Assembly (NCBI GenBank): GCA_023701385.1 | Contig: JAMPXC010000002.1 | Span: 62,001-126,000 of the forward strand | From: Pseudobdellovibrio sp. | Lineage (GTDB): Bacteria > Bdellovibrionota > Bdellovibrionia > Bdellovibrionales > Bdellovibrionaceae | Length of the DNA stretch: 64,000 bases | Direction: 5' to 3' | Part shown: positions 1-64,000 of the stretch, one piece after another | How the letters are laid out: each line of letters starts with the position of its first letter | How positions within the stretch are numbered: position 1 is the stretch's first letter | Position numbers and translations under genes: made by a program | The notes under the pieces: generated by a model | What the model was told of the DNA's origin: nothing | Databases searched by the model: none | What the model saw: only the letters and a program-made list of their open reading frames with translations

Positions 1-2
1 AA

Positions 3-635
3 GTGCACTTAACAAAATCAATTATCATTTCTACGGGAGCGTCGGCTAAGTACATTGGTCTTCCTTCTGAAAAACAATACATGAACCGTGGTGTATCGGC
101 TTGTGCAACTTGCGATGGTGCGTTTTTCAAAAACGTTGAAGTCGCTGTTGTTGGTGGTGGTGATACAGCGATGGAAGAAGCTAACTTCTTAACTCGCTTT
201 GCAACTAAAGTTTATGTGATCCACAGAAGTGAAAACTTCAAAGCGTCTAAAATTATGTTAGACCGCGCTAAAGGTAACCCAAAAATCGAATTTATTACAA
301 ATACAGTGGTTGAAGAAGTTATCGGCGACGGTAAGTCTGTAACTGGTCTTCGTTTAAAATCAACTACAACAGGCGATGTTACGACTAAGAACCTGCAAGG
401 TCTGTTCGTAGCTATTGGACATCAGCCTAATACGAAGCTTTTTCATGGACTGCTAGAGCTAAATGAGGTGGGATATATCAAGACTAAACCAGGTACGACT
501 TATACAAACGTTCCAGGCATTTTTGCTGCGGGCGATGTACAAGATCCGATCTACCGTCAGGCAATTACTGCGGCAGGTACTGGTTGTATGGCAGCCATCG
601 ATTGTGAAAGATGGTTAGAAGCACAACACGCATAG
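3..635 (+). CDS. trxB: Thioredoxin reductase, C-terminal two thirds (partial)
   Basis: FAD-dependent NADPH:thioredoxin disulfide reductase, a cytosolic enzyme that keeps thioredoxin reduced. The window starts inside the gene. About 210 residues are visible against roughly 310 for the family, and the first visible codon is an internal GTG, not a start. The redox-active CATC motif is followed by the NADPH-binding segment VVGGGDTAMEEA, and the C-terminal FAD-binding signature is FAAGDVQDP. The stop is followed 6 bp later by a response-regulator gene on the same strand, so the two may be cotranscribed. Identity is secure; only the N-terminal FAD half is unseen. Confidence 0.96.
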   Translation: MHLTKSIIISTGASAKYIGLPSEKQYMNRGVSACATCDGAFFKNVEVAVVGGGDTAMEEANFLTRFATKVYVIHRSENFKASKIMLDRAKGNPKIEFITNTVVEEVIGDGKSVTGLRLKSTTTGDVTTKNLQGLFVAIGHQPNTKLFHGLLELNEVGYIKTKPGTTYTNVPGIFAAGDVQDPIYRQAITAAGTGCMAAIDCERWLEAQHA

Positions 636-641
636 GTTATT

Positions 642-1145
642 ATGACAAAAAAATTAAGCACCTCTGATCTGATTCGTAAAATTGAAAAACTGACTAAGCA
701 ACGTATTGCCGGTCAGGAAGTTGTCGCTTTAGATCAGTTTCGAGATGCTTCACAAAAACTTCATCCAACAACGATCTTAGTGATCGAAGATGAAGAAACT
801 CAAAGAACGTCGTTAAAAAGAATTTTAGAATCAGATGGCTACCAAGTTAAGTTAGCCGCTGATGCTCCTCAGTTAACGGCGTTACTTGATGAAGATATCG
901 ACGTAAGCTTCATTATTATGGATGTAGGTTTACCGTGGGTGAATGGTTTTGAATTAGCACAAATGCTTAAAGAGCACCGCGAATTAAAACATATTCCTTT
1001 AATTTTCTTATCGGCTTCAGCTGAAGAAGAAGATTTACAAAAGGGACGTGAAGTGGGCGCTGATGATTACATCAAAAAGCCTTTTGATATCGAAAAATTA
1101 AAAGTTCGTATCAAAGAAATCCTGAACGAAAAAAATCCGAATTAA
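642..1145 (+). CDS. Single-domain (REC) response regulator with N-terminal extension
   Basis: A 167-residue stand-alone receiver protein with no output domain. Residues 1-42 form a charged helical extension. The receiver fold runs from about 43 to 165, with the acidic pocket at IEDEE (49-52), the phosphoacceptor Asp94 in IIMDVGLP, and the conserved lysine in the KKPF motif near 145. Such proteins act through phosphorylation-dependent protein contacts. No kinase is adjacent, so the partner is unknown. It starts 6 bp after thioredoxin reductase and may share its transcript. The start ATG is the only one compatible with that spacing. Confidence 0.9.
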   Translation: MTKKLSTSDLIRKIEKLTKQRIAGQEVVALDQFRDASQKLHPTTILVIEDEETQRTSLKRILESDGYQVKLAADAPQLTALLDEDIDVSFIIMDVGLPWVNGFELAQMLKEHRELKHIPLIFLSASAEEEDLQKGREVGADDYIKKPFDIEKLKVRIKEILNEKNPN

Positions 1146-1158
1146 ATTTTAACGAAAA

Positions 1159-2001
1159 TTAAGAAATTTTTCTGACTTTAGTTTGCTGACTGAGATAATC
1201 ATTCAGCAAATTAGCCAGTCTTTGCTTTTGCATCTCTGTCACATTGATAAAACGTGTACGTTGCGTAAGACCATCGCCAACTGTCTGCGCGCGCACTTGT
1301 ACGCGGCCATTCTGAGGGTTTGATGGGTTACGGTTAACCACGATAAGGTCAAATTGCACGCCATAGAAATCAAAGGGAATATTATCTTCAAGTAATGAAC
1401 CTGAAAGTGAAATATTCTTAGAATAGCTCTTAAAAGTTTTACCTTTTTGCGAGATCAATAAAATTTCAATTTTTAACTCGTGACGTTCAGCACGGTTTTT
1501 ATAAGCTTCGTTGATCTCTTTAAAATCCAATGGATTTGGTGGCTTATGGTGAGCATTTTCTACATCTAAGTGATCACCGTTAAAATCTTTTTGCATGTGA
1601 TTGGCCACATCAGAATAAGTATCTTCGGTGCTGATCATCGTCATGGCCTTGCCAGCCGGTTGCCAGTGCGCACCCTTCGTTACAGTATCTTCTTCTTGCG
1701 CTGGGTGTGAAACCGGCACTTGCGGTGGTTTATTCTTATTTTGAATTTGCGCCTGGATATGAGCTTTTACATTTTCTTCAGAAACCGGAGCTCCAGGAAG
1801 AGCAAATTCTCTTTGTTCAGAATTTAAAAAGTCTTTTAATAATTGCCAATTGGCCCAACCGGCTGTCCAGACATAGAATCGTGTCCAATCACGCTCGTTC
1901 ATTTTTAGAATAGCTAATTGCAACTGCTCTGTAGGGAGAGGTTGTGATTGAATTTTAGTGATACCATCAAGCAGTATCCAAGTTTTACCGGTCGTCGACA
2001 T
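1159..2001 (-). CDS. GYF_2-like and PilZ domain protein (predicted c-di-GMP receptor)
   Basis: Cytosolic protein of 280 residues. The N-terminal 65 residues resemble a GYF_2-type module, with a run of tryptophans ending in a GWANWQLLK-like segment. A low-complexity linker follows, then a C-terminal PilZ domain from about 165. The PilZ signature is intact: RAERHE supplies the two arginines and NISLSGS matches (D/N)xSxxG, so c-di-GMP binding is predicted. It is transcribed divergently from the FecR/TPR-barrel pair at 2113 and has a degenerate paralogue at 6936-7631. The ATG is preceded by TAGGA at good spacing. The domain calls come from motif reading; the partner is unknown. Confidence 0.8.
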   Translation of the reverse strand: MSTTGKTWILLDGITKIQSQPLPTEQLQLAILKMNERDWTRFYVWTAGWANWQLLKDFLNSEQREFALPGAPVSEENVKAHIQAQIQNKNKPPQVPVSHPAQEEDTVTKGAHWQPAGKAMTMISTEDTYSDVANHMQKDFNGDHLDVENAHHKPPNPLDFKEINEAYKNRAERHELKIEILLISQKGKTFKSYSKNISLSGSLLEDNIPFDFYGVQFDLIVVNRNPSNPQNGRVQVRAQTVGDGLTQRTRFINVTEMQKQRLANLLNDYLSQQTKVRKIS

Positions 2002-2032
2002 GTAATTCCTATCGGTTTAAATGCCCTGATTT

Positions 2033-2054
2033 TTGAGACCAGCTGTTGTCTCAA
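2033..2054. promoter_or_regulatory. Inverted repeat in the divergent PilZ/FecR intergenic region
   Basis: TTGAGAC and GTCTCAA form a perfect 7-bp inverted repeat with an 8-nt spacer, midway between the divergent PilZ (1159-2001) and FecR (2113-2901) genes. A further GTCTCA half-site lies at 2087-2092. An operator role is inferred from position and symmetry only. Confidence 0.4.
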
Positions 2055-2112
2055 GTGAATTCTGGATGATGGTCTAGTAAACTTTTGTCTCAGATACAGT
2101 GATACTTTTGAT

Positions 2113-2901
2113 ATGAAGAAATTAATCTTAATTTTGTTGGTTTTAGGTTCTGTTTCCCAGGCTTTAGCTGGGGAAGCTTATGGCCTGATGATGATTGTAA
2201 AAGGCCAAGTGCAGGTGGCAAAGTTAAGAGCGGAACCAACGGGGGCAAAAGTCGGCACTAAAGTGTATCCACAAGATACAATTATTACGGGCAAAGATTC
2301 GCGCGCTAAAATCGTGATGAGCGATCGCAATATTATCAATGTGCTGCCAGAAACAAAACTTCGCATTGATCAGTACATCAGTGAATTAAAAGAAAAAAAT
2401 GTACGCCTAAGTTTAATCGAAGGTAAAGTGCGTAACAACGTAGAACAAAAATACGATAACAATGAAAACAGATTTGAAATTAAAACACCGTCGGCCGTTG
2501 TGGGTGTGCGCGGAACACAATTTGTGACAAGTTATAAACGTGCAACAAATGTAACAGCGGTTACAACATTTCGTGGTGAAGTTATTTTTCGTGGTTTAGA
2601 TGCTTTATCGAATAAACAGACTGAAGCCGTCATGGTTCGCCGTGGAGAAACATCAGAAAACTTTGACGGTAAGCAGCCTGGCACGCCGGTTAAAATGAAT
2701 CCGGTTGAATTTAAACGTGTCGATAAAGACACTGCGGTAAGAAAAGAAGATCGCCCGTTAGACCCAATGCAAGCAGGCCCGCCTAAAAACGACATCGGAC
2801 AAATCATTGCGATTAAAGATCGTAATGATAATTTACTGGGTGATTCTGCTAAAAATATTATTTCTAAACCAGCCCAAGTTAACATCATCATCGAGCGATA
2901 A
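2113..2901 (+). CDS. Secreted FecR-domain protein (first copy)
   Basis: A 262-residue protein with a classical signal peptide ending near ALAGEA (residue 20), so it is probably periplasmic. Residues 25-150 form a FecR-type domain: an SH3-like start (VKGQVQVAK), then a YPQDTIITG segment, and the conserved KTPSAVVGVRGTQF stretch. The rest is charged and unassigned. In iron systems FecR is a membrane anti-sigma regulator, but this version has no cytoplasmic or transmembrane part and is more like the stand-alone FecR proteins found beside outer-membrane proteins. It ends 2 bp before a TPR-barrel gene. No strong ribosome-binding site is visible. A longer paralogue is at 9299-10672. Confidence 0.85.
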   Translation: MKKLILILLVLGSVSQALAGEAYGLMMIVKGQVQVAKLRAEPTGAKVGTKVYPQDTIITGKDSRAKIVMSDRNIINVLPETKLRIDQYISELKEKNVRLSLIEGKVRNNVEQKYDNNENRFEIKTPSAVVGVRGTQFVTSYKRATNVTAVTTFRGEVIFRGLDALSNKQTEAVMVRRGETSENFDGKQPGTPVKMNPVEFKRVDKDTAVRKEDRPLDPMQAGPPKNDIGQIIAIKDRNDNLLGDSAKNIISKPAQVNIIIER

Positions 2902-2903
2902 AC

Positions 2904-4325
2904 ATGAAAAACAGTCTTGTTCTTTTTTTGAGTCTTCTGTGTTTACAAGCTAATGCGCAAGTGAACAGTAAAAATTTACGTATTGAACCGAAAAATCCGC
3001 AACCAGAAACAATTAAATCGATTGAACAGGCTGAAGCAGCACCTGCTAAAACCGAAGTGCAGCTAGAGCAGGAAGAACGTAAGGCTTTTGCGCAAGCGTA
3101 TGAGTTTTATAAAAAAGAAGCCTATGAATCTTCGATTGCAACTTTGCAAAAATTAAGAACTAACACTTCACTGACACAATCAATTTATTATCTTTTAGGT
3201 TTAAATTATTACCGCATTAATAACTTTGATTTAGCTGAAAAGCATTTAACTGAAGTAACCCGCGCTAACACGATTCAAGAAGTTTCAGTGGCTTATTACT
3301 ATTTGGGCTTAGCACAATTTTACAAAGGAGATTACGAACGCGCGATGAATAGTTTTGAGTTATCAATTGATACTTCAAAAGATCCAGAACAAGATAAACG
3401 CGCCGATCGTATGATCGAAAAATGTATTCAAATTCAAAACCAGTTAGAAAACGATAAATTAAAATACACGATCGGTTACACTGTAGGGTACATGTATGAT
3501 AGCAATGCTTTAAACATTGCACCACAGGAAGACGTTATAACGGGGCATGTGTTTACCGCCAGCGGATTTTTCGCCTACAAACTTTGGCAAGATAAAGATT
3601 CTTCTGTAGAGCCGTTGATTTATTTAGCTGACCAACGGACGCTTGATTATAAATTAAAACTGACAGATCAAATGCAGGCCGCCGATTCGACAATGTTATT
3701 GATGTCTGTTCCATATAAAACGATAGTTGATGGTTATCGCAGTACAACGTCTTTAAATATCGGTTTATACATGCTGCCCTCAGATACCCAAACGCGGGAT
3801 ATGTCGATTGCATTAATTTATGTAAAACAAAATTTAGGAACTCGCTTAACTACAGATTTAGATTTAGAAGGGCAACTAATTATCGGTCGTGATGATTCAC
3901 AGATTACTTTCTATGATGCGGCCGATAACCAGTCAGCCATTAAGTACGATCTTTCAGGGGCTTTAAGATATTCGCTAGGCCGTATGCAAAGTCTGATGGG
4001 TGAACTTGGATTTATTTTAAACGATGCTGACGGCGAAAATGCCAGTTACAACAAAGTTTACGTTAACTTAGGTTACGAACTGCCAACGTTTAAAAACACC
4101 TATTCAACTCTTAAAGCGAGCTATGGTTCAACTAATTATTCATTATCAGATTTGGGCCGTCAGGATAGCTTCGCGGCGTTTAATTACTCCATTTCAAAAG
4201 ATTTAACTGAACGTACAACGGTTAATGTTTTTGCAAGTTTATCGCGTAATGAATCAACGATTGAAGATTATACTTATGGCGATGCCACAATCGGTGTTCA
4301 GTACGTTTATTTAACACGTTTTTAA
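2904..4325 (+). CDS. TPR domain plus predicted outer-membrane beta-barrel protein (first copy)
   Basis: A 473-residue exported protein with a signal peptide ending near QANAQ (residue 19). Residues 60-175 carry about three tetratricopeptide repeats, with the alternating Ala/Gly/Tyr positions and the LGLNYYRINNFDLAEKHL type of helix pair. The remaining 290 residues alternate polar and hydrophobic strands and end in Phe (YVYLTRF), typical of barrels inserted by BamA. A TPR N-terminus with a C-terminal barrel is also the plan of PgaA/BcsC/PelB-type exporters and Slam translocators, but nothing here shows which substrate, if any, is moved. It follows FecR by 2 bp and converges with the cyclase gene at 4333. 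It is paralogous in design to 7638-9209. Confidence 0.78.
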   Translation: MKNSLVLFLSLLCLQANAQVNSKNLRIEPKNPQPETIKSIEQAEAAPAKTEVQLEQEERKAFAQAYEFYKKEAYESSIATLQKLRTNTSLTQSIYYLLGLNYYRINNFDLAEKHLTEVTRANTIQEVSVAYYYLGLAQFYKGDYERAMNSFELSIDTSKDPEQDKRADRMIEKCIQIQNQLENDKLKYTIGYTVGYMYDSNALNIAPQEDVITGHVFTASGFFAYKLWQDKDSSVEPLIYLADQRTLDYKLKLTDQMQAADSTMLLMSVPYKTIVDGYRSTTSLNIGLYMLPSDTQTRDMSIALIYVKQNLGTRLTTDLDLEGQLIIGRDDSQITFYDAADNQSAIKYDLSGALRYSLGRMQSLMGELGFILNDADGENASYNKVYVNLGYELPTFKNTYSTLKASYGSTNYSLSDLGRQDSFAAFNYSISKDLTERTTVNVFASLSRNESTIEDYTYGDATIGVQYVYLTRF

Positions 4326-4332
4326 GATGTTA

Positions 4333-6930
4333 TTATTTACGGCGGTCAAAAACACCGTCCCAGCTTTCAGGTATAGGGTTATTCTTACTGTATTGTGTAC
4401 GTTCTAAGTACATCTGACATAAATAATCGTCTGGCTTTATTTTTAGTAAATCTGCAAAAGCTATTTCAGCTTCAGCAAATTTCTTATCGTAAAAAAGATT
4501 TAAAGCTTTGTGATAGTTGTCAAAGAACGGCATTTCTGGGTGAGTTGTTCCCATAGAGATAAGTTCATAAATTTTAACCGGGCGGTTTTTACCTTTGACC
4601 CGAACTACATCGACTTCGCGGGCCACAAATTCATTTTTAACTTCAAGATAAGTATTTTCAGAAATTAAAATACGCGCTTTATAGTTTTTCGTTAAGCTTT
4701 CTAAACGCTGCGCTAAGTTTACTTCATCACCGATCACCGTATAACTTTGAATTTGATCAGAACCGATGTTTCCGGCAACCATAACTCCCGTATTAATACC
4801 GATACCGATTTTAATTTCTGGCCAATTACGCTTTTTAAAGTCTACATTTACTTCTGCTAGTTTTTCAAAACACTTTAGCGCCGCTATACAGGCTTTTTTC
4901 GGGTGATCAGGGTAATTCAGTGGAGCGCCAAAAAGCGCCATGATCGCATCACCCATGAACTTATCAATCGTACCGTTAGTGCCAAAGATCGTTTCAGACA
5001 TCGGCGTGAAGTATCTGTTTAGCATAGCAGATAGCTCTTGCGGGTCCATTTCTTCTGATAGGGTTGTAAAACTTCGGATATCAGAAAAAAACACCGTCAT
5101 TTTTAATTTTTGGCCTTTAAGTTCAAGGTTTTCTTGGTTTTTTAAAATCTCTTCAACGATTTCTTTAGAAACGTATTTTGAGAAAGTGTTTTTGATTTCT
5201 TTCGATTTTCGAGTTTCAAAGAAATAGATATAGATTAAGAAAACAATATAAGTCGAAATCGTAAACAAAATGGTCGGCGCCAGTAACTCAAAGTATAAAT
5301 TACGCTGAAAATTATGCAGAGCTATTTTGTAAATCCCGTAATTAATAAGTAGTAAGTATAACGAGGCGATGAAAAGGTTCGAATAAAGAAATAATCCGGC
5401 AAGCGTAGCCGCTAAGAAAAATAAAACAATGATTGAAATTTTCACTTCATCTGTTGGAACACGCATAAATGTTTGATCAAATAAGCTTCCAAGAACCGAT
5501 AAATGGATTTCCACTCCTGGTAAATCTTTTTCAACAGGTGTATTTCTTAAGTCGAAGATACCTGTGGCTGTAGGGCCCATAACGGCGGCTTTATCTTTTA
5601 ACCATTCAGCTTTTTTAACTTTTGTCGGTTCGCCGTTTAAATGAACGACCATTTCAGAGTTATCATTATGAAATAAATCACGGGCTGAAACATACGGAAT
5701 CGAATTTTTACGGCCATAGTAGTTAATAATTAAACGCCCATTTGAATCGACAGGTAAAGACATCACATCTTTTTCTGTTTCGATATCTTTGATCACCACG
5801 TTGCCAATAGTTTTAATATTGTTTTCTAGTTTAGGATAAAAAACCGCTTGGTAACCGGTCGTTAAAAGATACGTTTGTAAGGCCAGTGAGGGAATAAAGC
5901 TTAAGTTTGTTTTATTTCCGGCGCGGTAAATAAGCGGGTAGTGGCGGATTACACCATCAAAATCTAAGTCGGCATTAAAGGTGGCCGTGTATTCAGCCGC
6001 TGTTTGAATTTCGTGAACATTCGCAGGCCAGCTTGCATACTGCGGGATTAACAGCTGATTTACATCATCTTTAAAGCGTTTTATTTTATCACTTAAAGAC
6101 GGAAGTTTATCGTAGCCAGGAATACGGTTTAAAGTGTTATCGTAAGCTTTTAAAAGCTCTTGGCCGGCGTCTTTTAAATATTCATCGTCTTCGGATAGCC
6201 AGCGGTAGCAGTATTGAACCAAGTTACGGCTTTTATCGGCGATTAAGCTATTCTTTTGGTAAACATCAAGTTCTTGAACTAATTTTTTATTAACACTGTG
6301 TAAATAAACTTTTTCAAACTGCTGATCAAGATCATCGAAAATCGCCTTAAGCTCGTTACTGAAAAAAACCTGCTCAAACTGTGAATTAGTGTCATCAAAA
6401 GTCAGTGTGGCATTTAAAGTTACGATTTTATCACCTCCGCTGCGGCGGAATGATTCAACAAAACAATAATCTTGATAAGGTGGGTTTTGGTAAAGAATAG
6501 GGCCTTCGCCGAAGGTTCCTAAAATAATCTGTGACGGGTATTTTTTTAGAACTTCTTCTAAGCGGCCATCAGCTTTAGAGTTTTGTGCTTCAGAAAAGAT
6601 AATATCGTTGGCGATCACTTTAACACCGTTTTTCATGGCGTTATCCCAGATCGTGGCAATCACTTCGCGTGACCAGGGCCAACGACCCAGTTCACGAACT
6701 GAGTCTTCATCGATATCAATTAAAAACGCAGTTTCTTTTTTCTGACGCTCTTCTTTATTTTTAAAGAATGTGTCGTAGATTTTATTGTTAAACTCGAAAA
6801 GAAAACTGTAAAAAACATTATTTTCCACGATCTCGGGGTTATTTTGAATACTTTTGTACTTCAGGTTCAACGCTGTGAAGCTGAAAAAAAGAATACTCGC
6901 TAAAATAATTCCGTAGATTTTAATTTTCAC
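4333..6930 (-). CDS. CHASE2-domain class III adenylate cyclase
   Basis: An 865-residue inner-membrane receptor cyclase. One N-terminal transmembrane helix (about 5-22) is followed by a large periplasmic CHASE2 sensor (about 45-490), three transmembrane helices (about 500-580), a cytoplasmic class III cyclase domain (about 612-795) and a short TPR-like tail. The catalytic set is complete: metal-binding Asp617 (FFSDIR) and Asp661 (FMGDAIM), Lys657 and Thr731 at the purine-recognition positions, and Asn738/Arg742 for the transition state. The Lys/Thr pair favours ATP, so cAMP is the predicted product. It is the last gene of the minus-strand operon FecR, TPR-barrel, GYF/PilZ-like, cyclase, 5 bp after its neighbour. 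The stimulus sensed is unknown. Confidence 0.9.
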   Translation of the reverse strand: MKIKIYGIILASILFFSFTALNLKYKSIQNNPEIVENNVFYSFLFEFNNKIYDTFFKNKEERQKKETAFLIDIDEDSVRELGRWPWSREVIATIWDNAMKNGVKVIANDIIFSEAQNSKADGRLEEVLKKYPSQIILGTFGEGPILYQNPPYQDYCFVESFRRSGGDKIVTLNATLTFDDTNSQFEQVFFSNELKAIFDDLDQQFEKVYLHSVNKKLVQELDVYQKNSLIADKSRNLVQYCYRWLSEDDEYLKDAGQELLKAYDNTLNRIPGYDKLPSLSDKIKRFKDDVNQLLIPQYASWPANVHEIQTAAEYTATFNADLDFDGVIRHYPLIYRAGNKTNLSFIPSLALQTYLLTTGYQAVFYPKLENNIKTIGNVVIKDIETEKDVMSLPVDSNGRLIINYYGRKNSIPYVSARDLFHNDNSEMVVHLNGEPTKVKKAEWLKDKAAVMGPTATGIFDLRNTPVEKDLPGVEIHLSVLGSLFDQTFMRVPTDEVKISIIVLFFLAATLAGLFLYSNLFIASLYLLLINYGIYKIALHNFQRNLYFELLAPTILFTISTYIVFLIYIYFFETRKSKEIKNTFSKYVSKEIVEEILKNQENLELKGQKLKMTVFFSDIRSFTTLSEEMDPQELSAMLNRYFTPMSETIFGTNGTIDKFMGDAIMALFGAPLNYPDHPKKACIAALKCFEKLAEVNVDFKKRNWPEIKIGIGINTGVMVAGNIGSDQIQSYTVIGDEVNLAQRLESLTKNYKARILISENTYLEVKNEFVAREVDVVRVKGKNRPVKIYELISMGTTHPEMPFFDNYHKALNLFYDKKFAEAEIAFADLLKIKPDDYLCQMYLERTQYSKNNPIPESWDGVFDRRK

Positions 6931-6935
6931 AAAGC

Positions 6936-7631
6936 TTACACGGCTGTCTTACGGTGAGAGTGGTTTTCGCAGAAATTTAAACTTTCGACCAGTTGTCCGC
7001 GTAAAGCCTGCGATGAACAAATAAATTCTAAGTACTGGCCGTTACCGGTGGTTACAACTTTTCCACTGATCTTTATTTTTTCAAAGTATTTATTAGTCGC
7101 TTGAGAATTAATGACAACGACTTCTAAGGCGGTATTGTGGAAATGTGCGGGGATAACCTTGTCGCACAAAGAGCCTTCAGGCGTGGGATTTACAGCCGAT
7201 GCTCTAAAGATCATGCCTTGTTTATTCATTAACACCAGATCAATTATTTTAGCCGTAGGCTTTTTAAAATTCGACACTGCTAAAGTTTTTTGCGCATCAA
7301 TGCATGAGTTAGTGAAGGTGCGCTCGATCTCGTTTTGTGTATCTTGATCAACCGGCTGCATTTTAAGTTTTGGATTTACTTTAGCTGGTTCTGCTTTATC
7401 GGTCATATTGGTTAGTAAGGCTAAGCCAGAAAAAGGTGAAGCACTTGAAGTCATTAACATTTTTAAAGGTTTCCACGAACTTTCGTCGCTTCTTGAAAAA
7501 TAAAAGCTATTAATGTCTTTGGGACGCATTTTTAAAATGGTCATTTGTGCTTCGTCAGTAGCTAGATCGGCTGTTTTTGTTTTTGTTGCTGGATCGTAAA
7601 AACACCATTTAACTTGTTCGTTCATAGCCAA
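6936..7631 (-). CDS. GYF_2-like protein with degenerate PilZ-like domain
   Basis: A 231-residue cytosolic protein, clearly related in layout to the PilZ protein at 1159-2001. The N-terminal 60 residues match its GYF-like module (W...ILKM...FYFSR...SWKPLK). The C-terminal half aligns with its PilZ domain around VNPTPEGSLCDKVIP, compared with KNISLSGSLLEDNIP. The RxxxR arginines are missing and the (D/N)xSxxG motif has become NPTPEG, so c-di-GMP binding is probably lost. It sits between the TPR-barrel gene (6 bp) and the CHASE2 cyclase (5 bp), suggesting an adaptor role for the cyclase. That role is inference; the homology is read directly from the two sequences. Confidence 0.65.
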   Translation of the reverse strand: MAMNEQVKWCFYDPATKTKTADLATDEAQMTILKMRPKDINSFYFSRSDESSWKPLKMLMTSSASPFSGLALLTNMTDKAEPAKVNPKLKMQPVDQDTQNEIERTFTNSCIDAQKTLAVSNFKKPTAKIIDLVLMNKQGMIFRASAVNPTPEGSLCDKVIPAHFHNTALEVVVINSQATNKYFEKIKISGKVVTTGNGQYLEFICSSQALRGQLVESLNFCENHSHRKTAV

Positions 7632-7637
7632 AGCTCC

Positions 7638-9209
7638 TTATTCGTAAGTCCAATCAACATTGATACCAAATTGGTTAGCTGTATAGTTTTTGTGGCTGAA
7701 AGTTCCACCATAAAAATAACCTTGGTGGCCGCTGCTTGTACCTTTGAGCGCCGTTGCAAAAAGTTCGACGTTAGTTTCTTCATCCCAGCGATTCGCATAA
7801 ATTAATGAAGCACTGTAAGTCTGATCGCTGCGCTTACCGAAAGAGTTCGTTAATGATTCTGATCCAACCGGTAAGTTTTCAGCTTGGTAAGACGTATTTG
7901 AATATGAAAGCTGCGTGCGCAGTGAATGCACGTCAGTAAAATCAATACTGTGAGCTAGATCAATGCTTGTTGTTCCGTAATTACCAAATACAGTTCCATA
8001 GACGGCAGAAGGGGCGTTGACGCCGTCAAACTCATAATTAGCCGCGTGGTCGAATGTTTGGCTTTGCGAAATTGTTCCGTAAATGAGTTGGGTGTCGTAA
8101 ACCGAGAATAACGATAAAGCCACCGTATGACTTGTTTTATAACCGAAATCTAAATTACGCGCGAAACGGTAAGTTATTGTCGCAAATTTATCGTCTGTAA
8201 TAAGGTGAAATAAACCTAAACGAACGAATCCGTCATTGGCTGAATCTTTAAATTCTGTCTGTGATTTTGAAAGGCCAAGATCCCACGAAAAAGTATTTCG
8301 TGAACTGGTTTTTTGCGAATTTCTGTATTTAATTGAATAAGTTTCAGATTCGTTAGCCGTTTCTTTACTTGACCAGGCGAAACTTAAATCTACATTAATG
8401 TATCTTTTTGTCGTGCGGTTTTTTAGTAAGTAAAAATCAAACGAGGGGTTAATGCGGTAAGTTCCATCAATGATATATGAGCTAGGAACTTCATCTTCAC
8501 TAATGCGATTCGCGATAGATTGTTTGTTGGTATTCGTGTCGTACGTGGCATTAAGGTATAAGACCGCACGGAATGGGCGGTATTTAGCGACCACAGCGTT
8601 TTTTAAAACCTGTGCAGCATCTTTTACCCAACCAGTTTCTTCTTCGTCATCTAAGACAAGATCTAAGAAGTAACTTGTTTTTTCATATTCATCTTTTAAG
8701 AAGTAGTTTTTAGCCTTCCAGTAGCGAATAATGTTTTTTTGATAAGGCGTAAGCTTGCTTGGGCTGATATAGCTTAAAACTTTTAGCGAAGAATCATAGT
8801 CTTCTTGTTCGTAGTAACTTTGGGCTACGTAAATGTAATATTGAAACGTCGCTTTTTTAGGTTTTTTTGTCTCGTAATCGTCGGTAATACGCTTAAAATC
8901 ACTGCGTGAAAGATCAAGCTTAGCTTTAGCTTGGCTTAAGATCGAAGATTTATAATTTTTACGGTCTAATGTATTAAAAAGCGATTCAGCAAATTCTAGC
9001 TGACCACGGTCTACAGAACAGTCAGCAAGCTTAGCTAAGTAATCGTTTTTTTCTTCATCGGGAACTTCGCTCCAGCTGGCTTTTAAATCACGGGCAAAGT
9101 ATTCGCAGTTTTTATGCAAGTACAGGCCATTAATATATTTTAAATTAATCGCGTGCGCTGTGTTTGAAACACAGTGAATCAGAAGAAATACAAAGATGAA
9201 ATGCCTCAC
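7638..9209 (-). CDS. TPR domain plus predicted outer-membrane beta-barrel protein (second copy)
   Basis: A 523-residue exported protein with a signal peptide ending near NTAHA (residue 20). Residues 25-200 contain degenerate TPR-like helix pairs (for example YIYVAQSYYEQEDYDSSLKVL). From about 210 onward the chain has the alternating, aromatic-rich pattern of an outer-membrane barrel. The organisation matches the gene at 2904. It lies second in the minus-strand operon, 89 bp after the FecR gene and 6 bp before the GYF/PilZ-like gene. Together with FecR it is probably the envelope component of a pathway ending in the cyclase. The substrate or ligand is unknown. Confidence 0.72.
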   Translation of the reverse strand: MRHFIFVFLLIHCVSNTAHAINLKYINGLYLHKNCEYFARDLKASWSEVPDEEKNDYLAKLADCSVDRGQLEFAESLFNTLDRKNYKSSILSQAKAKLDLSRSDFKRITDDYETKKPKKATFQYYIYVAQSYYEQEDYDSSLKVLSYISPSKLTPYQKNIIRYWKAKNYFLKDEYEKTSYFLDLVLDDEEETGWVKDAAQVLKNAVVAKYRPFRAVLYLNATYDTNTNKQSIANRISEDEVPSSYIIDGTYRINPSFDFYLLKNRTTKRYINVDLSFAWSSKETANESETYSIKYRNSQKTSSRNTFSWDLGLSKSQTEFKDSANDGFVRLGLFHLITDDKFATITYRFARNLDFGYKTSHTVALSLFSVYDTQLIYGTISQSQTFDHAANYEFDGVNAPSAVYGTVFGNYGTTSIDLAHSIDFTDVHSLRTQLSYSNTSYQAENLPVGSESLTNSFGKRSDQTYSASLIYANRWDEETNVELFATALKGTSSGHQGYFYGGTFSHKNYTANQFGINVDWTYE

Positions 9210-9258
9210 CCTTAAAATTTATCATAAGGCGTTAGAGATGATCATCGCAAAAAGGAAC

Positions 9259-9286
9259 TGGACTTACCTAAAGACGAGTAAGTCCA
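9259..9286 (-). terminator. Stem-loop between FecR and TPR-barrel genes
   Basis: A perfect 9-bp inverted repeat (TGGACTTAC / GTAAGTCCA) with a 10-nt loop lies in the 89-bp gap inside the minus-strand operon. In the direction of transcription it is followed by a T-rich stretch, so it could be an attenuating terminator or an mRNA-stabilising hairpin that lowers expression of the downstream genes relative to FecR. Confidence 0.45.
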
Positions 9287-9298
9287 TTAAGAATAAAA

Positions 9299-10672
9299 TT
9301 ATTGTTTCGGGATAAGTGTATTAATTGGTGATGTTGGCGTTGTTGAACCATCAGTAGTTCCAGACGGAAGTCTAATCACTGTTTCCGCACGCTTTGCGAT
9401 CTCAGCCAAGCGGCGAGCTAATTCAGCTCTGCGGGCTTGTTGTTCTTCAGCGCGTTTTTTCTGTTCTTCTTCACGTTTAGCTTGAGCTTCTTCGGCATGT
9501 TTACGTTTAGCCGCTAACATCTCTTCCATTTGCTTTTGCTTTTTGGCCTGCTCTTCTTCAGACTGTTTTTGCTTACGAGATTGTTCTTCTTCTAGCTGTT
9601 TCTGTTTTTTAGCCTGTTCGTCTTCAGATTGTTTTTGCTTCTTTGCTTGCTGATCTTCAGAAGCTGTTTGGCGTTTTTCTTGTTGTTCAGCCTGGCGCTC
9701 TTGTTGACGTTCTTGGCGGCGCTCAGACACATTTTTCACAGTGTCTTTGATTACTTCACGTAAAGCCTGTGGCTGTTCACGACGCTCTTCTTTGATGATT
9801 TCTTTCACCGGTTGAATTTCTTTAATCGGTGGAGCACGGCGGTCTTCAGCCACCGTTGTTGGCACGTCTTTCACTCGGCGATTAGCTTGTTCTTCTGTCG
9901 AAGAAGGCTGATCTTTAATTGGCTCGCGCGCTTGCACATCTTGAGCAGGGCGCTCTAGATTTTTATCTGGAACAGATGGTTCGTTTCTAGAAGATGGCGG
10001 TTCACCTGGTGTTGGTTCTTTTTTCGGATCGTATTGGTAACCTAAATCTTTATCTTCTTTTTTACGTTCTTCACGCTCATCAGATTTTAAATCACGTGGT
10101 TGTTCGGTTTTGGCTTGTTCGGCATCAACTTTAACAACTTGGTCAGGGCGCACAAACACCGGAGGTGTCTGTCTTTCGCGGTCAATAATTTTTGTTACCG
10201 CCACTAAACCTTCAATGGTTACAACTTTAGAAACTTTTCTGACAAGATCGTATTCAGCGGTGAAAACTGTTCCGCGTACACCGGCTACAGCTGATGGAGT
10301 TTTAACTTGGAACTTGTTTTTAGCACCATCATATTTTTGATTAACGGTAGATTTGATTTTACCAAAATCAACTTTCAACTCGACATCTTTTTGGTCTTGA
10401 TTAGGTTTATAAACGTATTTTGCAATTTCAACTTTTGACTTAGGGTAAACGTCAACAAGGTTTGAATCGATCATCGTGATACGGGCTGTACCGCCGGGCT
10501 GTGATTCGATCACATCGGATTCTAAAACCGTCGTGTCTTTTTTAACTTGGATTTTTTCGCCACTGCGAATGATAAAGACTTGGCCTTTAACGATCGTCAC
10601 TTTACCAGCAATAGCGCCTCCGGCAAATGTGTTAAGCGAGAATAATAAAACTGTGATAAAAATACGTCCCAT
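9299..10672 (-). CDS. Secreted FecR-domain protein with long charged coiled-coil tail (second copy)
   Basis: A 457-residue exported protein with a signal peptide ending near NTFAG (residue 18). Residues 22-165 form a FecR domain with the same landmarks as the 2113 copy: VKGQVFI, then TVLESDVIES, then KTPSAVAGVRGTVF. From about 190 the chain is extremely charged. Roughly residues 300-440 are Lys/Glu/Gln/Arg-rich with a repeated EEEQAKKQKQ-type 11-residue period, predicting a long helix or coiled coil that could span the periplasm. It is first in the operon leading to the TPR-barrel, GYF/PilZ-like protein and CHASE2 cyclase. The tail is absent from the first FecR copy. Confidence 0.85.
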   Translation of the reverse strand: MGRIFITVLLFSLNTFAGGAIAGKVTIVKGQVFIIRSGEKIQVKKDTTVLESDVIESQPGGTARITMIDSNLVDVYPKSKVEIAKYVYKPNQDQKDVELKVDFGKIKSTVNQKYDGAKNKFQVKTPSAVAGVRGTVFTAEYDLVRKVSKVVTIEGLVAVTKIIDRERQTPPVFVRPDQVVKVDAEQAKTEQPRDLKSDEREERKKEDKDLGYQYDPKKEPTPGEPPSSRNEPSVPDKNLERPAQDVQAREPIKDQPSSTEEQANRRVKDVPTTVAEDRRAPPIKEIQPVKEIIKEERREQPQALREVIKDTVKNVSERRQERQQERQAEQQEKRQTASEDQQAKKQKQSEDEQAKKQKQLEEEQSRKQKQSEEEQAKKQKQMEEMLAAKRKHAEEAQAKREEEQKKRAEEQQARRAELARRLAEIAKRAETVIRLPSGTTDGSTTPTSPINTLIPKQ

Positions 10673-10725
10673 TGAGTAGCTCCCCTATATGACCCAGTGT
10701 TTAGGATAGCAGGGCTCAAAATACG

Positions 10726-10774
10726 AAAACCACGAATTATCCTGGTTTCTCAACTTAAGACAGTTCGTGGTTTT
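10726..10774 (-). terminator. Long inverted repeat, possible terminator of the ABC ATPase operon
   Basis: AAAACCACGAA and TTCGTGGTTTT form a perfect 11-bp stem around a 27-nt loop, between the end of the ABC ATPase genes and the start of the FecR operon. Flanking A and T runs would support termination on the minus strand. The long loop makes an operator equally possible. Confidence 0.4.
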
Positions 10775-10817
10775 TACTGAGACAATGAGTGTTTTTTCGA
10801 AATTAAATTATGTTTTG

Positions 10818-10919
10818 TTAGTCAGCTGATTTTTTAATTTCAGTGTCTTTGTCTGTGACAGCATCTGCGGTCTCAGAAACAAAAGAAACTAAGCGATTAA
10901 AGATAAAAACAATTTCACA
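10818..10919 (-). other. In-frame coding-like stretch after the OppF-type stop codon
   Basis: Thirty-three sense codons run in the same frame directly after the TAA of the ATPase gene and end at a second TAA. The peptide looks coding (EIVFIFNRL, then a charged tail), but there is no ATG, GTG or TTG start in frame. It could be a relic of a longer C-terminus, a readthrough product or chance. It is recorded because nothing else occupies this gap. Confidence 0.25.
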
Positions 10920-11888
10920 TTACACCTTTAAGCAGCTAACGAAGTGACCTTTAGATTTTTCAACCAATTCAGGCTTCGTCATCTTACATTCAGCAGAAGC
11001 CATCGGGCAGCGTGGGTTGAAATAACAACCTGGCGGCGGCGCGATTGGCGATGGCACATCCCCTGTAAGGATGATGCGCTCTGGGCGTGGTTTAGGATCT
11101 GGAATTGGAATCGCTGATAACAAGGCTTTTGTGTAAGGATGTTGAGGATTTTTATATAATTCATCGGCTTCAGCCATCTCAACGATCTGACCTAAGTACA
11201 TCACCGCTACTTTTGTAGAAACGTGTTCTACAACTTTTAAGTCATGGGCGATGAAGATGTAAGTTAAACCAAGCTTTTGTTGTAACTCCATAAGTAAGTT
11301 GATCACTTGGGCTTGGATAGAAACGTCTAAGGCCGAAACGGGTTCGTCACAGATAATGATTTCTGGATTAACCGCTAAAGCGCGCGCGATACCAACACGT
11401 TGACGTTGACCGCCCGAGAATTCATGCGGGTAACGAGATAAGTGTTCAGGGCGAAGACCAACTAATTTAATTAATTCTTGGACGCGTTCTTTACGGGCTT
11501 TTTCGTCAGGGTAAAGATTGTGAATCACTAACGGCTCTTCTAAGATCGCGCCGATTGTCATACGTGGATTTAATGAAGCATACGGATCTTGGAAGATGAT
11601 TTGCATTTTACGACGTAAATCTCGCATGCGATCGTTATCAACTGTCGTGATATCTTCGCCGTTAAAAAAGATTTTACCAGATGTTGGTTCGATCAAGCGA
11701 ATTAAGCAGCGGCCTAATGTTGATTTACCGCAACCAGATTCACCTACAAGACCTAGTGTTTCACCTTTTTTTAATTCGAAAGAAATATCAGATACCGCTT
11801 TTACCGAAGCCACTTGGCGAGAAAATAATCCGCCGTGAATCGGGAAGTGCTTAACAACGTGTTCTACTTTAAGTAATGATTCAGACAT
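10920..11888 (-). CDS. oppF: Oligopeptide/dipeptide ABC transporter ATPase (OppF/DppF type)
   Basis: A 322-residue cytoplasmic ATPase that would energise uptake of peptides or similar solutes. Walker A is [11 protein letters not shown] (about 49-58), the signature is FSGGQRQRV, and Walker B is [12 protein letters not shown] followed by the H-loop in IAHDL. The C-terminal oligopeptide-type extension has the usual cysteines ([11 protein letters not shown]). It begins 2 bp after the partner ATPase at 11891, so the pair forms an OppD/OppF operon. No permease or binding-protein genes are in the window, so the substrate cannot be assigned. The symbol denotes the family, not a proven peptide specificity. 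Confidence 0.9.
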
Positions 11889-11890
11889 GA

Positions 11891-12907
11891 TTAGTTATTT
11901 CCTTCAGATTGAACCGGGTGGTAACAAGCCACTTTATGAATGCCACGTAAGTTTTCTAAGTTTGGTTCAGCACGACGGCAATCGTCTTGCGCGAACTTAC
12001 AACGTTCTTGAAAACGGCAGCCTGTCGGAAGCTTGTATAAGCTAGGAACTAACCCAGGAATTGTATTTAATTGTTTCATACGTGAACCAGTCTCGAAGTG
12101 CGGAACTGAGTCTAACAAGCCTCTAGTGTAAGGATGTTTAGGACGGTAGAAAATATCTTCTACAGTTCCGTATTCAATAACTTTACCAGCGTACATGACT
12201 AAAACGTCTTGGCACATTTCTGCCACAACGCCTAAGTCATGCGTGATTAAGATCATGCCGGCTTCGAATTCTTTTTGTACTTTGCGCATTAAATCTAAGA
12301 TTTGCGCTTGGATAGTTACGTCTAACGCTGTTGTTGGTTCATCAGCAATTAATAATTGCGGCGTACAGCTCATAGCCATCGCGATCATTACACGTTGGCG
12401 CATACCACCTGATAATTGGTGAGGATATTCGTGGTAACGTTTTTCAGCGGCTGGAATACCAACAAGCTTTAACATTTCGATCGCTTTGTCTTTGATCTGA
12501 GCTTTGCTCAAACCTTTTTGGTGAAGTCGGATGCTTTCTTCGATTTGGTCACCGATTGTGTACACCGGATTTAACGAAGTCATCGGTTCTTGGAAAATCA
12601 TTGCGATTTTATTTCCTAAAATGTCGCGCATTTCCGCGTCAGATTTTTTTAATAAGCTATCGCCTTTGAATTGCACGTCACCAGAAACGATTTCGCCTGG
12701 TTTTTGGATAAGACGCATAATTGAAAGAGCAGTTTGAGATTTACCACAACCAGATTCGCCCACGATGCCTAGGGTTTGACCCTTTTTCACGCGGAAAGAG
12801 ATGTCATCTACCGGGAAAATAACACCATCATCTGTTTTGTAACGAGTACGCAAATTTGTAACTTCTAGTAATGTTTCAGACACTGTTTGATTGGCTATAC
12901 CTTGCAT
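11891..12907 (-). CDS. oppD: Oligopeptide/dipeptide ABC transporter ATPase (OppD/DppD type)
   Basis: A 338-residue ATPase and the partner of the OppF-type protein downstream. It shows Walker [12 protein letters not shown] (about 51-60), the signature LSGGMRQRV, Walker [13 protein letters not shown], the H-loop ITHDL, and an oligo_HPY-type C-terminus with a cysteine cluster ([11 protein letters not shown]...DDC). Paired OppD/F ATPases form the heterodimer under an OppBC permease, which is not encoded here. It is first in a two-gene operon. The gene is divergent from the methyltransferase at 12982, with a 74-bp shared promoter region. Confidence 0.9.
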
Positions 12908-12981
12908 AGACGTACAGTTATAATGGTTTGCCTATTGATCAGCAATTGAAAATCCTATTTTTTCGACGTAAACAATAGGGT

Positions 12982-13635
12982 ATGAGACACGATAAACAGC
13001 CCTCGTATGAATACATTGAAAATTGTTACGGCCCTGAGAACGAACAGATGCAGCTTTCGCGCAAATTCGCTGATCAATTAGGCCTTGGAGGCATTTCGGT
13101 TTCGCAAACAGAAGCCCACTTAATGGGGTTTTTAGTTAGCCTTATTAAGCCCAAAAAAGTGGTTGAAATCGGCACTCTAACAGGGCTTTCTTGTCAGTAT
13201 TTTCTTCAATCATTACAACAAGATGGCATGGTTTACACTTTAGAGAAGTCTACTGAACATATCGAGCTTTCAAGCCAAGCTTTAAAGCCTTGGATCGACC
13301 GCGGTCAGGCGGTGATCATGGCTGGTGATGCTCGTGAAGAGTTACCGAAGCTTTCGGCCCACGGGCCGTTTGATGCGATCTTTATCGATGGTAATAAAGC
13401 GGCCTATAAAGATTACTGGATGTGGGCAAAAAGTAATATCCGTTCAGGCGGAATGATTCTCATCGACAATGTGTTTTTAGCCGGAGCTGTTTGGGGAGAC
13501 ACTTCAAAACAGAAGTTCAGTGATAAACAAATCAATACTGTGAAAGACATGACCAGCGATGTTTTCGCGGATGCGAACCTCACGGCTTCTTTTGTGCCGA
13601 CTGAAGAAGGTTTGATCGTTGCTGTCAGAAAATAG
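12982..13635 (+). CDS. SAM-dependent O-methyltransferase (class I, CCoAOMT/TrmR-like family)
   Basis: A 217-residue cytosolic methyltransferase of normal family length. Motif I (VVEIGTLTGLS) binds SAM. The metal-site region is DAIFIDGNKAAY with the acidic residue of IFIDG, followed by GGMILIDNVFLAGAVW, diagnostic of the O-methyltransferase family 3 fold. Members methylate catechol-like small molecules or, as TrmR, hydroxyuridine in tRNA; the substrate here cannot be chosen from sequence alone. It is a single-gene unit whose stop lies 4 bp from the stop of the convergent gene at 13640. A short AAATAGATATCTATTT palindrome covers both ends. Confidence 0.88.
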   Translation: MRHDKQPSYEYIENCYGPENEQMQLSRKFADQLGLGGISVSQTEAHLMGFLVSLIKPKKVVEIGTLTGLSCQYFLQSLQQDGMVYTLEKSTEHIELSSQALKPWIDRGQAVIMAGDAREELPKLSAHGPFDAIFIDGNKAAYKDYWMWAKSNIRSGGMILIDNVFLAGAVWGDTSKQKFSDKQINTVKDMTSDVFADANLTASFVPTEEGLIVAVRK

Positions 13636-13639
13636 ATAT

Positions 13640-15073
13640 CTATTTCAACTGTAAATCTTTTAATTTTGCTTTGGGTAAATATTTTACCGTAGCTACGTAG
13701 TCGAATTTCTTTTGACGTATTTTTTCACCGTTTAAAGTATCTGGCATCGCGGCCAGCACTGAAAAAGCTGTTGGTGAATAATTTCGTGGAGCCGCAGGAT
13801 TTAACTTAGATCTGGCAGCATCAATCTGCGAATGATTCTGAGTCAAAATTAATTTAAAATAAGGATTCGCTTTTTTAATTAAAGGAGCCATTGTTGCGGC
13901 CACTTGTTTGTGGCCGCTTGATAAGCCGTCGGCCTCACGGTCAACACCAGGCAGGGCAAAATCAATCAGCTCTGTGCTTGTTTGCGGTGAGGCTCCGGTT
14001 TGTGCAATCAACATCGGAATACCGTCACTCATGCCGTATAAATCCTGCTCTGAAGCTTTGCCACCACTAAAAGCAGAACCAAACATTTGCATCGGTTTAA
14101 AATATTCTTTTACACACGATGGAGTTTTTGATTTTTTGAAATCTTCTGAAGCTGTATCGGGGTTACAATCGACTAACGATAACATCACCCACGAAAATTC
14201 AGAGCAATACATTTTGATATGTTTGTGCGCCTGCATTTTTTGCTCTAAGAGAACACGGCCAACATCGGCCACAAATGAAATATCGCCATTATTTTTATAA
14301 GTTGGATTATTGTAGTCTTTGTTAAATGAAAATAACTCGGGGTAAACTTTTTTAGCGCGTGCTACTTTTAAAGACCGTTCTAACCATTTTTGCAGATTGG
14401 CCTGTTGGTTTGAAGTTAATCGCGGGCGCAGGATATGCACGATCGTATTTTTATTATCTTTGGTAAAGTGCGGCGAATCGATGACTGATCTACCAAAACC
14501 TAAGGCTGCGCCACCCAGCATGTCGGCATCCATCGGCATATCAATATTATAAACTAATTTTTTGCCATTTTCGTTAACCACCACAGCTACAGAGTTATGC
14601 GTGTTTAACAGTTGCAGCGCTAGATACTGTAACGAGTTAGCAAAGAAAGGGCGTGTTGAGACGATAATATCACCGGTTTTAATCAGACCACTTTCTGCGA
14701 GCGACTGAGAAACTTTAAGACGAGATTCTTGCGGAGCGAAAGCCATGCGTAAGCCAATCGCTGAACCCGCAGAAGACTGAGCGCCAATCGCCACATAGTC
14801 AGTCAAGACGACCGAATCGGTATCATTCGAACGGGGCACAAAAGACACCTCATCTAAAGGCAACATCGCATGCGCCGGAAACGTTTGATAAAACGCCACT
14901 GCAGGGTTGAGAGCGTCTGATTGTGACCAAGACCCTAAACTTGCTTCTACAAGCGTTGCAATTTGCGTATTGAAGGGATTTTTTCCTAATTTATTGACGA
15001 TAGGGCCAGCAAAAGAAAAGTTAGAAACTGCGATTGAGGTTAATAAGACGACTAGAAATTTTATTTTGCACAT
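13640..15073 (-). CDS. Secreted protein with permuted papain-like (YiiX/NlpC-P60-like) signature
   Basis: A 477-residue exported protein with a signal peptide ending near SFAG (residue 23). The pattern GDIIVSTRP, then about 20 residues later THNSVAVVV with His159, and much later MYCSEFSWVML with Cys290, matches the circularly permuted papain fold of YiiX/YebB-type NlpC/P60 relatives. There His precedes Cys and the motif CSE is typical. Such enzymes act as amidases, peptidases or acyltransferases in the envelope. The insert between the two motifs is longer than usual and the C-terminal 180 residues are unassigned. GGAGA at good spacing supports the start. The fold is inference; the two motifs are visible. 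Confidence 0.6.
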   Translation of the reverse strand: MCKIKFLVVLLTSIAVSNFSFAGPIVNKLGKNPFNTQIATLVEASLGSWSQSDALNPAVAFYQTFPAHAMLPLDEVSFVPRSNDTDSVVLTDYVAIGAQSSAGSAIGLRMAFAPQESRLKVSQSLAESGLIKTGDIIVSTRPFFANSLQYLALQLLNTHNSVAVVVNENGKKLVYNIDMPMDADMLGGAALGFGRSVIDSPHFTKDNKNTIVHILRPRLTSNQQANLQKWLERSLKVARAKKVYPELFSFNKDYNNPTYKNNGDISFVADVGRVLLEQKMQAHKHIKMYCSEFSWVMLSLVDCNPDTASEDFKKSKTPSCVKEYFKPMQMFGSAFSGGKASEQDLYGMSDGIPMLIAQTGASPQTSTELIDFALPGVDREADGLSSGHKQVAATMAPLIKKANPYFKLILTQNHSQIDAARSKLNPAAPRNYSPTAFSVLAAMPDTLNGEKIRQKKFDYVATVKYLPKAKLKDLQLK

Positions 15074-15307
15074 GTGCTTTCTCCGAGTAAAGCAGGCACA
15101 CTTGCAAATGCCATACTATCGCAGCACATTAAATTAAAGTTAAAAAATTATAGTGTCTACTTCGACTGCGGATTTGTGCTCGCTTAAAAAATCATCAGTG
15201 AACATAATTATGCTCCGTTTTTTTGGATAAACATTCTAGACCTTGGTTATAAATAAAAAAATATTTGCCGTGGAAGATTGTTTTCTTAAACAAGATACCG
15301 TGGAGTT

Positions 15308-15340
15308 ATGAGGTACGTGAAAACATGAATAACGGAAAGA
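15308..15340 (+). repeat. Diverged direct repeat, left copy, before the RHS tip
   Basis: The block ATGAGGTACGTGAAAA plus CATGAATAACGGA recurs, with changes and an insertion, at about 16223-16268 as GAGAGGTACTTAAAAA and CATGAATAACGGA. The two copies bracket the RHS tip and its partner. In both, the same reading frame opens just after the TGA of CATGA. Confidence 0.45.
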
Positions 15341-15343
15341 CAT

Positions 15344-15940
15344 TTGTTGCACATTACAATGAAGAACACGAATCCTAATTTCCAACATCTAGCATTTGCC
15401 GGAGGATTGTACGATCAAGACACGAAATTTTTGCGATTTGGTGCGCGTGACTATGATCCAACAATTGGGAGATGGACGACTAAAGATCCTGTCGAGTTTG
15501 ATAGTGGGGATACAAATTTATACGCTTATGTTAGTGGAAATCCTACGTCAATGATTGATCCTGATGGCGAATCGGGTCTCCCTGGAGCTTTTGTGGGTGC
15601 AGCATTTGAGATTGCTATTCAGGCAGCTAATCTGAAAGCTCAAGGTAAAGATGTCTACGACTATAAAAATTACGACGGATATGACATCGCAATTGCTGCT
15701 GCAGTAGGAGCCATAGCTCCTGGAATATTAAATTTAGGAAAGACTTCATTAAAATCTTCGTTGGCGATAAAAACTCTTTCGAAGCAGTTGAAAAATGCAA
15801 AGACATTAAATAGAGTAGCGAAAGTACAAAGTCGAATCGCGAAAAACAGGAATAAAATTGCAAAAATCGTAGCGACTCAATCGGCTTATCAAATAGTAAA
15901 GACTAAGCTGAAAAAGGTGAATAATCCGAGTTGCGAATAG
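15344..15940 (+). CDS. Orphan RHS core C-terminus with variable C-terminal domain
   Basis: A 198-residue protein carrying only the last part of an RHS shell. The core signature runs from residue 18 to about 78 (LRFGARDYDP, GRWTTKDP, NLYAYVSGNP, IDPDGE). A hydrophobic, Ala/Gly-rich segment (about 115-130) follows, then a lysine-rich tail. In polymorphic toxin systems the region after IDPDG is the variable toxin. No YD repeats precede it: the frame is closed by a stop at 15326. Start may be TTG at 15344 or ATG at 15359. It may be a displaced RHS tip or a donor cassette. A small membrane protein begins 8 bp downstream. Toxic activity is not recognisable. Confidence 0.7.
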   Translation: MLHITMKNTNPNFQHLAFAGGLYDQDTKFLRFGARDYDPTIGRWTTKDPVEFDSGDTNLYAYVSGNPTSMIDPDGESGLPGAFVGAAFEIAIQAANLKAQGKDVYDYKNYDGYDIAIAAAVGAIAPGILNLGKTSLKSSLAIKTLSKQLKNAKTLNRVAKVQSRIAKNRNKIAKIVATQSAYQIVKTKLKKVNNPSCE

Positions 15941-15948
15941 GGAGACTG

Positions 15949-16125
15949 ATGCCAAGAAGTCTAATATACTTAATAGGTGTTTGTATTTTGGGAGCGCTAC
16001 ACTGGCCATTAAAGGAAAGGTTATCTGGGCCAGTCTTTTTTACGATTAGTATATTATATCTTTTAGTATTAAATTTTATTTCTAACAGATTTGGTAAACA
16101 TGATCCAGATGAAGGAGATGATTAA
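15949..16125 (+). CDS. Small membrane protein, possible immunity partner of the RHS tip
   Basis: A 58-residue protein with two predicted transmembrane segments (about 5-21 and 28-45) and an acidic tail ending HDPDEGDD. The ATG at 15949 is chosen because GGGAGA sits 6 bp upstream; a TTG 18 bp earlier is less likely. It starts 8 bp after the RHS tip stop, on the same strand. Polymorphic toxin loci place the immunity gene exactly there, so an immunity role is proposed from position alone. Confidence 0.5.
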   Translation: MPRSLIYLIGVCILGALHWPLKERLSGPVFFTISILYLLVLNFISNRFGKHDPDEGDD

Positions 16126-16432
16126 TTTCATAGGAATGAAGTCGTACGATTTAAATGTTAAGGCACATTGCCTAGCTTCCGGATGCGCGACTTTCGTTCG
16201 TTTGAAAATACTTTATTATGCGTGAGAGGTACTTAAAAATAGATCATGTGGAGGCATGAATAACGGAGGCTCTTTCTTTAGCGGAAGCGGAGGTGAAAAA
16301 GTACTGCAACCCTCCACATAAAAATCCATACAATGAAACCATTAAGTTTAAAGTAGTACAAAAAAGCACAGAAAAAAATCGGTGTTTTACGAAATCAAGA
16401 ACTAGAAAAAGATTCGAACATAAATAGCAAAA
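16126..16432 (+). other. Intergenic remnant region with diverged repeat
   Basis: About 300 bp without a secure gene. It holds the right copy of the diverged repeat (about 16223-16268) and a 9-bp inverted repeat ATGTGGAGG (16248-16256) / CCTCCACAT (16311-16319). A short coding-like frame is listed separately. The A-rich composition and repeat suggest an accessory, previously rearranged segment. Confidence 0.5.
16293..16427 (+). CDS. Possible small basic ORF or toxin-tail remnant
   Basis: A GTG at 16293 opens 44 codons to a TAG, giving a lysine/arginine-rich peptide with two cysteines (KKYCNPPHKNPY..., ...KNRCFTKSRTRK). The frame is open upstream to the TGA in the CATGA of the repeat, exactly as in the RHS tip copy, so this may be the tail of a second, decayed cassette. 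Evidence for expression is weak. Confidence 0.25.
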   Translation: MKKYCNPPHKNPYNETIKFKVVQKSTEKNRCFTKSRTRKRFEHK

Positions 16433-17185
16433 CTAATGTCTAAACTGATTCAAAAAATCTTCCACGCCGGGTTTGTACTCGCTGGGAAAATCGCGCAGGC
16501 CGTTTAAATGCCCAGCTTCAGGAAGTGATAACTTCTTCCAATTTAAGTTTTTGTGGTGATCAAAAACTTTGTCGATATCCATTGGTGTGATCAAACGATC
16601 ACGCCAACCGCGGATCGATAGAATCGGAAATCCTTCGGGAAAACTATCTAAATCGTGACGGATATCTTTGTTTAATTTTGGGCTCCAGCCAAAAGCGACA
16701 GCTGGAGTTCCTAAAAGTTTTAATGATAAAGACTCTACGCCGATTTGTTCTTGTAAAAGCATATACGACGACTGGAAGAAGTTGCCAGCGCCTGGGCCAC
16801 TATCACAAACCATCGCTACAACATCGTTTTGACCTTCTTTTAAACGGCGGGTGTGCGCTTCAATCGCACAGCCAGCTACGTTAGAGAAAGCAAAAATGAT
16901 TTTAGTTTTATAGTGAGTCAGTAGATCTAAATGGTGGCCGATTTGTTCAGCTAAGACGTGCTTCATCCCGAATTTTTTAGAAACGTGAGAGTAAGGCACG
17001 TACTTATGATCTTTTAAATCGTCTTTAAGATTGAATGCGTAAGCATCAAAGCCAAGTTCGTTCACTAAATCAATATGGCGGCGTAAGGCTTTTTTATGGC
17101 CCTTAAAAAAGTGGGCAAAGAAAACCAGATGTTCTGATTTTTTCTCTGCCGCTTTAAATAATTCACCGCCATCAGGAAATTGCAT
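16433..17185 (-). CDS. Alpha/beta hydrolase-fold protein
   Basis: A 250-residue cytosolic protein with the order of an alpha/beta hydrolase. LVFFAHFFKGH corresponds to the first strand and oxyanion region. A nucleophile-elbow-like FAFSNVAG sits near residue 100, a candidate acid lies in GWRDRLITP near 205, and a C-terminal His occurs in EAGHLNGL near 230. The elbow lacks the first glycine of GxSxG, so activity is plausible but not assured. It follows the AceE-type gene by 12 bp on the same strand and is probably cotranscribed with it. Substrate unknown. Confidence 0.65.
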   Translation of the reverse strand: MQFPDGGELFKAAEKKSEHLVFFAHFFKGHKKALRRHIDLVNELGFDAYAFNLKDDLKDHKYVPYSHVSKKFGMKHVLAEQIGHHLDLLTHYKTKIIFAFSNVAGCAIEAHTRRLKEGQNDVVAMVCDSGPGAGNFFQSSYMLLQEQIGVESLSLKLLGTPAVAFGWSPKLNKDIRHDLDSFPEGFPILSIRGWRDRLITPMDIDKVFDHHKNLNWKKLSLPEAGHLNGLRDFPSEYKPGVEDFLNQFRH

Positions 17186-17197
17186 TACAAATAAATC

Positions 17198-20005
17198 CTA
17201 GTGCTTTTGATTTTGTGTTTTAGAAGGCCATAACTCAGTCCAGTGCGGGCGTTGTTCAGAAGCCTGCGTTGCTTGAGCTGTTTCTTCCATCGTTTGTTTA
17301 TTCACGATCACTTTTTCTAAAGCTGTTTCAGATAAGACTTTACCGCAAGCTTCAACAACCGCTTCAGCATCGATTTGATGGAAGTGGTAGATTTCAACTG
17401 GGCGACCGCACTTAGAGTGTTTACGTACAGCGCATGACTCGTGTCTTACGCCTACGATAGAACCTAAGTTATCAAGTAAGCCTGGCTCACCATCGTGAAC
17501 AGACACGATAGGTACGCGACGGCCTGAAGCCATTACTAAGTCAGCAGATCCTACGTCACCTTGACGGTTTAAGTATAAATCAGAAGTAATTCCTAATTCA
17601 TTACGTAAGTAGTTGTAGTCATTTTCATGAGCTAAAATACCGCACAATAAATCAGGTGAAGTTACAACGATAACGTTAGCGTAAATACCACGAGCTAATA
17701 AATCTTCTGATGCGCGGATCGCTTCAGTCGTTAATGAACCCATAGAGAAGATATTTACAACGTTATCACCTGGTTCATAACCAGCGTAACCACGGTAGTC
17801 GATTAAGTAGTAAGCGCCTTTTAAAACTTCTTCTCTGATTACGGCATGAATTTCAGCTTCAGATTTTGCTGTTACTTCTTCTTCGTTTACGCCACCAGTA
17901 ACCGGAAATTCAGCGCGAGCTAATTTCGACTCAGGATTTGCTTTGAAACGTAATTGTTTATTTAAGTACTTGTTCATGTCTTTTTGCTCAGCACCGCGAG
18001 TAACAAGACGTAATAAAGTACCGTTTCTGCCAGCGTTATCTAATAACAAGTGACGCTTGAATGTATCACATAAAATCCAATCAAGTTCTAAGCAGAAGAA
18101 CGGCTCCCAAGTAATTTGACCAGGGATTTGGAAGTCAGACTTCCAACCGTGCTGTGCGCCTTCTGGAGATAATGTCACACCTGATGGAGTACCCACGCAG
18201 ATGAAAGACGATTTCCAGTATAAGTTATAGAAGTACTGATCTAGAGCACGTTTGATAAAGAAATCGTAAACCGTCATTAATGGCATAACAGGTACGCCTA
18301 ATGTGTCGCGGATACGACCAAACGAACCCACACATGACATTACGTTACCTTCAGCGATTTCAAAACGTAAGAAACGATCTGATTCTTCTTCGCCAGGAAC
18401 TAAGTCAGGAAGTTTTGTATCTTTAACGCCGAATTCAGCTTCAACGTCAGTTACAGTTGGAGCACCGAAGATTTTACCATCCATTGCTGGATTTAAGTTC
18501 GTTGATGTTCCTACGTCTGGAGCCATTGTCATAAACAATTCACCAGCTGTTTTCCATTTTTTCTCGAAGTCATTTAATTTAGTAACATCAGCATTAGCGA
18601 TACGAGTAAGTTTCGCTGTTAACTGACCAAGCATCCATTGCGTGTGCGGGTAGCTGGCCATTTTTGTGTTGATATCTAATTTTTCTGGAAAGCCACCAAG
18701 TTTTTCAAACTCAGCTGCGAAGAAATTTTTATTTTTTTCTTTTAAAGCGTTTTGCGCTTTGATTTCAGAATATAATTTTTCGCCACGAGCTTGTAAGTAT
18801 TTAGCTTCTGGAGTTTTAGCATCAAAACCTGCGAATAATGTTTCGCCTTTGATACCTTGTTTAGCTTTTAGCTCATCCATCTCTTCTTGGTTATTTAAAG
18901 CCGAGTGGTTGCCAGGTTGTGCGGCCATTTTTAAGCCCCAGCCTTTTAACGTGTGAACGATAATGATTGTAGGCTTTCGTTTTGATTCTTTTGATTTCAA
19001 CATCGCTTCAGCAAGTTGAATCATATCATGACCACCGAAATCACGTAAGCCTTCGTATAATTCTTCAGGTGATACGCCATCTAAGAATTTTTTGATTTGC
19101 GGATGATCTTTTGTCATCGCGGCTTTTAACGCTTTCGGGTCATGCATTAAAAGAAAAGCTTGCAATTCGTAATCGAATAAGTCGTGCTCTAAGAATTTTT
19201 TGAATGTATCGCCGCCAGCTTTTTTGAATAAAGCTAAACGTTTAGAACCGTGACGAACTTGAATAACTTCCCAGCCGTTCGCAGCCATTGATTTTTCAAT
19301 ACGGTCAGCATCAGTGCCTTCCATGATTTTTTGATTCACGATACGGTGGCCATCAAGTGATTGACGGTTGTAGTCGACCATCCAAGTTAAGTTTCCGATT
19401 TCACGTTCAGCGAAATCCGGAACAGCTTCATACATTGAACCTTCGCGGAACTCAGAGTCTCCTGATAGCGCCCAGAAGTGAGCCTCTGGTACATCGTAAT
19501 TATGTTCTTTAGCAAAGCGGTACGCTAAGGCCATGTAACCGGCTTGAACTGGTGGAATGCCCACAGTACCAGACGGGAAGAAGTTATGGTGATCAGAATC
19601 GTATGTTGAGTGGTAAGATTGAAAAACCGGTTCGCCGTTTTTCGAATACTTACGTAAACCCATCATCGCTGTGTTTTTTTCTTCTTCAGATAATTTTGAT
19701 AAATCAGATTTTAAAAATAAATCTAAAAGGTAGTTGTACGAGTGATCTGTAGGCGAAGCGTGCGGTTTATTGGCAATATGGTCAAAGCCCGATTTAACGA
19801 TGAGGTGTAAAGCACCCATAATGTGTAAGGCAGAAGCCGATGCCGATTGGTGACCGCCGATTTTTGGATCGCCTTTATCTTTTTCTCTGATATTGGCTTG
19901 GAAAATCATTTGCGTCGCTAAGTAGTGCGCGCGTTTTGCGATATTGTCTAACGTGTCTTTGTTCAGATCTTTTAGATCTTTCAAAGTGATTTCTTTTCCT
20001 GACAT
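17198..20005 (-). CDS. aceE: Pyruvate dehydrogenase E1-like thiamine enzyme (AceE type)
   Basis: A 935-residue thiamine-diphosphate enzyme of the homodimeric E1/transketolase superfamily; AceE is usually near 890. An N-terminal GGHQSASASA loop is followed by the TPP/Mg segment beginning SGDSEF and ending VDYNRQSLDG. The usual GDG is GDS here. The middle and C-terminal transketolase-like domains follow, with a VSVHDGEPGLLDNLGS segment near 850. The expected reaction is oxidative decarboxylation of pyruvate feeding acetyl-CoA. No E2 or E3 genes are adjacent, so an alternative 2-oxoacid substrate is possible. It is transcribed with the downstream hydrolase. Confidence 0.75.
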   Translation of the reverse strand: MSGKEITLKDLKDLNKDTLDNIAKRAHYLATQMIFQANIREKDKGDPKIGGHQSASASALHIMGALHLIVKSGFDHIANKPHASPTDHSYNYLLDLFLKSDLSKLSEEEKNTAMMGLRKYSKNGEPVFQSYHSTYDSDHHNFFPSGTVGIPPVQAGYMALAYRFAKEHNYDVPEAHFWALSGDSEFREGSMYEAVPDFAEREIGNLTWMVDYNRQSLDGHRIVNQKIMEGTDADRIEKSMAANGWEVIQVRHGSKRLALFKKAGGDTFKKFLEHDLFDYELQAFLLMHDPKALKAAMTKDHPQIKKFLDGVSPEELYEGLRDFGGHDMIQLAEAMLKSKESKRKPTIIIVHTLKGWGLKMAAQPGNHSALNNQEEMDELKAKQGIKGETLFAGFDAKTPEAKYLQARGEKLYSEIKAQNALKEKNKNFFAAEFEKLGGFPEKLDINTKMASYPHTQWMLGQLTAKLTRIANADVTKLNDFEKKWKTAGELFMTMAPDVGTSTNLNPAMDGKIFGAPTVTDVEAEFGVKDTKLPDLVPGEEESDRFLRFEIAEGNVMSCVGSFGRIRDTLGVPVMPLMTVYDFFIKRALDQYFYNLYWKSSFICVGTPSGVTLSPEGAQHGWKSDFQIPGQITWEPFFCLELDWILCDTFKRHLLLDNAGRNGTLLRLVTRGAEQKDMNKYLNKQLRFKANPESKLARAEFPVTGGVNEEEVTAKSEAEIHAVIREEVLKGAYYLIDYRGYAGYEPGDNVVNIFSMGSLTTEAIRASEDLLARGIYANVIVVTSPDLLCGILAHENDYNYLRNELGITSDLYLNRQGDVGSADLVMASGRRVPIVSVHDGEPGLLDNLGSIVGVRHESCAVRKHSKCGRPVEIYHFHQIDAEAVVEACGKVLSETALEKVIVNKQTMEETAQATQASEQRPHWTELWPSKTQNQKH

Positions 20006-20064
20006 AAGTGGTTCCTTTTTGCAGGTGTATAGAGATAAAACTTATTCAATTTAGAGTAAAGACT

Positions 20065-20133
20065 TTATTGCTCGGCTGATGCAGGTTGTTCATCAGACCC
20101 ATCATTCGCAGATACGACTTTTTTGCCGGCGTT
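20065..20133 (-). pseudogene. Out-of-frame coding-like tail downstream of the TonB-like gene
   Basis: Just past the TonB-like stop, the shifted minus-strand frame reads a plausible hydrophilic peptide (NAGKKVVSANDG..., ending QPASAEQ) to a TAA at 20065. It has no start of its own. It may be an ancestral C-terminal extension lost by a frameshift, or chance. It fills the otherwise empty gap before aceE. Confidence 0.3.
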
Positions 20134-21017
20134 TAGGACTCCACCACGAAGTCCCAGCGGATCTTGATGGTGCCATCGCCCTCTACCATCCCTTTAGGAG
20201 GATTTGGGAACGGGGCTGCCTGTCTAAATGCTTCTACGGCGGCCTCATCGAGATCGCGAACACCAGATTCACCAATGACCTGTACTTTGACTAACGTGCC
20301 GGCGTCGTTAAGCACGATGATCAATTTAGTGACTTTGTTGTTCGAATCAGAGGCAATTGTTCTACCTTGTGTCATAAGGCGTGATACTTTTTGTTTCACT
20401 TGTGGTTGCCAGAACTGATTCAGCTGATTTTTAATGCGCTGATAGTAACCATAGTACTTGTACTCTTTAGTGTTTAATTGCGTTTTTAAACTTTGTTCAA
20501 CTTGCTCCAGTTTATCTGTCGAAGTGGCTTCAAGACCACGTTGATTTCCGTTTTGAGCTGTTTGTGTGTAATCTTGTTGTTTGCCGTTGATATCGGTTTT
20601 GCCTGTTCCTGCTTTTTTCGCAAGGGCATCGTAAGCGTTAAATTTTTCACCGAATAACGAAGGCTGAGATTTTTTCGCGGCCTTCATTGGTTTTTTCTCA
20701 ACCTGTTGAGCGTTTTTGAAAGTCTCGCCAGTTTTTGCGATTGTTTCTTTTTCAACAGAATTATTTTTTGCGCTTAAGTATTTTGCTTTTTCATTAATTT
20801 GTTCGTTCGCAGATTTTTCGTCAGTCTCAACGATTTGAGTTGGTTGTTTGTCATCTTTAACAACTTCTTCTGAAATTTCTTCGGGAGTCACAAGCACCAC
20901 TTCAACAGGAGCGAAGTGCTGTTGGATTTTCGGCAAGACAAAAACCACTGCAGCTAATGCGATATGGATCGCAATAGAAAGAGTGATAAAAATTTTAAGG
21001 CGATTAACTTTTTTCAT
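20133..21017 (-). CDS. TonB/TolA-like energy-transducer protein
   Basis: A 294-residue inner-membrane-anchored periplasmic protein. It has one N-terminal transmembrane helix (about 9-31), a charged Glu/Lys/Gln-rich spacer (about 40-195), and a C-terminal TonB-type domain (about 215-294) with LIIVLNDAGTLVKVQVIGESGVRDLDEAAVEA split across its strands and helix, ending KIRWDFVV. TonB-like proteins pass proton-motive-force energy to outer-membrane partners. The spacer lacks the Pro-rich repeats of classical TonB. No ExbB/ExbD genes are adjacent. It is divergent from the PP2C phosphatase, and its upstream region holds a CTAGACC/GGTCTAG palindrome. Confidence 0.8.
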   Translation of the reverse strand: MKKVNRLKIFITLSIAIHIALAAVVFVLPKIQQHFAPVEVVLVTPEEISEEVVKDDKQPTQIVETDEKSANEQINEKAKYLSAKNNSVEKETIAKTGETFKNAQQVEKKPMKAAKKSQPSLFGEKFNAYDALAKKAGTGKTDINGKQQDYTQTAQNGNQRGLEATSTDKLEQVEQSLKTQLNTKEYKYYGYYQRIKNQLNQFWQPQVKQKVSRLMTQGRTIASDSNNKVTKLIIVLNDAGTLVKVQVIGESGVRDLDEAAVEAFRQAAPFPNPPKGMVEGDGTIKIRWDFVVES

Positions 21018-21153
21018 ATCGACCTTTGTTTTGTTTTGCTGATGTTTTTCTTATGACATCAGATAGTTAAGCAAATCTCTTACTAGACTATCGGTTGTAT
21101 GACGTTTGAAATTGAGGTTTCGGTGATGCACTTTAGTCATATTTTTTGAAGAA

Positions 21154-21169
21154 CTAGACCAGGGTCTAG
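21154..21169. promoter_or_regulatory. CTAGACC-AG-GGTCTAG palindrome upstream of the PP2C gene
   Basis: A perfect 7-bp inverted repeat with a 2-nt centre lies between the divergent TonB-like and PP2C genes. It belongs to a set of GTCT/AGAC-based repeats seen upstream of several genes in the window. A transcription-factor site is proposed on symmetry and position. Confidence 0.4.
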
Positions 21170-21239
21170 CTTCACTATAGGTATTGGTTTAATTTGTGCC
21201 GTTTGACTCGGAAAGTAATCACTAGGACACTGTTTATGA

Positions 21240-21965
21240 ATGAGATTTCAGTGTTGGTGTTTATCAGATAAAGGGCTTAAACGTTCCGGCAATCAGGATT
21301 CATTTCTGATTGACGAACGAATTGGTGTTTTTGTAGTTGCCGATGGCGTAGGCGGTCACATGGGTGGCGAGGTCGCTTCTGCCCTGGCTGTTGAAACTGT
21401 ACGCGAAGTTTTGGGACATCCTAAAGCATTACAGTTCTCTCCGAGAGAAGTGCTTATGCAGGCGTACCAAGAAGCCTCACACCGTATTTTCGATAGAGCA
21501 GCACAAGAATCAAAATTAAATGGTATGGGAACAACCATGGTGATGGGTTACTTTCGTGATTCAAAACTTTATATCGCCAATGTGGGCGATAGCCGTTGTT
21601 ACTTGTACAGAAAACCTTACGTGTGGCAATTAACTGAAGATCACTCGTTGATTAATGAACAGATTCGTTTGGGATTTTTAACTGAAGAAAAAGCCAAAGC
21701 CACAATCGGAAAAAACGTGATCACCAGATCAGTTGGTTTTGAACGTGACGTGTATCCGGATATTTTAGAACGTGAAGTTTTTCCGGGCGATATTTTCTTA
21801 ATGTGCTCTGACGGCTTAACAGGAATGATCACTGATCAGGAAATGTGCCAGATTTTTAACGATAATTCTCCAGAAAAAACCACTCCTTTGTTTATTCAGC
21901 AGGCATTAGCTCACGGCGGTGATGACAACGTCACTGTTCTTGTGTTGAATTTCAGCGAAACATAA
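21240..21965 (+). CDS. PP2C-family Ser/Thr protein phosphatase
   Basis: A 241-residue soluble phosphatase of typical bacterial PP2C (Stp/PphA) length. The metal-binding aspartates are in GNQDSFL, VVADGVGGHMGGE, MCSDGLTG and GGDDNVTVLVL, so the dinuclear Mn/Mg site is complete. It dephosphorylates proteins modified by Ser/Thr kinases; no kinase gene is in the window. The M23 peptidase gene starts 3 bp after its stop, indicating a shared operon and a possible link to cell-wall control. An overlapping ATG at 21236 opens only a short frame, so 21240 is the start. Confidence 0.92.
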   Translation: MRFQCWCLSDKGLKRSGNQDSFLIDERIGVFVVADGVGGHMGGEVASALAVETVREVLGHPKALQFSPREVLMQAYQEASHRIFDRAAQESKLNGMGTTMVMGYFRDSKLYIANVGDSRCYLYRKPYVWQLTEDHSLINEQIRLGFLTEEKAKATIGKNVITRSVGFERDVYPDILEREVFPGDIFLMCSDGLTGMITDQEMCQIFNDNSPEKTTPLFIQQALAHGGDDNVTVLVLNFSET

Positions 21966-21968
21966 AGC

Positions 21969-22970
21969 ATGAGCGAACCACGAAAGCAAATTACCCTTTA
22001 TTTTGTTACCAGTAATGAGAGCGAGACTAAAAAGATCAGCTTGCCGGTCGCCTATTTTAAAATTTCGTTATTCTTCTTAGGCTTTTTTGCTGTGCTTTTA
22101 ATGGCTGGCTTTATCGATTACTTCGGATTGTTGGCCCAATCTTTAGAAAATAAAAAATTAAAATTAGAAAACATCGAATTAAAAAACCAATTCCAAGTGG
22201 TTGAAGCTAAACTAGATTCACTTCAATCGGCGATGGACCGGGTAACAAATGTTTCGAACAAATTAAAATTAATCACGGATATTCAATTAAAAGACCGCCC
22301 GGAAAAATTAAATTTTCCAGCAAGCCAGGTGGGTCCGAAAGTGGACGATCCGGTTCCGCGTATGAGTCTTGATGATATGGAAAAAGACGATCCGGTGATT
22401 GATACAGAAACTCCGCTGAACCCAATGAAGGGTGAAGTGGCTTCAGAAAAATCGACGGCGAATTACGCCTCGTTAGTTATTCGTATTGATCAAGCGGTGA
22501 AAGATTCAAATTTAAAAGAACAATCAGTGATTGAACTTTGGGAACTTTTATCGGATCGCCAAAGTTTACTTGCGGCAACGCCGAGTATTCAGCCAGCGCG
22601 CGGCCCGATTGGTTCGCGTTTTGGTTACCGTATTGACCCGATCAACGGCCGTCAAAAAATGCATGCAGGGTTAGATATTACAGCTCCTCCGGGAACGCCG
22701 GTGCGCTCGCCAGCCGATGGTATCGTAAGTTTTGCGGGTTGGGATGATCAGTTCGGCAAATTAGTATCCATCGATCACGGTTACGGAGTACTTACTCGTT
22801 TTGCGCATAACTCACAAATTTTCGTGCAAGTGGGACAAAAAGTTTCTCGCTACGATGTGATCGCAGCGGTTGGAAGTACGGGCCGCTCTACAGGGCCACA
22901 TTGCCATTATGAAGTTCGTGTCAACGGTATCGCCGTAAATCCTGCAAACTATATTTTAGATAACGATTAA
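21969..22970 (+). CDS. Membrane-anchored M23 (LytM) peptidoglycan endopeptidase
   Basis: A 333-residue protein with one transmembrane helix (about 27-48), a coiled-coil segment (about 55-100), a polar linker, and a C-terminal M23 domain (about 205-330). Zinc ligands are present: the first His and Asp in MHAGLDI and the HCH of GPHCHYEVR. It therefore looks catalytically active, cleaving peptide cross-links of peptidoglycan. NlpD/EnvC-like family members with changed ligands only activate amidases, which is not the case here. It is coupled to the PP2C gene with a 3-bp gap. Confidence 0.92.
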   Translation: MSEPRKQITLYFVTSNESETKKISLPVAYFKISLFFLGFFAVLLMAGFIDYFGLLAQSLENKKLKLENIELKNQFQVVEAKLDSLQSAMDRVTNVSNKLKLITDIQLKDRPEKLNFPASQVGPKVDDPVPRMSLDDMEKDDPVIDTETPLNPMKGEVASEKSTANYASLVIRIDQAVKDSNLKEQSVIELWELLSDRQSLLAATPSIQPARGPIGSRFGYRIDPINGRQKMHAGLDITAPPGTPVRSPADGIVSFAGWDDQFGKLVSIDHGYGVLTRFAHNSQIFVQVGQKVSRYDVIAAVGSTGRSTGPHCHYEVRVNGIAVNPANYILDND

Positions 22971-22985
22971 CAATCTGTGCTTCAT

Positions 22986-23000
22986 GTCTAAAGTTAAGAC
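22986..23000. promoter_or_regulatory. GTCT...AGAC repeat upstream of the TolC-family gene
   Basis: GTCT and AGAC flank a 7-nt spacer about 75 bp before the start at 23074. It is a weak member of the recurrent GTCT/AGAC set described under the palindrome at 21154. Confidence 0.25.
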
Positions 23001-23073
23001 ACTGAACTCAAACCTAATCGAATTGACCGCGGTATAGAACTTGTAAAAACAACCTCCAGTTCAGGAGTTGTTG

Positions 23074-24354
23074 ATGAAAAAGTTGATTCTGCTCGTAACC
23101 TTAAGTGCTTCTACATCTTATGGAATTGGTCTAAAAGAGGCGATTAAAGGCGCTATTCAAAACAACCCTCGTACAACGGCGATTGATCTGCGTATGCAAG
23201 CTATGCAAGACAGAAAAAAAGCGCAATACATGGATTTACTACCGTCATTACGCATTGGTAGTTCAGCTAATTTTTCACAAAATCAAATTTCAGGTGAACC
23301 AGGCACTTCACGCAGTTCAAGTTATGGTAACAACGTAGGTGTTTCAATGAATCTTTATAACGGTGGCGCCGATGTTGAATCATTACGAGCCACTGAAGAA
23401 CGCTTAAAAGCCAGAGATGCCGAATACAATTCAAGTACTTCGCAAATTCCGAACACGCGCGGAAGATTCGCCAGCTCAGTGTTTGAATCTTACATAAGCC
23501 TTGTTGAAAACTATGAGCAAAAAAACTTTGTTGTCGATTTAAAGAAAAAATTAGAGTTCTTACAGAAAGCCAACTTAAATGAAGAAGAGCGTGAAACTTT
23601 AAATCAAAGAATTACCGATTTAGAAACTTCAATGGTGAATGTAGATTACGGCATTAGCGAAGCGCAAAAAGATTTTACTTACTTTACGACTTTACCAGCT
23701 CCGCAGGCGTCAGATTTAGAAAGCTTCGATCAATTGCGCGGTGGTTTAGTGATTCCGGTTAATGCTGAAAAAGCTTTTCAAATCGCTTTAGAAAAAAGTC
23801 CGGATATTCAAAGCATGAATCACCGCTTGGCGGCTGAAACGCACGAGCGTGAAGCTGATAAACGTAAATTATTTCGCCCGCGTGTGGATTTAAATGCCGG
23901 CTATAACGATAACACATCTCGCGGTGACAGTGGTGCTTCAGTAAATTCAAAAGGCGCTTATGTTGGAGTGTCTCTGACTTACACGATTGGTGCGGGTTCA
24001 GTTTACCGTAACCGTGCAGGTAATAAAGAATTAGAGGCAACTCGCAGTGAGCGAGATGCAACTTTGGCTGACGTTCAGTACAGCTTAAATGCCCGTTATC
24101 ATGCTTTGGCAAATCAAGAGAAAGTTCAAAGCTTACAACAACAAAACTTGCAAACAGCGGATACTCGTTTAGCTACGATCTTTAAAAAGATCGAAAAGGG
24201 CGATAAAATTGAATTTAAAGATATGATCGCTGCGGTTGATACACGTTCAAACTACTGGCAATCAAATTTGCAATTAAAAAGAAACATCATCGCAGCTCGT
24301 TTTAATTTACAACGTACAGTAGGTACTTTGTTTGACGAGATCACGTTTCAATAG
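23074..24354 (+). CDS. TolC-family outer-membrane protein (stand-alone)
   Basis: A 426-residue protein with a short signal peptide ending near TSYG (residue 17) and two related halves of long amphipathic helices, each with the AFQIALEKSPDIQ-type hairpin start of outer-membrane efflux proteins. The barrel strands occur around YGNNVGVSMNLYNGG and KGAYVGVSLTYTIG. TolC-family trimers form the exit channel for tripartite pumps or type I secretion. No pump gene is adjacent. The ATG at 23074 is preferred over the upstream TTG at 23068 because AGGAG lies at 23063-23067. It converges with the gene at 24376 over a hairpin. Confidence 0.85.
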   Translation: MKKLILLVTLSASTSYGIGLKEAIKGAIQNNPRTTAIDLRMQAMQDRKKAQYMDLLPSLRIGSSANFSQNQISGEPGTSRSSSYGNNVGVSMNLYNGGADVESLRATEERLKARDAEYNSSTSQIPNTRGRFASSVFESYISLVENYEQKNFVVDLKKKLEFLQKANLNEEERETLNQRITDLETSMVNVDYGISEAQKDFTYFTTLPAPQASDLESFDQLRGGLVIPVNAEKAFQIALEKSPDIQSMNHRLAAETHEREADKRKLFRPRVDLNAGYNDNTSRGDSGASVNSKGAYVGVSLTYTIGAGSVYRNRAGNKELEATRSERDATLADVQYSLNARYHALANQEKVQSLQQQNLQTADTRLATIFKKIEKGDKIEFKDMIAAVDTRSNYWQSNLQLKRNIIAARFNLQRTVGTLFDEITFQ

Positions 24355-24355
24355 A

Positions 24356-24371
24356 TCGGCTGGCAAGCCGA
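24356..24371. terminator. Hairpin between convergent genes
   Basis: TCGGCT-GGCA-AGCCGA forms a perfect 6-bp stem with a tetraloop just after the TolC-family stop and just before the stop of the convergent gene at 24376. It has no T run on either side, so termination strength is uncertain. Confidence 0.45.
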
Positions 24372-24375
24372 CCAA

Positions 24376-25431
24376 CTAATAAATAAATTCGCTACCGAAG
24401 GTGAAGCCGGCCCACTGCATATTGTCTTCACCTTCAGCGTAATAAGCGCTGATGTGTGAACGTAAAGCATTTGTTACCCAAGAAAATCCTGTCGAAAAAT
24501 AATTAGATTTAGGGTCGAATTCATGTGCAAAGCCGCACATGTACTGCATCTTGTTTGCAAAATTCACTTTGTATCCGAAGGTCTGAAAGAAAGAGTAAGT
24601 GTGGTGTTGATCAGGGTCTTCGGTAAAACGTGAATCGGTTAGAAATTCGTGATCGTCGGTTGCGAAACTGTGACCAATCGTCACGCTTTGGGTGTTAAAA
24701 TTATTGTTTTCGACTGAGCCACGGCTCGAACCCGCTTGAAATATATTATTAGTTTTATCGTAATAATAGTAACTTCCGACCTGATCGGTTTTTTTGTAAA
24801 TATTTAAACCGGGGGATTCGTATTTATAGCCAAAGCGGTAATGTTGTCCGAGCTGGTGAATTCCGCCGAAGCCGGCAAAAAGGTGTCCGACTCTTTGTGA
24901 GATATCCCAATCATAACCGCGGGCAATGTTGCCATCGTTTGTAGTTTCAGTCATACGAATATTTTGTTCATTGATACGAAGACCAAGTTGAAAACCAAAA
25001 GGAAAATCTCTAAAGGCAAAAGAGTACAATAGATTGTACTGATCGGTTTTAAGATTTGTTGTTTTTACTCCGTCTTGAATAGGGGAAGATACGCGTGAGT
25101 CTACAGAAAGCTGGTTGACCAGTGAAAATTCATGAATATAAGAGTCAAAGGCATGAATGCTTGAGATATAATTCGGTGCAAATTTTGTCGAGCTCAATTC
25201 GTCAGTGCCATTCGAGGTTTTAAAAGAGTTCAGCGTTGTGCCTGTTAAGCTAAAATAGCTTTTTTGCTTTTCCGAAAGCAGTGCCGGATTGTAAAAAGAA
25301 GGAGCAGACGATTCGGTGATCGCTGCTCCGCTGTTTCCCAGTGCAGACTCTTTAAGTCCCACTGAGATTTGGGCATTTAAGGTTGAAGCGACTAAAAAAC
25401 ACAATAAAAAGAATATAACTTTGCGGCTCAT
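24376..25431 (-). CDS. Predicted outer-membrane beta-barrel protein (FadL/UPF0164-like N-terminus)
   Basis: A 351-residue exported protein with a signal peptide ending near LNAQ (residue 21). The N-terminus (ALGNSGAAITESSAPSFYNPALL) has the AxxxNPA pattern of FadL-like and PorV/UPF0164 barrels, which carry a hatch segment before the strands. The rest alternates hydrophobic and polar residues and is rich in Tyr and Phe. FadL members import hydrophobic compounds, but no family is certain here. It is the last gene downstream of the RND pump operon, separated from the 40-residue lipoprotein by about 46 bp, and may be cotranscribed with it. Confidence 0.65.
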   Translation of the reverse strand: MSRKVIFFLLCFLVASTLNAQISVGLKESALGNSGAAITESSAPSFYNPALLSEKQKSYFSLTGTTLNSFKTSNGTDELSSTKFAPNYISSIHAFDSYIHEFSLVNQLSVDSRVSSPIQDGVKTTNLKTDQYNLLYSFAFRDFPFGFQLGLRINEQNIRMTETTNDGNIARGYDWDISQRVGHLFAGFGGIHQLGQHYRFGYKYESPGLNIYKKTDQVGSYYYYDKTNNIFQAGSSRGSVENNNFNTQSVTIGHSFATDDHEFLTDSRFTEDPDQHHTYSFFQTFGYKVNFANKMQYMCGFAHEFDPKSNYFSTGFSWVTNALRSHISAYYAEGEDNMQWAGFTFGSEFIY

Positions 25432-25477
25432 ACAGTCTCAATTGTTCATGAGATTGTATGCCTTAGGCAAATTAATA

Positions 25478-25600
25478 TTAGCGCGCTCGATCTGCTGCTG
25501 TGCCACGATAAACATCGCCATTTGTACCTGTCGTTGTACAAGCCGTAATAAACGATGCCAGCAAGAAAGTTGCTGCTAAAAAAATCACACGTTTCATCAT
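25478..25600 (-). CDS. Very small lipoprotein (40 residues) after the RND pump gene
   Basis: A short gene encoding 40 residues. A positively charged start (MMKRV) and hydrophobic stretch lead to the lipobox FITAC, with Cys21 as the lipidated residue, leaving a mature peptide of only 20 residues ending AADRAR. GGGAGG lies 6 bp before the first ATG. It starts 14 bp after the RND pump stop on the same strand. Entericidin- or pump-associated lipopeptides have this form, but no specific family is recognised. The lipobox, ribosome-binding site and position make it likely to be real. Confidence 0.75.
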   Translation of the reverse strand: MMKRVIFLAATFLLASFITACTTTGTNGDVYRGTAADRAR

Positions 25601-25614
25601 ATAAACCTCCCTGT

Positions 25615-28600
25615 TTATGTTTTGATTTCGTCTTTGTTGTGCGACTCAAATTTTGAAAGTAACAGATATAAGCTTGGAACCACGAATAACGTAAAGATCG
25701 TAGAAACCAAAGTACCACCGATAATCACAAGACCCATCGGCGTTCTTGTTTCTTGCCCGATGCTATCGCCAATCACTAACGGTAACGCGGCGGCAATCGT
25801 TGCCACCGAAGTCATTAAGATCGGGCGTAAACGAATCGGACAGGCTTTGGTTAAAGCTTCTGAAATATTTTTTTCTCCTTCAGTACGAACATGGTTGGTA
25901 AATTCCACAAGTAGAATCGAATTCTTTTTAGCGATACCCATTAATACAACCAGACCGATGTAACTGAATAAATTCAGCGATTGGCCTGTACCCCAAAGAA
26001 TCAACATCGCACCGGTCACACTGAACGGTAAAGTGGCTAAGATTGAAACAGGGTGAATGAATGAGTTGAACTGAACCGCTAAAATCATATACGCCACTAA
26101 AATTCCTAAAATAAGAGCCGTCGTTAGACTCTTAAAACTCTCTGTTAGACCCGCAGCGGCACCTTCTAGGTTAAAAGAATATCCTTCTGGTAAAATTTCT
26201 TTCGCAATAATTTCAGCGCGCTGTAAAACTTCGCCCTGACCATGGCCTGGAGCCGGTTGCCCGAAGACACCAATCGCTCTTTGACGGTTAAGACGGGTAA
26301 TACTTTGGTAAGTTTCGTTATCTTCGGTTGTCACCAGTTCTGATAACGGAACACGTAAACCAAAACTATTTCTGACTTCGATTTTTTCAATGTCGCTCGC
26401 TTTTGTAACGCGATCTTCAGGAAGTTTTACGCGAATATCATATCTTCGGCCATCTGAGGTGATTTGGCTTGAACGAACTCCGGCCACAGTGGCCGTCAAT
26501 GTTCGGGCGACAGAGTCAATCGCTACTCCTTTTGAGGCCATGGCTTCACGATCTGGGCGAATTAAAAATTCTGGTAAACCTAATTTAAAATCCGTATCAA
26601 GCTCAGCCGTTAAACCTTCGTCTTCAAGCTTTTTCATGATCTCTTTTGATTTTTCATTGAGCACATCAAGATTTGGTCCGCGTAAGTTAAATGAAATCGG
26701 ATCTTGTCTTCCTGAAGTTAAACCGCGTGAAGAGTTATCGCGCATTGAAATACGCACTCCTTTAACAGCGGCTAGTTCTTTACGAAGTTCGGTCATAATA
26801 TTAAGGTGAGTTTCTTTTCTGGTTTCGCGCGGTTTTAAATAAAGCGGCATCGAGATGCTGTTGACACCGCTGCTGCCAAAACCACTTCCCACCGATACGA
26901 AGAAACGATCGATGTGCTTATTTTTTTTAATAATATTTTCGATTTCTAAAGCTTTATCGTACGTGCGCTCAATCGAGGTTCCGGTCGGCGTTTGGCCGCT
27001 TAAAATAATAATGTTCTGATCTTGTTGTGGTACGAACTCTTGTTTTACATATTTCACCAGAAAAATCGAAACGATAAATAACAACGTCGATACTGTAAGA
27101 ATCGTTTTTGAATACGCTAATGTTGTATGCAAGATTTTTTGATAACCTTGCGAAATTTTGTGAAACAGATCTTCTAAGTAAATTTCAAAACGCGTAGTTT
27201 TCGGTCCGGTTCTCATAAAAAGCGCGGCACGCATAGGTGTGATCGTGACCGCTTCAAGAAGTGATAATAAAACCGCTGCTGACATGGTCACACCGAATTG
27301 AAAAAAGAATTTTCCCGTAATACCGCTCATAAAAACAACCGGTAAGAACACGGCGACAACGGCTAAGGTGGCAGCGGTTGCTGCGGGTAAGATTTCCATC
27401 GAACCATCGTAAGCGGCCTGCGCTGCGGATTTTCCCATACGGTAATGCCGCACGATATTTTCTAAAAGCATGATCGCATCATCGACCACAATAGATATTG
27501 AAAGTGTTAACGCTAACAATGTGAATAGATTTAGCGTAAAGCCTGAAAAATATAAAATCGTAAGCGTTCCGATAATAGAAGTCGGAATCGAGAATAAAAT
27601 ATTAACAGCCGCTTGAATGCTTCCTAAGAATAAAAAACACACTAAGATTGTCACAATCGCAGCGATTATCAACTTATGCACAGTTGTATCCACAACGGCT
27701 TTTGTTGATTCGGTGAAATCGATATTAACAATTAAGTTATATTCTTTAGGTAAAGTCTGTTTTAGCTTTTCAACTTGGGCTCTGACTTTTTCACTTAATT
27801 CAACTTCGTTACTGCCACGTTGTTTACGAACAGCAATCGTGATCGCTTCTTTACCATCGGCTTTAGCACGACGGCGAATATCGCTTAAGCCATCTTCGAT
27901 CATGGCCACGTCTTTTAATTGGTACGTGCGGTCTTGAATAAGTTGGCCGCCGCGACGAAGAACACGGATGTTTCCTACCTCTTGTGCAGTGGTCGCTTCT
28001 CCTAGCCAACGCACACGGTATTCTTTTTTATCATCCGCAAACTGCCCGGCGGCCGATTCTAAGTGCTGTGATTGAATGGTATCTAAAATATCAACGACTG
28101 TGAGATCAGCTCGTTTTAATTTTTCTAAATCAGGCCATACACGTAAGTTACGTGAACTAAATCCACCGACATCAACTTCACCGATACCGGGAATAAAACG
28201 AAATTGGTCTAATAAATAACTTTCAACCCACTGTAATGATTCACGTAAGGGTTTTTCTGTTGTGACGGCAATAAACATAATCGGTGATTCTTCAGGATTA
28301 CGTTTACGAATCACCGGAGGATCAACATCTTCAGGTAAACGTACTTGGCTGATGGCGGTTTGTACTTCTTGTAAAGCCACATCGACGTTTCTGTTAATAT
28401 CAAAATTTAAAGTAATGCTTCCGCTTCCTTGGCGGGCCGAAGCACGCATTTCTTCGATCCCTTCGATAGACAATAAAGCCTGCTCGATCGGATCAAGAAT
28501 TTCAGCTTCAACAACTTCTGGAGAAGCACCTTCGTAGCCTACAGAAACACTTAAGACCGGAAAATCCACATCGGGCATTTGGCTTACGCCTAAACGGTTA

Positions 28601-28686
28601 AAGCTGATGGCTCCAAAAATAATTAACGCTGACATCACAACCCAGGCAAAAACCGGGCGGCGGATTGAAAGACTAATTAAATTCAT
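25615..28686 (-). CDS. RND multidrug efflux pump, inner-membrane subunit (AcrB/HAE-1 type)
   Basis: A 1023-residue proton-driven transporter, the usual length for AcrB relatives. Transmembrane helix 1 (about 10-30) is followed by a large periplasmic porter domain, helices 2-7, a second porter domain and helices 8-12. The proton-relay motif is VVDDAIMLLENIVRH near residue 400. Its paired aspartates are typical of drug/hydrophobe pumps and differ from the single Asp of heavy-metal pumps such as CzcA. It overlaps the TolC gene by 4 bp (ATGA) and belongs to the ECF-sigma operon. No periplasmic adaptor gene (AcrA type) is adjacent. Confidence 0.95.
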   Translation of the reverse strand: MNLISLSIRRPVFAWVVMSALIIFGAISFNRLGVSQMPDVDFPVLSVSVGYEGASPEVVEAEILDPIEQALLSIEGIEEMRASARQGSGSITLNFDINRNVDVALQEVQTAISQVRLPEDVDPPVIRKRNPEESPIMFIAVTTEKPLRESLQWVESYLLDQFRFIPGIGEVDVGGFSSRNLRVWPDLEKLKRADLTVVDILDTIQSQHLESAAGQFADDKKEYRVRWLGEATTAQEVGNIRVLRRGGQLIQDRTYQLKDVAMIEDGLSDIRRRAKADGKEAITIAVRKQRGSNEVELSEKVRAQVEKLKQTLPKEYNLIVNIDFTESTKAVVDTTVHKLIIAAIVTILVCFLFLGSIQAAVNILFSIPTSIIGTLTILYFSGFTLNLFTLLALTLSISIVVDDAIMLLENIVRHYRMGKSAAQAAYDGSMEILPAATAATLAVVAVFLPVVFMSGITGKFFFQFGVTMSAAVLLSLLEAVTITPMRAALFMRTGPKTTRFEIYLEDLFHKISQGYQKILHTTLAYSKTILTVSTLLFIVSIFLVKYVKQEFVPQQDQNIIILSGQTPTGTSIERTYDKALEIENIIKKNKHIDRFFVSVGSGFGSSGVNSISMPLYLKPRETRKETHLNIMTELRKELAAVKGVRISMRDNSSRGLTSGRQDPISFNLRGPNLDVLNEKSKEIMKKLEDEGLTAELDTDFKLGLPEFLIRPDREAMASKGVAIDSVARTLTATVAGVRSSQITSDGRRYDIRVKLPEDRVTKASDIEKIEVRNSFGLRVPLSELVTTEDNETYQSITRLNRQRAIGVFGQPAPGHGQGEVLQRAEIIAKEILPEGYSFNLEGAAAGLTESFKSLTTALILGILVAYMILAVQFNSFIHPVSILATLPFSVTGAMLILWGTGQSLNLFSYIGLVVLMGIAKKNSILLVEFTNHVRTEGEKNISEALTKACPIRLRPILMTSVATIAAALPLVIGDSIGQETRTPMGLVIIGGTLVSTIFTLFVVPSLYLLLSKFESHNKDEIKT

Positions 28687-30116
28687 AAATCACTTCCTGC
28701 AGATACGAATAATCTGAACTGGCTGGCCAGTTTCTGTTGTTGTGATAAAAGACGGTATAAACGCAGTTCGCTTTCAGCGGCGTCAATTTCAAATGTGGTC
28801 ATTTGCAGGGTTGTAGTGCGGCCCTGCTGAAATCTTTGTTGTTCGGCTTTTAGTTTTTGCGATTGGATATCGAATAAATTTTTAGCGATTTTAATCTGCT
28901 CGCCAATATTTTCAAAATTGCGGGCTAATTCATCCCACGAGTTTTCAGATTCACGGTTTAAAGCTTGCGCCCGGTATTTTGCTGCTTCTGAAGCTTTGGC
29001 AGAGGCTTTTTGCTGTTGTGATTTGCCTTCGCTGTCTAAAAGCAGGGTTAAAGTTAAACCTACTTTTTGCTCAGAATGATTTTCTTCGATGGCACGATCC
29101 CAAGCGGGATCAAACTTTTCAGCAATGCCGTTTTGGGTGTAGCTGGCAAAAACACTTAAGTCGGGGCTTAAACTATCTTCATCGCGTAAGGCTTCAAAAG
29201 AATTTTGCTGGGCCCGTTGTTCTTGCGCGTAGGCATCCAGGCGCAGCTTTTTATTTTTAAATTGCTCTGTATAGTTTGATTTTACATCACCCATTTTTTC
29301 GGCGACAAAATCAGTGGATTTATATTCTAAACCGGGAACAAGTTGTTCTAAGTTTTTTTGCTTATTGGTTAAATCATTTTCGACAATGGCTAAATCCAGT
29401 TTACGTTGCGCTAACAAGGCTTGTACTTGTAATAGATCAGTTTTTTCAGCGGCAAACTGGCGCATACGGCGAGAAGTCCAGGCCTCTAAAGTTTGGCTGC
29501 GTTTAACGTTATCTTTGCGAATCGCTAGTTCTTTTTCAACTAAGACTAAATCCCAGTACGCGTTTTCAACGCGGATTAAAAAGTTCTGACGTTCAAATTC
29601 TAAAGAGGCTTTGCGGCTTTTTAATTCAGCCTCTTCAGCCTGATGGCGAAGGCGGGTGCTGCGGCCAAAAGAGTTTTGCCATAATGATTGTGAAAGCTGC
29701 ACTTGCCACTGGGCTGTGTTGCGTTCTGGGTAGGTATCGTCTTTTCCCAGTAGCGTGTGATCGGTGGCTACTAATAATTCGGTTCCTGAAGAAAAAGGTT
29801 TTACGACAGTTAAACCAAATACACCCGATGTACCTTCGCGGGGAATAGTGCCAAAAACTTCGCGTTTATCTGTGTATGCCGAAAGTTCAGCACTTAGCCG
29901 TGATGATAATTCAAGATCACGCGCTTTGATTTCGCTTTCTAAACTTTCAAGCGAAGCTTTTAAGCTTTTAAGTGTTTCAGATTTATTAGCCGCTTGAGCC
30001 ACGATATTTTCTACATTTGAAACGTGGCTTGTTGTGGGTGCGGGCGGCTGAGCCTGGGCAAAAACTAGGGAGGGAGCGACAAGTGAAACAATAAGATAAA
30101 TCCGAAGGTTTTTCAT
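28683..30116 (-). CDS. TolC-family outer-membrane efflux protein of the RND operon
   Basis: A 477-residue exported protein with a signal peptide ending near VFAQ (residue 21). Two outer-membrane-efflux repeats of long helices are visible, including the VENAYWDLVLVEKELAIR segment and the C-terminal QQRFQQGRTTTLQM helix typical of TolC/OprM relatives. It should form the outer-membrane exit duct for the RND pump encoded next, with which it overlaps by 4 bp. No lipobox is present, unlike OprM. It is the fourth gene in the operon that starts at 31539. Confidence 0.9.
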   Translation of the reverse strand: MKNLRIYLIVSLVAPSLVFAQAQPPAPTTSHVSNVENIVAQAANKSETLKSLKASLESLESEIKARDLELSSRLSAELSAYTDKREVFGTIPREGTSGVFGLTVVKPFSSGTELLVATDHTLLGKDDTYPERNTAQWQVQLSQSLWQNSFGRSTRLRHQAEEAELKSRKASLEFERQNFLIRVENAYWDLVLVEKELAIRKDNVKRSQTLEAWTSRRMRQFAAEKTDLLQVQALLAQRKLDLAIVENDLTNKQKNLEQLVPGLEYKSTDFVAEKMGDVKSNYTEQFKNKKLRLDAYAQEQRAQQNSFEALRDEDSLSPDLSVFASYTQNGIAEKFDPAWDRAIEENHSEQKVGLTLTLLLDSEGKSQQQKASAKASEAAKYRAQALNRESENSWDELARNFENIGEQIKIAKNLFDIQSQKLKAEQQRFQQGRTTTLQMTTFEIDAAESELRLYRLLSQQQKLASQFRLFVSAGSDL

Positions 30117-30163
30117 ATATGCGTTTGACGACGCAGACTTTGAAAAAGTTCAGATAAATCGTA

Positions 30164-30523
30164 TTAAAATCCGGCCAAAGTTAAGTACTCTTCACCAATG
30201 TCCAGAGTGGGAACACTGGCTTCGGTGTATTCGTCATCTTCTTCAATAGAAATGGGCTGCGAAGGTGCTGCCGCGGCTGTAGTTGCAACAGGTGGCTCCG
30301 TGATTGTGGGAGCTACCGTTAAAAAATGAAACATAAATAAACTGGCAGCAAGGCCCGTTGATAACCATAACCAAGTTGTGTTTGTAGATGATTCTGGTTG
30401 TTTAAATTTTAATTGGCGCATTAAAGAATGTAATTCACCAGCATCAGCTTTCGGCGCTTGCGGTTGATTTTCTTTAATAAAAGATTTTAGTTCATCATCA
30501 TTCATTTTATTAAAACGATTCAT
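30164..30523 (-). CDS. Predicted membrane anti-sigma factor
   Basis: A 119-residue protein with a cytoplasmic N-terminus of about 45 residues rich in Lys/Glu, one transmembrane helix (about 47-67) and a short periplasmic tail. It starts inside the sigma-factor gene (4-bp ATGA overlap), the standard place for the cognate anti-sigma. The zinc-binding HxxxCxxC motif of the common ZAS class is absent, so recognition rests on size, topology and position. It would hold the ECF sigma at the membrane until released by an envelope signal, possibly through the Spy-like protein upstream. CnrY of the CnrYXH system is a comparable small membrane anti-sigma. Confidence 0.7.
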   Translation of the reverse strand: MNRFNKMNDDELKSFIKENQPQAPKADAGELHSLMRQLKFKQPESSTNTTWLWLSTGLAASLFMFHFLTVAPTITEPPVATTAAAAPSQPISIEEDDEYTEASVPTLDIGEEYLTLAGF

Positions 30524-31080
30524 AACGTCCTCTTTTTCTCTGACAACTCAGAAACAAATTGTCGCAAATGTTCTTTGGCATAATGCAGTCTTGATTTTAC
30601 GGTTCCTTCTGAAAGTTCTAAAACCTGCGCAATTTCTGCCAAAGATAGTTCGTGGATTAACGATAAAACAATCACCGTTCGGTGTTCTGTGCTTAACGCC
30701 ATTAAACTTTCAGAAACGAGTTCGCGGTTAGCTAATTCTTGTTCTAAATCGCGGCCATCATTTTTAAACTCAAGAACAGAATCGCTCGATGTGGGATGTC
30801 TTTTTTCACTGCGTAAATGATCTAGAGCGATATTTACAGCAATGCGGTAAATCCACGATGAAATTTCTGATTCTTTTCTAAACTCAGGCAACTTGCCCCA
30901 GACGCGGATAAAAGTTTCTTGTACCAAATCACTTAAATGCGAAGGGCCAGCAATTTGAAAAATCACTGATCGCACCAGTTTTTGGTATTTGTTATAAAGA
31001 TCAGAAAACTGCTCAGATTCGCTTTTCTCTGATCTGGTAAACAAATTCGTTAAAGAAACAACCGCCGAGTTTAACTTCAT
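30520..31080 (-). CDS. ECF-type RNA polymerase sigma factor
   Basis: A 186-residue group IV sigma factor. Region 2 (about 25-95) includes DLVQETFIRVWGKLPEF and SSWIYRIAVNIALDHLR, used for core binding and -10 melting. Region 4 (about 125-178) has the helix-turn-helix LSLAEIAQVLELSEGTVKSRLH for the -35 element. It lies 6 bp after the Spy/CnrX-like gene and overlaps the anti-sigma gene by 4 bp. A near-consensus ECF promoter 33 bp before the operon's first start codon (31572-31599) argues that it drives its own operon, including the TolC and RND pump genes. Confidence 0.95.
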   Translation of the reverse strand: MKLNSAVVSLTNLFTRSEKSESEQFSDLYNKYQKLVRSVIFQIAGPSHLSDLVQETFIRVWGKLPEFRKESEISSWIYRIAVNIALDHLRSEKRHPTSSDSVLEFKNDGRDLEQELANRELVSESLMALSTEHRTVIVLSLIHELSLAEIAQVLELSEGTVKSRLHYAKEHLRQFVSELSEKKRTL

Positions 31081-31086
31081 TCTTTA

Positions 31087-31539
31087 TTATTCTTTTCCGA
31101 TCATATTTTTAAATTTAGTGCGCTGTTCAGGAGTTAAGATCGAACGAATATGCAAGATTCGTTCAAAGCGCGTTTTGGCAAATTCCTCTTGGATTTTTTG
31201 CAGAGCCGCAAATTTTTCGCGAACTTTTTCGTCACTGGTATCACTTTTTAGAAGTTCTTCTAAATCTTTTTGCACCTGTTCCATTTCGTGGTGCTTTTTC
31301 TTCATAGCTTCTTTGCCGTAAGTGGCCTGCATATCTTGAAGTTTATTTTTTTGCTCTTCAGTCAGGTCTAGTTTGGCTTTAATTTTTTTCAAAGAACCAT
31401 AGAATTGTTTTTCTTTTTCATGACACCCATGGGGCATATCTTTTTTACCAGCAAGAGCAAAATTTGAGAGTAAAAATGCCACCGAAAACACGGCTAATAC
31501 AGCTGGTTTTTTTAGAGAAATTTGCAAGTTCGAGGGCAT
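31087..31539 (-). CDS. Periplasmic Spy/CpxP/CnrX-like stress-sensor protein
   Basis: A 150-residue exported protein with a signal peptide ending near ALAGKK (residue 31). The mature part is all-helical and highly charged with the two family motifs: LTEEQKNKL near 58 and LTPEQRTKF near 137. An N-terminal HGCHE in the mature chain could bind metal or form a disulfide. Spy, CpxP, ZraP and CnrX are periplasmic chaperones or metal sensors that control envelope stress pathways. As the first gene of the sigma/anti-sigma/efflux operon it is the probable periplasmic sensor or inhibitor. AAAGGAG precedes the start. Confidence 0.85.
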   Translation of the reverse strand: MPSNLQISLKKPAVLAVFSVAFLLSNFALAGKKDMPHGCHEKEKQFYGSLKKIKAKLDLTEEQKNKLQDMQATYGKEAMKKKHHEMEQVQKDLEELLKSDTSDEKVREKFAALQKIQEEFAKTRFERILHIRSILTPEQRTKFKNMIGKE

Positions 31540-31571
31540 AACTAAGCTCCTTTAAAGTTAATTTTGACCAT

Positions 31572-31599
31572 TAGACGACCCAGGGGTCCAAAAGGTTCA
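31572..31599 (-). promoter_or_regulatory. Predicted ECF-sigma promoter of the efflux operon
   Basis: On the minus strand TGAACC (-35) and CGTCTA (-10) are separated by 16 bp, matching the general ECF pattern GGAACC-N16/17-CGTCTA at 11 of 12 positions. The start of transcription would fall near 31565, about 25 nt before the ATG of the Spy-like gene at 31539. This implies autoregulation by the encoded sigma factor. Confidence 0.75.
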
Positions 31600-31732
31600 A
31601 ATGTTTATTAAATATTTTTATTACTACAGGTGTCGAGGGCTTAAACAGGGTGTCTCATAATATGTCTATTAGCTCAAATAGGGGCCATTACCGCCCTCTG
31701 AAGGTGGCCCAGGACTTGTATATAAACTAAGT

Positions 31733-32287
31733 ATGGTGATCAAAGCCGTTTTAGCAGTTTTTACAGTGTTCTTAAGTCTGAGTTTGGGCTCTTTATGCCA
31801 AGCTAAGGTAAACGTTGCAAAGACGAAAAAACTTGTGCTTCCTGAAAAGACCGGTGCTGAGTCACTGGCTGATATTTTTACCGCTGAAATCTTACCAGAT
31901 AAAGTTGCCTCTAATGAAACAACACAATCATTTTTAACAAAAATGGCTGACAATAGCTTATCACTTTATTGGAAACATTCACCATTACGTCATTCAGCGG
32001 CTGGTAAAGCCGTTGAAACAGCCGAGAAAAAATTAAACGTAGAAGCTGTTTACCAAGACGATAATAAGGTAAATCACCGTTTTAACTTTAAAGTTTTAGC
32101 GATTCAAGCTTTAGCGAAAATCCAATACACAGGCTGGGTTAATGCCGCGTTAAATTACGATTTAAAAGCCGCGCGCGCCGAAGCTGAAGTGACAGAGCAA
32201 CTTTCAGAAAAAAATGATTTAGTGGTGTCTCACCAAGTTTCTAATACCGAACAAAAGTCTGCTGTATCGCTTAAATGGAAATGGTAA
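31733..32287 (+). CDS. Secreted protein of unknown function
   Basis: A 184-residue protein with a hydrophobic signal peptide ending near LCQAK (residue 24). The mature part is charged, with a likely beta-rich C-terminal half ending in VSLKWKW, a pattern seen at the end of small outer-membrane barrels. No family is recognised. It is divergent from the ECF-sigma operon and could be a target of the same response, although no second ECF promoter was found on the plus strand. A REP-like repeat begins 4 bp after its stop. Confidence 0.6.
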   Translation: MVIKAVLAVFTVFLSLSLGSLCQAKVNVAKTKKLVLPEKTGAESLADIFTAEILPDKVASNETTQSFLTKMADNSLSLYWKHSPLRHSAAGKAVETAEKKLNVEAVYQDDNKVNHRFNFKVLAIQALAKIQYTGWVNAALNYDLKAARAEAEVTEQLSEKNDLVVSHQVSNTEQKSAVSLKWKW

Positions 32288-32291
32288 TTTT

Positions 32292-32330
32292 GGGTGCCAG
32301 GCCTTTTTCGCTACGCTTAAATTTGATTTA
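32292..32330 (+). repeat. REP-like element, solo copy
   Basis: The block beginning GGGTGCCAGGCC, then TTTTTCGCTACG and ending TTTGATTTAG closely matches the two copies that bracket the RAYT unit at 33563 and 34632. It contains the small palindrome TGCCAGGC and sits directly after the stop codon of the 31733 gene, a normal REP location. Confidence 0.8.
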
Positions 32331-32379
32331 GATTCAGTGCTTATTGCCATCCTTTTAAAATCACGCCATCATAATTTCC

Positions 32380-33561
32380 ATGGAAAAAATTTATCTAGTT
32401 TCGGGAAAGAGAACTGCCTTTGGATCATTCGGAGGCGGATTAAAAGACGTATCTGCGACAGACTTAACTGTAGCTGCAGGTAAAGCCACACTTGAAGCTG
32501 CGGGTATCTCTGCAGATAAAATCGATCAAACTATTATCGGAAACGTTGTGCAAAGCGGGGCTGATGCGGCCTATGTGGCTCGTCATGTGGGCCTTAAATT
32601 AGGAGTGCCTGTTGATCGTGGCGCCTACATCGTGAATCGTTTATGCGGTTCTGGTTTTCAAGCGATCGCTAATGCGGCTGAAATGATTTTAATGGGTCAT
32701 GCTCAATGTGTTCTTGCCGGTGGTGTTGAGCAGATGTCGCAAATTCCTTATGTTGCCAGAAAAGTCAGATTTGATGGCATGCGCATGGGTAACTTTGAAT
32801 TAGAAGATGCGATGACTTCAGCCTTAACTGATGCGTACACGGGAACTCCGATGGCGATCACAGCCGAAAATCTTGGTGAAATGTACGGAATCACTCGCCA
32901 GCAATGTGATGAGTATTCTATTTTAACTCAGCAGAAATACAAAAAAGCTTTAGATGCTGGATTGTTTAAAGATGAAATTACAGCAGTTAAAGTTGTTACT
33001 AAAAAAGGTGAGATCATCATTGATAAAGATGAACATCCAAAACCAGATGTAACGTTAGAAAAAATTTCGGCGATGAAAGCCATGTTTAAAAAAGATGGTT
33101 TAGTAACGGCGGCAACGGCTTCAGGTATCGTTGATGGCGCAGCTACTTCGTTAATTGCGAGTGAATCTTTTGTTAAAGCGAACGGTTTAAAACCAATGGC
33201 GCGCATTTTATCTTGGGCGGCAGTAGGGTGTGATCCTAAAGTTATGGGTATTGGTCCAGCACCGGCAGCTCGTAAAGCACTAGAGCGCGCAGGTCTTACA
33301 CTTGATCAAATGGATCTAGTAGAAGTGAATGAAGCATTTGCGGCTCAGTACTTAGCTGTAGAAAAAGAATTAAAATTAAATAAAGAAAAAACCAATGTGC
33401 GTGGTGGAGCGATCGCTGTAGGTCACCCATTGGGCGCTTCAGGAACACGCATCATGAACTTATTAGCTTACGAATTACAAAAACGTAATGCGAAGTACGC
33501 TTTAGGTTCAGCCTGCATCGGTGGCGGTCAAGGTATCGCTATGGTGATCGAACGCGTTTAG
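32380..33561 (+). CDS. Acetyl-CoA acetyltransferase / thiolase
   Basis: A 393-residue biosynthetic- or degradative-type thiolase of standard length. The acyl-accepting Cys89 is in VNRLCGSGFQ. The C-terminal triad residues are in NEAFAAQ, VGHPLGASGTRI (His) and SACIGGGQG (second Cys). It condenses two acetyl-CoA or cleaves 3-ketoacyl-CoA in the cytosol. The ends of the gene are both close to REP-like repeats (32292 upstream, 33563 two bases after the stop). It has no beta-oxidation neighbours here; a second, FadI-like thiolase is at 40613. Confidence 0.94.
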   Translation: MEKIYLVSGKRTAFGSFGGGLKDVSATDLTVAAGKATLEAAGISADKIDQTIIGNVVQSGADAAYVARHVGLKLGVPVDRGAYIVNRLCGSGFQAIANAAEMILMGHAQCVLAGGVEQMSQIPYVARKVRFDGMRMGNFELEDAMTSALTDAYTGTPMAITAENLGEMYGITRQQCDEYSILTQQKYKKALDAGLFKDEITAVKVVTKKGEIIIDKDEHPKPDVTLEKISAMKAMFKKDGLVTAATASGIVDGAATSLIASESFVKANGLKPMARILSWAAVGCDPKVMGIGPAPAARKALERAGLTLDQMDLVEVNEAFAAQYLAVEKELKLNKEKTNVRGGAIAVGHPLGASGTRIMNLLAYELQKRNAKYALGSACIGGGQGIAMVIERV

Positions 33562-33562
33562 A

Positions 33563-33601
33563 GGGTGCCAGGCCTTTTTTGCTACGGTTTTATTTGATTT
33601 G
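33563..33601 (+). repeat. REP-like element, left inverted boundary of the RAYT unit
   Basis: The sequence from GGGTGCCAGGCC through GCTACGGTTTTA to TTTGATTTG is the inverted counterpart of 34632-34670. The pair encloses the transposase and its passenger ORF. It begins 2 bp after the thiolase stop. Confidence 0.85.
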
Positions 33602-33630
33602 AAGACTGGTTTATTTGTGAAGGGAATTTT

Positions 33631-33906
33631 ATGCGAAAAATTATATCTTTATATATAGTAGCATTGAGTTTTTCGGCTCATGGCCAGTCCGGTCCAACAC
33701 CTGATAAAAGCATTTGGTATTCTTGTTCGAAAGATTCCGACTGTATAAGTGCCGAAGGGGCATGTGGACCGGAATCAATTAATAGAAAATATAAAGCACC
33801 TTTTGAGAAGCATGCAAAAGAGATTATGCCTTATGTGGATTGCATGCCGATTGATAGAAGAGTGCGTAAGTCGATCTGTTATAAAAAAATCTGTAAGTTT
33901 AAATAG
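33631..33906 (+). CDS. Small secreted cysteine-rich protein inside the RAYT unit
   Basis: A 91-residue protein with a signal peptide ending near SAHGQ (residue 19) and six cysteines in the mature chain. The pattern CSKDSDC, then ACGPESIN, and ICYKKICKF near the end suggests a disulfide-rich fold. A CxxDxDC...CG...IN arrangement is common among small predicted secreted proteins, but no function is known to me. AAGGGA precedes the ATG at good spacing. The last 158 bp overlap the longest possible transposase frame, which implies that the transposase really starts further downstream. It appears to be a passenger gene between the inverted repeats. Confidence 0.6.
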   Translation: MRKIISLYIVALSFSAHGQSGPTPDKSIWYSCSKDSDCISAEGACGPESINRKYKAPFEKHAKEIMPYVDCMPIDRRVRKSICYKKICKFK

Positions 33907-34633
33907 GTGTGGATCCGTTAGCCGGATCATTCAATCATTAAAAAATCGAAAATTTAGTTTTAAGAGCGGCTTTCGTGTTGCTTCACCAGCTAATGTGGCG
34001 CGCGCTAAAGCAATTCTTCAGTCTGAATTTCCTTATACTATATCAGCTCGTTGTATTAACAAGGAATGGTTCAATGTTCCTTTGGAAAAAGTATGGCAAA
34101 TCTTCTGTGATAACCTAACTTTGACTCACGAAACACATGGTTTGCAAATTCACAGTTTTGTTATGATGAGTAATCATTTCCATTTATTAGCATCGACTCC
34201 GAATGCAAATATAAGTCAATGTATGCTTCATTTCATGACCAGATCAAGCAAAGCCTTAACCAAAGCGGGTAACCGCATTAACGAAACTTTTGCAGGTCGA
34301 CATTATAAATGTGTTTTGAGTGAGTATAATTATTTTTTGAACGCTTACAAATACAACTATAGAAATCCTGTTGCAGCAGGACTTTGTGAAAGAGTCGAAG
34401 ATTACGCCTATAGTACTTTGCCGATGAAACTCGGTTTACTAGAAAAGAAAATTCCTTTGAATGAAGATACTTTATTAAATGAAGATCGTGAAGGAATTTT
34501 AAAATGGTTAAATACAGCTCCTGATCCAGAACTATTAGAGGCAGCAAGAACTGCATTTAAAAGACCATTTTTTAAATCGAAAAACAAAAGGGATAGTGGT
34601 CAGCCAATTCTCGGTCCAAAAGATCTGATTTGA
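33749..34633 (+). CDS. REP-associated tyrosine transposase (RAYT, Y1_Tnp/HUH family)
   Basis: A single-strand transposase of the IS200/IS605-like Y1 superfamily. The HUH-type motif is SNHFHLL (His143 and His145 of the longest frame), and the catalytic Tyr lies in the helix FLNAYKYNYRNPVAAGL, a RAYT-typical segment followed by ERVEDYAYSTLP. The longest frame opens at a GTG at 33749, but its first 52 codons overlap the cysteine-rich gene and look non-coding. A GTG at 33995 would leave 61 residues before the HUH motif. RAYTs mobilise REP repeats, and inverted REP-like copies flank this gene. Its stop overlaps the right repeat. Confidence 0.88.
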   Translation: MPKGHVDRNQLIENIKHLLRSMQKRLCLMWIACRLIEECVSRSVIKKSVSLNRCGSVSRIIQSLKNRKFSFKSGFRVASPANVARAKAILQSEFPYTISARCINKEWFNVPLEKVWQIFCDNLTLTHETHGLQIHSFVMMSNHFHLLASTPNANISQCMLHFMTRSSKALTKAGNRINETFAGRHYKCVLSEYNYFLNAYKYNYRNPVAAGLCERVEDYAYSTLPMKLGLLEKKIPLNEDTLLNEDREGILKWLNTAPDPELLEAARTAFKRPFFKSKNKRDSGQPILGPKDLI

Positions 34634-34670
34634 AATCAAATATAACCGTAGCGAAAAAGGCCTGGCACCC
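34632..34670 (-). repeat. REP-like element, right inverted boundary of the RAYT unit
   Basis: Reverse complement of the REP-like block (read on minus: GGGTGCCAGGCC, TTTTTCGCTACGG, TTATATTTGATTT). It overlaps the transposase stop codon at one end, and its last base is the last base of the HD-domain gene's TAG at the other. Confidence 0.85.
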
Positions 34671-35989
34671 TAGTATTTTTGTTCTGCTAGGATTTTTTTG
34701 GCCTGATCGAAGTTTTCTGGAGCTACGTAGACACGGTCGATCATGCGGGAACCTTCATATTTTTGAAAGATCTGAGTCGCATTATTGATCGGAGATGGTT
34801 TATCCCACTTGTCGTACTGATCCACCACATAGATGTTCATATCGTTTTCAGAAATCGTTTGATGGTATTTTGATAAACGAACCTGCGAGCTGGCCCAGAT
34901 CGAGTGAATTTGTGCGTCTGTTAATAGACGGCGAACATTTTCAACACGACCATTGTCTTGGTTATGTAATTCGATCGCTACACGATAGGGTTTACGTTCA
35001 GAAATACGTTTAGCCCACTCGTTTGTAGTGACCGTATCTAAATGTTCATAAAGTTTATAATCTGTGTAAGGAATATATTTTTCAATCTCAGCCGGAATTT
35101 TAAACGCGGCTTCTTTAGAACCTAAGTACAGGTTCAGCATCTCATCGTAAATAATGCTCTTATGGTGGAAGTAAACCATGAGGTACATGTGATGGCGTGA
35201 AATCAAAAAATCATCAAAAGCATAAAGCGCACGGCGGTTTAAAGCTAAATACGCGTTATGGTCTTTAATATGTAAAGTTAAGTTTTGCACTAACCAGTCA
35301 CGGTCGATTTTGCCGTAGTTAATTCCGCAAAAGTAAGAATCACGCTCTAAGTAATCCATTCTGTCTGCGTCTAGTTCGCTGGATACGATTTGGCTTAATA
35401 AAGGTCTGAAATTAATAATACCGTCAGTAAAAACATCTGGATTACATTTTAATTCTTTATCAATAAGACAAGCGACATGTAGCGGATCAATATCAGAATA
35501 ATATTTTTTAATGATATCTGCGATATGAGAATCAGTTACAAATTTAATGGTATAATCTTCGTGATTTGCTTGGCGGTTTTGATCAACGCCTTGTTCTTGG
35601 TAAATTTTGATATTTAATTTTGATAACTCGGGCATCACTTGTTCAGTGGTGTGAGATAACGGGCCGTGACCCACATCATGAAGTAAAGCAGCTAACTTTA
35701 CCATCTGACGAAAGCGATTTCTATTCGAAGCCTTTAACGGATACGCTCTGAAAATACTGTCAAAAACTAATCCCGCGACGTAGCTCACACCGATGGAGTG
35801 AATGAATCTATTGTGAGTGGCTCCTGGAAAACTGAATTCTGAAAAACCTAATTGTTTGATTTCTCTGAGACGTTGAAACTCAACTGATTCGATGATCGCT
35901 TCTTCTCCGTCTGAGAGATAAATACTACCGTGAATGGGATCGCGTATTTCCATAGAGGCAAAATATAACGTCCTAATGGGCTCAGGCAA
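34670..35989 (-). CDS. HD-domain phosphohydrolase (SAMHD1/dGTPase-like, COG1078 type)
   Basis: A 439-residue cytosolic metal-dependent phosphohydrolase. The N-terminal RDPIHGSIYLS segment is diagnostic of the COG1078 family. The metal ligands are the His of THNRFIHSIG, the HD pair of LLHDVGHGPLSH, and the Asp of SSELDADRMDYLERDSYFCG, all intact. Family members hydrolyse dNTPs or related nucleotides. It might control nucleotide pools, which matters to a bacterium that recycles prey nucleotides, but that link is speculation. The gene ends at the right REP-like repeat of the RAYT unit. Its upstream neighbour is the divergent flagellin. Confidence 0.9.
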   Translation of the reverse strand: MPEPIRTLYFASMEIRDPIHGSIYLSDGEEAIIESVEFQRLREIKQLGFSEFSFPGATHNRFIHSIGVSYVAGLVFDSIFRAYPLKASNRNRFRQMVKLAALLHDVGHGPLSHTTEQVMPELSKLNIKIYQEQGVDQNRQANHEDYTIKFVTDSHIADIIKKYYSDIDPLHVACLIDKELKCNPDVFTDGIINFRPLLSQIVSSELDADRMDYLERDSYFCGINYGKIDRDWLVQNLTLHIKDHNAYLALNRRALYAFDDFLISRHHMYLMVYFHHKSIIYDEMLNLYLGSKEAAFKIPAEIEKYIPYTDYKLYEHLDTVTTNEWAKRISERKPYRVAIELHNQDNGRVENVRRLLTDAQIHSIWASSQVRLSKYHQTISENDMNIYVVDQYDKWDKPSPINNATQIFQKYEGSRMIDRVYVAPENFDQAKKILAEQKY

Positions 35990-36020
35990 TAAAAAACAGT
36001 CAAAATAGGGGGTCTACAGG

Positions 36021-36036
36021 GGTCTAACTTTAGACC
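36021..36036. promoter_or_regulatory. GGTCTAA-CT-TTAGACC palindrome upstream of the flagellins
   Basis: A perfect 7-bp inverted repeat with a 2-nt centre, preceded by a direct GGTCTA at 36011-36016, in the divergent region between the HD-domain gene and the first flagellin. It is a strong member of the window's GTCT/AGAC repeat set. Confidence 0.45.
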
Positions 36037-36126
36037 TGAATTTTGAAAACTTTTTGTTCAGGACGTGTTTAATTCGATTACAGGACAGTCCTAAGGCTAG
36101 AAATGACTTTTCTTGATACGAACGTC

Positions 36127-36153
36127 TCAAGTTTTCTCAGGATGATCCGAAAA
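36127..36153 (+). promoter_or_regulatory. Predicted sigma-28 (FliA) promoter of the first flagellin
   Basis: TCAAGTTT, an 11-bp spacer, then TCCGAAAA match the FliA consensus TAAAGTTT-N11-GCCGATAA at 7 of 8 and 6 of 8 positions. It lies about 130 bp upstream of the flagellin ATG at 36284, giving a long leader. Sigma-28 control is the rule for flagellin genes. Confidence 0.65.
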
Positions 36154-36283
36154 AGTGTACAAGAGTAATACGATTCTGAGAATTCAAGGATGGATTCTCA
36201 AATTAAACCGCCTCGGTGTGGGACGAAGTGAGACAGGAGTTTCACAAAGTAGTTAAACCCCGGACAACTTCATGGAGGAAGTT

Positions 36284-37120
36284 ATGGGATTAAGAATTGG
36301 TACAAATGTTACGGCATTGAATGCACAAAAATCGTTGTATGGTACGAAGAATAAAATGGATACAGCGATGGCAAGGTTAGCTTCAGGAAACCGCATCAAC
36401 AAATCAGCTGACGATGCAGCAGGTTTAGCGATTTCTGAAAACATTAAGGCCCAAATGAGAGGTCTTAAACAAGCTAACAGAAACGCTCAAGATGGTATCT
36501 CGCTGATTCAAACGGCTGAGGGCGCCTTGAACGAAGTAAGTAACATGCTCATTCGTTTACGTGAATTAGGGGTGCAAGCAGCATCAGATACGATTGGTGA
36601 TCGCGAACGTGGTTTAGCAAATATCGAGTATTCTAATTTATTAGAAGAGATCGATCGCATCACCGGAAGTGCAGAGTTTAACGGAACTCCGTTATTAAAT
36701 GGAACCGGCGGACTTTTAGACTTCCAAATTGGCGTAAGAAATTCGCCGCAGTTTGACCGCATTAGTTTTAATACGGCGCAAGCAGATGGCGGAACGACGG
36801 CTTTAGGACTGGATTTGACGAGCATATTAGATAAGTCTTCTGCACAGAATTCTTTAGCTAATATCGATTCGGCGATCAATCAAGTGAGCCAGCTGCGCGC
36901 AGGGTTTGGTGCGATTCAAAACCGATTGAACTCAACGGTTGAAGGATTGCAAACAAGCTTAGAGAACTTAGCAACAGCGAATTCACGTATCCGTGATGCG
37001 GATATTGCGGATGAAAGTACTGAGTTAGCGAAACAGAATATCCTTCTGCAAGCAGGTACTTCGGTGTTGTCACAAGCGAATCAACAACCCAACATCGCGT
37101 TGCAGTTGTTGAAGAGCTAG
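36284..37120 (+). CDS. fliC: Flagellin (first of two)
   Basis: A 278-residue flagellin with conserved N-terminal D0/D1 (LASGNRINKSADDAAGLAIS, then the LRELGVQAASDTI segment) and C-terminal D1/D0 (SRIRDADIADES, ending IALQLLKS). The surface-exposed D2/D3 region is nearly absent, as in Bdellovibrio-type flagellins, giving a thin smooth filament. The ATG at 36284 is chosen over one at 36272 because GGAGGAAG lies between them, and flagellins of this group begin MGLRI. It is followed by a second flagellin gene 119 bp downstream. Bdellovibrio carries several flagellin paralogues in one sheathed filament. Confidence 0.96.
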   Translation: MGLRIGTNVTALNAQKSLYGTKNKMDTAMARLASGNRINKSADDAAGLAISENIKAQMRGLKQANRNAQDGISLIQTAEGALNEVSNMLIRLRELGVQAASDTIGDRERGLANIEYSNLLEEIDRITGSAEFNGTPLLNGTGGLLDFQIGVRNSPQFDRISFNTAQADGGTTALGLDLTSILDKSSAQNSLANIDSAINQVSQLRAGFGAIQNRLNSTVEGLQTSLENLATANSRIRDADIADESTELAKQNILLQAGTSVLSQANQQPNIALQLLKS

Positions 37121-37170
37121 TAGAAGTTTTTGAATTTATTTTTTAGATTTTAGTTTTTGTAAGTTTAACT

Positions 37171-37190
37171 AGGCAGAACGGACTCTGCCT
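37171..37190 (+). terminator. Hairpin between the two flagellin genes
   Basis: AGGCAGA and TCTGCCT form a 7-bp stem with a 6-nt loop. It lacks a U run and may act as an mRNA processing or attenuation structure that sets the ratio of the two flagellins. Confidence 0.4.
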
Positions 37191-37239
37191 TACCAAGGAA
37201 AGGGACATTCACGGATGAATACATTACAAGGAGGATAAA

Positions 37240-38073
37240 ATGGGATTGCGTATTGCAACCAACGTAGCCGCGATTAACGCAGGTAAAAACCTGTACTCGT
37301 TAGGCATTAAACAGAATACTTCGATGGCACGTCTATCATCGGGGTCAAGAATTAACCAAGCTGCAGATGATGCTGCAGGATTGGCGATTTCTGAAAATAT
37401 TAAAGCGCAAGTGCGCGGCCTTAGACAAGCCAACAGAAATGCGAACGATGGTATCTCATTAGTTCAAGTTGCCGAAGGTAGCTTGGGTGAAATGGCTAAC
37501 ATGTTAGTTCGTTTACGTGAGCTGGGCGTACAAGCCGCTTCAGACACGATCAGCGATAAAGAGAGAATGTTGACAAACGTAGAGTATCAACAGCTCAAAG
37601 CCGAAATGGAACGTATCGCTCAGAGTACAAAATTTAACGGTACACCTCTGTTAAACGGACAAGGTGGAGTTCTGGATATCCAAATCGGTACTCAGAATGA
37701 TCCGAGCTTAGACCGCATCAGCTTTAGAAGTGATGAATCTAATGCCACATTAGAAGCATTGCAGATAGTAGATGCAAACGTAGCCGACAAATTATCGGCG
37801 CAGAATAGCTTAGCGGCAGTCGATAATGCGATTGCCCAAGTGAACTCTTCGCGCGCAAATTTAGGTGCGTTTCAAAATAGATTACAATCGACTTCTCAGA
37901 ACTTGGCGACAGCTGAGGAGAACTATGCAGCAGCGAACTCGCGCATCAGAGATGCGGATATCGCAGCCGAGTCGACAGATTTAGCGAAGAATAATGTTCT
38001 TATGCAAGCTGCGACTTCAGTGTTGGGTCAAGCTAACACACAAACTCAATTAGCTCTTAAGTTATTAGGCTAA
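37240..38073 (+). CDS. fliC: Flagellin (second of two)
   Basis: A 277-residue flagellin, paralogous to its neighbour throughout, with the same N-terminal (LSSGSRINQAADDAAGLAIS) and C-terminal (RIRDADIAAESTDLAKNNV, ending LALKLLG) domains and no large variable insert. A strong AAGGAGG ribosome-binding site lies 7 bp before the ATG. The upstream gap has only a weak sigma-28 match (the -35 half is 6 of 8 but the -10 half is poor), so readthrough from the first flagellin is plausible. A GCAGGCC/GGCCTGC hairpin follows at 38134-38161. Confidence 0.96.
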   Translation: MGLRIATNVAAINAGKNLYSLGIKQNTSMARLSSGSRINQAADDAAGLAISENIKAQVRGLRQANRNANDGISLVQVAEGSLGEMANMLVRLRELGVQAASDTISDKERMLTNVEYQQLKAEMERIAQSTKFNGTPLLNGQGGVLDIQIGTQNDPSLDRISFRSDESNATLEALQIVDANVADKLSAQNSLAAVDNAIAQVNSSRANLGAFQNRLQSTSQNLATAEENYAAANSRIRDADIAAESTDLAKNNVLMQAATSVLGQANTQTQLALKLLG

Positions 38074-38133
38074 TTGATACGTCAGGAAACTGACTGAGTA
38101 CGCAAAAAACATTTTTCCAAATCCTTGGGATGA

Positions 38134-38161
38134 GCAGGCCTTAAGAGGGCTTAGGGCCTGC
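38134..38161 (+). terminator. GC-rich hairpin downstream of the flagellins
   Basis: GCAGGCC and GGCCTGC form a perfect 7-bp stem around a 14-nt loop, 60 bp after the second flagellin stop. It is the only plausible terminator here but has no U tract. Confidence 0.45.
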
Positions 38162-38351
38162 GAGTCTTTCACACAAAAAGAAGTGACAAGGGTTGAGGCA
38201 ATGAGTGTTTTTTATTATCAGCGATGTAAGTGCACTGGACTTAAGTACAGCGCGCGGTGTTTCTAAAAATTGATTATGCATACTTATGCATGATTTTTAA
38301 AAAATAGTCGTTTAAACTTTCTTGAGTTTTCTAAACTTCAAGGAGTACACA

Positions 38352-38753
38352 ATGTTTAAAGCGACGTTATTAGTATCGTTTCTATTTCTTTCATCTGCTT
38401 TCGCAGCTAATCCGATTTATAAACTAAATATCAATCTAACTTTGAACGGCAAGCATGTCGCTTCTCAAGGTTTAATCGTTAATCATGGTGAAAAATCTGA
38501 AATTCAACAAAAGTCAGCTAATGGAACAGGTAGCTTTATCGAAGTAACTCCTGAAGAGATCGACGGCGAACTTAAAAAAGTTCATTTAAAATTCACAGTG
38601 GGTGTTATTGCTAAAGGTGTACGCCAAATTCTTTCAACACCAGAGATGATCGTTTCTGAAGGTAAAGAGGGATCAATCACGGTCGGCGATGATGATGGTC
38701 CTGAAAGTTTCACACTGACGGTTTTAGCTAACCGCCAGCCTGTAAAAAAATAA
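38352..38753 (+). CDS. Small secreted protein of unknown function
   Basis: A 133-residue protein with a signal peptide ending SAFAANP (residue 18). The mature part (about 115 residues) is predicted to be an all-beta domain with alternating charged and hydrophobic residues (YKLNINLTLNGKHVASQG, then VHLKFTVGVIAKG). No family is recognised. The start is the ATG at 38352, with AAGGAG 8 bp upstream, not the longer frame beginning at 38322. It lies downstream of the flagellins with its own leader and may be periplasmic. Confidence 0.7.
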   Translation: MFKATLLVSFLFLSSAFAANPIYKLNINLTLNGKHVASQGLIVNHGEKSEIQQKSANGTGSFIEVTPEEIDGELKKVHLKFTVGVIAKGVRQILSTPEMIVSEGKEGSITVGDDDGPESFTLTVLANRQPVKK

Positions 38754-38756
38754 GTC

Positions 38757-40466
38757 TTATTTAAACGGTAAATTCACGAAAGTCGTAAGGCTTACGGCAT
38801 TTACCGTGCTACCCAGGGCCGCTGGATGATCAATCTGGCCCTGTGATCTTAAAGTCAAAGTTGTATTGGTAACGACGGCTGTTGAACTGACTCCCACATA
38901 AAATGAGCGGCGATAATCACTGGAAAACAGCGAAGCATAATTCTGATTACAGAGATTATTATTGTAAATGCCTACATCCGGATGACCCACAGTAAATGTT
39001 AAAGCGATGATTCCATCAGTGACAATTGCGCCACCTTTTTCGTTTTCAACCAAAATCTGATACGGGCCAAAACAACCTGAAGTCGCCGCTGGAATAAATG
39101 GCGGTAATTCAGGTCGTAAGAATGTCGGATTATGCGAGCCACCCACAACTTGCACAGTATATTGAGAGGCTATCGCTGAGGCACTGGCCGTCGTTGGTGT
39201 TAACGAAATAAATGTTGAAGTGAAAGTATCCTGCGTAAAACGCATCGAAAAATCAAACTGCGTGCTTGGTGTGATCGAAAAAGCTGTGCCACTGGCAATC
39301 GCTGTGTTTGTGCAAAACTTCTCTGGAAAAATAGTTGATTCAAGATTTGCGTAAGACGGGGTGTAAGCTGATCCCGTTAAAGGATTCATGTCGGTCGTTT
39401 TAAAATTTCCGACCATGTTGTAACACATATCCGGAATCACCCGTCGTGTACCTAAAACTTCGATAGATGCGGTTCCTACCGGGGCAATTAAGAAAGTTTC
39501 TGAAATCGATTCAGGATACATTGATGCCGGAGCTGTAGTGCCAGGACGTACTTTAAATCTAAAACCAGAAACTGATGGCGAAGCTGAAGACGAAAAAAAG
39601 ATCGGAAAATTTCTTGTGTTTGCTGGAACATTAAATTCAGTCGTTAACGAATTCGCGCAATTCGGATCAGTGAACATTGAAAATGAAGCGAAAGTTCCGA
39701 GAACGCCTGCTGTTGAGACTTCGGCGCGTTCAACAATAATATTTTGTCCGGCCACAGTGGGGCCATTGCGGCCGAAGTCGTCGACAAAATTAAGAGTTAC
39801 GGCATTGCAAGTGCTATATTTAAGAACGTTGTACGGGAACTGATCTTTAACCACTTGCGTTTTGGTTGGTAAAATACGTCCAAGATTTGACGGAGAATCA
39901 GGGCCGCTACATTCCCCGATACGAGGGCTTCCGGTTGAAAAAGCAGTTCCTGAAGTTGGAAGTTTAATGGGAACATTGACCGTAGCACCTGGTTGTAAAT
40001 CAATAGATGAAGATTCGCCGACAATAAATAACTGTGAAGTGTAATCTTGAGAGATGTTCGGATTCATGAAATCTAAACACGCCGAGAGAGGATTTGCTTT
40101 AACACCTAATAAAGTAAACTGGCGTTGTGGGCCTGCAGGAACTGGAAATGAAATGGTTCCACCACTTGGAACTAAACCTCTGACTAAACCAATTCTTTTC
40201 TGTGCTGAAATATTTGCTGAGGTTGAATCAACAACGGGGCAGCTTGTACGACTCATAAAAGGTTCAGGGCCTGACACCATCACCGCAAAACAATTCACTT
40301 CATCAATTGTTGCAGGAGCCGAAGCGGCTCGTTGGTAATAATTTTGTGTGCCGTGGCCTGAAAGATCAGGCATGGTGAAAGTGACGGTGGTTGTTTCACC
40401 AGTTTCTTTTTTTTGACAGCCGAAAAAAACAATCCAACTACAAACCAAAATAAGTGTAAATTTCAT
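38757..40466 (-). CDS. Large secreted lipoprotein of unknown function
   Basis: A 569-residue protein with a short signal sequence and lipobox FFGC (Cys17), followed by a charged patch (QKKETGET) and a long Ser/Thr/Asn/Pro-rich chain, likely a series of beta-sandwich modules. It contains about 16 cysteines in the mature part, suggesting disulfides and a surface or periplasmic place. No catalytic motif is visible and no family was recognised. It converges on the small secreted protein at 38352, with the two stops 3 bp apart. The style resembles the Ig-like lipoprotein at 58762, but I see no clear homology. Confidence 0.65.
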   Translation of the reverse strand: MKFTLILVCSWIVFFGCQKKETGETTTVTFTMPDLSGHGTQNYYQRAASAPATIDEVNCFAVMVSGPEPFMSRTSCPVVDSTSANISAQKRIGLVRGLVPSGGTISFPVPAGPQRQFTLLGVKANPLSACLDFMNPNISQDYTSQLFIVGESSSIDLQPGATVNVPIKLPTSGTAFSTGSPRIGECSGPDSPSNLGRILPTKTQVVKDQFPYNVLKYSTCNAVTLNFVDDFGRNGPTVAGQNIIVERAEVSTAGVLGTFASFSMFTDPNCANSLTTEFNVPANTRNFPIFFSSSASPSVSGFRFKVRPGTTAPASMYPESISETFLIAPVGTASIEVLGTRRVIPDMCYNMVGNFKTTDMNPLTGSAYTPSYANLESTIFPEKFCTNTAIASGTAFSITPSTQFDFSMRFTQDTFTSTFISLTPTTASASAIASQYTVQVVGGSHNPTFLRPELPPFIPAATSGCFGPYQILVENEKGGAIVTDGIIALTFTVGHPDVGIYNNNLCNQNYASLFSSDYRRSFYVGVSSTAVVTNTTLTLRSQGQIDHPAALGSTVNAVSLTTFVNLPFK

Positions 40467-40531
40467 AGCCCTAATTATGACTTAGAATAAAGTCAGAAGA
40501 CAAACTGACCCTTGGTCATGTCAAGCATCTA

Positions 40532-40543
40532 AGACTTTGGTCT
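40532..40543. promoter_or_regulatory. AGAC...GTCT repeat upstream of the thiolase
   Basis: AGAC and GTCT are separated by 4 nt within CTAAGACTTTGGTCTAAAG, about 70 bp before the start at 40613. It is a member of the recurrent GTCT/AGAC set, in the opposite orientation to most. Confidence 0.25.
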
Positions 40544-40612
40544 AAAGAGAGATTTGTTTGGCACAGTGCTCTTTACGTACCCAGACTTTTATAGAGTGCT
40601 ACCATTAAGGGT

Positions 40613-41890
40613 ATGAAAACAGCAAATAACCAAGTTTATATTCTAGGAAGTTCTCGTATCCCTTTTGCCAAAAGCCAAACAGTGTATGCCGATGTCACTC
40701 GTAAAGAGTTAATGGTGGCAGCCCTTAATGGTTTGATTCGCAAAAACAATTTACAAGGTAAATTCATCGGTGACACCGCTTTAGGTTGTTTGATGAATAG
40801 CTCTGCGGATTGGAACTTGGCGCGTGAATGTGTTCTTGAAACTGAACTTGATCCAAATTCTCCGGCGTACAACACACAACGTGCTTGTGCGACAAGTTTA
40901 GATAACATCTGGCAGATCGCGATGAAAATTCACACAGGCGCAATTGAATTAGGTATTGCCGGTGGTGTTGATACGAACAGCGATTTTCCAATCGAAGTTT
41001 CTGATAAGTTCAGAAAATTTTTAATGAATATGAATAATGCCAAAACTTTTGGTGCCCGTATGAAAGCTTTATCAGGAGCTTCAATCGGTATGTTAAAACC
41101 AAGAGCGGCTTCGGTGACTGAGCCAAGAACTTTAATGTCGATGGGTCAGCACTGTGAATTAATGGCCAAAGAATGGAAAATTGCCCGCGAAGACCAAGAT
41201 CAGGTGGCATTAGCCAGTCACTTAAATGGAGCGAAAGCTTACGATGCCGGTTTTTATGATGACCTAGTTATTCCATTTCACGGAATCACTCGTGATGCCA
41301 CTTTACGTGCGGATACAAGTATTCAAAAATTAGCGAAATTAAAACCGTCATTTGATCCGGTGGGGGGAACATTAACTGCGGGAAATAGTTCTCCGTTAAC
41401 AGACGGGGCGGCGACTGTTTTATTAGGAACTGAATCAGCAGCGCAAAAGTTAGGTTTGTTTCCAATGGCGAAAGTGATTGATGTGCAAGCGGCAGCGGTT
41501 GATTTCGTTCATGGCGCAGGTTTATTAATGGCGCCGACAAAAGCTGTTTCACAATTATTAACTCGCAATGAATTAACATTTAAAGATTTTGATTATTTTG
41601 AAATTCATGAAGCGTTCGCAGCTCAGGTTCTTTGTAACTTAAGAGCTTGGGAGTCACCTGAATACTGCAAAAATGTTTTAGGCTTAAAAGCTCCAATTGG
41701 ATCTATCGACCGTTCAAAAATGAACGTGGTCGGAAGCTCAATTGCGATGGGACATCCTTTTGCGGCCACTGGCGCGCGTGTTACCGGAACATTAGCAAAA
41801 CTTCTGGCGGGTGGCGGTAAAAAACGCGGCCTTGTTTCCATCTGTACAGCAGGTGGAATGGGTGTAGCCGCGATTTTAGAATCAGTGTAA
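40613..41890 (+). CDS. Thiolase-family acyltransferase (FadI-like)
   Basis: A 425-residue thiolase with the active-site Cys92 in QRACATSLDN, the NEAFAAQ-type motif HEAFAAQVL, His in MGHPFAATGARV and the second Cys in SICTAGGMG. The length and the GHPFAATG variant place it with FadI-like 3-ketoacyl-CoA thiolases, acting on longer chains in beta-oxidation. No FadJ-type partner is adjacent. The upstream region contains an AGAC/GTCT repeat. Its stop is 5 bp from that of the convergent SDR gene. Confidence 0.9.
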   Translation: MKTANNQVYILGSSRIPFAKSQTVYADVTRKELMVAALNGLIRKNNLQGKFIGDTALGCLMNSSADWNLARECVLETELDPNSPAYNTQRACATSLDNIWQIAMKIHTGAIELGIAGGVDTNSDFPIEVSDKFRKFLMNMNNAKTFGARMKALSGASIGMLKPRAASVTEPRTLMSMGQHCELMAKEWKIAREDQDQVALASHLNGAKAYDAGFYDDLVIPFHGITRDATLRADTSIQKLAKLKPSFDPVGGTLTAGNSSPLTDGAATVLLGTESAAQKLGLFPMAKVIDVQAAAVDFVHGAGLLMAPTKAVSQLLTRNELTFKDFDYFEIHEAFAAQVLCNLRAWESPEYCKNVLGLKAPIGSIDRSKMNVVGSSIAMGHPFAATGARVTGTLAKLLAGGGKKRGLVSICTAGGMGVAAILESV

Positions 41891-41894
41891 CTGG

Positions 41895-43031
41895 TTAGTG
41901 GAGTAATCCCATATTTTCTTTGGCATCAAACTTCGGCGTCTGATTAGATTCTTTTTCTGCCTTCTGCGCCGAAGATCTAAAGGGCTTAGTCAACAGCGAA
42001 CGGTCAAACACTTCGCGTGACTGAGCTCCCGTTTTATATTCGCCCGATTGCCCTGACGGCAGTAAACGATTTAATAACACTAAAGTGTAAGCCACTAATT
42101 CCGGAAAGAATGTACCGAGACCAAAACGTAATTTCGCAGGTAAAAATGGCATCAATTCAAAACGTCGGTCGCGCGCGGCTTCGATAATGGCTTTGGCCGC
42201 ATCTTGCACCGCTGTTGAAAATCCCGGGAGTACATCGGCTGATTGAAACCAGGCAAATTCTTTTTCATGTTCACCTTTAAACACCGCTTGAATCGGAGAT
42301 CCAGTGCGCATCATTCCCGGGTAAACTGTGGTGACCGAAATATCTTCATCATAAAGTTCTGCGGCTAAACCTTGCGAAAATCCTGATAAGGCAAATTTTG
42401 AAGTGTCATACGGAAGCATATGTGGAATCGCCATACGCCCACCCATCGAACAAATATTTACAATGCGCCCACCACTTGTTTTTTGGCGCAAGAACGGAAG
42501 TGCCACGCGAATGGAATTCATAGCCGCATAAAGATGAATATTCATCTGTGCTTCGAAATCCTGTTGGGTCATGCTTTCCCAAGGGCCAACAACAATGGCT
42601 CCAGCATTGTTAATTAATAAATCAATGCCATCAAAAAGATCGGCGGCTTCGTGAATAGCAGAACTTAATTGAACGTTATCAGTAATATCGCAGGCGATGA
42701 TATGCACTTGCCCACGATTTAATTTATCGAGTTGGGCTTTAGCACGTTTTAATTCATCTTCATCACGCGCCAGCAATGTCACATTACAATTTTCGTTCAC
42801 CAGCTGGCGTGCTAACGCTAAACCTAAGCCACGCGAGCCTCCGGTGATAATAGCTGATTGACCGCGGAATGAATCTGGATTGCTTGATTCAACTAAGATA
42901 CGCGTTAATAAATAACCGCTCGCTAAAGCGGGCAAAATGGCTAAACGTTTTCTGTTCGAACGCAGTAGGGCTAATGTCCCTAAACCACAAAGCATTAAAA
43001 GTTCGTTTTTGACTCTTGTTCTCATGAGCAC
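41895..43031 (-). CDS. Short-chain dehydrogenase/reductase with N-terminal membrane segment
   Basis: A 378-residue SDR. Hydrophobic stretches in residues 8-48 could anchor it to the membrane. The Rossmann motif is TGGSRGLGLA (about 62-71), NNAGA follows, the catalytic Ser is in ICSMGG, and YDTSK gives Tyr and Lys, so the NAD(P)H-dependent oxidoreductase centre is intact. A C-terminal extension of about 90 residues includes another hydrophobic segment. The substrate is unknown; family members act on lipids, sugars or acyl chains. Convergent with the thiolase at 40613, it might share lipid metabolism, though that is only a neighbourhood hint. Confidence 0.85.
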   Translation of the reverse strand: MLMRTRVKNELLMLCGLGTLALLRSNRKRLAILPALASGYLLTRILVESSNPDSFRGQSAIITGGSRGLGLALARQLVNENCNVTLLARDEDELKRAKAQLDKLNRGQVHIIACDITDNVQLSSAIHEAADLFDGIDLLINNAGAIVVGPWESMTQQDFEAQMNIHLYAAMNSIRVALPFLRQKTSGGRIVNICSMGGRMAIPHMLPYDTSKFALSGFSQGLAAELYDEDISVTTVYPGMMRTGSPIQAVFKGEHEKEFAWFQSADVLPGFSTAVQDAAKAIIEAARDRRFELMPFLPAKLRFGLGTFFPELVAYTLVLLNRLLPSGQSGEYKTGAQSREVFDRSLLTKPFRSSAQKAEKESNQTPKFDAKENMGLLH

Positions 43032-43067
43032 CTCGTTATTTTAATTACGAGGTGAAAATAGCATTTT

Positions 43068-43466
43068 CTAGGCCGTACCGTGTGGAGTGTATTGGGCGTG
43101 GATTTCTTTGATCGTTGTTAATAACTTATCTAAAGCGATTGGCTTACGCACAAATTTAACAACCTGGTCGCGCGCTGTTTCTTCGATATCTGTGGCCGCT
43201 GATAATAAAATAATAGGTACCGGATTTTTTTGAAAAAGATCACGTTTTTTCATTTCGGCTAACATTTCATAGCCATTCATAATCGGCATCATTAAATCTA
43301 AAAGAATTAAAGAAGGTTTTCCCTCTTTTTGCATAAGTTCGATCGCTTGCTTACCGTTGGCTGCGGCAGCGACTTCGAAATTTTCCATTTCAAGAAAAGT
43401 TTTCAGGTTATCTTGAATATCAATGTCGTCTTCAATCAGAAGAATTTTGTTTTCGATGGAACTCAT
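43068..43466 (-). CDS. Single-domain response regulator (partner of the adjacent kinase)
   Basis: A 132-residue receiver-only protein. The acidic pair is IEDD, the phosphoacceptor Asp is in ILLDLMMPIMNG (about residue 57), and the conserved Lys is in VRKPI near 107. It starts 7 bp after the histidine kinase stop on the same strand, so it is probably that kinase's phosphorylation target. With no output domain it must signal through protein contacts, as in chemotaxis-like or phosphorelay systems. Confidence 0.92.
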   Translation of the reverse strand: MSSIENKILLIEDDIDIQDNLKTFLEMENFEVAAAANGKQAIELMQKEGKPSLILLDLMMPIMNGYEMLAEMKKRDLFQKNPVPIILLSAATDIEETARDQVVKFVRKPIALDKLLTTIKEIHAQYTPHGTA

Positions 43467-43473
43467 ACGGTTT

Positions 43474-45078
43474 TTATTCTGCGGGAATATTTACGATAAA
43501 ACAAGCCCCTTCATTTGGGGCACTTTGTACAATGATTGTTCCATGATGAGCCTGAACAATTTGTTGTGAAATGTATAACCCTAATCCAAGGCCACTGATG
43601 TTTTTTGCTGCTACCGCTCTTTCAAAGCGTGCAAAGATACGCTCTTGGTTTTCTTTCGCAATACCCATTCCTTGATCGCGCACCGAAAAAGAAACCTCGT
43701 TCCCGTACTTTGTTAAAGTGACGTTAACGGGCTTGCCTTCGCCGTATTTAATAGCATTCGTTAAAAGATTTGTTAAAACCTGCTCCATACGAAAGCGGTC
43801 AATGTTGGCTATGATGTTAGGTTCAAGATTGCAAATAATCTGATTACCACTTTGTTTGATCAAATCATTTAAAGATTCTAAAGTTTCTTCAACTAAAGAA
43901 TTTAATGAGGTCGGTGCTTTTTCTAAAGACAGTTTTCCAAGAGAAATACGCGAAACATCTAGCATGTCTTCAATTAAATTGGTTAAACGATTGCCTTGTT
44001 TATCAACCTGGCTTACGAATTTTTTCATACGTTCCGGAGCGTAAGCTTGCGGATCGCCTTTGGCTGCAGCCATTTGGGTCATCTGGGTTTGCAGTTTAAT
44101 ACTTGTTAGCGGAGTTTTTAATTCGTGCGAAGCAATCGAAATAAATTCGTTACGAATTCTTAAAGCTTCTTGTGAGGCTTCAAATAGAATTTTAGTCTGT
44201 TCATTTTTTTTGCGGTCTGTAATGTCTTGAATCGCAGCTACGCGGCCAAGGACGCCGTCTTTGAGCATATGTTTTTTACCACGAATCTCGATGTGAAAAC
44301 GTGAACCATCTTTACGAATACCAATAGCTTCATAAGCAGATTCAGCTTGCTGGGCGATGTGGGCCGCGGCCATTTGACCAGATTCCAGAGTGCACATGGT
44401 GTAAATACTTTTTCCGATCAATTCTTGGCGCGTGTAACCGAACATTTTAGCCATTGATTCGTTGATATCTAAAAGAAACTCACCGTCGTGTAAAGCTAGG
44501 CCTTCAAAAGTAGAATCTAACAAGCGGCGAATCTGCAAAGCGTTTTCACGAACTTGCATCGTCAGTTTTAAACGCGAACGAAGACCAATAAAGGCGACAC
44601 CTAAAATTGTAAAAATCCCTGGTAAGAATAAAACTTGGCTTAGATTTGGGCTTACATAGTTTATGAAAATTGAAAGTGCAATAACATACATCACATAGGC
44701 AATCATAGACCGCATCGTTTGCATTAAAGCAGCAATCGTGATGACGGCCATGTAACAACCCCATACCCAAGTGATATCGATGCGGTTGTTATAAAATAAA
44801 TAATAAATATGCAAAGTGGTCGTCCACGCGGCAAACGAAAACCAGAATTCTATATTCTTTCTAACTGAAGCAGAAAAAATACTCGCGGCGTAAACACCCC
44901 AGAAAGAAAGCACCGTTAAAAAACGTCCCCAGAATGGATTGTAAGAGCCCGGCAACAAAACTTCGACCACGAAATACCATGAAAGATAAAACGCACCGGC
45001 CGCTACCATGACGAGGCGATAGTAGGGGAGTGAGGTGTCGTCATCTAAATTGTAAGGCAGTTCCGCCTTTTTTTTCAT
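43474..45078 (-). CDS. Membrane PAS-domain sensor histidine kinase
   Basis: A 534-residue kinase. About six transmembrane helices occupy residues 20-175. A PAS domain follows (about 190-305, with LDINESMAKMFGYTRQELIG), then a dimerisation domain with His318 in SIASHELKTPLTSIK, then the ATPase domain with N box NLLTNAIKYG, DQGMGIA and GLGLGLYIS. The multi-helix input suggests sensing in or through the membrane; the signal is unknown. It is cotranscribed with the receiver protein downstream (7-bp gap). It is divergent from the lipoprotein at 45149. Confidence 0.94.
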   Translation of the reverse strand: MKKKAELPYNLDDDTSLPYYRLVMVAAGAFYLSWYFVVEVLLPGSYNPFWGRFLTVLSFWGVYAASIFSASVRKNIEFWFSFAAWTTTLHIYYLFYNNRIDITWVWGCYMAVITIAALMQTMRSMIAYVMYVIALSIFINYVSPNLSQVLFLPGIFTILGVAFIGLRSRLKLTMQVRENALQIRRLLDSTFEGLALHDGEFLLDINESMAKMFGYTRQELIGKSIYTMCTLESGQMAAAHIAQQAESAYEAIGIRKDGSRFHIEIRGKKHMLKDGVLGRVAAIQDITDRKKNEQTKILFEASQEALRIRNEFISIASHELKTPLTSIKLQTQMTQMAAAKGDPQAYAPERMKKFVSQVDKQGNRLTNLIEDMLDVSRISLGKLSLEKAPTSLNSLVEETLESLNDLIKQSGNQIICNLEPNIIANIDRFRMEQVLTNLLTNAIKYGEGKPVNVTLTKYGNEVSFSVRDQGMGIAKENQERIFARFERAVAAKNISGLGLGLYISQQIVQAHHGTIIVQSAPNEGACFIVNIPAE

Positions 45079-45148
45079 GGCATTTTCCTTGCTCGATTAA
45101 TTAAGGATTAATTTAACATTGTCTGTGATTAAAGTAGGAGAACTTTTT

Positions 45149-45808
45149 ATGAAGATATTGATTAGTCTAGCTATTTTGATGTCGTTAACCGCAGTTACTA
45201 CAGGCTGCACAACCACCGGATCAAATTATCGTACGGCGCATAATATGGGGCAGAAGGCGACCTGGGAAGTTTCAGGCGTGGTCTCACGTTTTATTACAAC
45301 AGCCGAAGGGCAAGTCGATGGATTTATTCTTGAAGACGGGATGCAGATTCGTTTTCCGGTGCATATGTCGACGGCGATCACTCATGGAGTAGCGGTGGGT
45401 GATACAGTGATGGTAAAAGGTTTTGAAAGCCCAACAAATGCGATGCAAGCCACACAGATCGTGACGCCAAAAAATGCGAACGAGATTGTGATTGTTGAGC
45501 GCGCTAAAGGTAAACTTGTGGCTTCTAAAAAAGAACGTGAAAAAGCGTATAAAGAATTAGAAAGTATCTCAGTCGCGGGTGAAATCGACACATTGTTGCA
45601 CGAACCTTCTGGGGAAGTGTCTGGATTTTTACTAACCGAAGGATCAGTGGTGCGTTTACCAGTCGATATTAGAACACCGACGCGGGCTTATGATGTTGGT
45701 CAATATGTTGAGGTGACTGGTTTTGGCAGTGAAAACAAATATGGTAAATCGGTCGAAGCCGCTACAGTCCAACGTCAGCCCTCTGAATACGAAACTGATT
45801 ATGAGTAA
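45149..45808 (+). CDS. Lipoprotein with two tandem OB-like domains
   Basis: A 219-residue lipoprotein with lipobox VTTGC (Cys19-20) followed by TTTGSNY. The mature chain is an internal duplication. The first unit (about 42-105) contains GQVDGFILEDGMQIRFPV and VGDTVMVKGF; the second (about 140-205) has GEVSGFLLTEGSVVRLPV and VGQYVEVTGF at matching spacing. This is the strand pattern of a small OB-fold, as in periplasmic BOF-like domains. Function unknown. The start at 45149 is chosen because GTAGGAGA lies 9 bp upstream; a longer frame begins at 45119. The 40-residue lipoprotein at 25478 shares the CTTTG start of the mature chain. Confidence 0.75.
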   Translation: MKILISLAILMSLTAVTTGCTTTGSNYRTAHNMGQKATWEVSGVVSRFITTAEGQVDGFILEDGMQIRFPVHMSTAITHGVAVGDTVMVKGFESPTNAMQATQIVTPKNANEIVIVERAKGKLVASKKEREKAYKELESISVAGEIDTLLHEPSGEVSGFLLTEGSVVRLPVDIRTPTRAYDVGQYVEVTGFGSENKYGKSVEAATVQRQPSEYETDYE

Positions 45809-45858
45809 ATAAGAATCACTTCCTTGACGCACGTCATGGGATATGAGCAGATAGCTAA

Positions 45859-46410
45859 ATGCAGATCAGGCCTTTGCATTTAGATGATTTAGCGCAAATC
45901 AAAACATTCACCGATGCGACCATCGGTGAAAACTATTTCACTTATGAAGAGCTTAAAGAGTGCTATCAAAAATCACTTTTAAATAACGTGATGTATTCTT
46001 TTGTTTTGGTTGATGAACACGGAAAAATTTATGGTCTGCGTTTATCGTACCCACCGGGCGCGTGGAGCAAAGGCAAAGGCTCTAAACTTCATCCAGAGCT
46101 TTGGAATGTTCCGCAAGACAAAGCCGGCTACTTTCAAAGCTTGTTTATCTCGCCTGAAGTGCAAGGTGGTGGCTGGGGTCCAAAACTTTCTGAGACGGCA
46201 ATTGTTCGGTTAAAAGAAATCGGAACGCAGGCGATTGTCACTCACGCTTGGCAGGAATCTCCGAATAATTCTTCGATTCGCTATCTGACTAAATTTGGTT
46301 TTAAACCTGTAGCCACACATCCGAATTATTGGATGGATGTGGATTACGTTTGTACCCGCGACGGCAAACCTTGTCGTTGCACAGCTGTGGAGATGGTTAA
46401 ATATTTATGA
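45859..46410 (+). CDS. GNAT-family N-acetyltransferase
   Basis: A 183-residue acetyltransferase. The acetyl-CoA binding region is SLFISPEVQGGGWGPKLSE, with the GGGxGP loop replacing the usual Q/RxxGxG/A, and SSIRYLTKFGFKPV is the C-terminal strand-helix. A cysteine-rich tail (VCTRDGKPCRCTA) could bind a metal. The acyl acceptor is unknown. It overlaps the following FAD oxidoreductase gene by 4 bp (ATGA), so the two proteins are probably made together and may act on the same amine or amino acid. Confidence 0.82.
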   Translation: MQIRPLHLDDLAQIKTFTDATIGENYFTYEELKECYQKSLLNNVMYSFVLVDEHGKIYGLRLSYPPGAWSKGKGSKLHPELWNVPQDKAGYFQSLFISPEVQGGGWGPKLSETAIVRLKEIGTQAIVTHAWQESPNNSSIRYLTKFGFKPVATHPNYWMDVDYVCTRDGKPCRCTAVEMVKYL

Positions 46411-47588
46411 CTCAGTCTTTCTGGCAGGATTTTAAATTAAATACTGAAACAACTAAATTACAAAATTACGATTACGTGATTATTGGTGGCGGTATTGCCG
46501 GATTATCAACGGCGTACTGGCTTTTGCAAAAAGATTCGAAATTAAAAATCGGTATTATTGAAAAAAATAAAATCGGTTTCGGGGCTTCTGGCAAAAACGC
46601 AGGCTTTGTGACTTGTGGTTCGACAGAGCACTTCATCAAACTGAAAGATCATTTTGGCTTAGCTAAAGCGACCGAGATTTGGAAATTTTCTGAAGACAAC
46701 CGCAAACTTTTACAACAGCATATCATTCAAGATAATGCCGACAAAGTAGATTTCAAAAGTACCGGTTCATGCACAGTCGCGGCCAACAGCGAACGTTGGG
46801 CGTATTACCAAGAAATCGCTAAAGTGATGCGTGCTCAAAATATTGATGTGTATGAAGTAAACTCGCAGGAAATGGATCGTGATTTCGGAGTTGTTGGTTT
46901 TGAAGGCGGTATTGTCTACGCGGGCGATGGTTATGTGCACCCGATTAAGTTGTTGAGCCAGTTTTTAAATAAGATCAATGTGCACATTCACGAGCAAACT
47001 GCAGTTCAAAGCGTAAGCAAAAAAGCCAATGGCTTTACGATCAAAACTGATCAGGGCGAAATTTCTGCATCTTATGTCGTAACCACAGTGAATGCTTATC
47101 TGCCTTTAGTGAATCCAAAGTTTGCTTCTTTGATTGTTCCGGGGCGCGGTCAAATTCTTTTAACAAAACCTTTACAGCAATTTGTTAAAGGGCCTTGTTA
47201 TCTGACCAAACATCTTTGTTACTTTCGTCAGTTGCCAACAGGAGAGCTTTTAATCGGTGGGTTTAGAAATCTAGATACAGAAACTGAAAAAACTCATGCT
47301 GATAATATCACCGATATCATTCAAAAAGCGTTATTTGATTTTGTAAAAAATCATTTTCGTTTGGGCGCTCAGGCTGAAATCGCTCGTCAGTGGTCAGGTA
47401 TCATGGGCTATTCACCAGATGGGCAGATGCTGATCGGGGCACAACCTGAAGAGCCTGATTTATACTATATTGCCGGCTGCTCTGGGCATGGCATGGGACT
47501 TAGCTTTAATGCCGCAAAGACTTTGGTGGATGGAATCTACGGAAAAGCAATTCCAGAGCATCTCGATATTAAACGTTTTAAAGTTTAG
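46407..47588 (+). CDS. FAD-dependent oxidoreductase (DAO/OrdL-PuuB-like)
   Basis: A 393-residue flavoenzyme of the D-amino-acid-oxidase superfamily. The FAD-binding GxGxxG is VIIGGGIAGLS (about 25-35), ASGKNAGFVTCGS follows, and the C-terminal substrate/FAD segment includes RQWSGIMGYSPDGQM and AGCSGHGMGLSFNAAK, typical of OrdL/PuuB relatives that oxidise amino groups of amino acids or gamma-glutamyl amines. It is translationally coupled to the GNAT gene. Substrate unassigned. The fit to the family is good, and the pairing with an acetyltransferase is the distinctive feature. Confidence 0.88.
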   Translation: MTQSFWQDFKLNTETTKLQNYDYVIIGGGIAGLSTAYWLLQKDSKLKIGIIEKNKIGFGASGKNAGFVTCGSTEHFIKLKDHFGLAKATEIWKFSEDNRKLLQQHIIQDNADKVDFKSTGSCTVAANSERWAYYQEIAKVMRAQNIDVYEVNSQEMDRDFGVVGFEGGIVYAGDGYVHPIKLLSQFLNKINVHIHEQTAVQSVSKKANGFTIKTDQGEISASYVVTTVNAYLPLVNPKFASLIVPGRGQILLTKPLQQFVKGPCYLTKHLCYFRQLPTGELLIGGFRNLDTETEKTHADNITDIIQKALFDFVKNHFRLGAQAEIARQWSGIMGYSPDGQMLIGAQPEEPDLYYIAGCSGHGMGLSFNAAKTLVDGIYGKAIPEHLDIKRFKV

Positions 47589-47721
47589 TTAATAAAAATA
47601 AATAAAAATTTATTATGACGGAAAATGCCTACTTAAGGTCTAGTGTAAAAGATCTGTTTAAAAAATGTTAATTTTCAAGTATGATTACAGATGTAAACAT
47701 AGCAAAAAGGAAGCACGCGAT

Positions 47722-48000
47722 ATGAAAGGCGATTTTCAAAATTTAGGTGTATATCTAAAAGAAAAAAGATTAAACGAAGGCTTTACTCAGACTGAACTTT
47801 CGCAGTCATTAAAAGTGCATGTGCAATTTGTTTCTAACTGGGAGCGTGGTTTATGTGCGCCTCCATCACACTGCTTTCATCATTTAATCGATGTTCTTAA
47901 GTTAAATCGTGAACATCTTGTGTCGGCGATGGTTTTAGATTCAAAGCGTTCTATCGAAGAAAAAGTTTTCAAGAAAAAGAAAAAAGCAAAAGCTGGCTAA
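47722..48000 (+). CDS. XRE-family helix-turn-helix regulator
   Basis: A 92-residue DNA-binding protein. The HTH_3 domain spans about 10-65, with KEKRLNEGFTQTELSQSL and VHVQFVSNWERGLCAPP as the recognition-helix region. A lysine-rich tail (KKKKKAKAG) follows. The start is taken as the ATG at 47722, because AAAAAGGA lies 7-10 bp upstream and the domain begins soon after. The longer frame from 47665 lacks support. A GGTCTAG motif occurs at 47636-47642. The next gene, of unknown function, starts 28 bp downstream and is probably cotranscribed. Confidence 0.85.
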   Translation: MKGDFQNLGVYLKEKRLNEGFTQTELSQSLKVHVQFVSNWERGLCAPPSHCFHHLIDVLKLNREHLVSAMVLDSKRSIEEKVFKKKKKAKAG

Positions 48001-48028
48001 TTAGCTTTTCCAGCCGAAAGGGCGTTCG

Positions 48029-48808
48029 ATGTCTTTAACGAGTCAGGCGGCAAAAGATCTTACAAATACGTTTGAAGAATTTTGCGCAACGACACTGCAA
48101 ATGCACATGATCGCCGAAAAGCTTGATTCTACGTTCCGTGTTTTTTCTGACTTAGATAACATCAAACTTTCAAATTTACCCGAGTCAGAATTCAAATCGA
48201 TCTCAAACCGTCTTAAAATCTATCGAGACGTGTTTCAAATGGCCTCTGAACAAAAAGAAATTTTTAATGCTGTTCAAGAAAAACAGTTATTATGGTTTGC
48301 TTTGCGTTCGCTGCGTTTAGCGCCGCCGTCTGAATTTTTTAATATTCTTCAAAATGATCATATCGTTGAAGTGTATGTGGGAAGCCGCCAGCTTTACCGT
48401 ACATTTAATTACTATTCACTATGCAGTTATTCTTTAGATGAATTAGAAACTACGCCGTGGGATCAGTTATTTGCACGCAAAGATCCAAGTATTGTTGAAA
48501 AGATTTTTGCTGACGTTGCTGTAGCGTTAAAAGACCGCCGTATTGTTCATTCAGAAACTCCACCACACGCAGTGGTTGAAATCGCGTCAGCTTTGCAAAA
48601 TGAGTTTATGTACAAGCTTGAGTATATTGTTCCGCTGACTGATTTAGATAACGATGCGCAAGACTGCTTTGCTGCGGTTTTATCAGCGCAATTAGTAAAT
48701 ACACCTTCTGAAACTGTTCGTCGTGAAAAACAAGAAGCTTACGAACTTAAACGTTTTGTTGAAAGGCAGTTTCTTTTAGGTAGTAAAAAAGTTCTAAAGC
48801 CTAATTAG
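48029..48808 (+). CDS. Conserved-looking cytosolic protein of unknown function
   Basis: A 259-residue protein with no signal peptide or transmembrane segment. It is mostly predicted helical, with a first half rich in charged heptad-like stretches and a central aromatic segment (YVGSRQLYRTFNYYSLCSYSL). No motif or family was recognised. It lies 28 bp after the XRE regulator and may be its coregulated partner. Convergent with the hybrid kinase at 48811, stops 2 bp apart. The codon usage looks like that of neighbouring genes, so it is very likely a real gene. Confidence 0.6.
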   Translation: MSLTSQAAKDLTNTFEEFCATTLQMHMIAEKLDSTFRVFSDLDNIKLSNLPESEFKSISNRLKIYRDVFQMASEQKEIFNAVQEKQLLWFALRSLRLAPPSEFFNILQNDHIVEVYVGSRQLYRTFNYYSLCSYSLDELETTPWDQLFARKDPSIVEKIFADVAVALKDRRIVHSETPPHAVVEIASALQNEFMYKLEYIVPLTDLDNDAQDCFAAVLSAQLVNTPSETVRREKQEAYELKRFVERQFLLGSKKVLKPN

Positions 48809-48810
48809 TT

Positions 48811-50796
48811 CTAACGTTTCTTTTTATTCGTCTTTTTTAAATGATTTTCTAGCGCCGCTAACAACTGAACTGTATCAATCGGTTTTGTTAAGTGGCCGTC
48901 ACAGCCGGCTTCGCGGGTTTTTGTGCGCTCTTCGGCCATAGCATGCGCGGTCAGAGCCAGAATAGGTTTGTTAAATCCACGCTGGCGTAAAAGCCGGGTG
49001 GCTTCGTAGCCGTCCATTTCAGGCATTTCGATATCCATAAGAATAATATCAAAATTTTGTTTCGGCGTTTGCTCAAGAACTTCGTGACCATTAGCCACGA
49101 CAGAAACTGTTGCGCCGTGTTTGGTTAAGAATTTTTCGACGAAGTATTGGTTATCAACCGAGTCTTCGGCTAATAAAATATTAAATCCTGATAGCGGTAC
49201 GAAATCCATTTGCTGCGATGATTTTTTAGTTTCAATTTTGATAGCTGTTGCTGTCGGAACATCTGCGGTTAACGTAAATGCGAACGTGCAGCCCATGTCT
49301 TTTTCGCTGTGCTCAATAATAAGTTGTCCGCCTAAAGCTTCAGCCAGGTGTTTTGAAAGTGCTAAGCCTAAGCCATTGCCACCGAATTTACGAGTTGTGC
49401 TTGGTTCAGCCTGTGAAAACGGTTGAAACAGGCGCTCTTTTTGATCTTCGGTTAAACCGATACCAGTATCAATTACACGAATTTGAATTTCAGCTTTAGA
49501 TTGTTTTTTTGCATAAGCCTTAACCTGAACAATCACGCCGCCTTGGTCAGTAAACTTGATCGCATTGCTTAATAGATTTGTCAGAACCTGTTGAATACGA
49601 ACACTGTCTGATAAAATCGTTTGTGGCAGCTCATTTTGAATATCAAGCAAGACGTAAATACCTTTCGCGCGGGCTTTACCTTTAAATTGGTGAACCACAT
49701 CATGCAGAAGCTGTTGCGGTGACAGTTCAATTCTTTCTAACTCTAAGCAATTGGCTTCAACTTTAGATAAATCTAAAACGTCGTCGATAATTTTAATTAA
49801 AGCATTACCGTTACGGTTAATTGTTTCAGCGAACTGCGTTTTTTCGATGTCAGAAATAGGCCCGTCTTTAAGAAGATCAGCAAAACCTAAAATGGCCGTT
49901 AGTGGAGTACGAATTTCATGACTTACGTTAGCTAAGAAAACAGTTTTGTTTTTATAAGCGTTTTCAGCCAGAACCTGAGCTTGTTTGAGTTGAGCGACAG
50001 AAGCTTTAAGCTCATCAAGTTCTTGAGTCAGTTTTAATTTAGCTTCAACACGGTCAGTGATGTTTGTTGATGTGCCGGTAAAGCGAAACGGGTGGCCGTT
50101 AATATCTTTAATGTATTCGCCGCGGCCTTCGACCCAAACCATTGAACCATCAGGGCGAATCACGCGGTATTCGCAGTAATAAGGAACATTTTGTAATAGA
50201 GCCTTTTCAACAGCGGTCCAAATTTCGGCGCGGTCACTCGGATGGATGGCATTCATAATCTGATCTGAATGCACTGGATTTTTGGAATGATCAAAGCCCC
50301 AGTCTTTGGCCATCGTCGGACAAACGTAGCACATACCCGATACCGGATCAGCGTTCCAGAAGCCGATATGTTTTGTCAGCGATGATTCTCCTAAGCGGGC
50401 TTCGCTGTGTTCAAGATCAGCTTCTATCTTTTTCATGTAAGTGATATCATTCAGATAAATGATCTGAGTTAAATCGCCATCGCTATTTTTAACAGATTCA
50501 TTTGAAGTTAAAAGAAAAGTCACCTGACGTTTTTTCTTTGAGATTAGGGTAAATTCTTCGCTGAAAATGGCTTGGCCACTAGTTAAGCGTGCGTAAGGCA
50601 AAAGAATTTCGTTGATTTCAATCGAATAGGCTTCCAGAAAATTTTTAAAGGCGTGATTTGTACGGGTGATTTCTTGATTGTTCAAATTGACAATACAGGC
50701 CGGCAAAGGAATCTGTTCGAAGATTCCCTCTTTCTGGTTATTAACAGCGTTTGCCATAAGCTGAACGCTTTTTACCTGCGGGCTTTGAATGATCAT
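48811..50796 (-). CDS. Hybrid histidine kinase (PAS-PAS-HisKA-HATPase-REC)
   Basis: A 661-residue cytosolic hybrid kinase without transmembrane segments. Two PAS modules come first (about 20-120, and about 135-245 of the PAS_3 type with YRVIRPDGSMVWVEGRGEY). A short coiled coil, a HisKA domain with His293 (NVSHEIRTPLTAILGF), the ATPase domain with NLLSNAIKFTDQ, DTGIGL and GLGLALSK, and a C-terminal receiver with Asp588 (ILMDIEMPEMDG) follow. The phosphate is expected to pass to a separate histidine phosphotransferase. The ATG at 50796 is preferred because AAGGGG precedes it; a TTG at 50817 gives a longer frame. Confidence 0.95.
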   Translation of the reverse strand: MIIQSPQVKSVQLMANAVNNQKEGIFEQIPLPACIVNLNNQEITRTNHAFKNFLEAYSIEINEILLPYARLTSGQAIFSEEFTLISKKKRQVTFLLTSNESVKNSDGDLTQIIYLNDITYMKKIEADLEHSEARLGESSLTKHIGFWNADPVSGMCYVCPTMAKDWGFDHSKNPVHSDQIMNAIHPSDRAEIWTAVEKALLQNVPYYCEYRVIRPDGSMVWVEGRGEYIKDINGHPFRFTGTSTNITDRVEAKLKLTQELDELKASVAQLKQAQVLAENAYKNKTVFLANVSHEIRTPLTAILGFADLLKDGPISDIEKTQFAETINRNGNALIKIIDDVLDLSKVEANCLELERIELSPQQLLHDVVHQFKGKARAKGIYVLLDIQNELPQTILSDSVRIQQVLTNLLSNAIKFTDQGGVIVQVKAYAKKQSKAEIQIRVIDTGIGLTEDQKERLFQPFSQAEPSTTRKFGGNGLGLALSKHLAEALGGQLIIEHSEKDMGCTFAFTLTADVPTATAIKIETKKSSQQMDFVPLSGFNILLAEDSVDNQYFVEKFLTKHGATVSVVANGHEVLEQTPKQNFDIILMDIEMPEMDGYEATRLLRQRGFNKPILALTAHAMAEERTKTREAGCDGHLTKPIDTVQLLAALENHLKKTNKKKR

Positions 50797-50984
50797 CAGC
50801 TTTTTACCCCTTAACAAGCGACGAGTCTCAATAAAAATCTATTTACGATATGCCGTAATTTAGAGATTCAGTCCAGAGAAAAGTCATAAAAAATAGAGGC
50901 TTAGTAGACTTTTTACACCCGGTGCGGCGGGTATTGTGCCCCATTTTACTGGAATTTTAACTCGAATATGTCTGTTGTTAAAAA

Positions 50985-51005
50985 CTGTTAAAAAGATTTT
51001 AACAG
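50985..51005. promoter_or_regulatory. CTGTTAAAA-AGA-TTTTAACAG palindrome
   Basis: A perfect 9-bp inverted repeat with a 3-nt centre, overlapping a direct GTTAAAAA repeat just upstream. It lies between divergent genes and is a candidate operator for either. Confidence 0.4.
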
Positions 51006-51205
51006 TAAAGCAGCCAGGGAAAGGGAGTGACTTATTTTACCGCCAAATGTTTTGCGAATTCGCGAAGGAAACAAGAGCTGATTTTTTAAAAACTATAGTA
51101 TCAAAAAAATTAATTCTCAGAAATAAAAAATGCAAAATTACACTCGAGTGAATTTAAAATAACGTTGTACGCAAAGACCTTTGCACAGATTTTCTTCGAA
51201 GACTT

Positions 51206-51224
51206 GGTGATTTCATCAATCACC
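51206..51224 (+). promoter_or_regulatory. Hairpin directly upstream of the metalloprotease start
   Basis: GGTGATT-TCATC-AATCACC forms a 7-bp stem with a 5-nt loop that ends 17 nt before the ATG at 51242, where a ribosome-binding site would be expected but is not evident. It may control translation. Confidence 0.35.
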
Positions 51225-51241
51225 CGTAACACTGGTACAAC

Positions 51242-52645
51242 ATGAAAAACGCAAAGGTAACAAACAAAAATTTACGAAATGCATTACTAACTTTAACCCT
51301 GACGAGCGTATTACAATCCTGTTTACTTTCGTCCTCTTCTGACAAACCTTATGCCTCAAACACGAATCAGGCGACAACTTGCGAAGCACGTACAACAGCT
51401 TCGAATATGTCTGCAGACGTAGACAACATGCAAAATAATGACGATCTTTTTCAAGACGTTAACGAACAAGAAGTTACAAACTTTTCTGCGAATACAAACT
51501 CTGATCAAGATGCCGATACGTTACAAAAACGTACAGTACGTATTAATGTTGCGCTGTTAAAACAGCGTATCTTAGAAAGACGTAGTAACAATTTCCACTT
51601 GCCCCTCCTGAATAACAAATCGGTGAATGTGGTGTTACAAGAAGTTCAGAAATATTCTGATAACAATATCGTAGCCACAGGAAGAATCGATAATGACCAA
51701 TTAAGCAATGTAACAATCGTTATTAATAATGATGTGATGGTTGCTAACGTTGGCGAACAAGCGACTGATGAACATTATGAAATCCGCTTTGCTGGAAACG
51801 GCGTTCATACGGTTAAATCTGTAACTGATACCGACACTGAGTGTTTAACTGAAGAAGGTGGTGGTGCGAACACAGCAAACTTCGTTCAACCCTTAAACAC
51901 ACAACAAGATACTGAAATGGCAGCGATGGATGCTGTACCACAGATCGACGTGATGGTCGCCTATACACCGAACGCCCTTAAAAATGCCGGTGGTACAGAT
52001 GCGATGAAAGCCTTAATCCAAATGGGTGTGGCCGATTCAAATAAGGCTTACCAATCAAGTGGTGCGAACCTATCGCTTCGTTTAGTAGGCACATTGGCCA
52101 TGACACAAAATGAATCTTCATTTTCATCTGACTTATCAGCGCTAAAAGGTACAAGCGATGGTAAATGGGATGCTGTGCATGCTGAACGCCGCCGTGTGGG
52201 TGCCGATTTAGTTGCGTTAGTTGCGTACTATCCGAACTCATCAACAGCGGGTATCGGTTATGTGGGGTCGACTTATAGCTCAGGTTTTTCGATCACTAAA
52301 ACAACAGCGTTTAAACAGTTCTCGTTTACGCATGAGTTAGGGCATAACATCGGTTTAAATCATAGCGATGGTTATGAAAACTCATCGGGCCGATTCAGAA
52401 CGGTGATGGCTTACGGTACTTACACTCGTATTGCGCGCTTTTCTAATCCTGCACTTGATTACAATGGCTATGCGACGGGAACTTCGTCAAATAATAGTGC
52501 GAAGATCTTAAACGCTAATGGAGCTAAAGTAGCAGGCTTCTCAGCCTCAGTGTCACAATCAGAGAATCCAACGAACTCTGGTCCGATCACTACGCCAGCT
52601 GAACCTTGTTCAGATGGCGATACGCCTCCGGTGGCCAGCGAATAA
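51242..52645 (+). CDS. Lipoprotein zinc metalloprotease (metzincin, reprolysin-like)
   Basis: A 467-residue protein with a signal segment ending in the lipobox VLQSC (Cys27). An N-terminal prodomain-like region (about 40-225) precedes a catalytic domain starting near IDVMVAYTPNAL. The zinc site HELGHNIGLNH (His364, Glu365, His368, His374) and the Met-turn VMAYG are complete, so it is a probable active endopeptidase of the M12B/Reprolysin_5 type. The C-terminal tail is Ser/Pro-rich. A surface-anchored protease would fit predatory digestion, but the target is unknown. A bidirectional terminator follows at 52667. Confidence 0.88.
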   Translation: MKNAKVTNKNLRNALLTLTLTSVLQSCLLSSSSDKPYASNTNQATTCEARTTASNMSADVDNMQNNDDLFQDVNEQEVTNFSANTNSDQDADTLQKRTVRINVALLKQRILERRSNNFHLPLLNNKSVNVVLQEVQKYSDNNIVATGRIDNDQLSNVTIVINNDVMVANVGEQATDEHYEIRFAGNGVHTVKSVTDTDTECLTEEGGGANTANFVQPLNTQQDTEMAAMDAVPQIDVMVAYTPNALKNAGGTDAMKALIQMGVADSNKAYQSSGANLSLRLVGTLAMTQNESSFSSDLSALKGTSDGKWDAVHAERRRVGADLVALVAYYPNSSTAGIGYVGSTYSSGFSITKTTAFKQFSFTHELGHNIGLNHSDGYENSSGRFRTVMAYGTYTRIARFSNPALDYNGYATGTSSNNSAKILNANGAKVAGFSASVSQSENPTNSGPITTPAEPCSDGDTPPVASE

Positions 52646-52666
52646 TATCGTTATCAAAATTAAAAT

Positions 52667-52696
52667 AAAAAACCCGCTTTTTAGAGCGGGTTTTTT
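52667..52696. terminator. Bidirectional rho-independent terminator
   Basis: AAAAAACCCGCT, loop TTTTAG, AGCGGGTTTTTT: a 12-bp stem with A and T runs on either side, between the convergent metalloprotease and PilZ genes. It should terminate both transcripts. Confidence 0.92.
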
Positions 52697-52716
52697 ATTT
52701 TATCTGTTTGTTTATT

Positions 52717-53397
52717 TTAAGATGATTTTAAATGAGTTCTTTGATGAAGCTCATTGATCATTGATACCAGTTTATCTTCGCAAGAATAAAGCATATGGTG
52801 AAATTCAATACCTACCGCAAATTGCTCTGGTCCATGTGGGCGTACGTTTCTAATTACGCCTTGAAGCTGTAGTGAGCCTTCAGCGCCGTTAATTAACGTG
52901 GCATCGATTAAATCTTTAGACTGCAGAACAGTCTTTGGGGCATTCACGATAACCGAGCAACCATGTGAATTTAAATCAGACACCGAGCAATCTAATAAAC
53001 ACGCTTCTTCGTTTAAAGAACCGATGACTAATTTTAAATGTGTGTCAGGCGGAACTTTATAACGAACTGTTTGGCGGTTTTGCAGGTGAAATACCCGTTT
53101 TAAATTTAAAACAACATGGCCGTCTTCAAGAGCCGGTATTGTTTCAAACATATATTTTTCAGTATCAACCATAAAGTGAGCGGTGTAGTTTTCAGAATAC
53201 GAAAAATCTAAATCAAGCTTTACGGCACCTTTGCAGTAAAATTTATTCTGCTCTTCTAAACGCGTTACTTTCAGTGGCAATGTGCGATCGTACTTATCTT
53301 TAAGTAGAAGAACGGCGTCGCCATTCATAAGTTTCATTAAAACTTTTTGTTTGAATGCAAAGTCGGTGATTTGTTTTAAAACTGTAATTTCTGCCAT
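52717..53397 (-). CDS. PilZ-domain c-di-GMP receptor protein
   Basis: A 226-residue cytosolic protein. The N-terminal 100 residues form a beta-rich YcgR-like domain. The C-terminal PilZ domain (about 105-220) has the motif RQTVRYKVP, giving both arginines, and DLNSHG, matching (D/N)xSxxG, then FAVGIEF. All c-di-GMP ligands are present. Two-domain proteins of this kind brake the flagellar motor or control surface polysaccharide. No partner gene is adjacent. It is the third PilZ-type protein in the window, and unlike that at 6936 it is intact. Confidence 0.88.
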   Translation of the reverse strand: MAEITVLKQITDFAFKQKVLMKLMNGDAVLLLKDKYDRTLPLKVTRLEEQNKFYCKGAVKLDLDFSYSENYTAHFMVDTEKYMFETIPALEDGHVVLNLKRVFHLQNRQTVRYKVPPDTHLKLVIGSLNEEACLLDCSVSDLNSHGCSVIVNAPKTVLQSKDLIDATLINGAEGSLQLQGVIRNVRPHGPEQFAVGIEFHHMLYSCEDKLVSMINELHQRTHLKSS

Positions 53398-53474
53398 AGT
53401 GTTGAAGTTATCGGTCTTAACCGAAGCAAAGTGAATGGCCCAACGTCGAGGGCTTAACGCAAAACAAACAAACC

Positions 53475-53511
53475 TAAGACAGTACCGTAAACAGCTCGCG
53501 AAACTGTCTTA
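53475..53511. promoter_or_regulatory. TAAGACAGT / ACTGTCTTA inverted repeat
   Basis: A perfect 9-bp inverted repeat with a 19-nt spacer in the divergent region between the PilZ protein at 52717 and the lipoprotein at 53595. It shares the AGAC/GTCT half-sites seen elsewhere. Confidence 0.4.
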
Positions 53512-53594
53512 AAAAGTCGTACAGAAAAACTAGACTCGACTCAAAAGCCTTGATGGTAGCGGTTTTTAAGCTATTTAGTCCAAACTGCTTATCT

Positions 53595-54611
53595 ATGAAG
53601 AAAAGGATAAAAACACAAAATCAATTCGCAAAAACAGTAACAATCTACACAGCCGCTTTTCTCTTAACAGGACTATTTTCAGGCTGTTTAAACCCAGACC
53701 TTACATCAAGCACTTCTTCAACGACGTCTGACGACAATAACTCCCAAGCAACTCCGACAACTTCGGGAACACCGACAGTGTCGCAACCGCCGGTCGTAAT
53801 ACCTACGCCGACGCCCACTCCAACACCTGCACCAGAACCACCCCCAACACCAGCTCCTAGCACGGGGTATACGGCCGCTATTAAAGATATTGCCGCGAAA
53901 TCGTCGTGTTCCCAGTTTTCGTTTACGAGCCGTGGTAAGCCGCCTATGGCTTATTTAAAAGGGATGTCGTTAACTTATGCGCGAAGTCTTTGCCGTATTC
54001 GTGCAAACCCAGTTAAACCTGCAGCTTCAATTTTAAAATCAGCAAGTTCAGGCAATGCCGCAAAAGATGTTTTGGCTCACTACAGCAGTATCTTAGCTAA
54101 TGCCGGTCTGCAAACAAGCCCAGCCGGTGATGAGCCCCTGCATTCAACTTATGTGATTGGTGTGGGATTGGGAATGCGTGAAAGTTCTGGCCGCTATTGT
54201 GTCGGTTGGGATACCGCTGCGGGATCTGATCGTTCGTCATCTGAAGGTGAAGCAGGTTTATTCCAGCAAAGTTACAATTCAATGGGAGCTTCAACAGAAT
54301 TACGTAAACTTTATGACGAATACTTAGCTGATGAAAGCCGCTGTCATTTAGCGACGTTTAAAGAAAATGTGAGTTGTTCGGCGCAATCGGTTCTAGGATC
54401 GGGTGCAGGGGCTGATTACCAAGCGTTTTTAAAACGTTGTCCGGCTTTCGCTACAGAATATGCGATGACTTTGATTCGTATTTTACGTGCGCACTTTGGG
54501 CCGTTAAACCGCCAAGAAGCGCAAGTCGTACCAGCGTGTGATACGATGTTAAGCCAAGTGCAAAAACTTGTAGAATCAAATCCTGAAGCCGCTTGTGCAG
54601 AGCTATTTTAA
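53595..54611 (+). CDS. Lipoprotein with lysozyme-like (transglycosylase-type) domain
   Basis: A 338-residue lipoprotein. The lipobox GLFSGC is near residue 32, then a Ser/Thr stretch and a Pro-Thr-rich spacer (about 60-95) that would hold the domain away from the membrane. The C-terminal domain (about 110-338) has a lysozyme-like look: GMRESSGRYCVGWD with candidate catalytic Glu196, then EAGLFQQSYNSMG, resembling the GLMQ helix of lytic transglycosylases. Eight cysteines suggest disulfides. Peptidoglycan cleavage is a reasonable inference but the match is short. The start is ambiguous: ATG at 53595 gives a proper signal peptide; an upstream ATG is at 53550. Confidence 0.68.
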   Translation: MKKRIKTQNQFAKTVTIYTAAFLLTGLFSGCLNPDLTSSTSSTTSDDNNSQATPTTSGTPTVSQPPVVIPTPTPTPTPAPEPPPTPAPSTGYTAAIKDIAAKSSCSQFSFTSRGKPPMAYLKGMSLTYARSLCRIRANPVKPAASILKSASSGNAAKDVLAHYSSILANAGLQTSPAGDEPLHSTYVIGVGLGMRESSGRYCVGWDTAAGSDRSSSEGEAGLFQQSYNSMGASTELRKLYDEYLADESRCHLATFKENVSCSAQSVLGSGAGADYQAFLKRCPAFATEYAMTLIRILRAHFGPLNRQEAQVVPACDTMLSQVQKLVESNPEAACAELF

Positions 54612-54853
54612 ATATTTTTAAGAACGAATATTACAGAGCTTGGTTTGCCATTCAAATCGGGCTCTGTTGTTTTAATTAAATCAAATTTACAGTCATTAAA
54701 TAATAACTGCCACGATTCAAGCGTGCGTCCATACCACGGCATTTTTCCGTTAAAGGGAATCGTCATTGTTTTAAAATCTTCTTCGTTCCAGCCATCGTGT
54801 TGAACGGCTCTAATTATAAGTACCTTTAAATTTTGAAAATTAAAAATCGCGAG
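54608..54853 (-). pseudogene. C-terminal remnant of a SAM-dependent methyltransferase
   Basis: On the minus strand an open frame of 81 codons, with no usable start, reads KVLIIRAVQHDGWNEEDF, then NGKMPWYGRTLESWQLLF, and PSSVIFVLKNI before TAA. This order matches the end of class I small-molecule methyltransferases (the RTxxEWxxLL helix and SVIxxxK last strand). The upstream two thirds are missing, cut by a stop at 54854 and the following gene. It converges with the lipoprotein, overlapping its stop by 4 bp. Confidence 0.6.
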
Positions 54854-55292
54854 TTAATTTTTTGATACCTTTGATGATAGACGCCGTCGTTGCTTTTTCG
54901 CGTTCGATTTCTTGTGGAATTAAAGCCCAGCTACGTGAATAGATATCACGCTCAATAGCACTTAATTCATCATCTTTAAGTAAGTTTTCAATATTTGAAC
55001 GTTGTGTTTCAAGAGCATGGATACGTGATTTCATGTCGTCTTCCATAAAAGCTACACCAAAAGCTGAATCAGCTTTGTTGATCTTTTGTTTTAAACCTGA
55101 ACACGCTAATATCTGCACCATTTTAACTGAATATGCACTTTGCAATAGAACTGAACGTTCGCCTTCGCTTAAGCCTTCGACTTTTGCGATTCTTTCTTTT
55201 TCAGTAAGGATATCTGTTGTTACACACTTTTCTTTGGCAAAAGCTGTTAAAGAAATCGACACTAGACTTAAAAGGGCTATTAAATTTCTCAT
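54840..55292 (-). CDS. Small secreted protein of unknown function
   Basis: A 150-residue protein with a signal peptide ending near LTAFAK (residue 19). The mature chain is helical and charged, with two cysteines (EKCVTTD and ILACSGLK) that could pair, and a C-terminal coiled-coil-like stretch. No family recognised; it is probably periplasmic. Its end overlaps the methyltransferase remnant in another frame, which suggests that this region was rearranged. It is divergent from the TPR lipoprotein at 55408, with GGTCTAG at 55370-55376 in between. Confidence 0.65.
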   Translation of the reverse strand: MRNLIALLSLVSISLTAFAKEKCVTTDILTEKERIAKVEGLSEGERSVLLQSAYSVKMVQILACSGLKQKINKADSAFGVAFMEDDMKSRIHALETQRSNIENLLKDDELSAIERDIYSRSWALIPQEIEREKATTASIIKGIKKLTRDF

Positions 55293-55407
55293 AAGACTTC
55301 CTTTATTAGGGTTTAAAATGTTCCAGATGAACTATTTCAAGTTTAATGCCGTGATCTGGTCTGAGGTCTAGTACAGTCCAGTCTGGCAAACACCGAAGAG
55401 AAGAGTG

Positions 55408-57165
55408 ATGAAAAAGATTAATCTGATCTTCTTATTAGGAAGTATAGCTTTAACTTGGGGATGCGCCCAAGCACCTGTGGCTATTTCTGAAAAGACGATT
55501 TATTCAGATCTTTTTCCACAACACGAAACGCGTACCGGCTATTACAGAGATGTGGGGCTTGGTTATTTAAATGATAATAACTATGACAAAGCCGTTGAGT
55601 ATTTTAAGTTATCATTACTGCATGATCCTGCAAATGATGATGCTCGTTATTGGTTAAGTGTTTCTTTTCATAAGAAAAATCAAAATAACTTAGCGTTAAT
55701 TGAATTAGAAAAGTTAAGCGATGTAAGCCAGTTTGAATACGCACGCTTAAAATTAGTTTCAGATATTTATGAATCGGCTGAATCTTTTGAAAAAGTCATT
55801 GCGATCAACGAAAAACTTTATGATCTAAAAAAAGAAAATTTTCCCTTATGGAAAATCTATCAAATGAATTTAAATATGAACCGTTTGGATAAGGCATCGG
55901 CTAATTTAGCAGCATTAGAAAAAAACAGTGAAGAGGCTTACCGCGTGCATTTAGGCCGCTTTGAAGTGTTTGAAAGACAAAATCAATTTGAACAAGCGTT
56001 GAGCGAATTGCAATTAGCTGAAAAGGCAAAACCATTTGATGTATTAACCATGAAGAAAATGACGGCGATTCAGTATGATCTGCGTAAATGGCAAGATCTG
56101 TACACGCTGGGTACGAAATTCTCGAAGTATCATCCGTATGATTTAGATGTGTCTGAGCGTTTATCGCAAGCCTGTATCCGTATTGGTGCTTATGACGATG
56201 CAATTGCCGAATTAAAAAAGCAAAAAGAAATGTACCCAGATTCAGTGGGTATTGAATTTAAAATTGCCCATGTTCTTTTCTTAAAGCGTGATTTCGCGAA
56301 TGCGGAAGAGTTGTATCAAGAATTGTATGAAATTACAAAATCTGACCAATCAGTATTCTTTATTTCACAAATCCACTTAGCCCAAAACGACATTGATGAA
56401 GCCACAAATAGCTTAGAAAATTTAGCTTCGTGGTCTGAGTATTATCCGGCAGCGCAAGTTCAGCTAGCGCGCTTGGAATGGAAAAATAGCCAAACAGACT
56501 TAGCCTTAAACCGTTTACGCCGTGCTCATCAACTGCGCCCTGATTCTTTAGAGCTTTATCAAGAGTACGGCCAGTTTATGATTTGGAAAAAACGCTACGT
56601 TGAATCTATCGCGCTTGTTGAGCAAGGCATTAGATCGTTTCCAAAAGATGATAAGTTACGAATTCTTGCGGCGTACATTCATTTTAAATTGAACAATATG
56701 AAAGGCTTTCAGCACCAAATCGAACTGGCGAAAAAGCTGAACCCAGAAAATTCAGAAATTTATTCAGTGTTAGCAGAGCTTTGGTATGAAAAGAAAAAAC
56801 CTTATTCTGAACTAGAGTTTTTGGCGGCAAAGGCTTTGGAACTTAAAACGAGAAATAAGAATATTAAGCCGTTACTGGCATGGGCCTTATTACAACAAGA
56901 TAAGATGGCTGATGCAGTAAAAATGTTTGAAGAGTTCTATGATGCCGAACCTAACGAGCTTTTCTATGCGGAATCGTTAGCTGATATTTACCAGCGAAAT
57001 GTTTTGACGTCGAAAAATCAAGAGTTTCAAAAGAAGGCTGCCGCCTTACAAGCTGATGCTAAAATTAAGTCAGAACTTGACTATTTTAGATTCCAATCAC
57101 AGCAAGAACGCTTAAAAACTGATGGTGATGGAAATCGACTTCCGGCTAGTCTAGAAGAGCCATAA
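55408..57165 (+). CDS. TPR-repeat lipoprotein
   Basis: A 585-residue lipoprotein with lipobox LTWGC (Cys18-19). The mature chain is almost wholly tetratricopeptide repeats (about 12 to 14), for example GLGYLNDNNYDKAVEYFKL and YQEYGQFMIWKKRYVESI. TPR lipoproteins scaffold outer-membrane assembly and export (BamD, PilF, AlgK/PelC types). It is followed 48 bp later by the LysM beta-barrel protein and further on by the fibre genes, so it may be a periplasmic scaffold for that system. The ATG at 55408 follows an AAGAGAAG; a GTG lies just before it. Confidence 0.85.
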   Translation: MKKINLIFLLGSIALTWGCAQAPVAISEKTIYSDLFPQHETRTGYYRDVGLGYLNDNNYDKAVEYFKLSLLHDPANDDARYWLSVSFHKKNQNNLALIELEKLSDVSQFEYARLKLVSDIYESAESFEKVIAINEKLYDLKKENFPLWKIYQMNLNMNRLDKASANLAALEKNSEEAYRVHLGRFEVFERQNQFEQALSELQLAEKAKPFDVLTMKKMTAIQYDLRKWQDLYTLGTKFSKYHPYDLDVSERLSQACIRIGAYDDAIAELKKQKEMYPDSVGIEFKIAHVLFLKRDFANAEELYQELYEITKSDQSVFFISQIHLAQNDIDEATNSLENLASWSEYYPAAQVQLARLEWKNSQTDLALNRLRRAHQLRPDSLELYQEYGQFMIWKKRYVESIALVEQGIRSFPKDDKLRILAAYIHFKLNNMKGFQHQIELAKKLNPENSEIYSVLAELWYEKKKPYSELEFLAAKALELKTRNKNIKPLLAWALLQQDKMADAVKMFEEFYDAEPNELFYAESLADIYQRNVLTSKNQEFQKKAAALQADAKIKSELDYFRFQSQQERLKTDGDGNRLPASLEEP

Positions 57166-57213
57166 TCATAAGATCGTTTGATTAATCCTAAAATGTTATC
57201 AAATAATTAAGGT

Positions 57214-58533
57214 ATGCGAAGTATCAATTTCATCCTTTGGGTTTTCCTTGGGGGCTTGTTTTCTGCGGTTGTGGCCGCAGCCGCACCACTTAACAGGGTT
57301 GAGGCTTCGCCTCAAAACAAGGCTTGTTCGCCAGTTGTTAAAATAACAAAATACAAAATTTCAAAAGGTGAGCATGCCGCTGCGGTCCTTCGTAAATTCG
57401 GTCTTGAGCCTGTGTTTGGCAATAAAGGCTCGATGAATGATCTTCTTAAAGTTAATAACTTTCAAAATCCAGATGTGATTTCTCCGGGCACGATCATCAC
57501 TTTACCTTTTCATTGTGAAGAAGAAGTAAAGCCTTACAAAATTATTCAAGACGAAAAAGAATTTCGTATGGTTTCGACAGAAATTGTAAAATCGGAGCCG
57601 ATCGTTCTCGCTCCACCGGTTTCTGCGGCGGTTGCAGTAAAGCCTGTTGATAAATTCAGTGAAATCGTGGCAAAGCCTGCTGACCAGCAAATTCAAGATG
57701 TCGAAGCGGCTGAGAAATCTCAGGATAATATTTCAGAAGCTTTACGTTACCGTATGATCTGTGAAGGTGAATGGACGGGATCAGAATGTATCACACGTTA
57801 TTCGGCGATCTTTGCAAACATCGGTGGGTACAATAATAGATATGATGGTGTGGATTCAAATGCCTTACCTGGCGCACAAAAAGATGGTTTGCTACTTTCA
57901 AAATTAAATTTAGCAGCCGGTTTTGGCTGGAACAATTATTGGAATGAAAATGTTAAAACAGTTTTGTATGCCGAATTGCAGGACAATCAAATGCTACCGG
58001 ATATTAAAAGCGTTCCGATCGAAGGTGGCGATCGTTTGTTGACAAGTTTGCAAGCCGAGGCCCGCTATGAAAAAGGCAATTGGGGTTTCGGTCTGGGCTT
58101 TCGTCAGTTTGATAAATTGTACTATGTTTTTAGCTTTCAAAACCTAATTTTAGGCAGCATTTGTACGGTAAACGATGTGTCGCTTTGCGGAGTACGGGTA
58201 TATTCAGCGAATATTTCTTCATTGTTTTTTGATATCAGTTATCTGCTCTATCAAGCCGGTAAATTTAGATTTGAAACCGAGCTTAAATATTTCACTTTAG
58301 CTGCGACTAAAGTCAGTAATGTAGACGTGCAAGCAGGTTCGGGTCAAAGTATCGAGTTTTCAGTCACGCATGATCGCATAGAAGAGTATTTAAAAGGAAC
58401 TCTTCGTTACGCAATGGCGTCGCAGGATACATCCATTGAAACACAAAATGCGAAAGAATTAGCGTTGTTTTTTACATACTCTTGGAAGTTAAAAGACTGG
58501 TCAGAGGCTGCAATCAAAGCGGACAAGCCATAA
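57214..58533 (+). CDS. LysM-domain outer-membrane beta-barrel protein
   Basis: A 439-residue exported protein with a signal peptide ending near VVAAAAP (residue 25). A LysM-type peptidoglycan-binding domain covers about 45-107 (YKISKGEHAAAVLRKFGL, then NPDVISPGTIITLPF). A linker leads to a C-terminal barrel (about 195-435) of alternating strands such as GLLLSKLNLAAGFGW. It would anchor the outer membrane to the wall near the barrel. In the two FecR/TPR-barrel pairs elsewhere the periplasmic part is FecR plus TPR; here TPR and LysM come in separate genes. No transport substrate can be inferred. Confidence 0.78.
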   Translation: MRSINFILWVFLGGLFSAVVAAAAPLNRVEASPQNKACSPVVKITKYKISKGEHAAAVLRKFGLEPVFGNKGSMNDLLKVNNFQNPDVISPGTIITLPFHCEEEVKPYKIIQDEKEFRMVSTEIVKSEPIVLAPPVSAAVAVKPVDKFSEIVAKPADQQIQDVEAAEKSQDNISEALRYRMICEGEWTGSECITRYSAIFANIGGYNNRYDGVDSNALPGAQKDGLLLSKLNLAAGFGWNNYWNENVKTVLYAELQDNQMLPDIKSVPIEGGDRLLTSLQAEARYEKGNWGFGLGFRQFDKLYYVFSFQNLILGSICTVNDVSLCGVRVYSANISSLFFDISYLLYQAGKFRFETELKYFTLAATKVSNVDVQAGSGQSIEFSVTHDRIEEYLKGTLRYAMASQDTSIETQNAKELALFFTYSWKLKDWSEAAIKADKP

Positions 58534-58626
58534 TAATAAAAAATTTTATCCGAAAAATCTTAACAAAAAATTCACTGAAACGCTTAAACCAAAAGTCCAA
58601 AACATGTCTAGTCCTGTTGTGCGAAC

Positions 58627-58641
58627 GTCTTGAAACAAGAC
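58627..58641. promoter_or_regulatory. GTCTTG-AAA-CAAGAC palindrome upstream of the fibre locus
   Basis: A perfect 6-bp inverted repeat with a 3-nt centre, about 120 bp before the Ig-like lipoprotein gene, with a further TGTCTAG at about 58606-58612. A candidate operator of the lipoprotein-fibre operon. Confidence 0.4.
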
Positions 58642-58761
58642 AAAATGTTAGTAGGTAAGATTACAAGCGGCGCTGAGGTTTTTAAAAAATGGTCATAAGC
58701 TAAATTATGGTAATATTTAAGGAAGCGCGATTTGTGGCACGTAGTAGGAGACGAATACGTT

Positions 58762-59886
58762 TTGAATAAAATGAAAAACATTTCATTTTTATTTCACAAT
58801 TTCGGGCGCAATAAAGTTGCGCTTGTTGTCTCATTTTGTGTTCTGGTGCAAATATTCTTTTTTTCGGGTTGTAATTTTAATTTACTGGGTGGAAAGAATT
58901 CTAAAATTTCTGCCGGGTATAACCCGGGTCTGCGTACTGAGTCTTCTCCGCCGTCAATTAGTCCTATGACAGATCGTGAAATGGATGAGAACGATGTTGT
59001 CAGTTTATCATTTCAAATTTCAGATCCTGATACGTTTTTATTTTGCAGTGCGATCAATATAGCAGCCCGCTCGTCTGATCACGGTGTGGTCGACCCGAAA
59101 AACATGTCGGTATCGGGAACTTATCCTAACTGTGTGTTAACGATTCGTTCAAGTTCAGTAACAGAATCAAAACAAATTACAATCTCCGTAGATCTTTTCG
59201 ACTACTGGACAACAGTCAGCACAAGTTTTTTGTTAACTGTTCGCCGTGTAGAAAAACCAGGTCCATTTAAAATCACAAGCACTGAAGGGTTGAGAAAATC
59301 TATTTTAGTAAATTGGACAAAAGCAGATTACATGGATGGAACTTCGGCTCGGTACACTTTATATTACAAAAAAATTGCCGACCAAAACTTACAACCATCG
59401 ACATTTAACGGTATTATGCCGGTTTACCAAGCTTCACCATCTGCTTCGCAAGGCACATTTATCGAAGTTGTAGGTGCAACAAGTCCTTACTGGATCACAG
59501 CTCCTGACCATACTTTAGATGACAGCACGATTTATGAAGTTTATATCACTGCCAGAAACGGTTTTAATAATAAAAATCCAGACGTGCCACCTGAAGAAAC
59601 AAAACATGTGTTCGTTAGAACTTTAGATCGCTTTCAATTTAAAGTACGCGAGTTTGTGGCCGGTAGCCAACAGGAATTTAAACCACCGGCAGTGCACGCA
59701 GCGGCTTGCACCGGCGGCGGTAATGTTCCTCTGTCTCCTGCTTTTGAATTTTGCACTGATTCAGACAGATATTTTACGCAAGCTACTTTTGCCAGCCCGA
59801 TGGAGCGCACATCGGTGCTCACCGGATCTTCTAGGTATCGCGTGTACTTGAACGGTCAGGGTTTAATGTATGGAGAGTCTCCATGA
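58762..59886 (+). CDS. Lipoprotein with Ig/FN3-like repeats preceding the fibre gene
   Basis: A 374-residue lipoprotein. A long signal segment ends in lipobox FFSGC (about residue 37). The mature chain looks like two or three beta-sandwich modules; SILVNWTKADYMDGTSARYTLYY is an FN3-like strand pair and SLSFQISDPDTFLFCSA a cadherin/Ig-like one. Start: TTG at 58762 has GGAG 11 bp upstream, but ATG at 58771 or 58732 cannot be excluded. Its stop overlaps the ATG of the fibre gene by 4 bp (ATGA), so both are made from one transcript and the lipoprotein is a likely anchor or chaperone for the fibre. No family recognised. Confidence 0.72.
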   Translation: MNKMKNISFLFHNFGRNKVALVVSFCVLVQIFFFSGCNFNLLGGKNSKISAGYNPGLRTESSPPSISPMTDREMDENDVVSLSFQISDPDTFLFCSAINIAARSSDHGVVDPKNMSVSGTYPNCVLTIRSSSVTESKQITISVDLFDYWTTVSTSFLLTVRRVEKPGPFKITSTEGLRKSILVNWTKADYMDGTSARYTLYYKKIADQNLQPSTFNGIMPVYQASPSASQGTFIEVVGATSPYWITAPDHTLDDSTIYEVYITARNGFNNKNPDVPPEETKHVFVRTLDRFQFKVREFVAGSQQEFKPPAVHAAACTGGGNVPLSPAFEFCTDSDRYFTQATFASPMERTSVLTGSSRYRVYLNGQGLMYGESP

Positions 59887-62800
59887 TTAAACTAACAGCT
59901 AAATGTCTGGCCCGCCTGGTGGCTCTTTTATTGTTTTTAGCTCCATTTATCGCAAATGCACAGGCGTTCGGACCGCAATTAACTTATCATGGCCGCATCT
60001 TAGATACAGCGAACTCAAATGCTCCAGTCAGTGGATCTGTTCAGTTCTTAATGCAAGTGGTGCATCCTGATGTTCCGACTTGCGTTCTCTATCAAGAAAC
60101 ACAAACACAGAATTTAACGGCAGCTGATGGTAACTTCACTTTAACAGTTAACGGTGGCAGCTCGACTTTACCGGCGGCTTTATTAAATCCATTCGCAGAT
60201 ATTTTCATTACTGATCCAACAAGAACTATTAATTGTATTAACGGTGGTACTGTTCCAGGTACGGCGAATTCACGTCGATTAAATGTGTACTTCGTTCCGC
60301 CGGGTGGATCAGCTTATGAACCTCTTCCTTCGCAAGCGATTAACTACGTGCCATTAGCTATCGAAGCCTTAAATGCTGGTACTATTGGTGGCTTTGGGGC
60401 TTCAAGTTTATTAAGAGTTGTTGAGATTAACGGGTTCGGTGTTCCGGTTCCGTATGCAGTTCCTGCGATGACTCGTCCTTTATATGAAGAATTAGATAAT
60501 GTTGTAAAAGGTCAAAGTTCTTACTATGTAACATCACAGGGAACTGTGGCGAATTTTTCAAACCCGCTTCAAGGCGAGGTTACAGGTTCGCAATCAGGCA
60601 CTGTTGTTAGCCGAATTTTTGGCCGTCCGTTAACAACAGTGGGTTCAACATTTGTCGGTGGAGAAGTTTTATATTACGACGGTACAAATTGGATTTCTCG
60701 CCAAGGCAGTAAAGGTACTGTGCAGTCGATTATTTCGGCGAATCCTTATCTTGGTGTAACTGGCGCTCCGCCATCGAATGATCCGACAGTTGATGCGATG
60801 TTAACACTTAATGTGGGTACAGTCGCAAATACTGTAGCCGCGGGTAATGATCCGCGTATCGTTAACGCGTTTCAAATAACAACCCCATTATTAGGTGATG
60901 TGACGGGCACAGTTTCGGCCACAGTTGTTTCAACAGTGGGCGGAAAAACTTCAGTGCAAATTTCACAAAGTGTATCTGATACGCAAGCAGCTACTTCAGC
61001 CAATACGGCAAGCACAATCGTTAAACGTGATGGTTCGGGTAATGTAGCTGTAAATACATTGTCAGCGACAAATTCTTCAATTAGAAATTTATTACTTTAT
61101 AATGTAGCTAATACGCAGGCTGTAACAGTTAACGCTCCAGCGGCTTTAGCGGTTAGTTATGTTTTAACTTTACCTTCAACAATGCCGGTCAGCGGCTTTG
61201 TTTTAGCAACAGATGCTTCTGGAAATACATCGTGGATTTCTCCAACGACAGGCAATGTAACAAATGTTGCAGCGACGGCGCCGCTAGCTTCAACTGGCGG
61301 ACAAACGCCTACGATTTCAATCACGCGAGCATCAACAACAGTTGATGGTTATTTGGCAGCAACAGACTTTGCAACTTTTAATAATAAAGTGGCTTCAGTT
61401 ACGACGACAGCTCCGATTACTTTAGGCGGAACTTCACAAACGCCTACTATTGGTTTACAAGATAGCGGAGTCATTGCTGGAACATATACGAAATTTATCG
61501 TAGATATCAAAGGTCTTATTACAAGTGCGACTACTTTACTGGCTTCTGATATTCCGAATTTAGACACTTCAAAAATTACAACAGGAACATTTCCGATTGC
61601 CCGGGGTGGTACAGGCGCAAGTTCATTAGCTGGCAGCGGTTTTGTAGCAGTGGATGCCAGTGGTTCAGCTTTAACAAGTACAGTTTGTGCTTCTGATGAA
61701 GTTCCTTTCTTTAACGGCACAACTTGGACATGTAAGTTAGCTTCGTCAGCAAATTCAAGTGCGACGCTAGTTATGCGCGATGCGAACGGCAACTTTACCG
61801 CGAATAATATCACGACTGTTCAAGATATGACTGTGCAACGTAATTTACGTGTGCAAGATGGAATGGTCGGCGGTTATATCGGTTTAACTACACCAGTCGG
61901 TGTAGGAAGTTATGATATCGTATTACCAAACAATGCTGTACCGCCAAATGTGGGACAAGTAATGGCGGTAACTTCTGCAAGCTCTGCAACAGTAGCTACA
62001 ACTTGGATTACCGCTTTAACAGATGTATTAGCTAGCGGACACATCATTGTGGGTAATGCTTCGGGCACAGCCACGCCGGTTCTGATGAGCGGTGATGCAA
62101 CACTATCTAATACAGGAAACTTACAATTAATTTCAATGGGTGCTGGTGTTGTTTCTGGCACTGAATACACGAAAGTCACTGTTGATGGCAAAGGTCGTGT
62201 AACATCCGGCTCACAATTAAATAATGCAGATGTTGTGGCTGGTTTAGGTTATGTGCCGATGAATTCAGTTTCAGCGGTAGCACCGATTATGTTAACAGGC
62301 GGTGCTTCAAATCCAGTATTTAGTTTAGCTTTCAGCGGTGTCTCTTCAGGAGCCTATGGTTCAAATACTTTAATTCCAAATTTTGTTGTTGATGAATGGG
62401 GAAGAATTACTTCAGCAACAATGTCGACTTATGCTGATGCTACGAATGTAACAAAAGGTATTGTACAGGTTGGAGCTAACATCACGGTAACCGCAGGTAC
62501 GATTTCGGTTACAAGTGCCAATGTGGTAGCCGCGATGGGTTCATTAAGTGGCGATGTTTCAGGTACATTAGATAATACAGTTGTTCAAACTGTAGGTGGA
62601 AAAACGGCTGCACAAATTTCACAAAGTGTGAGCGATACTCTTGCAGCAACTGATTTAAACTCAAGCGGAACTATTGTTAAACGTGATAACAATGGTAACT
62701 TTACCGCGAATAATATCACAACTGTTCAAGATATGACTGTACAACGTAATTTACGTGTACAAAATGGTATGGCGAATTACATCGGTATTACGACGCCGAT

Positions 62801-64000
62801 CGCGACACCAAGTTACGATATCGTATTGCCGAACAACGCCGTGGCTCCCAATGTGGGCCAAGTGTTGTCGGTAGCAACTGGTTCCACCTCATCAGTTATC
62901 GCAACAACGTGGATTAATGCTTTAACAGACACACTAGCTCCAGGTTTCGTATTCGTTGGTAATGCTTCTGGTACTGCAACGGGTGTTGCCATGAATGGTG
63001 ATGCGACAATGTCTGATACAGGTAACTTGCAATTAATTTCTGTAGGTGCGGGAGTTACATCAGGATCACAGTACACGAAAGTTACAGTTGATGGTAAAGG
63101 CCGCGTGACATCAGGGGCGCAGTTAAATAATGCTGATGTTGTTTCTGGTTTAGGTTATGTGCCGGTGAACTCGGTTTCTACAACAACGCCAATTTCTTTA
63201 AGTGGTGGTGCTTCGAATCCGGTGATTGGTTTAAATGCGAGTGGTGTGGTTTCTGGTGCTTACGGTTCAAATACTTTAATTCCAAATTTTGTTGTTGATG
63301 AATGGGGAAGAATTACTTCAGCCACAATGTCGACTTATGCTGATGCTACGAATGTAACAAAAGGTATTGTACAGGTTGGAGCTAACATTACTGTCACTGC
63401 TGGCACAATTTCGGTAACAAGCGCTAACGTTGTTGCTGCTATGGGAGCATTAGGTGGTGATGTATCCGGAACTCTTGATGCGACTGTAGTTCAAACTGTT
63501 GGCGGAAAAACAGCTGTACAGATTTCTCAATCAGTATCAGACACGATTACTGCAACTCATTTAAATTCGAGCGGTACAATTGTTAAACGCGATAATAACG
63601 GTAACTTTACCGCGAACAATATCACAACAGTTCAAGATATGACTGTACAACGTAACCTGCGAGTACAAGATGGCTCTGTCGGTGGTTATATTGGTATTAC
63701 CACGCCGATCGGTATAACAAGTTATGATATCGTATTACCAAATAATACTGTCGCTCCGAACGTTGGCCAAGTGTTGTCGGTAGCAACTGGTTCTACCTCA
63801 TCGGTTATTGCTACAAGATGGATTAACGCTCTAACAGATTCTTTAGCACCAGGTTTTGTATTTGTGGGTAATGCATCAGGTACGGCAACTGGCGTTGCGA
63901 TGACTGGTGATGCAACAATGTCGAATACTGGTGACTTACAATTAATTTCGGTAGGTTCAGGAGTGACTTCAGGATCACAGTACACAAAAGTGACTGTTGA
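59883..64000 (+). CDS. Giant secreted tail-fibre-like protein with tandem repeats (partial, runs off the window)
   Basis: An open frame of over 1370 codons with no stop before the right edge, secreted through a signal peptide ending near IANAQA (residue 30). Residues 30-160 form a beta-sandwich starting QLTYHGRILDTA, a common first domain of such fibres. Phage-fibre signatures follow: YDGTNWISRQG, VAAGNDPRIV and ARGGTGASSL. From residue 641 a 302-residue unit repeats, with two full copies and part of a third. Long secreted trimeric fibres with these features are known in Bdellovibrio as mosaic adhesive trimeric (MAT) proteins used to recognise prey; their C-terminal tip and chaperone-of-endosialidase domain would lie beyond this window. 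Confidence 0.85.
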   Translation, partial: MIKLTAKCLARLVALLLFLAPFIANAQAFGPQLTYHGRILDTANSNAPVSGSVQFLMQVVHPDVPTCVLYQETQTQNLTAADGNFTLTVNGGSSTLPAALLNPFADIFITDPTRTINCINGGTVPGTANSRRLNVYFVPPGGSAYEPLPSQAINYVPLAIEALNAGTIGGFGASSLLRVVEINGFGVPVPYAVPAMTRPLYEELDNVVKGQSSYYVTSQGTVANFSNPLQGEVTGSQSGTVVSRIFGRPLTTVGSTFVGGEVLYYDGTNWISRQGSKGTVQSIISANPYLGVTGAPPSNDPTVDAMLTLNVGTVANTVAAGNDPRIVNAFQITTPLLGDVTGTVSATVVSTVGGKTSVQISQSVSDTQAATSANTASTIVKRDGSGNVAVNTLSATNSSIRNLLLYNVANTQAVTVNAPAALAVSYVLTLPSTMPVSGFVLATDASGNTSWISPTTGNVTNVAATAPLASTGGQTPTISITRASTTVDGYLAATDFATFNNKVASVTTTAPITLGGTSQTPTIGLQDSGVIAGTYTKFIVDIKGLITSATTLLASDIPNLDTSKITTGTFPIARGGTGASSLAGSGFVAVDASGSALTSTVCASDEVPFFNGTTWTCKLASSANSSATLVMRDANGNFTANNITTVQDMTVQRNLRVQDGMVGGYIGLTTPVGVGSYDIVLPNNAVPPNVGQVMAVTSASSATVATTWITALTDVLASGHIIVGNASGTATPVLMSGDATLSNTGNLQLISMGAGVVSGTEYTKVTVDGKGRVTSGSQLNNADVVAGLGYVPMNSVSAVAPIMLTGGASNPVFSLAFSGVSSGAYGSNTLIPNFVVDEWGRITSATMSTYADATNVTKGIVQVGANITVTAGTISVTSANVVAAMGSLSGDVSGTLDNTVVQTVGGKTAAQISQSVSDTLAATDLNSSGTIVKRDNNGNFTANNITTVQDMTVQRNLRVQNGMANYIGITTPIATPSYDIVLPNNAVAPNVGQVLSVATGSTSSVIATTWINALTDTLAPGFVFVGNASGTATGVAMNGDATMSDTGNLQLISVGAGVTSGSQYTKVTVDGKGRVTSGAQLNNADVVSGLGYVPVNSVSTTTPISLSGGASNPVIGLNASGVVSGAYGSNTLIPNFVVDEWGRITSATMSTYADATNVTKGIVQVGANITVTAGTISVTSANVVAAMGALGGDVSGTLDATVVQTVGGKTAVQISQSVSDTITATHLNSSGTIVKRDNNGNFTANNITTVQDMTVQRNLRVQDGSVGGYIGITTPIGITSYDIVLPNNTVAPNVGQVLSVATGSTSSVIATRWINALTDSLAPGFVFVGNASGTATGVAMTGDATMSNTGDLQLISVGSGVTSGSQYTKVTV
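60890..61220 (+). repeat. Degenerate half repeat within the fibre gene
   Basis: The protein segment GDVTGTVSATVVSTVGGKTS...IVKRDGSGN is a diverged version of the GDVSGTLDNTVVQTVGGKTA...IVKRDNNGN segment at 62550 and 63456, but the following part (SIRNLLLYNVAN...) has a different sequence. It shows that the repeat array decays towards the N-terminus. Confidence 0.6.
61803..62708 (+). repeat. Fibre tandem repeat unit 1 (906 bp, 302 residues)
   Basis: Begins at the AAT of NNITTVQDMTVQRNLRV and ends before the same motif 906 bp later. The frame is maintained exactly (302 codons). It contains VLPNNAVPPNVGQVMAV, GNASGTATPV, VTVDGKGRVTSG and YGSNTLIPNFVVDEWGR landmarks, all recurring in unit 2. Confidence 0.9.
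62709..63614 (+). repeat. Fibre tandem repeat unit 2 (906 bp, 302 residues)
   Basis: Same landmarks as unit 1 at exactly 906-bp spacing. Bases 62358-62482 of unit 1 and 63264-63388 here differ at only one of 125 positions, while the following 60 bases encode the same 20 residues with about 16 codons changed. Confidence 0.9.
63615..64000 (+). repeat. Fibre tandem repeat unit 3 (incomplete at window end)
   Basis: Begins with NNITTVQDMTVQRNLRV again, 906 bp after unit 2, and continues in frame to the last base. How many further units follow is not visible. Confidence 0.85.

Follow-up and report, generated by a model that had tools for sequence, protein, structure and literature searches.

Four consecutive plus-strand genes occupy the right end of the window (the whole 64,000-nucleotide stretch of Pseudobdellovibrio sp. 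DNA that was analysed), encoding a TPR lipoprotein, a LysM-barrel protein, an Ig/FN3-like lipoprotein and a fibre, as had been claimed in a preliminary description of the locus. The following features were assigned:

55408..57165 (start 55405/55408), plus strand: TPR-repeat lipoprotein, about 586 aa (Pfam TPR matches; first cassette gene in 8 genomes)
57214..58533, plus strand: LysM-barrel outer-membrane protein, 439 aa (LysM profile match, AF2 model, orthologs)
57343..57507, plus strand: LysM domain, residues 44-98 of the LysM-barrel protein (Pfam, profile match, AF2 model)
57793..58494, plus strand: predicted beta-barrel, residues 194-427 of the LysM-barrel protein, ending in WKLKDW (AF2 model, fold search)
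58771..59886, plus strand: Ig/FN3-like lipoprotein, 371 aa from the ATG at 58771, mature N-terminus CNFNLLGG
59641..59883, plus strand: conserved C-terminal module of this lipoprotein, ending in SSRYRVYLNGQGLMYGESP (alignment of 8 orthologs)
59883..59886, plus strand: ATGA shared by the stop codon of the lipoprotein and the start codon of the fibre (sequence)
59883..64000, plus strand, on to the contig end (G000:C77:132260): giant MAT fibre, at least 3459 aa
59940..60416, plus strand: MAT N-terminal domain, fibre residues 20-178 (NF053851.1)

Seven other genomes share this gene order, and therefore the four-gene arrangement is not a product of chance. The flanks of the cassette vary across the eight congeneric genomes, with three or more distinct contexts. 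In a ninth genome (G011), the barrel, lipoprotein and fibre are absent together and the downstream neighbours are kept, and an in-frame fusion joins the TPR gene to the LysM domain.

The giant fibre

The NCBIfam model Bdello_MAT_N (NF053851.1) matches fibre residues 20-178 with 76.2 bits (cut-off 60), and this beta-rich domain directly follows the signal peptide, as membership in the MAT family requires. The curated match supports the earlier claim of a Bdellovibrio mosaic adhesive fibre. The phage-tail signatures that had been reported were recovered as a PHROG tail fibre match at 9.5e-6, and the frame, said to have no stop before the window edge, indeed stays open through 3459 codons up to the end of contig C77. 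Repeats form modular units of 63, 98 and about 302-463 aa.

The fibre in the window is unfinished, and its C-terminus was judged from the only complete ortholog, a protein of 4489 aa in Bdellovibrio sp. qaytius (CP025734). This ortholog contains neither the S74 SDxxxK motif nor, in its last 644 aa, any Pfam domain, which assigns the fibre to the non-S74 kind; the endosialidase-chaperone domain that had been proposed as a check was not borne out there, and no S74 or known tip was recognised in it. The same 644 aa gave no Pfam match to a YadA-type C-terminal anchor, a type Vc trait, and the end of the ortholog weakly matches a PHROG of unknown function. A T4 gp37/gp38-like reading was considered for the Gly-rich protein encoded after the qaytius fibre. 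None of the Gly-rich homologs in G007, G008 and G005 adjoins a fibre, so this reading was dropped. A continuation of the window's fibre beyond contig C77 was also sought; the gene following the qaytius fibre block has its ortholog here on contig C29, not adjoining a fibre.

Judged from its sequence, the fibre is a giant, non-S74 member of the known MAT family. MAT fibres of Bdellovibrio have a role in prey recognition and are typically about 1000 aa long (PMC10769870; NCBIfam NF053851). The fibre shares with them the conserved N-domain behind a signal peptide, the long phage-fibre-like shaft and the traits of the non-S74 subgroup, but it is several times longer, with a shaft of repeats and without a recognised tip. 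An operon with a TPR lipoprotein, a LysM-barrel and a second lipoprotein is absent from the main text of that paper (PMC10769870). The fibre family being already known, the novelty lies in the gene neighbourhood.

The envelope proteins of the cassette

The first gene was correctly described as a TPR lipoprotein, as many Pfam TPR models lie above cut-off (TPR_19 at 3.4e-24, for example) and the N-terminal lipid Cys is invariant in 9/9 homologs. The gene is specific to the cassette of this genus. An assignment of the TPR and barrel genes to gliding machinery (Glt) was rejected, as the NCBIfam scan returned generic TPR models only, none above cut-off.

In Pfam the LysM domain of the second protein stays below threshold (0.0049), but a profile of the family finds the LysM effector Ecp6 (4b8v) at E 1.1e-5, which identifies the LysM fold. 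In addition, the AlphaFold2 model contains about 10 long strands at residues 194-427, and the claim of a LysM-barrel was thus upheld; orthologs are present in seven other congeneric genomes. A fold search with the model retrieved the 10-stranded OpcA, OmpT and Pla at Z 17-19, and much more weakly the invasin barrel (Z 8.8), a comparison that concerns a predicted structure. The 250-aa barrels encoded after giant Ig-repeat lipoproteins were also compared with this family; they are colinear with it over 185 columns, but with an hhalign probability of 2.7% (E 0.017) homology is doubtful.

The third protein had been described as an Ig-like lipoprotein. One Ig-like domain stands, predicted as a sandwich at residues 60-160 in a structure model whose mean pLDDT is 55 and which is too weak for fold search outside this domain, but the protein also carries one FN3-like domain (fn3 at 0.0011, below the Pfam cut-off) and a short C-terminal module. 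The qaytius ortholog is 68% identical. The TGA of the lipoprotein and the ATG of the fibre overlap by 4 nt, in agreement with the proposed translational coupling, and the lipoprotein is thus encoded with and upstream of the adhesin, as in SadB-type pairs. The C-terminal module is common to several MAT-linked lipoproteins; Pfam and NCBIfam hold no family for it, nor did scans of the libraries bring up a family resembling SadB. A profile built on the short MAT-linked lipoproteins of other genera finds orthologs of the cassette lipoprotein (L040 at 8.8e-6, L039 at 0.0021, L035 at 0.0071), and the window's own copy is not among its matches. Exclusivity of the module to MATs was rejected, since standalone copies exist: apart from MATs, the module is found beside a gene resembling TonB receptors, and in Bdellovibrio it is encoded downstream of a MAT. 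At the other end of the protein, all lipoproteins that adjoin a LysM-barrel (11/11) carry the motif N[PL][LF]G, vs 1/20 others, counts that represent only about four independent lineages.

Recurrence at other MAT genes

In a similarity-biased sample, 31/121 MAT genes (24 genomes) have a lipoprotein directly upstream, as compared with 6/137 control genes, and 22 of the 31 overlap it by 4 nt. The linkage thus recurs, sometimes together with a barrel, and one of the cases that the preliminary description had named as refuting its reading, related fibre genes never linked to the lipoprotein or barrel, does not apply. No lipoprotein is linked to the remaining 90/121 MATs, eight others of this genome among them, which indicates that it is not needed in cis. 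Labels of coupling are clustered on a MAT-N tree (19 changes vs a shuffled mean of 26, in a run that mislabelled the true positives L038 and L040 as uncoupled); a single origin was rejected, as coupling was gained or lost many times.

The LysM-barrel, lipoprotein and MAT recur together in two other genera (G022 and G020, where the barrel profile reaches 43 and 27 bits). The barrel-lipoprotein junctions overlap in both, and in G022 both this junction and that between lipoprotein and MAT measure 4 nt. Unrelated barrels precede the lipoprotein in G018, G014 and G048, and the LysM-barrel accompanies a lipoprotein without a MAT in G047, G028 and G017. In G035, the lipoprotein of MAT L154 has apparently been lost and the long fibre frame kept. 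Bd2734 and Bd2740 are the two B. bacteriovorus MATs whose deletion slightly impaired predation; their orthologs, with tips that match 8okw and 8oks, both have linked lipoproteins.

A possible outer-membrane base for the fibre

Since the lipoprotein and the LysM-barrel recur beside MATs in other predators, they are candidates for the part that holds the fibre. In our estimate the chances are even that a giant adhesive fibre of the non-S74 MAT kind is encoded here along with an outer-membrane base of its own, the lipoprotein serving as adaptor to the barrel and both having an anchoring role. The lipoprotein and fibre would be made together and exported by Sec, and the lipoprotein would act from the outer membrane, binding the LysM-barrel through its N-terminal N-P/L-L/F-G region and the conserved MAT N-domain through its C-terminal strand module. 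The LysM domain may grip peptidoglycan and thereby give this fibre of several thousand residues an anchor able to bear load, the TPR lipoprotein may scaffold the base from the periplasmic side, and the repeats could extend the tip well away from the surface of the predator, where it would contact prey or substrate. This interpretation is favoured by the curated match to the MAT N-domain, the C-terminal module common to several linked lipoproteins, the conserved order in changing contexts, the joint absence in G011, the excess over control genes, the recurrence in G022 and G020, the Bd2734 and Bd2740 orthologs and the N[PL][LF]G motif. Against it stand the many MATs without a linked lipoprotein, the LysM-barrels without a MAT, the apparent loss in G035, the copies of the C-terminal module found elsewhere, the small number of independent lineages behind the motif counts and the failure of the short-lipoprotein profile to match the window's own protein.

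It is unlikely, by comparison, that the lipoprotein is a SadB-like periplasmic assembly or trimerisation chaperone and no permanent anchor, with coupling serving stoichiometry and the barrel being a separate OmpA-like envelope protein. The 4-nt coupling does fit co-synthesis, many of the lipoproteins linked to MATs are tiny (about 75-105 aa mature) and lack a barrel neighbour, and SadB, itself a trimeric lipoprotein, helps to display SadA on the cell surface (PMC3953254). Both systems pair a lipoprotein with an adhesin that is trimeric, in the MAT case presumably so. However, LysM-barrels constantly adjoin the lipoprotein, even without a MAT, and the extra Ig/FN3 domains suit a structural part better; MATs also differ in having no C-terminal membrane anchor, the LysM-barrel is additional here, and no family match ties the module to SadB.

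The possibility that only the lipoprotein-fibre pair is functional, the TPR and barrel genes being neighbours kept by operon inertia, is given a small chance: 237 nt separate the barrel gene from the lipoprotein start in this window and the TPR gene was not found at other barrel-lipoprotein-MAT loci, but the order is maintained while the flanks change, three genes were lost jointly in G011, and elsewhere barrel-lipoprotein junctions overlap (G022, G020) or unrelated barrels take the same place (G018, G014, G048). Slimmer still is the chance that the barrel, with the TPR lipoprotein, is an export conduit for the fibre or lipoprotein, either Slam-like or as a split intimin/invasin translocator. 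The order of signal peptide, LysM and beta-barrel, with Ig-like domains nearby, does resemble intimin/invasin (type Ve), the TPR lipoprotein weakly matches TPR_Slam (1.4e-4, below cut-off), and G011 has the TPR-LysM fusion. Yet cross-hits among TPRs are common, TPR and barrel are separate genes and not the single chain of Slam, most MATs lack such a linked barrel, and the barrel chain stops right after the barrel without a passenger, the fibre being a separate protein. Furthermore, about 10 strands are predicted here as opposed to 12 in type Ve, with OpcA, OmpT and Pla much nearer than invasin, and the narrow barrel that is predicted does not support the exporter role. RadD is an autotransporter. 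RadD and FAD-I likewise combine a large adhesin with a small lipoprotein in one operon, but without a LysM-barrel (PMC7023056).

The proposed base with adaptor and barrel can also be compared with TpgA, a periplasmic protein through which the trimeric adhesin AtaA is held more strongly in the membrane (PMC13082670). The task proposed for the envelope partner is in both cases to secure a trimeric fibre of great length, but AtaA has its own transmembrane domain and LysM is here joined to a separate barrel. If the proposal is true, it would show how Gram-negative bacteria hold phage-like fibres of several thousand residues without an autotransporter domain. MAT fibres are part of the basis of Bdellovibrio prey recognition, and the linked lipoproteins at about a quarter of sampled MATs, including the Bd2734 and Bd2740 orthologs, are named genes for testing.

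A wider and rather unlikely extension is that Bdellovibrionota have a modular display base of outer-membrane barrel and lipoprotein for giant fibres, in two versions, which also holds MAT fibres. The surface element binding the shared MAT N-domain awaits identification (Caulton et al. 2024), and the modular base, if real, would be this element. The first lipoprotein residues (N-P-L-G) would mark the partnership with the barrel; in one version, MAT trimers would be presented via the C-terminal adaptor of the lipoprotein, and in the other the lipoprotein itself would carry the fibre. Ig-repeat lipoproteins of up to 8539 aa are encoded ahead of a barrel gene.

Fibre and cassette at the window locus

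The window (G000:C77:62001-126000) contains all four genes that a preliminary description had grouped into a putative fibre display locus:

55408-57165, plus strand: TPR lipoprotein
57214-58533, plus strand: LysM-barrel protein
58771-59886, plus strand: Ig/FN3-like lipoprotein
59883 onwards, plus strand: fibre

The coupling of the last two genes was borne out, as the fibre ATG at 59883 and the lipoprotein TGA share four bases, and the fibre, described as lacking a stop at the window edge, is still open after 3459 codons at the contig end (132260). A profile search matched its N-terminus to the curated N-domain of the mosaic adhesive trimers (MATs) with 76.2 bits against a cut-off of 60, which places it in an already described family (PMC10769870) rather than making it a new kind of protein. 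Its shaft is modular, with 63- and 98-residue units within blocks of 302-463 residues. Judged by family, it is an ordinary MAT of giant size, and the interest of the locus lies in its proposed base rather than in the fibre.

The same four genes occur in Bdellovibrio sp. qaytius (G013, CP025734), where the fibre is complete (4489 aa). The anticipated endosialidase-chaperone (S74) tip did not materialize, since the C-terminus of this ortholog lacks the SDxxxK motif; no Pfam domain was found there, and for the final 59 residues there is a weak match to a PHROG of unknown function. The qaytius fibre can be grouped with the non-S74 MATs. In qaytius, the fibre gene overlaps at its end with a gene for a Gly-rich secreted protein (L033:16909-18096, minus strand), whose homologs in other genomes do not lie next to fibres.

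Eight genomes of the genus share the cassette order (G000, G013, G009, G007, G005, G008, G003 and G004, the last with two genes inserted after the TPR gene), and it is not mere synteny, because the flanks differ in at least three contexts. G011, a genome only 79% complete, has the gene that comes after the qaytius fibre block, but its TPR gene continues in frame into the LysM domain, and barrel, lipoprotein and fibre are all absent, which looks like a single deletion that removed the block together. In the window, 53550-54611 encodes a secreted, proline-rich protein that contains a lysozyme-like stretch (GMRESSGRYC...GLFQQS) and is conserved upstream of the qaytius cassette as well. In G002, a 100% complete single-contig genome of the same genus, the MAT N-domain was not matched at E <= 0.001, unlike in 41 of the 60 genomes searched.

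Recurrence of the linked lipoprotein

Similarity to the window fibre N-domain recruited 124 MAT loci from 35 genomes, and the upstream test was limited to the 121 whose upstream sequence reached 500 nt or more. A reading frame with a lipobox and an end at -20 to +60 nt relative to the fibre start was detected automatically at 29; manual revision removed one doubtful case and added L038, L040 and L184, missed by the caller. The coupling thus recurs at 31 of 121 MATs in 24 genomes, with an exact 4-nt overlap at 22 of the 31. The same automatic test was positive at 13 of 144 other genes, or 6 of 137 once seven MATs or neighbours inside cassettes of this type are set aside, a comparison that is indicative only, because the MAT sample is biased towards fibres like the window's, manual additions were made on the MAT side only, related genomes do not count as independent and few genomes supplied the control. 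At L154 (G035:C10:23545-27500), the MAT signal peptide resembles that of the linked lipoprotein joined to the MAT start, as would result from an in-frame deletion of the lipoprotein body.

LysM-barrel and proposed fibre base

The lipoprotein and the barrel had been put forward as candidates for fibre export or anchoring. A family profile detects a LysM fold in the barrel protein, and its AlphaFold2 model (mean pLDDT 67, mostly 70-90 within the barrel) has about ten strands. Structure searches gave Z 17-19 against OpcA, OmpT and Pla, all 10-stranded, versus about 9-11 against autotransporter and invasin barrels. A LysM domain with a small modelled barrel would suit a membrane anchor tethered to the wall better than a pore for export.

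Outside the genus, LysM-barrel, lipoprotein and MAT occur together in G022 and G020, and lipoprotein and MAT are accompanied by a DUF4421 protein in G018 and by proteins of no Pfam family in G014 and G048, all three putative barrels by their sequence. All LysM-barrels seen adjoin a lipoprotein, even without a MAT (G047, G028, G017). The motif N-[PL]-[LF]-G lies shortly after the lipid Cys in 11/11 lipoproteins beside a LysM-barrel versus 1/20 others, although it was picked after the sequences were seen and the counts rest on about four lineages.

Giant Ig-repeat lipoproteins starting C[ST]RNPLGE were also observed:

G013 C1:725451-751070: 8539 aa
L089:1279-13920: 4213 aa
L090:4329-13907: 3192 aa
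L091:5616-15188: 3190 aa

A conserved barrel-like protein of 246-255 aa directly follows these genes except in qaytius, where a 176-aa gene intervenes. Three secreted proteins of very different build (L040:3814-5697, L259:11888-12907, L260:9957-10973) have a common N-terminus like QV[FI]IPFS[FY]WK after the signal peptide.

Tested MATs and the lipoprotein module

In G018, the tips of two lipoprotein-linked MATs match crystal structures 8okw (4.7e-59) and 8oks (7.6e-54); tip position and protein length identify them as the orthologs of Bd2734 and Bd2740, and their genes lie side by side in divergent orientation, each paired with a lipoprotein of its own. According to PMC10769870, Bd2734 and Bd2740 are, of six MATs tested, the two with a small significant predation defect on single deletion, the surface element binding the MAT N-domain awaits identification; the words "lipoprotein" and "operon" are not used in its main text. 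No mention of Bd2735, Bd2736 or Bd2739 was found in the literature searched. The recurring lipoprotein, with the LysM-barrel in some lineages, is a good candidate for the missing MAT anchor or assembly helper.

The linked lipoproteins are mostly short, with about 75-105 aa in the mature form, and Pfam and NCBIfam scans found no family covering them. A profile built from ten of the short ones in other genera and run against 4414 frames matches three cassette lipoproteins (8.8e-6, 0.0021 and 0.0071) and gives 0.28 for that of qaytius; the connection to the window goes through orthologs, because its own lipoprotein is absent from the matches listed. The shared C-terminal module was matched in 56 of 141 genomes of the order. 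Among 30 module loci listed, 12 stand immediately upstream of a recognised MAT, others come after an apparent fibre end and several are standalone, as are copies in the window genome, so the module is MAT-associated, not MAT-exclusive. One standalone lipoprotein with this module, at L262:6617-6922 (G000:C8) and in a relative at L263:6165-6452, adjoins a TonB-receptor-like gene.
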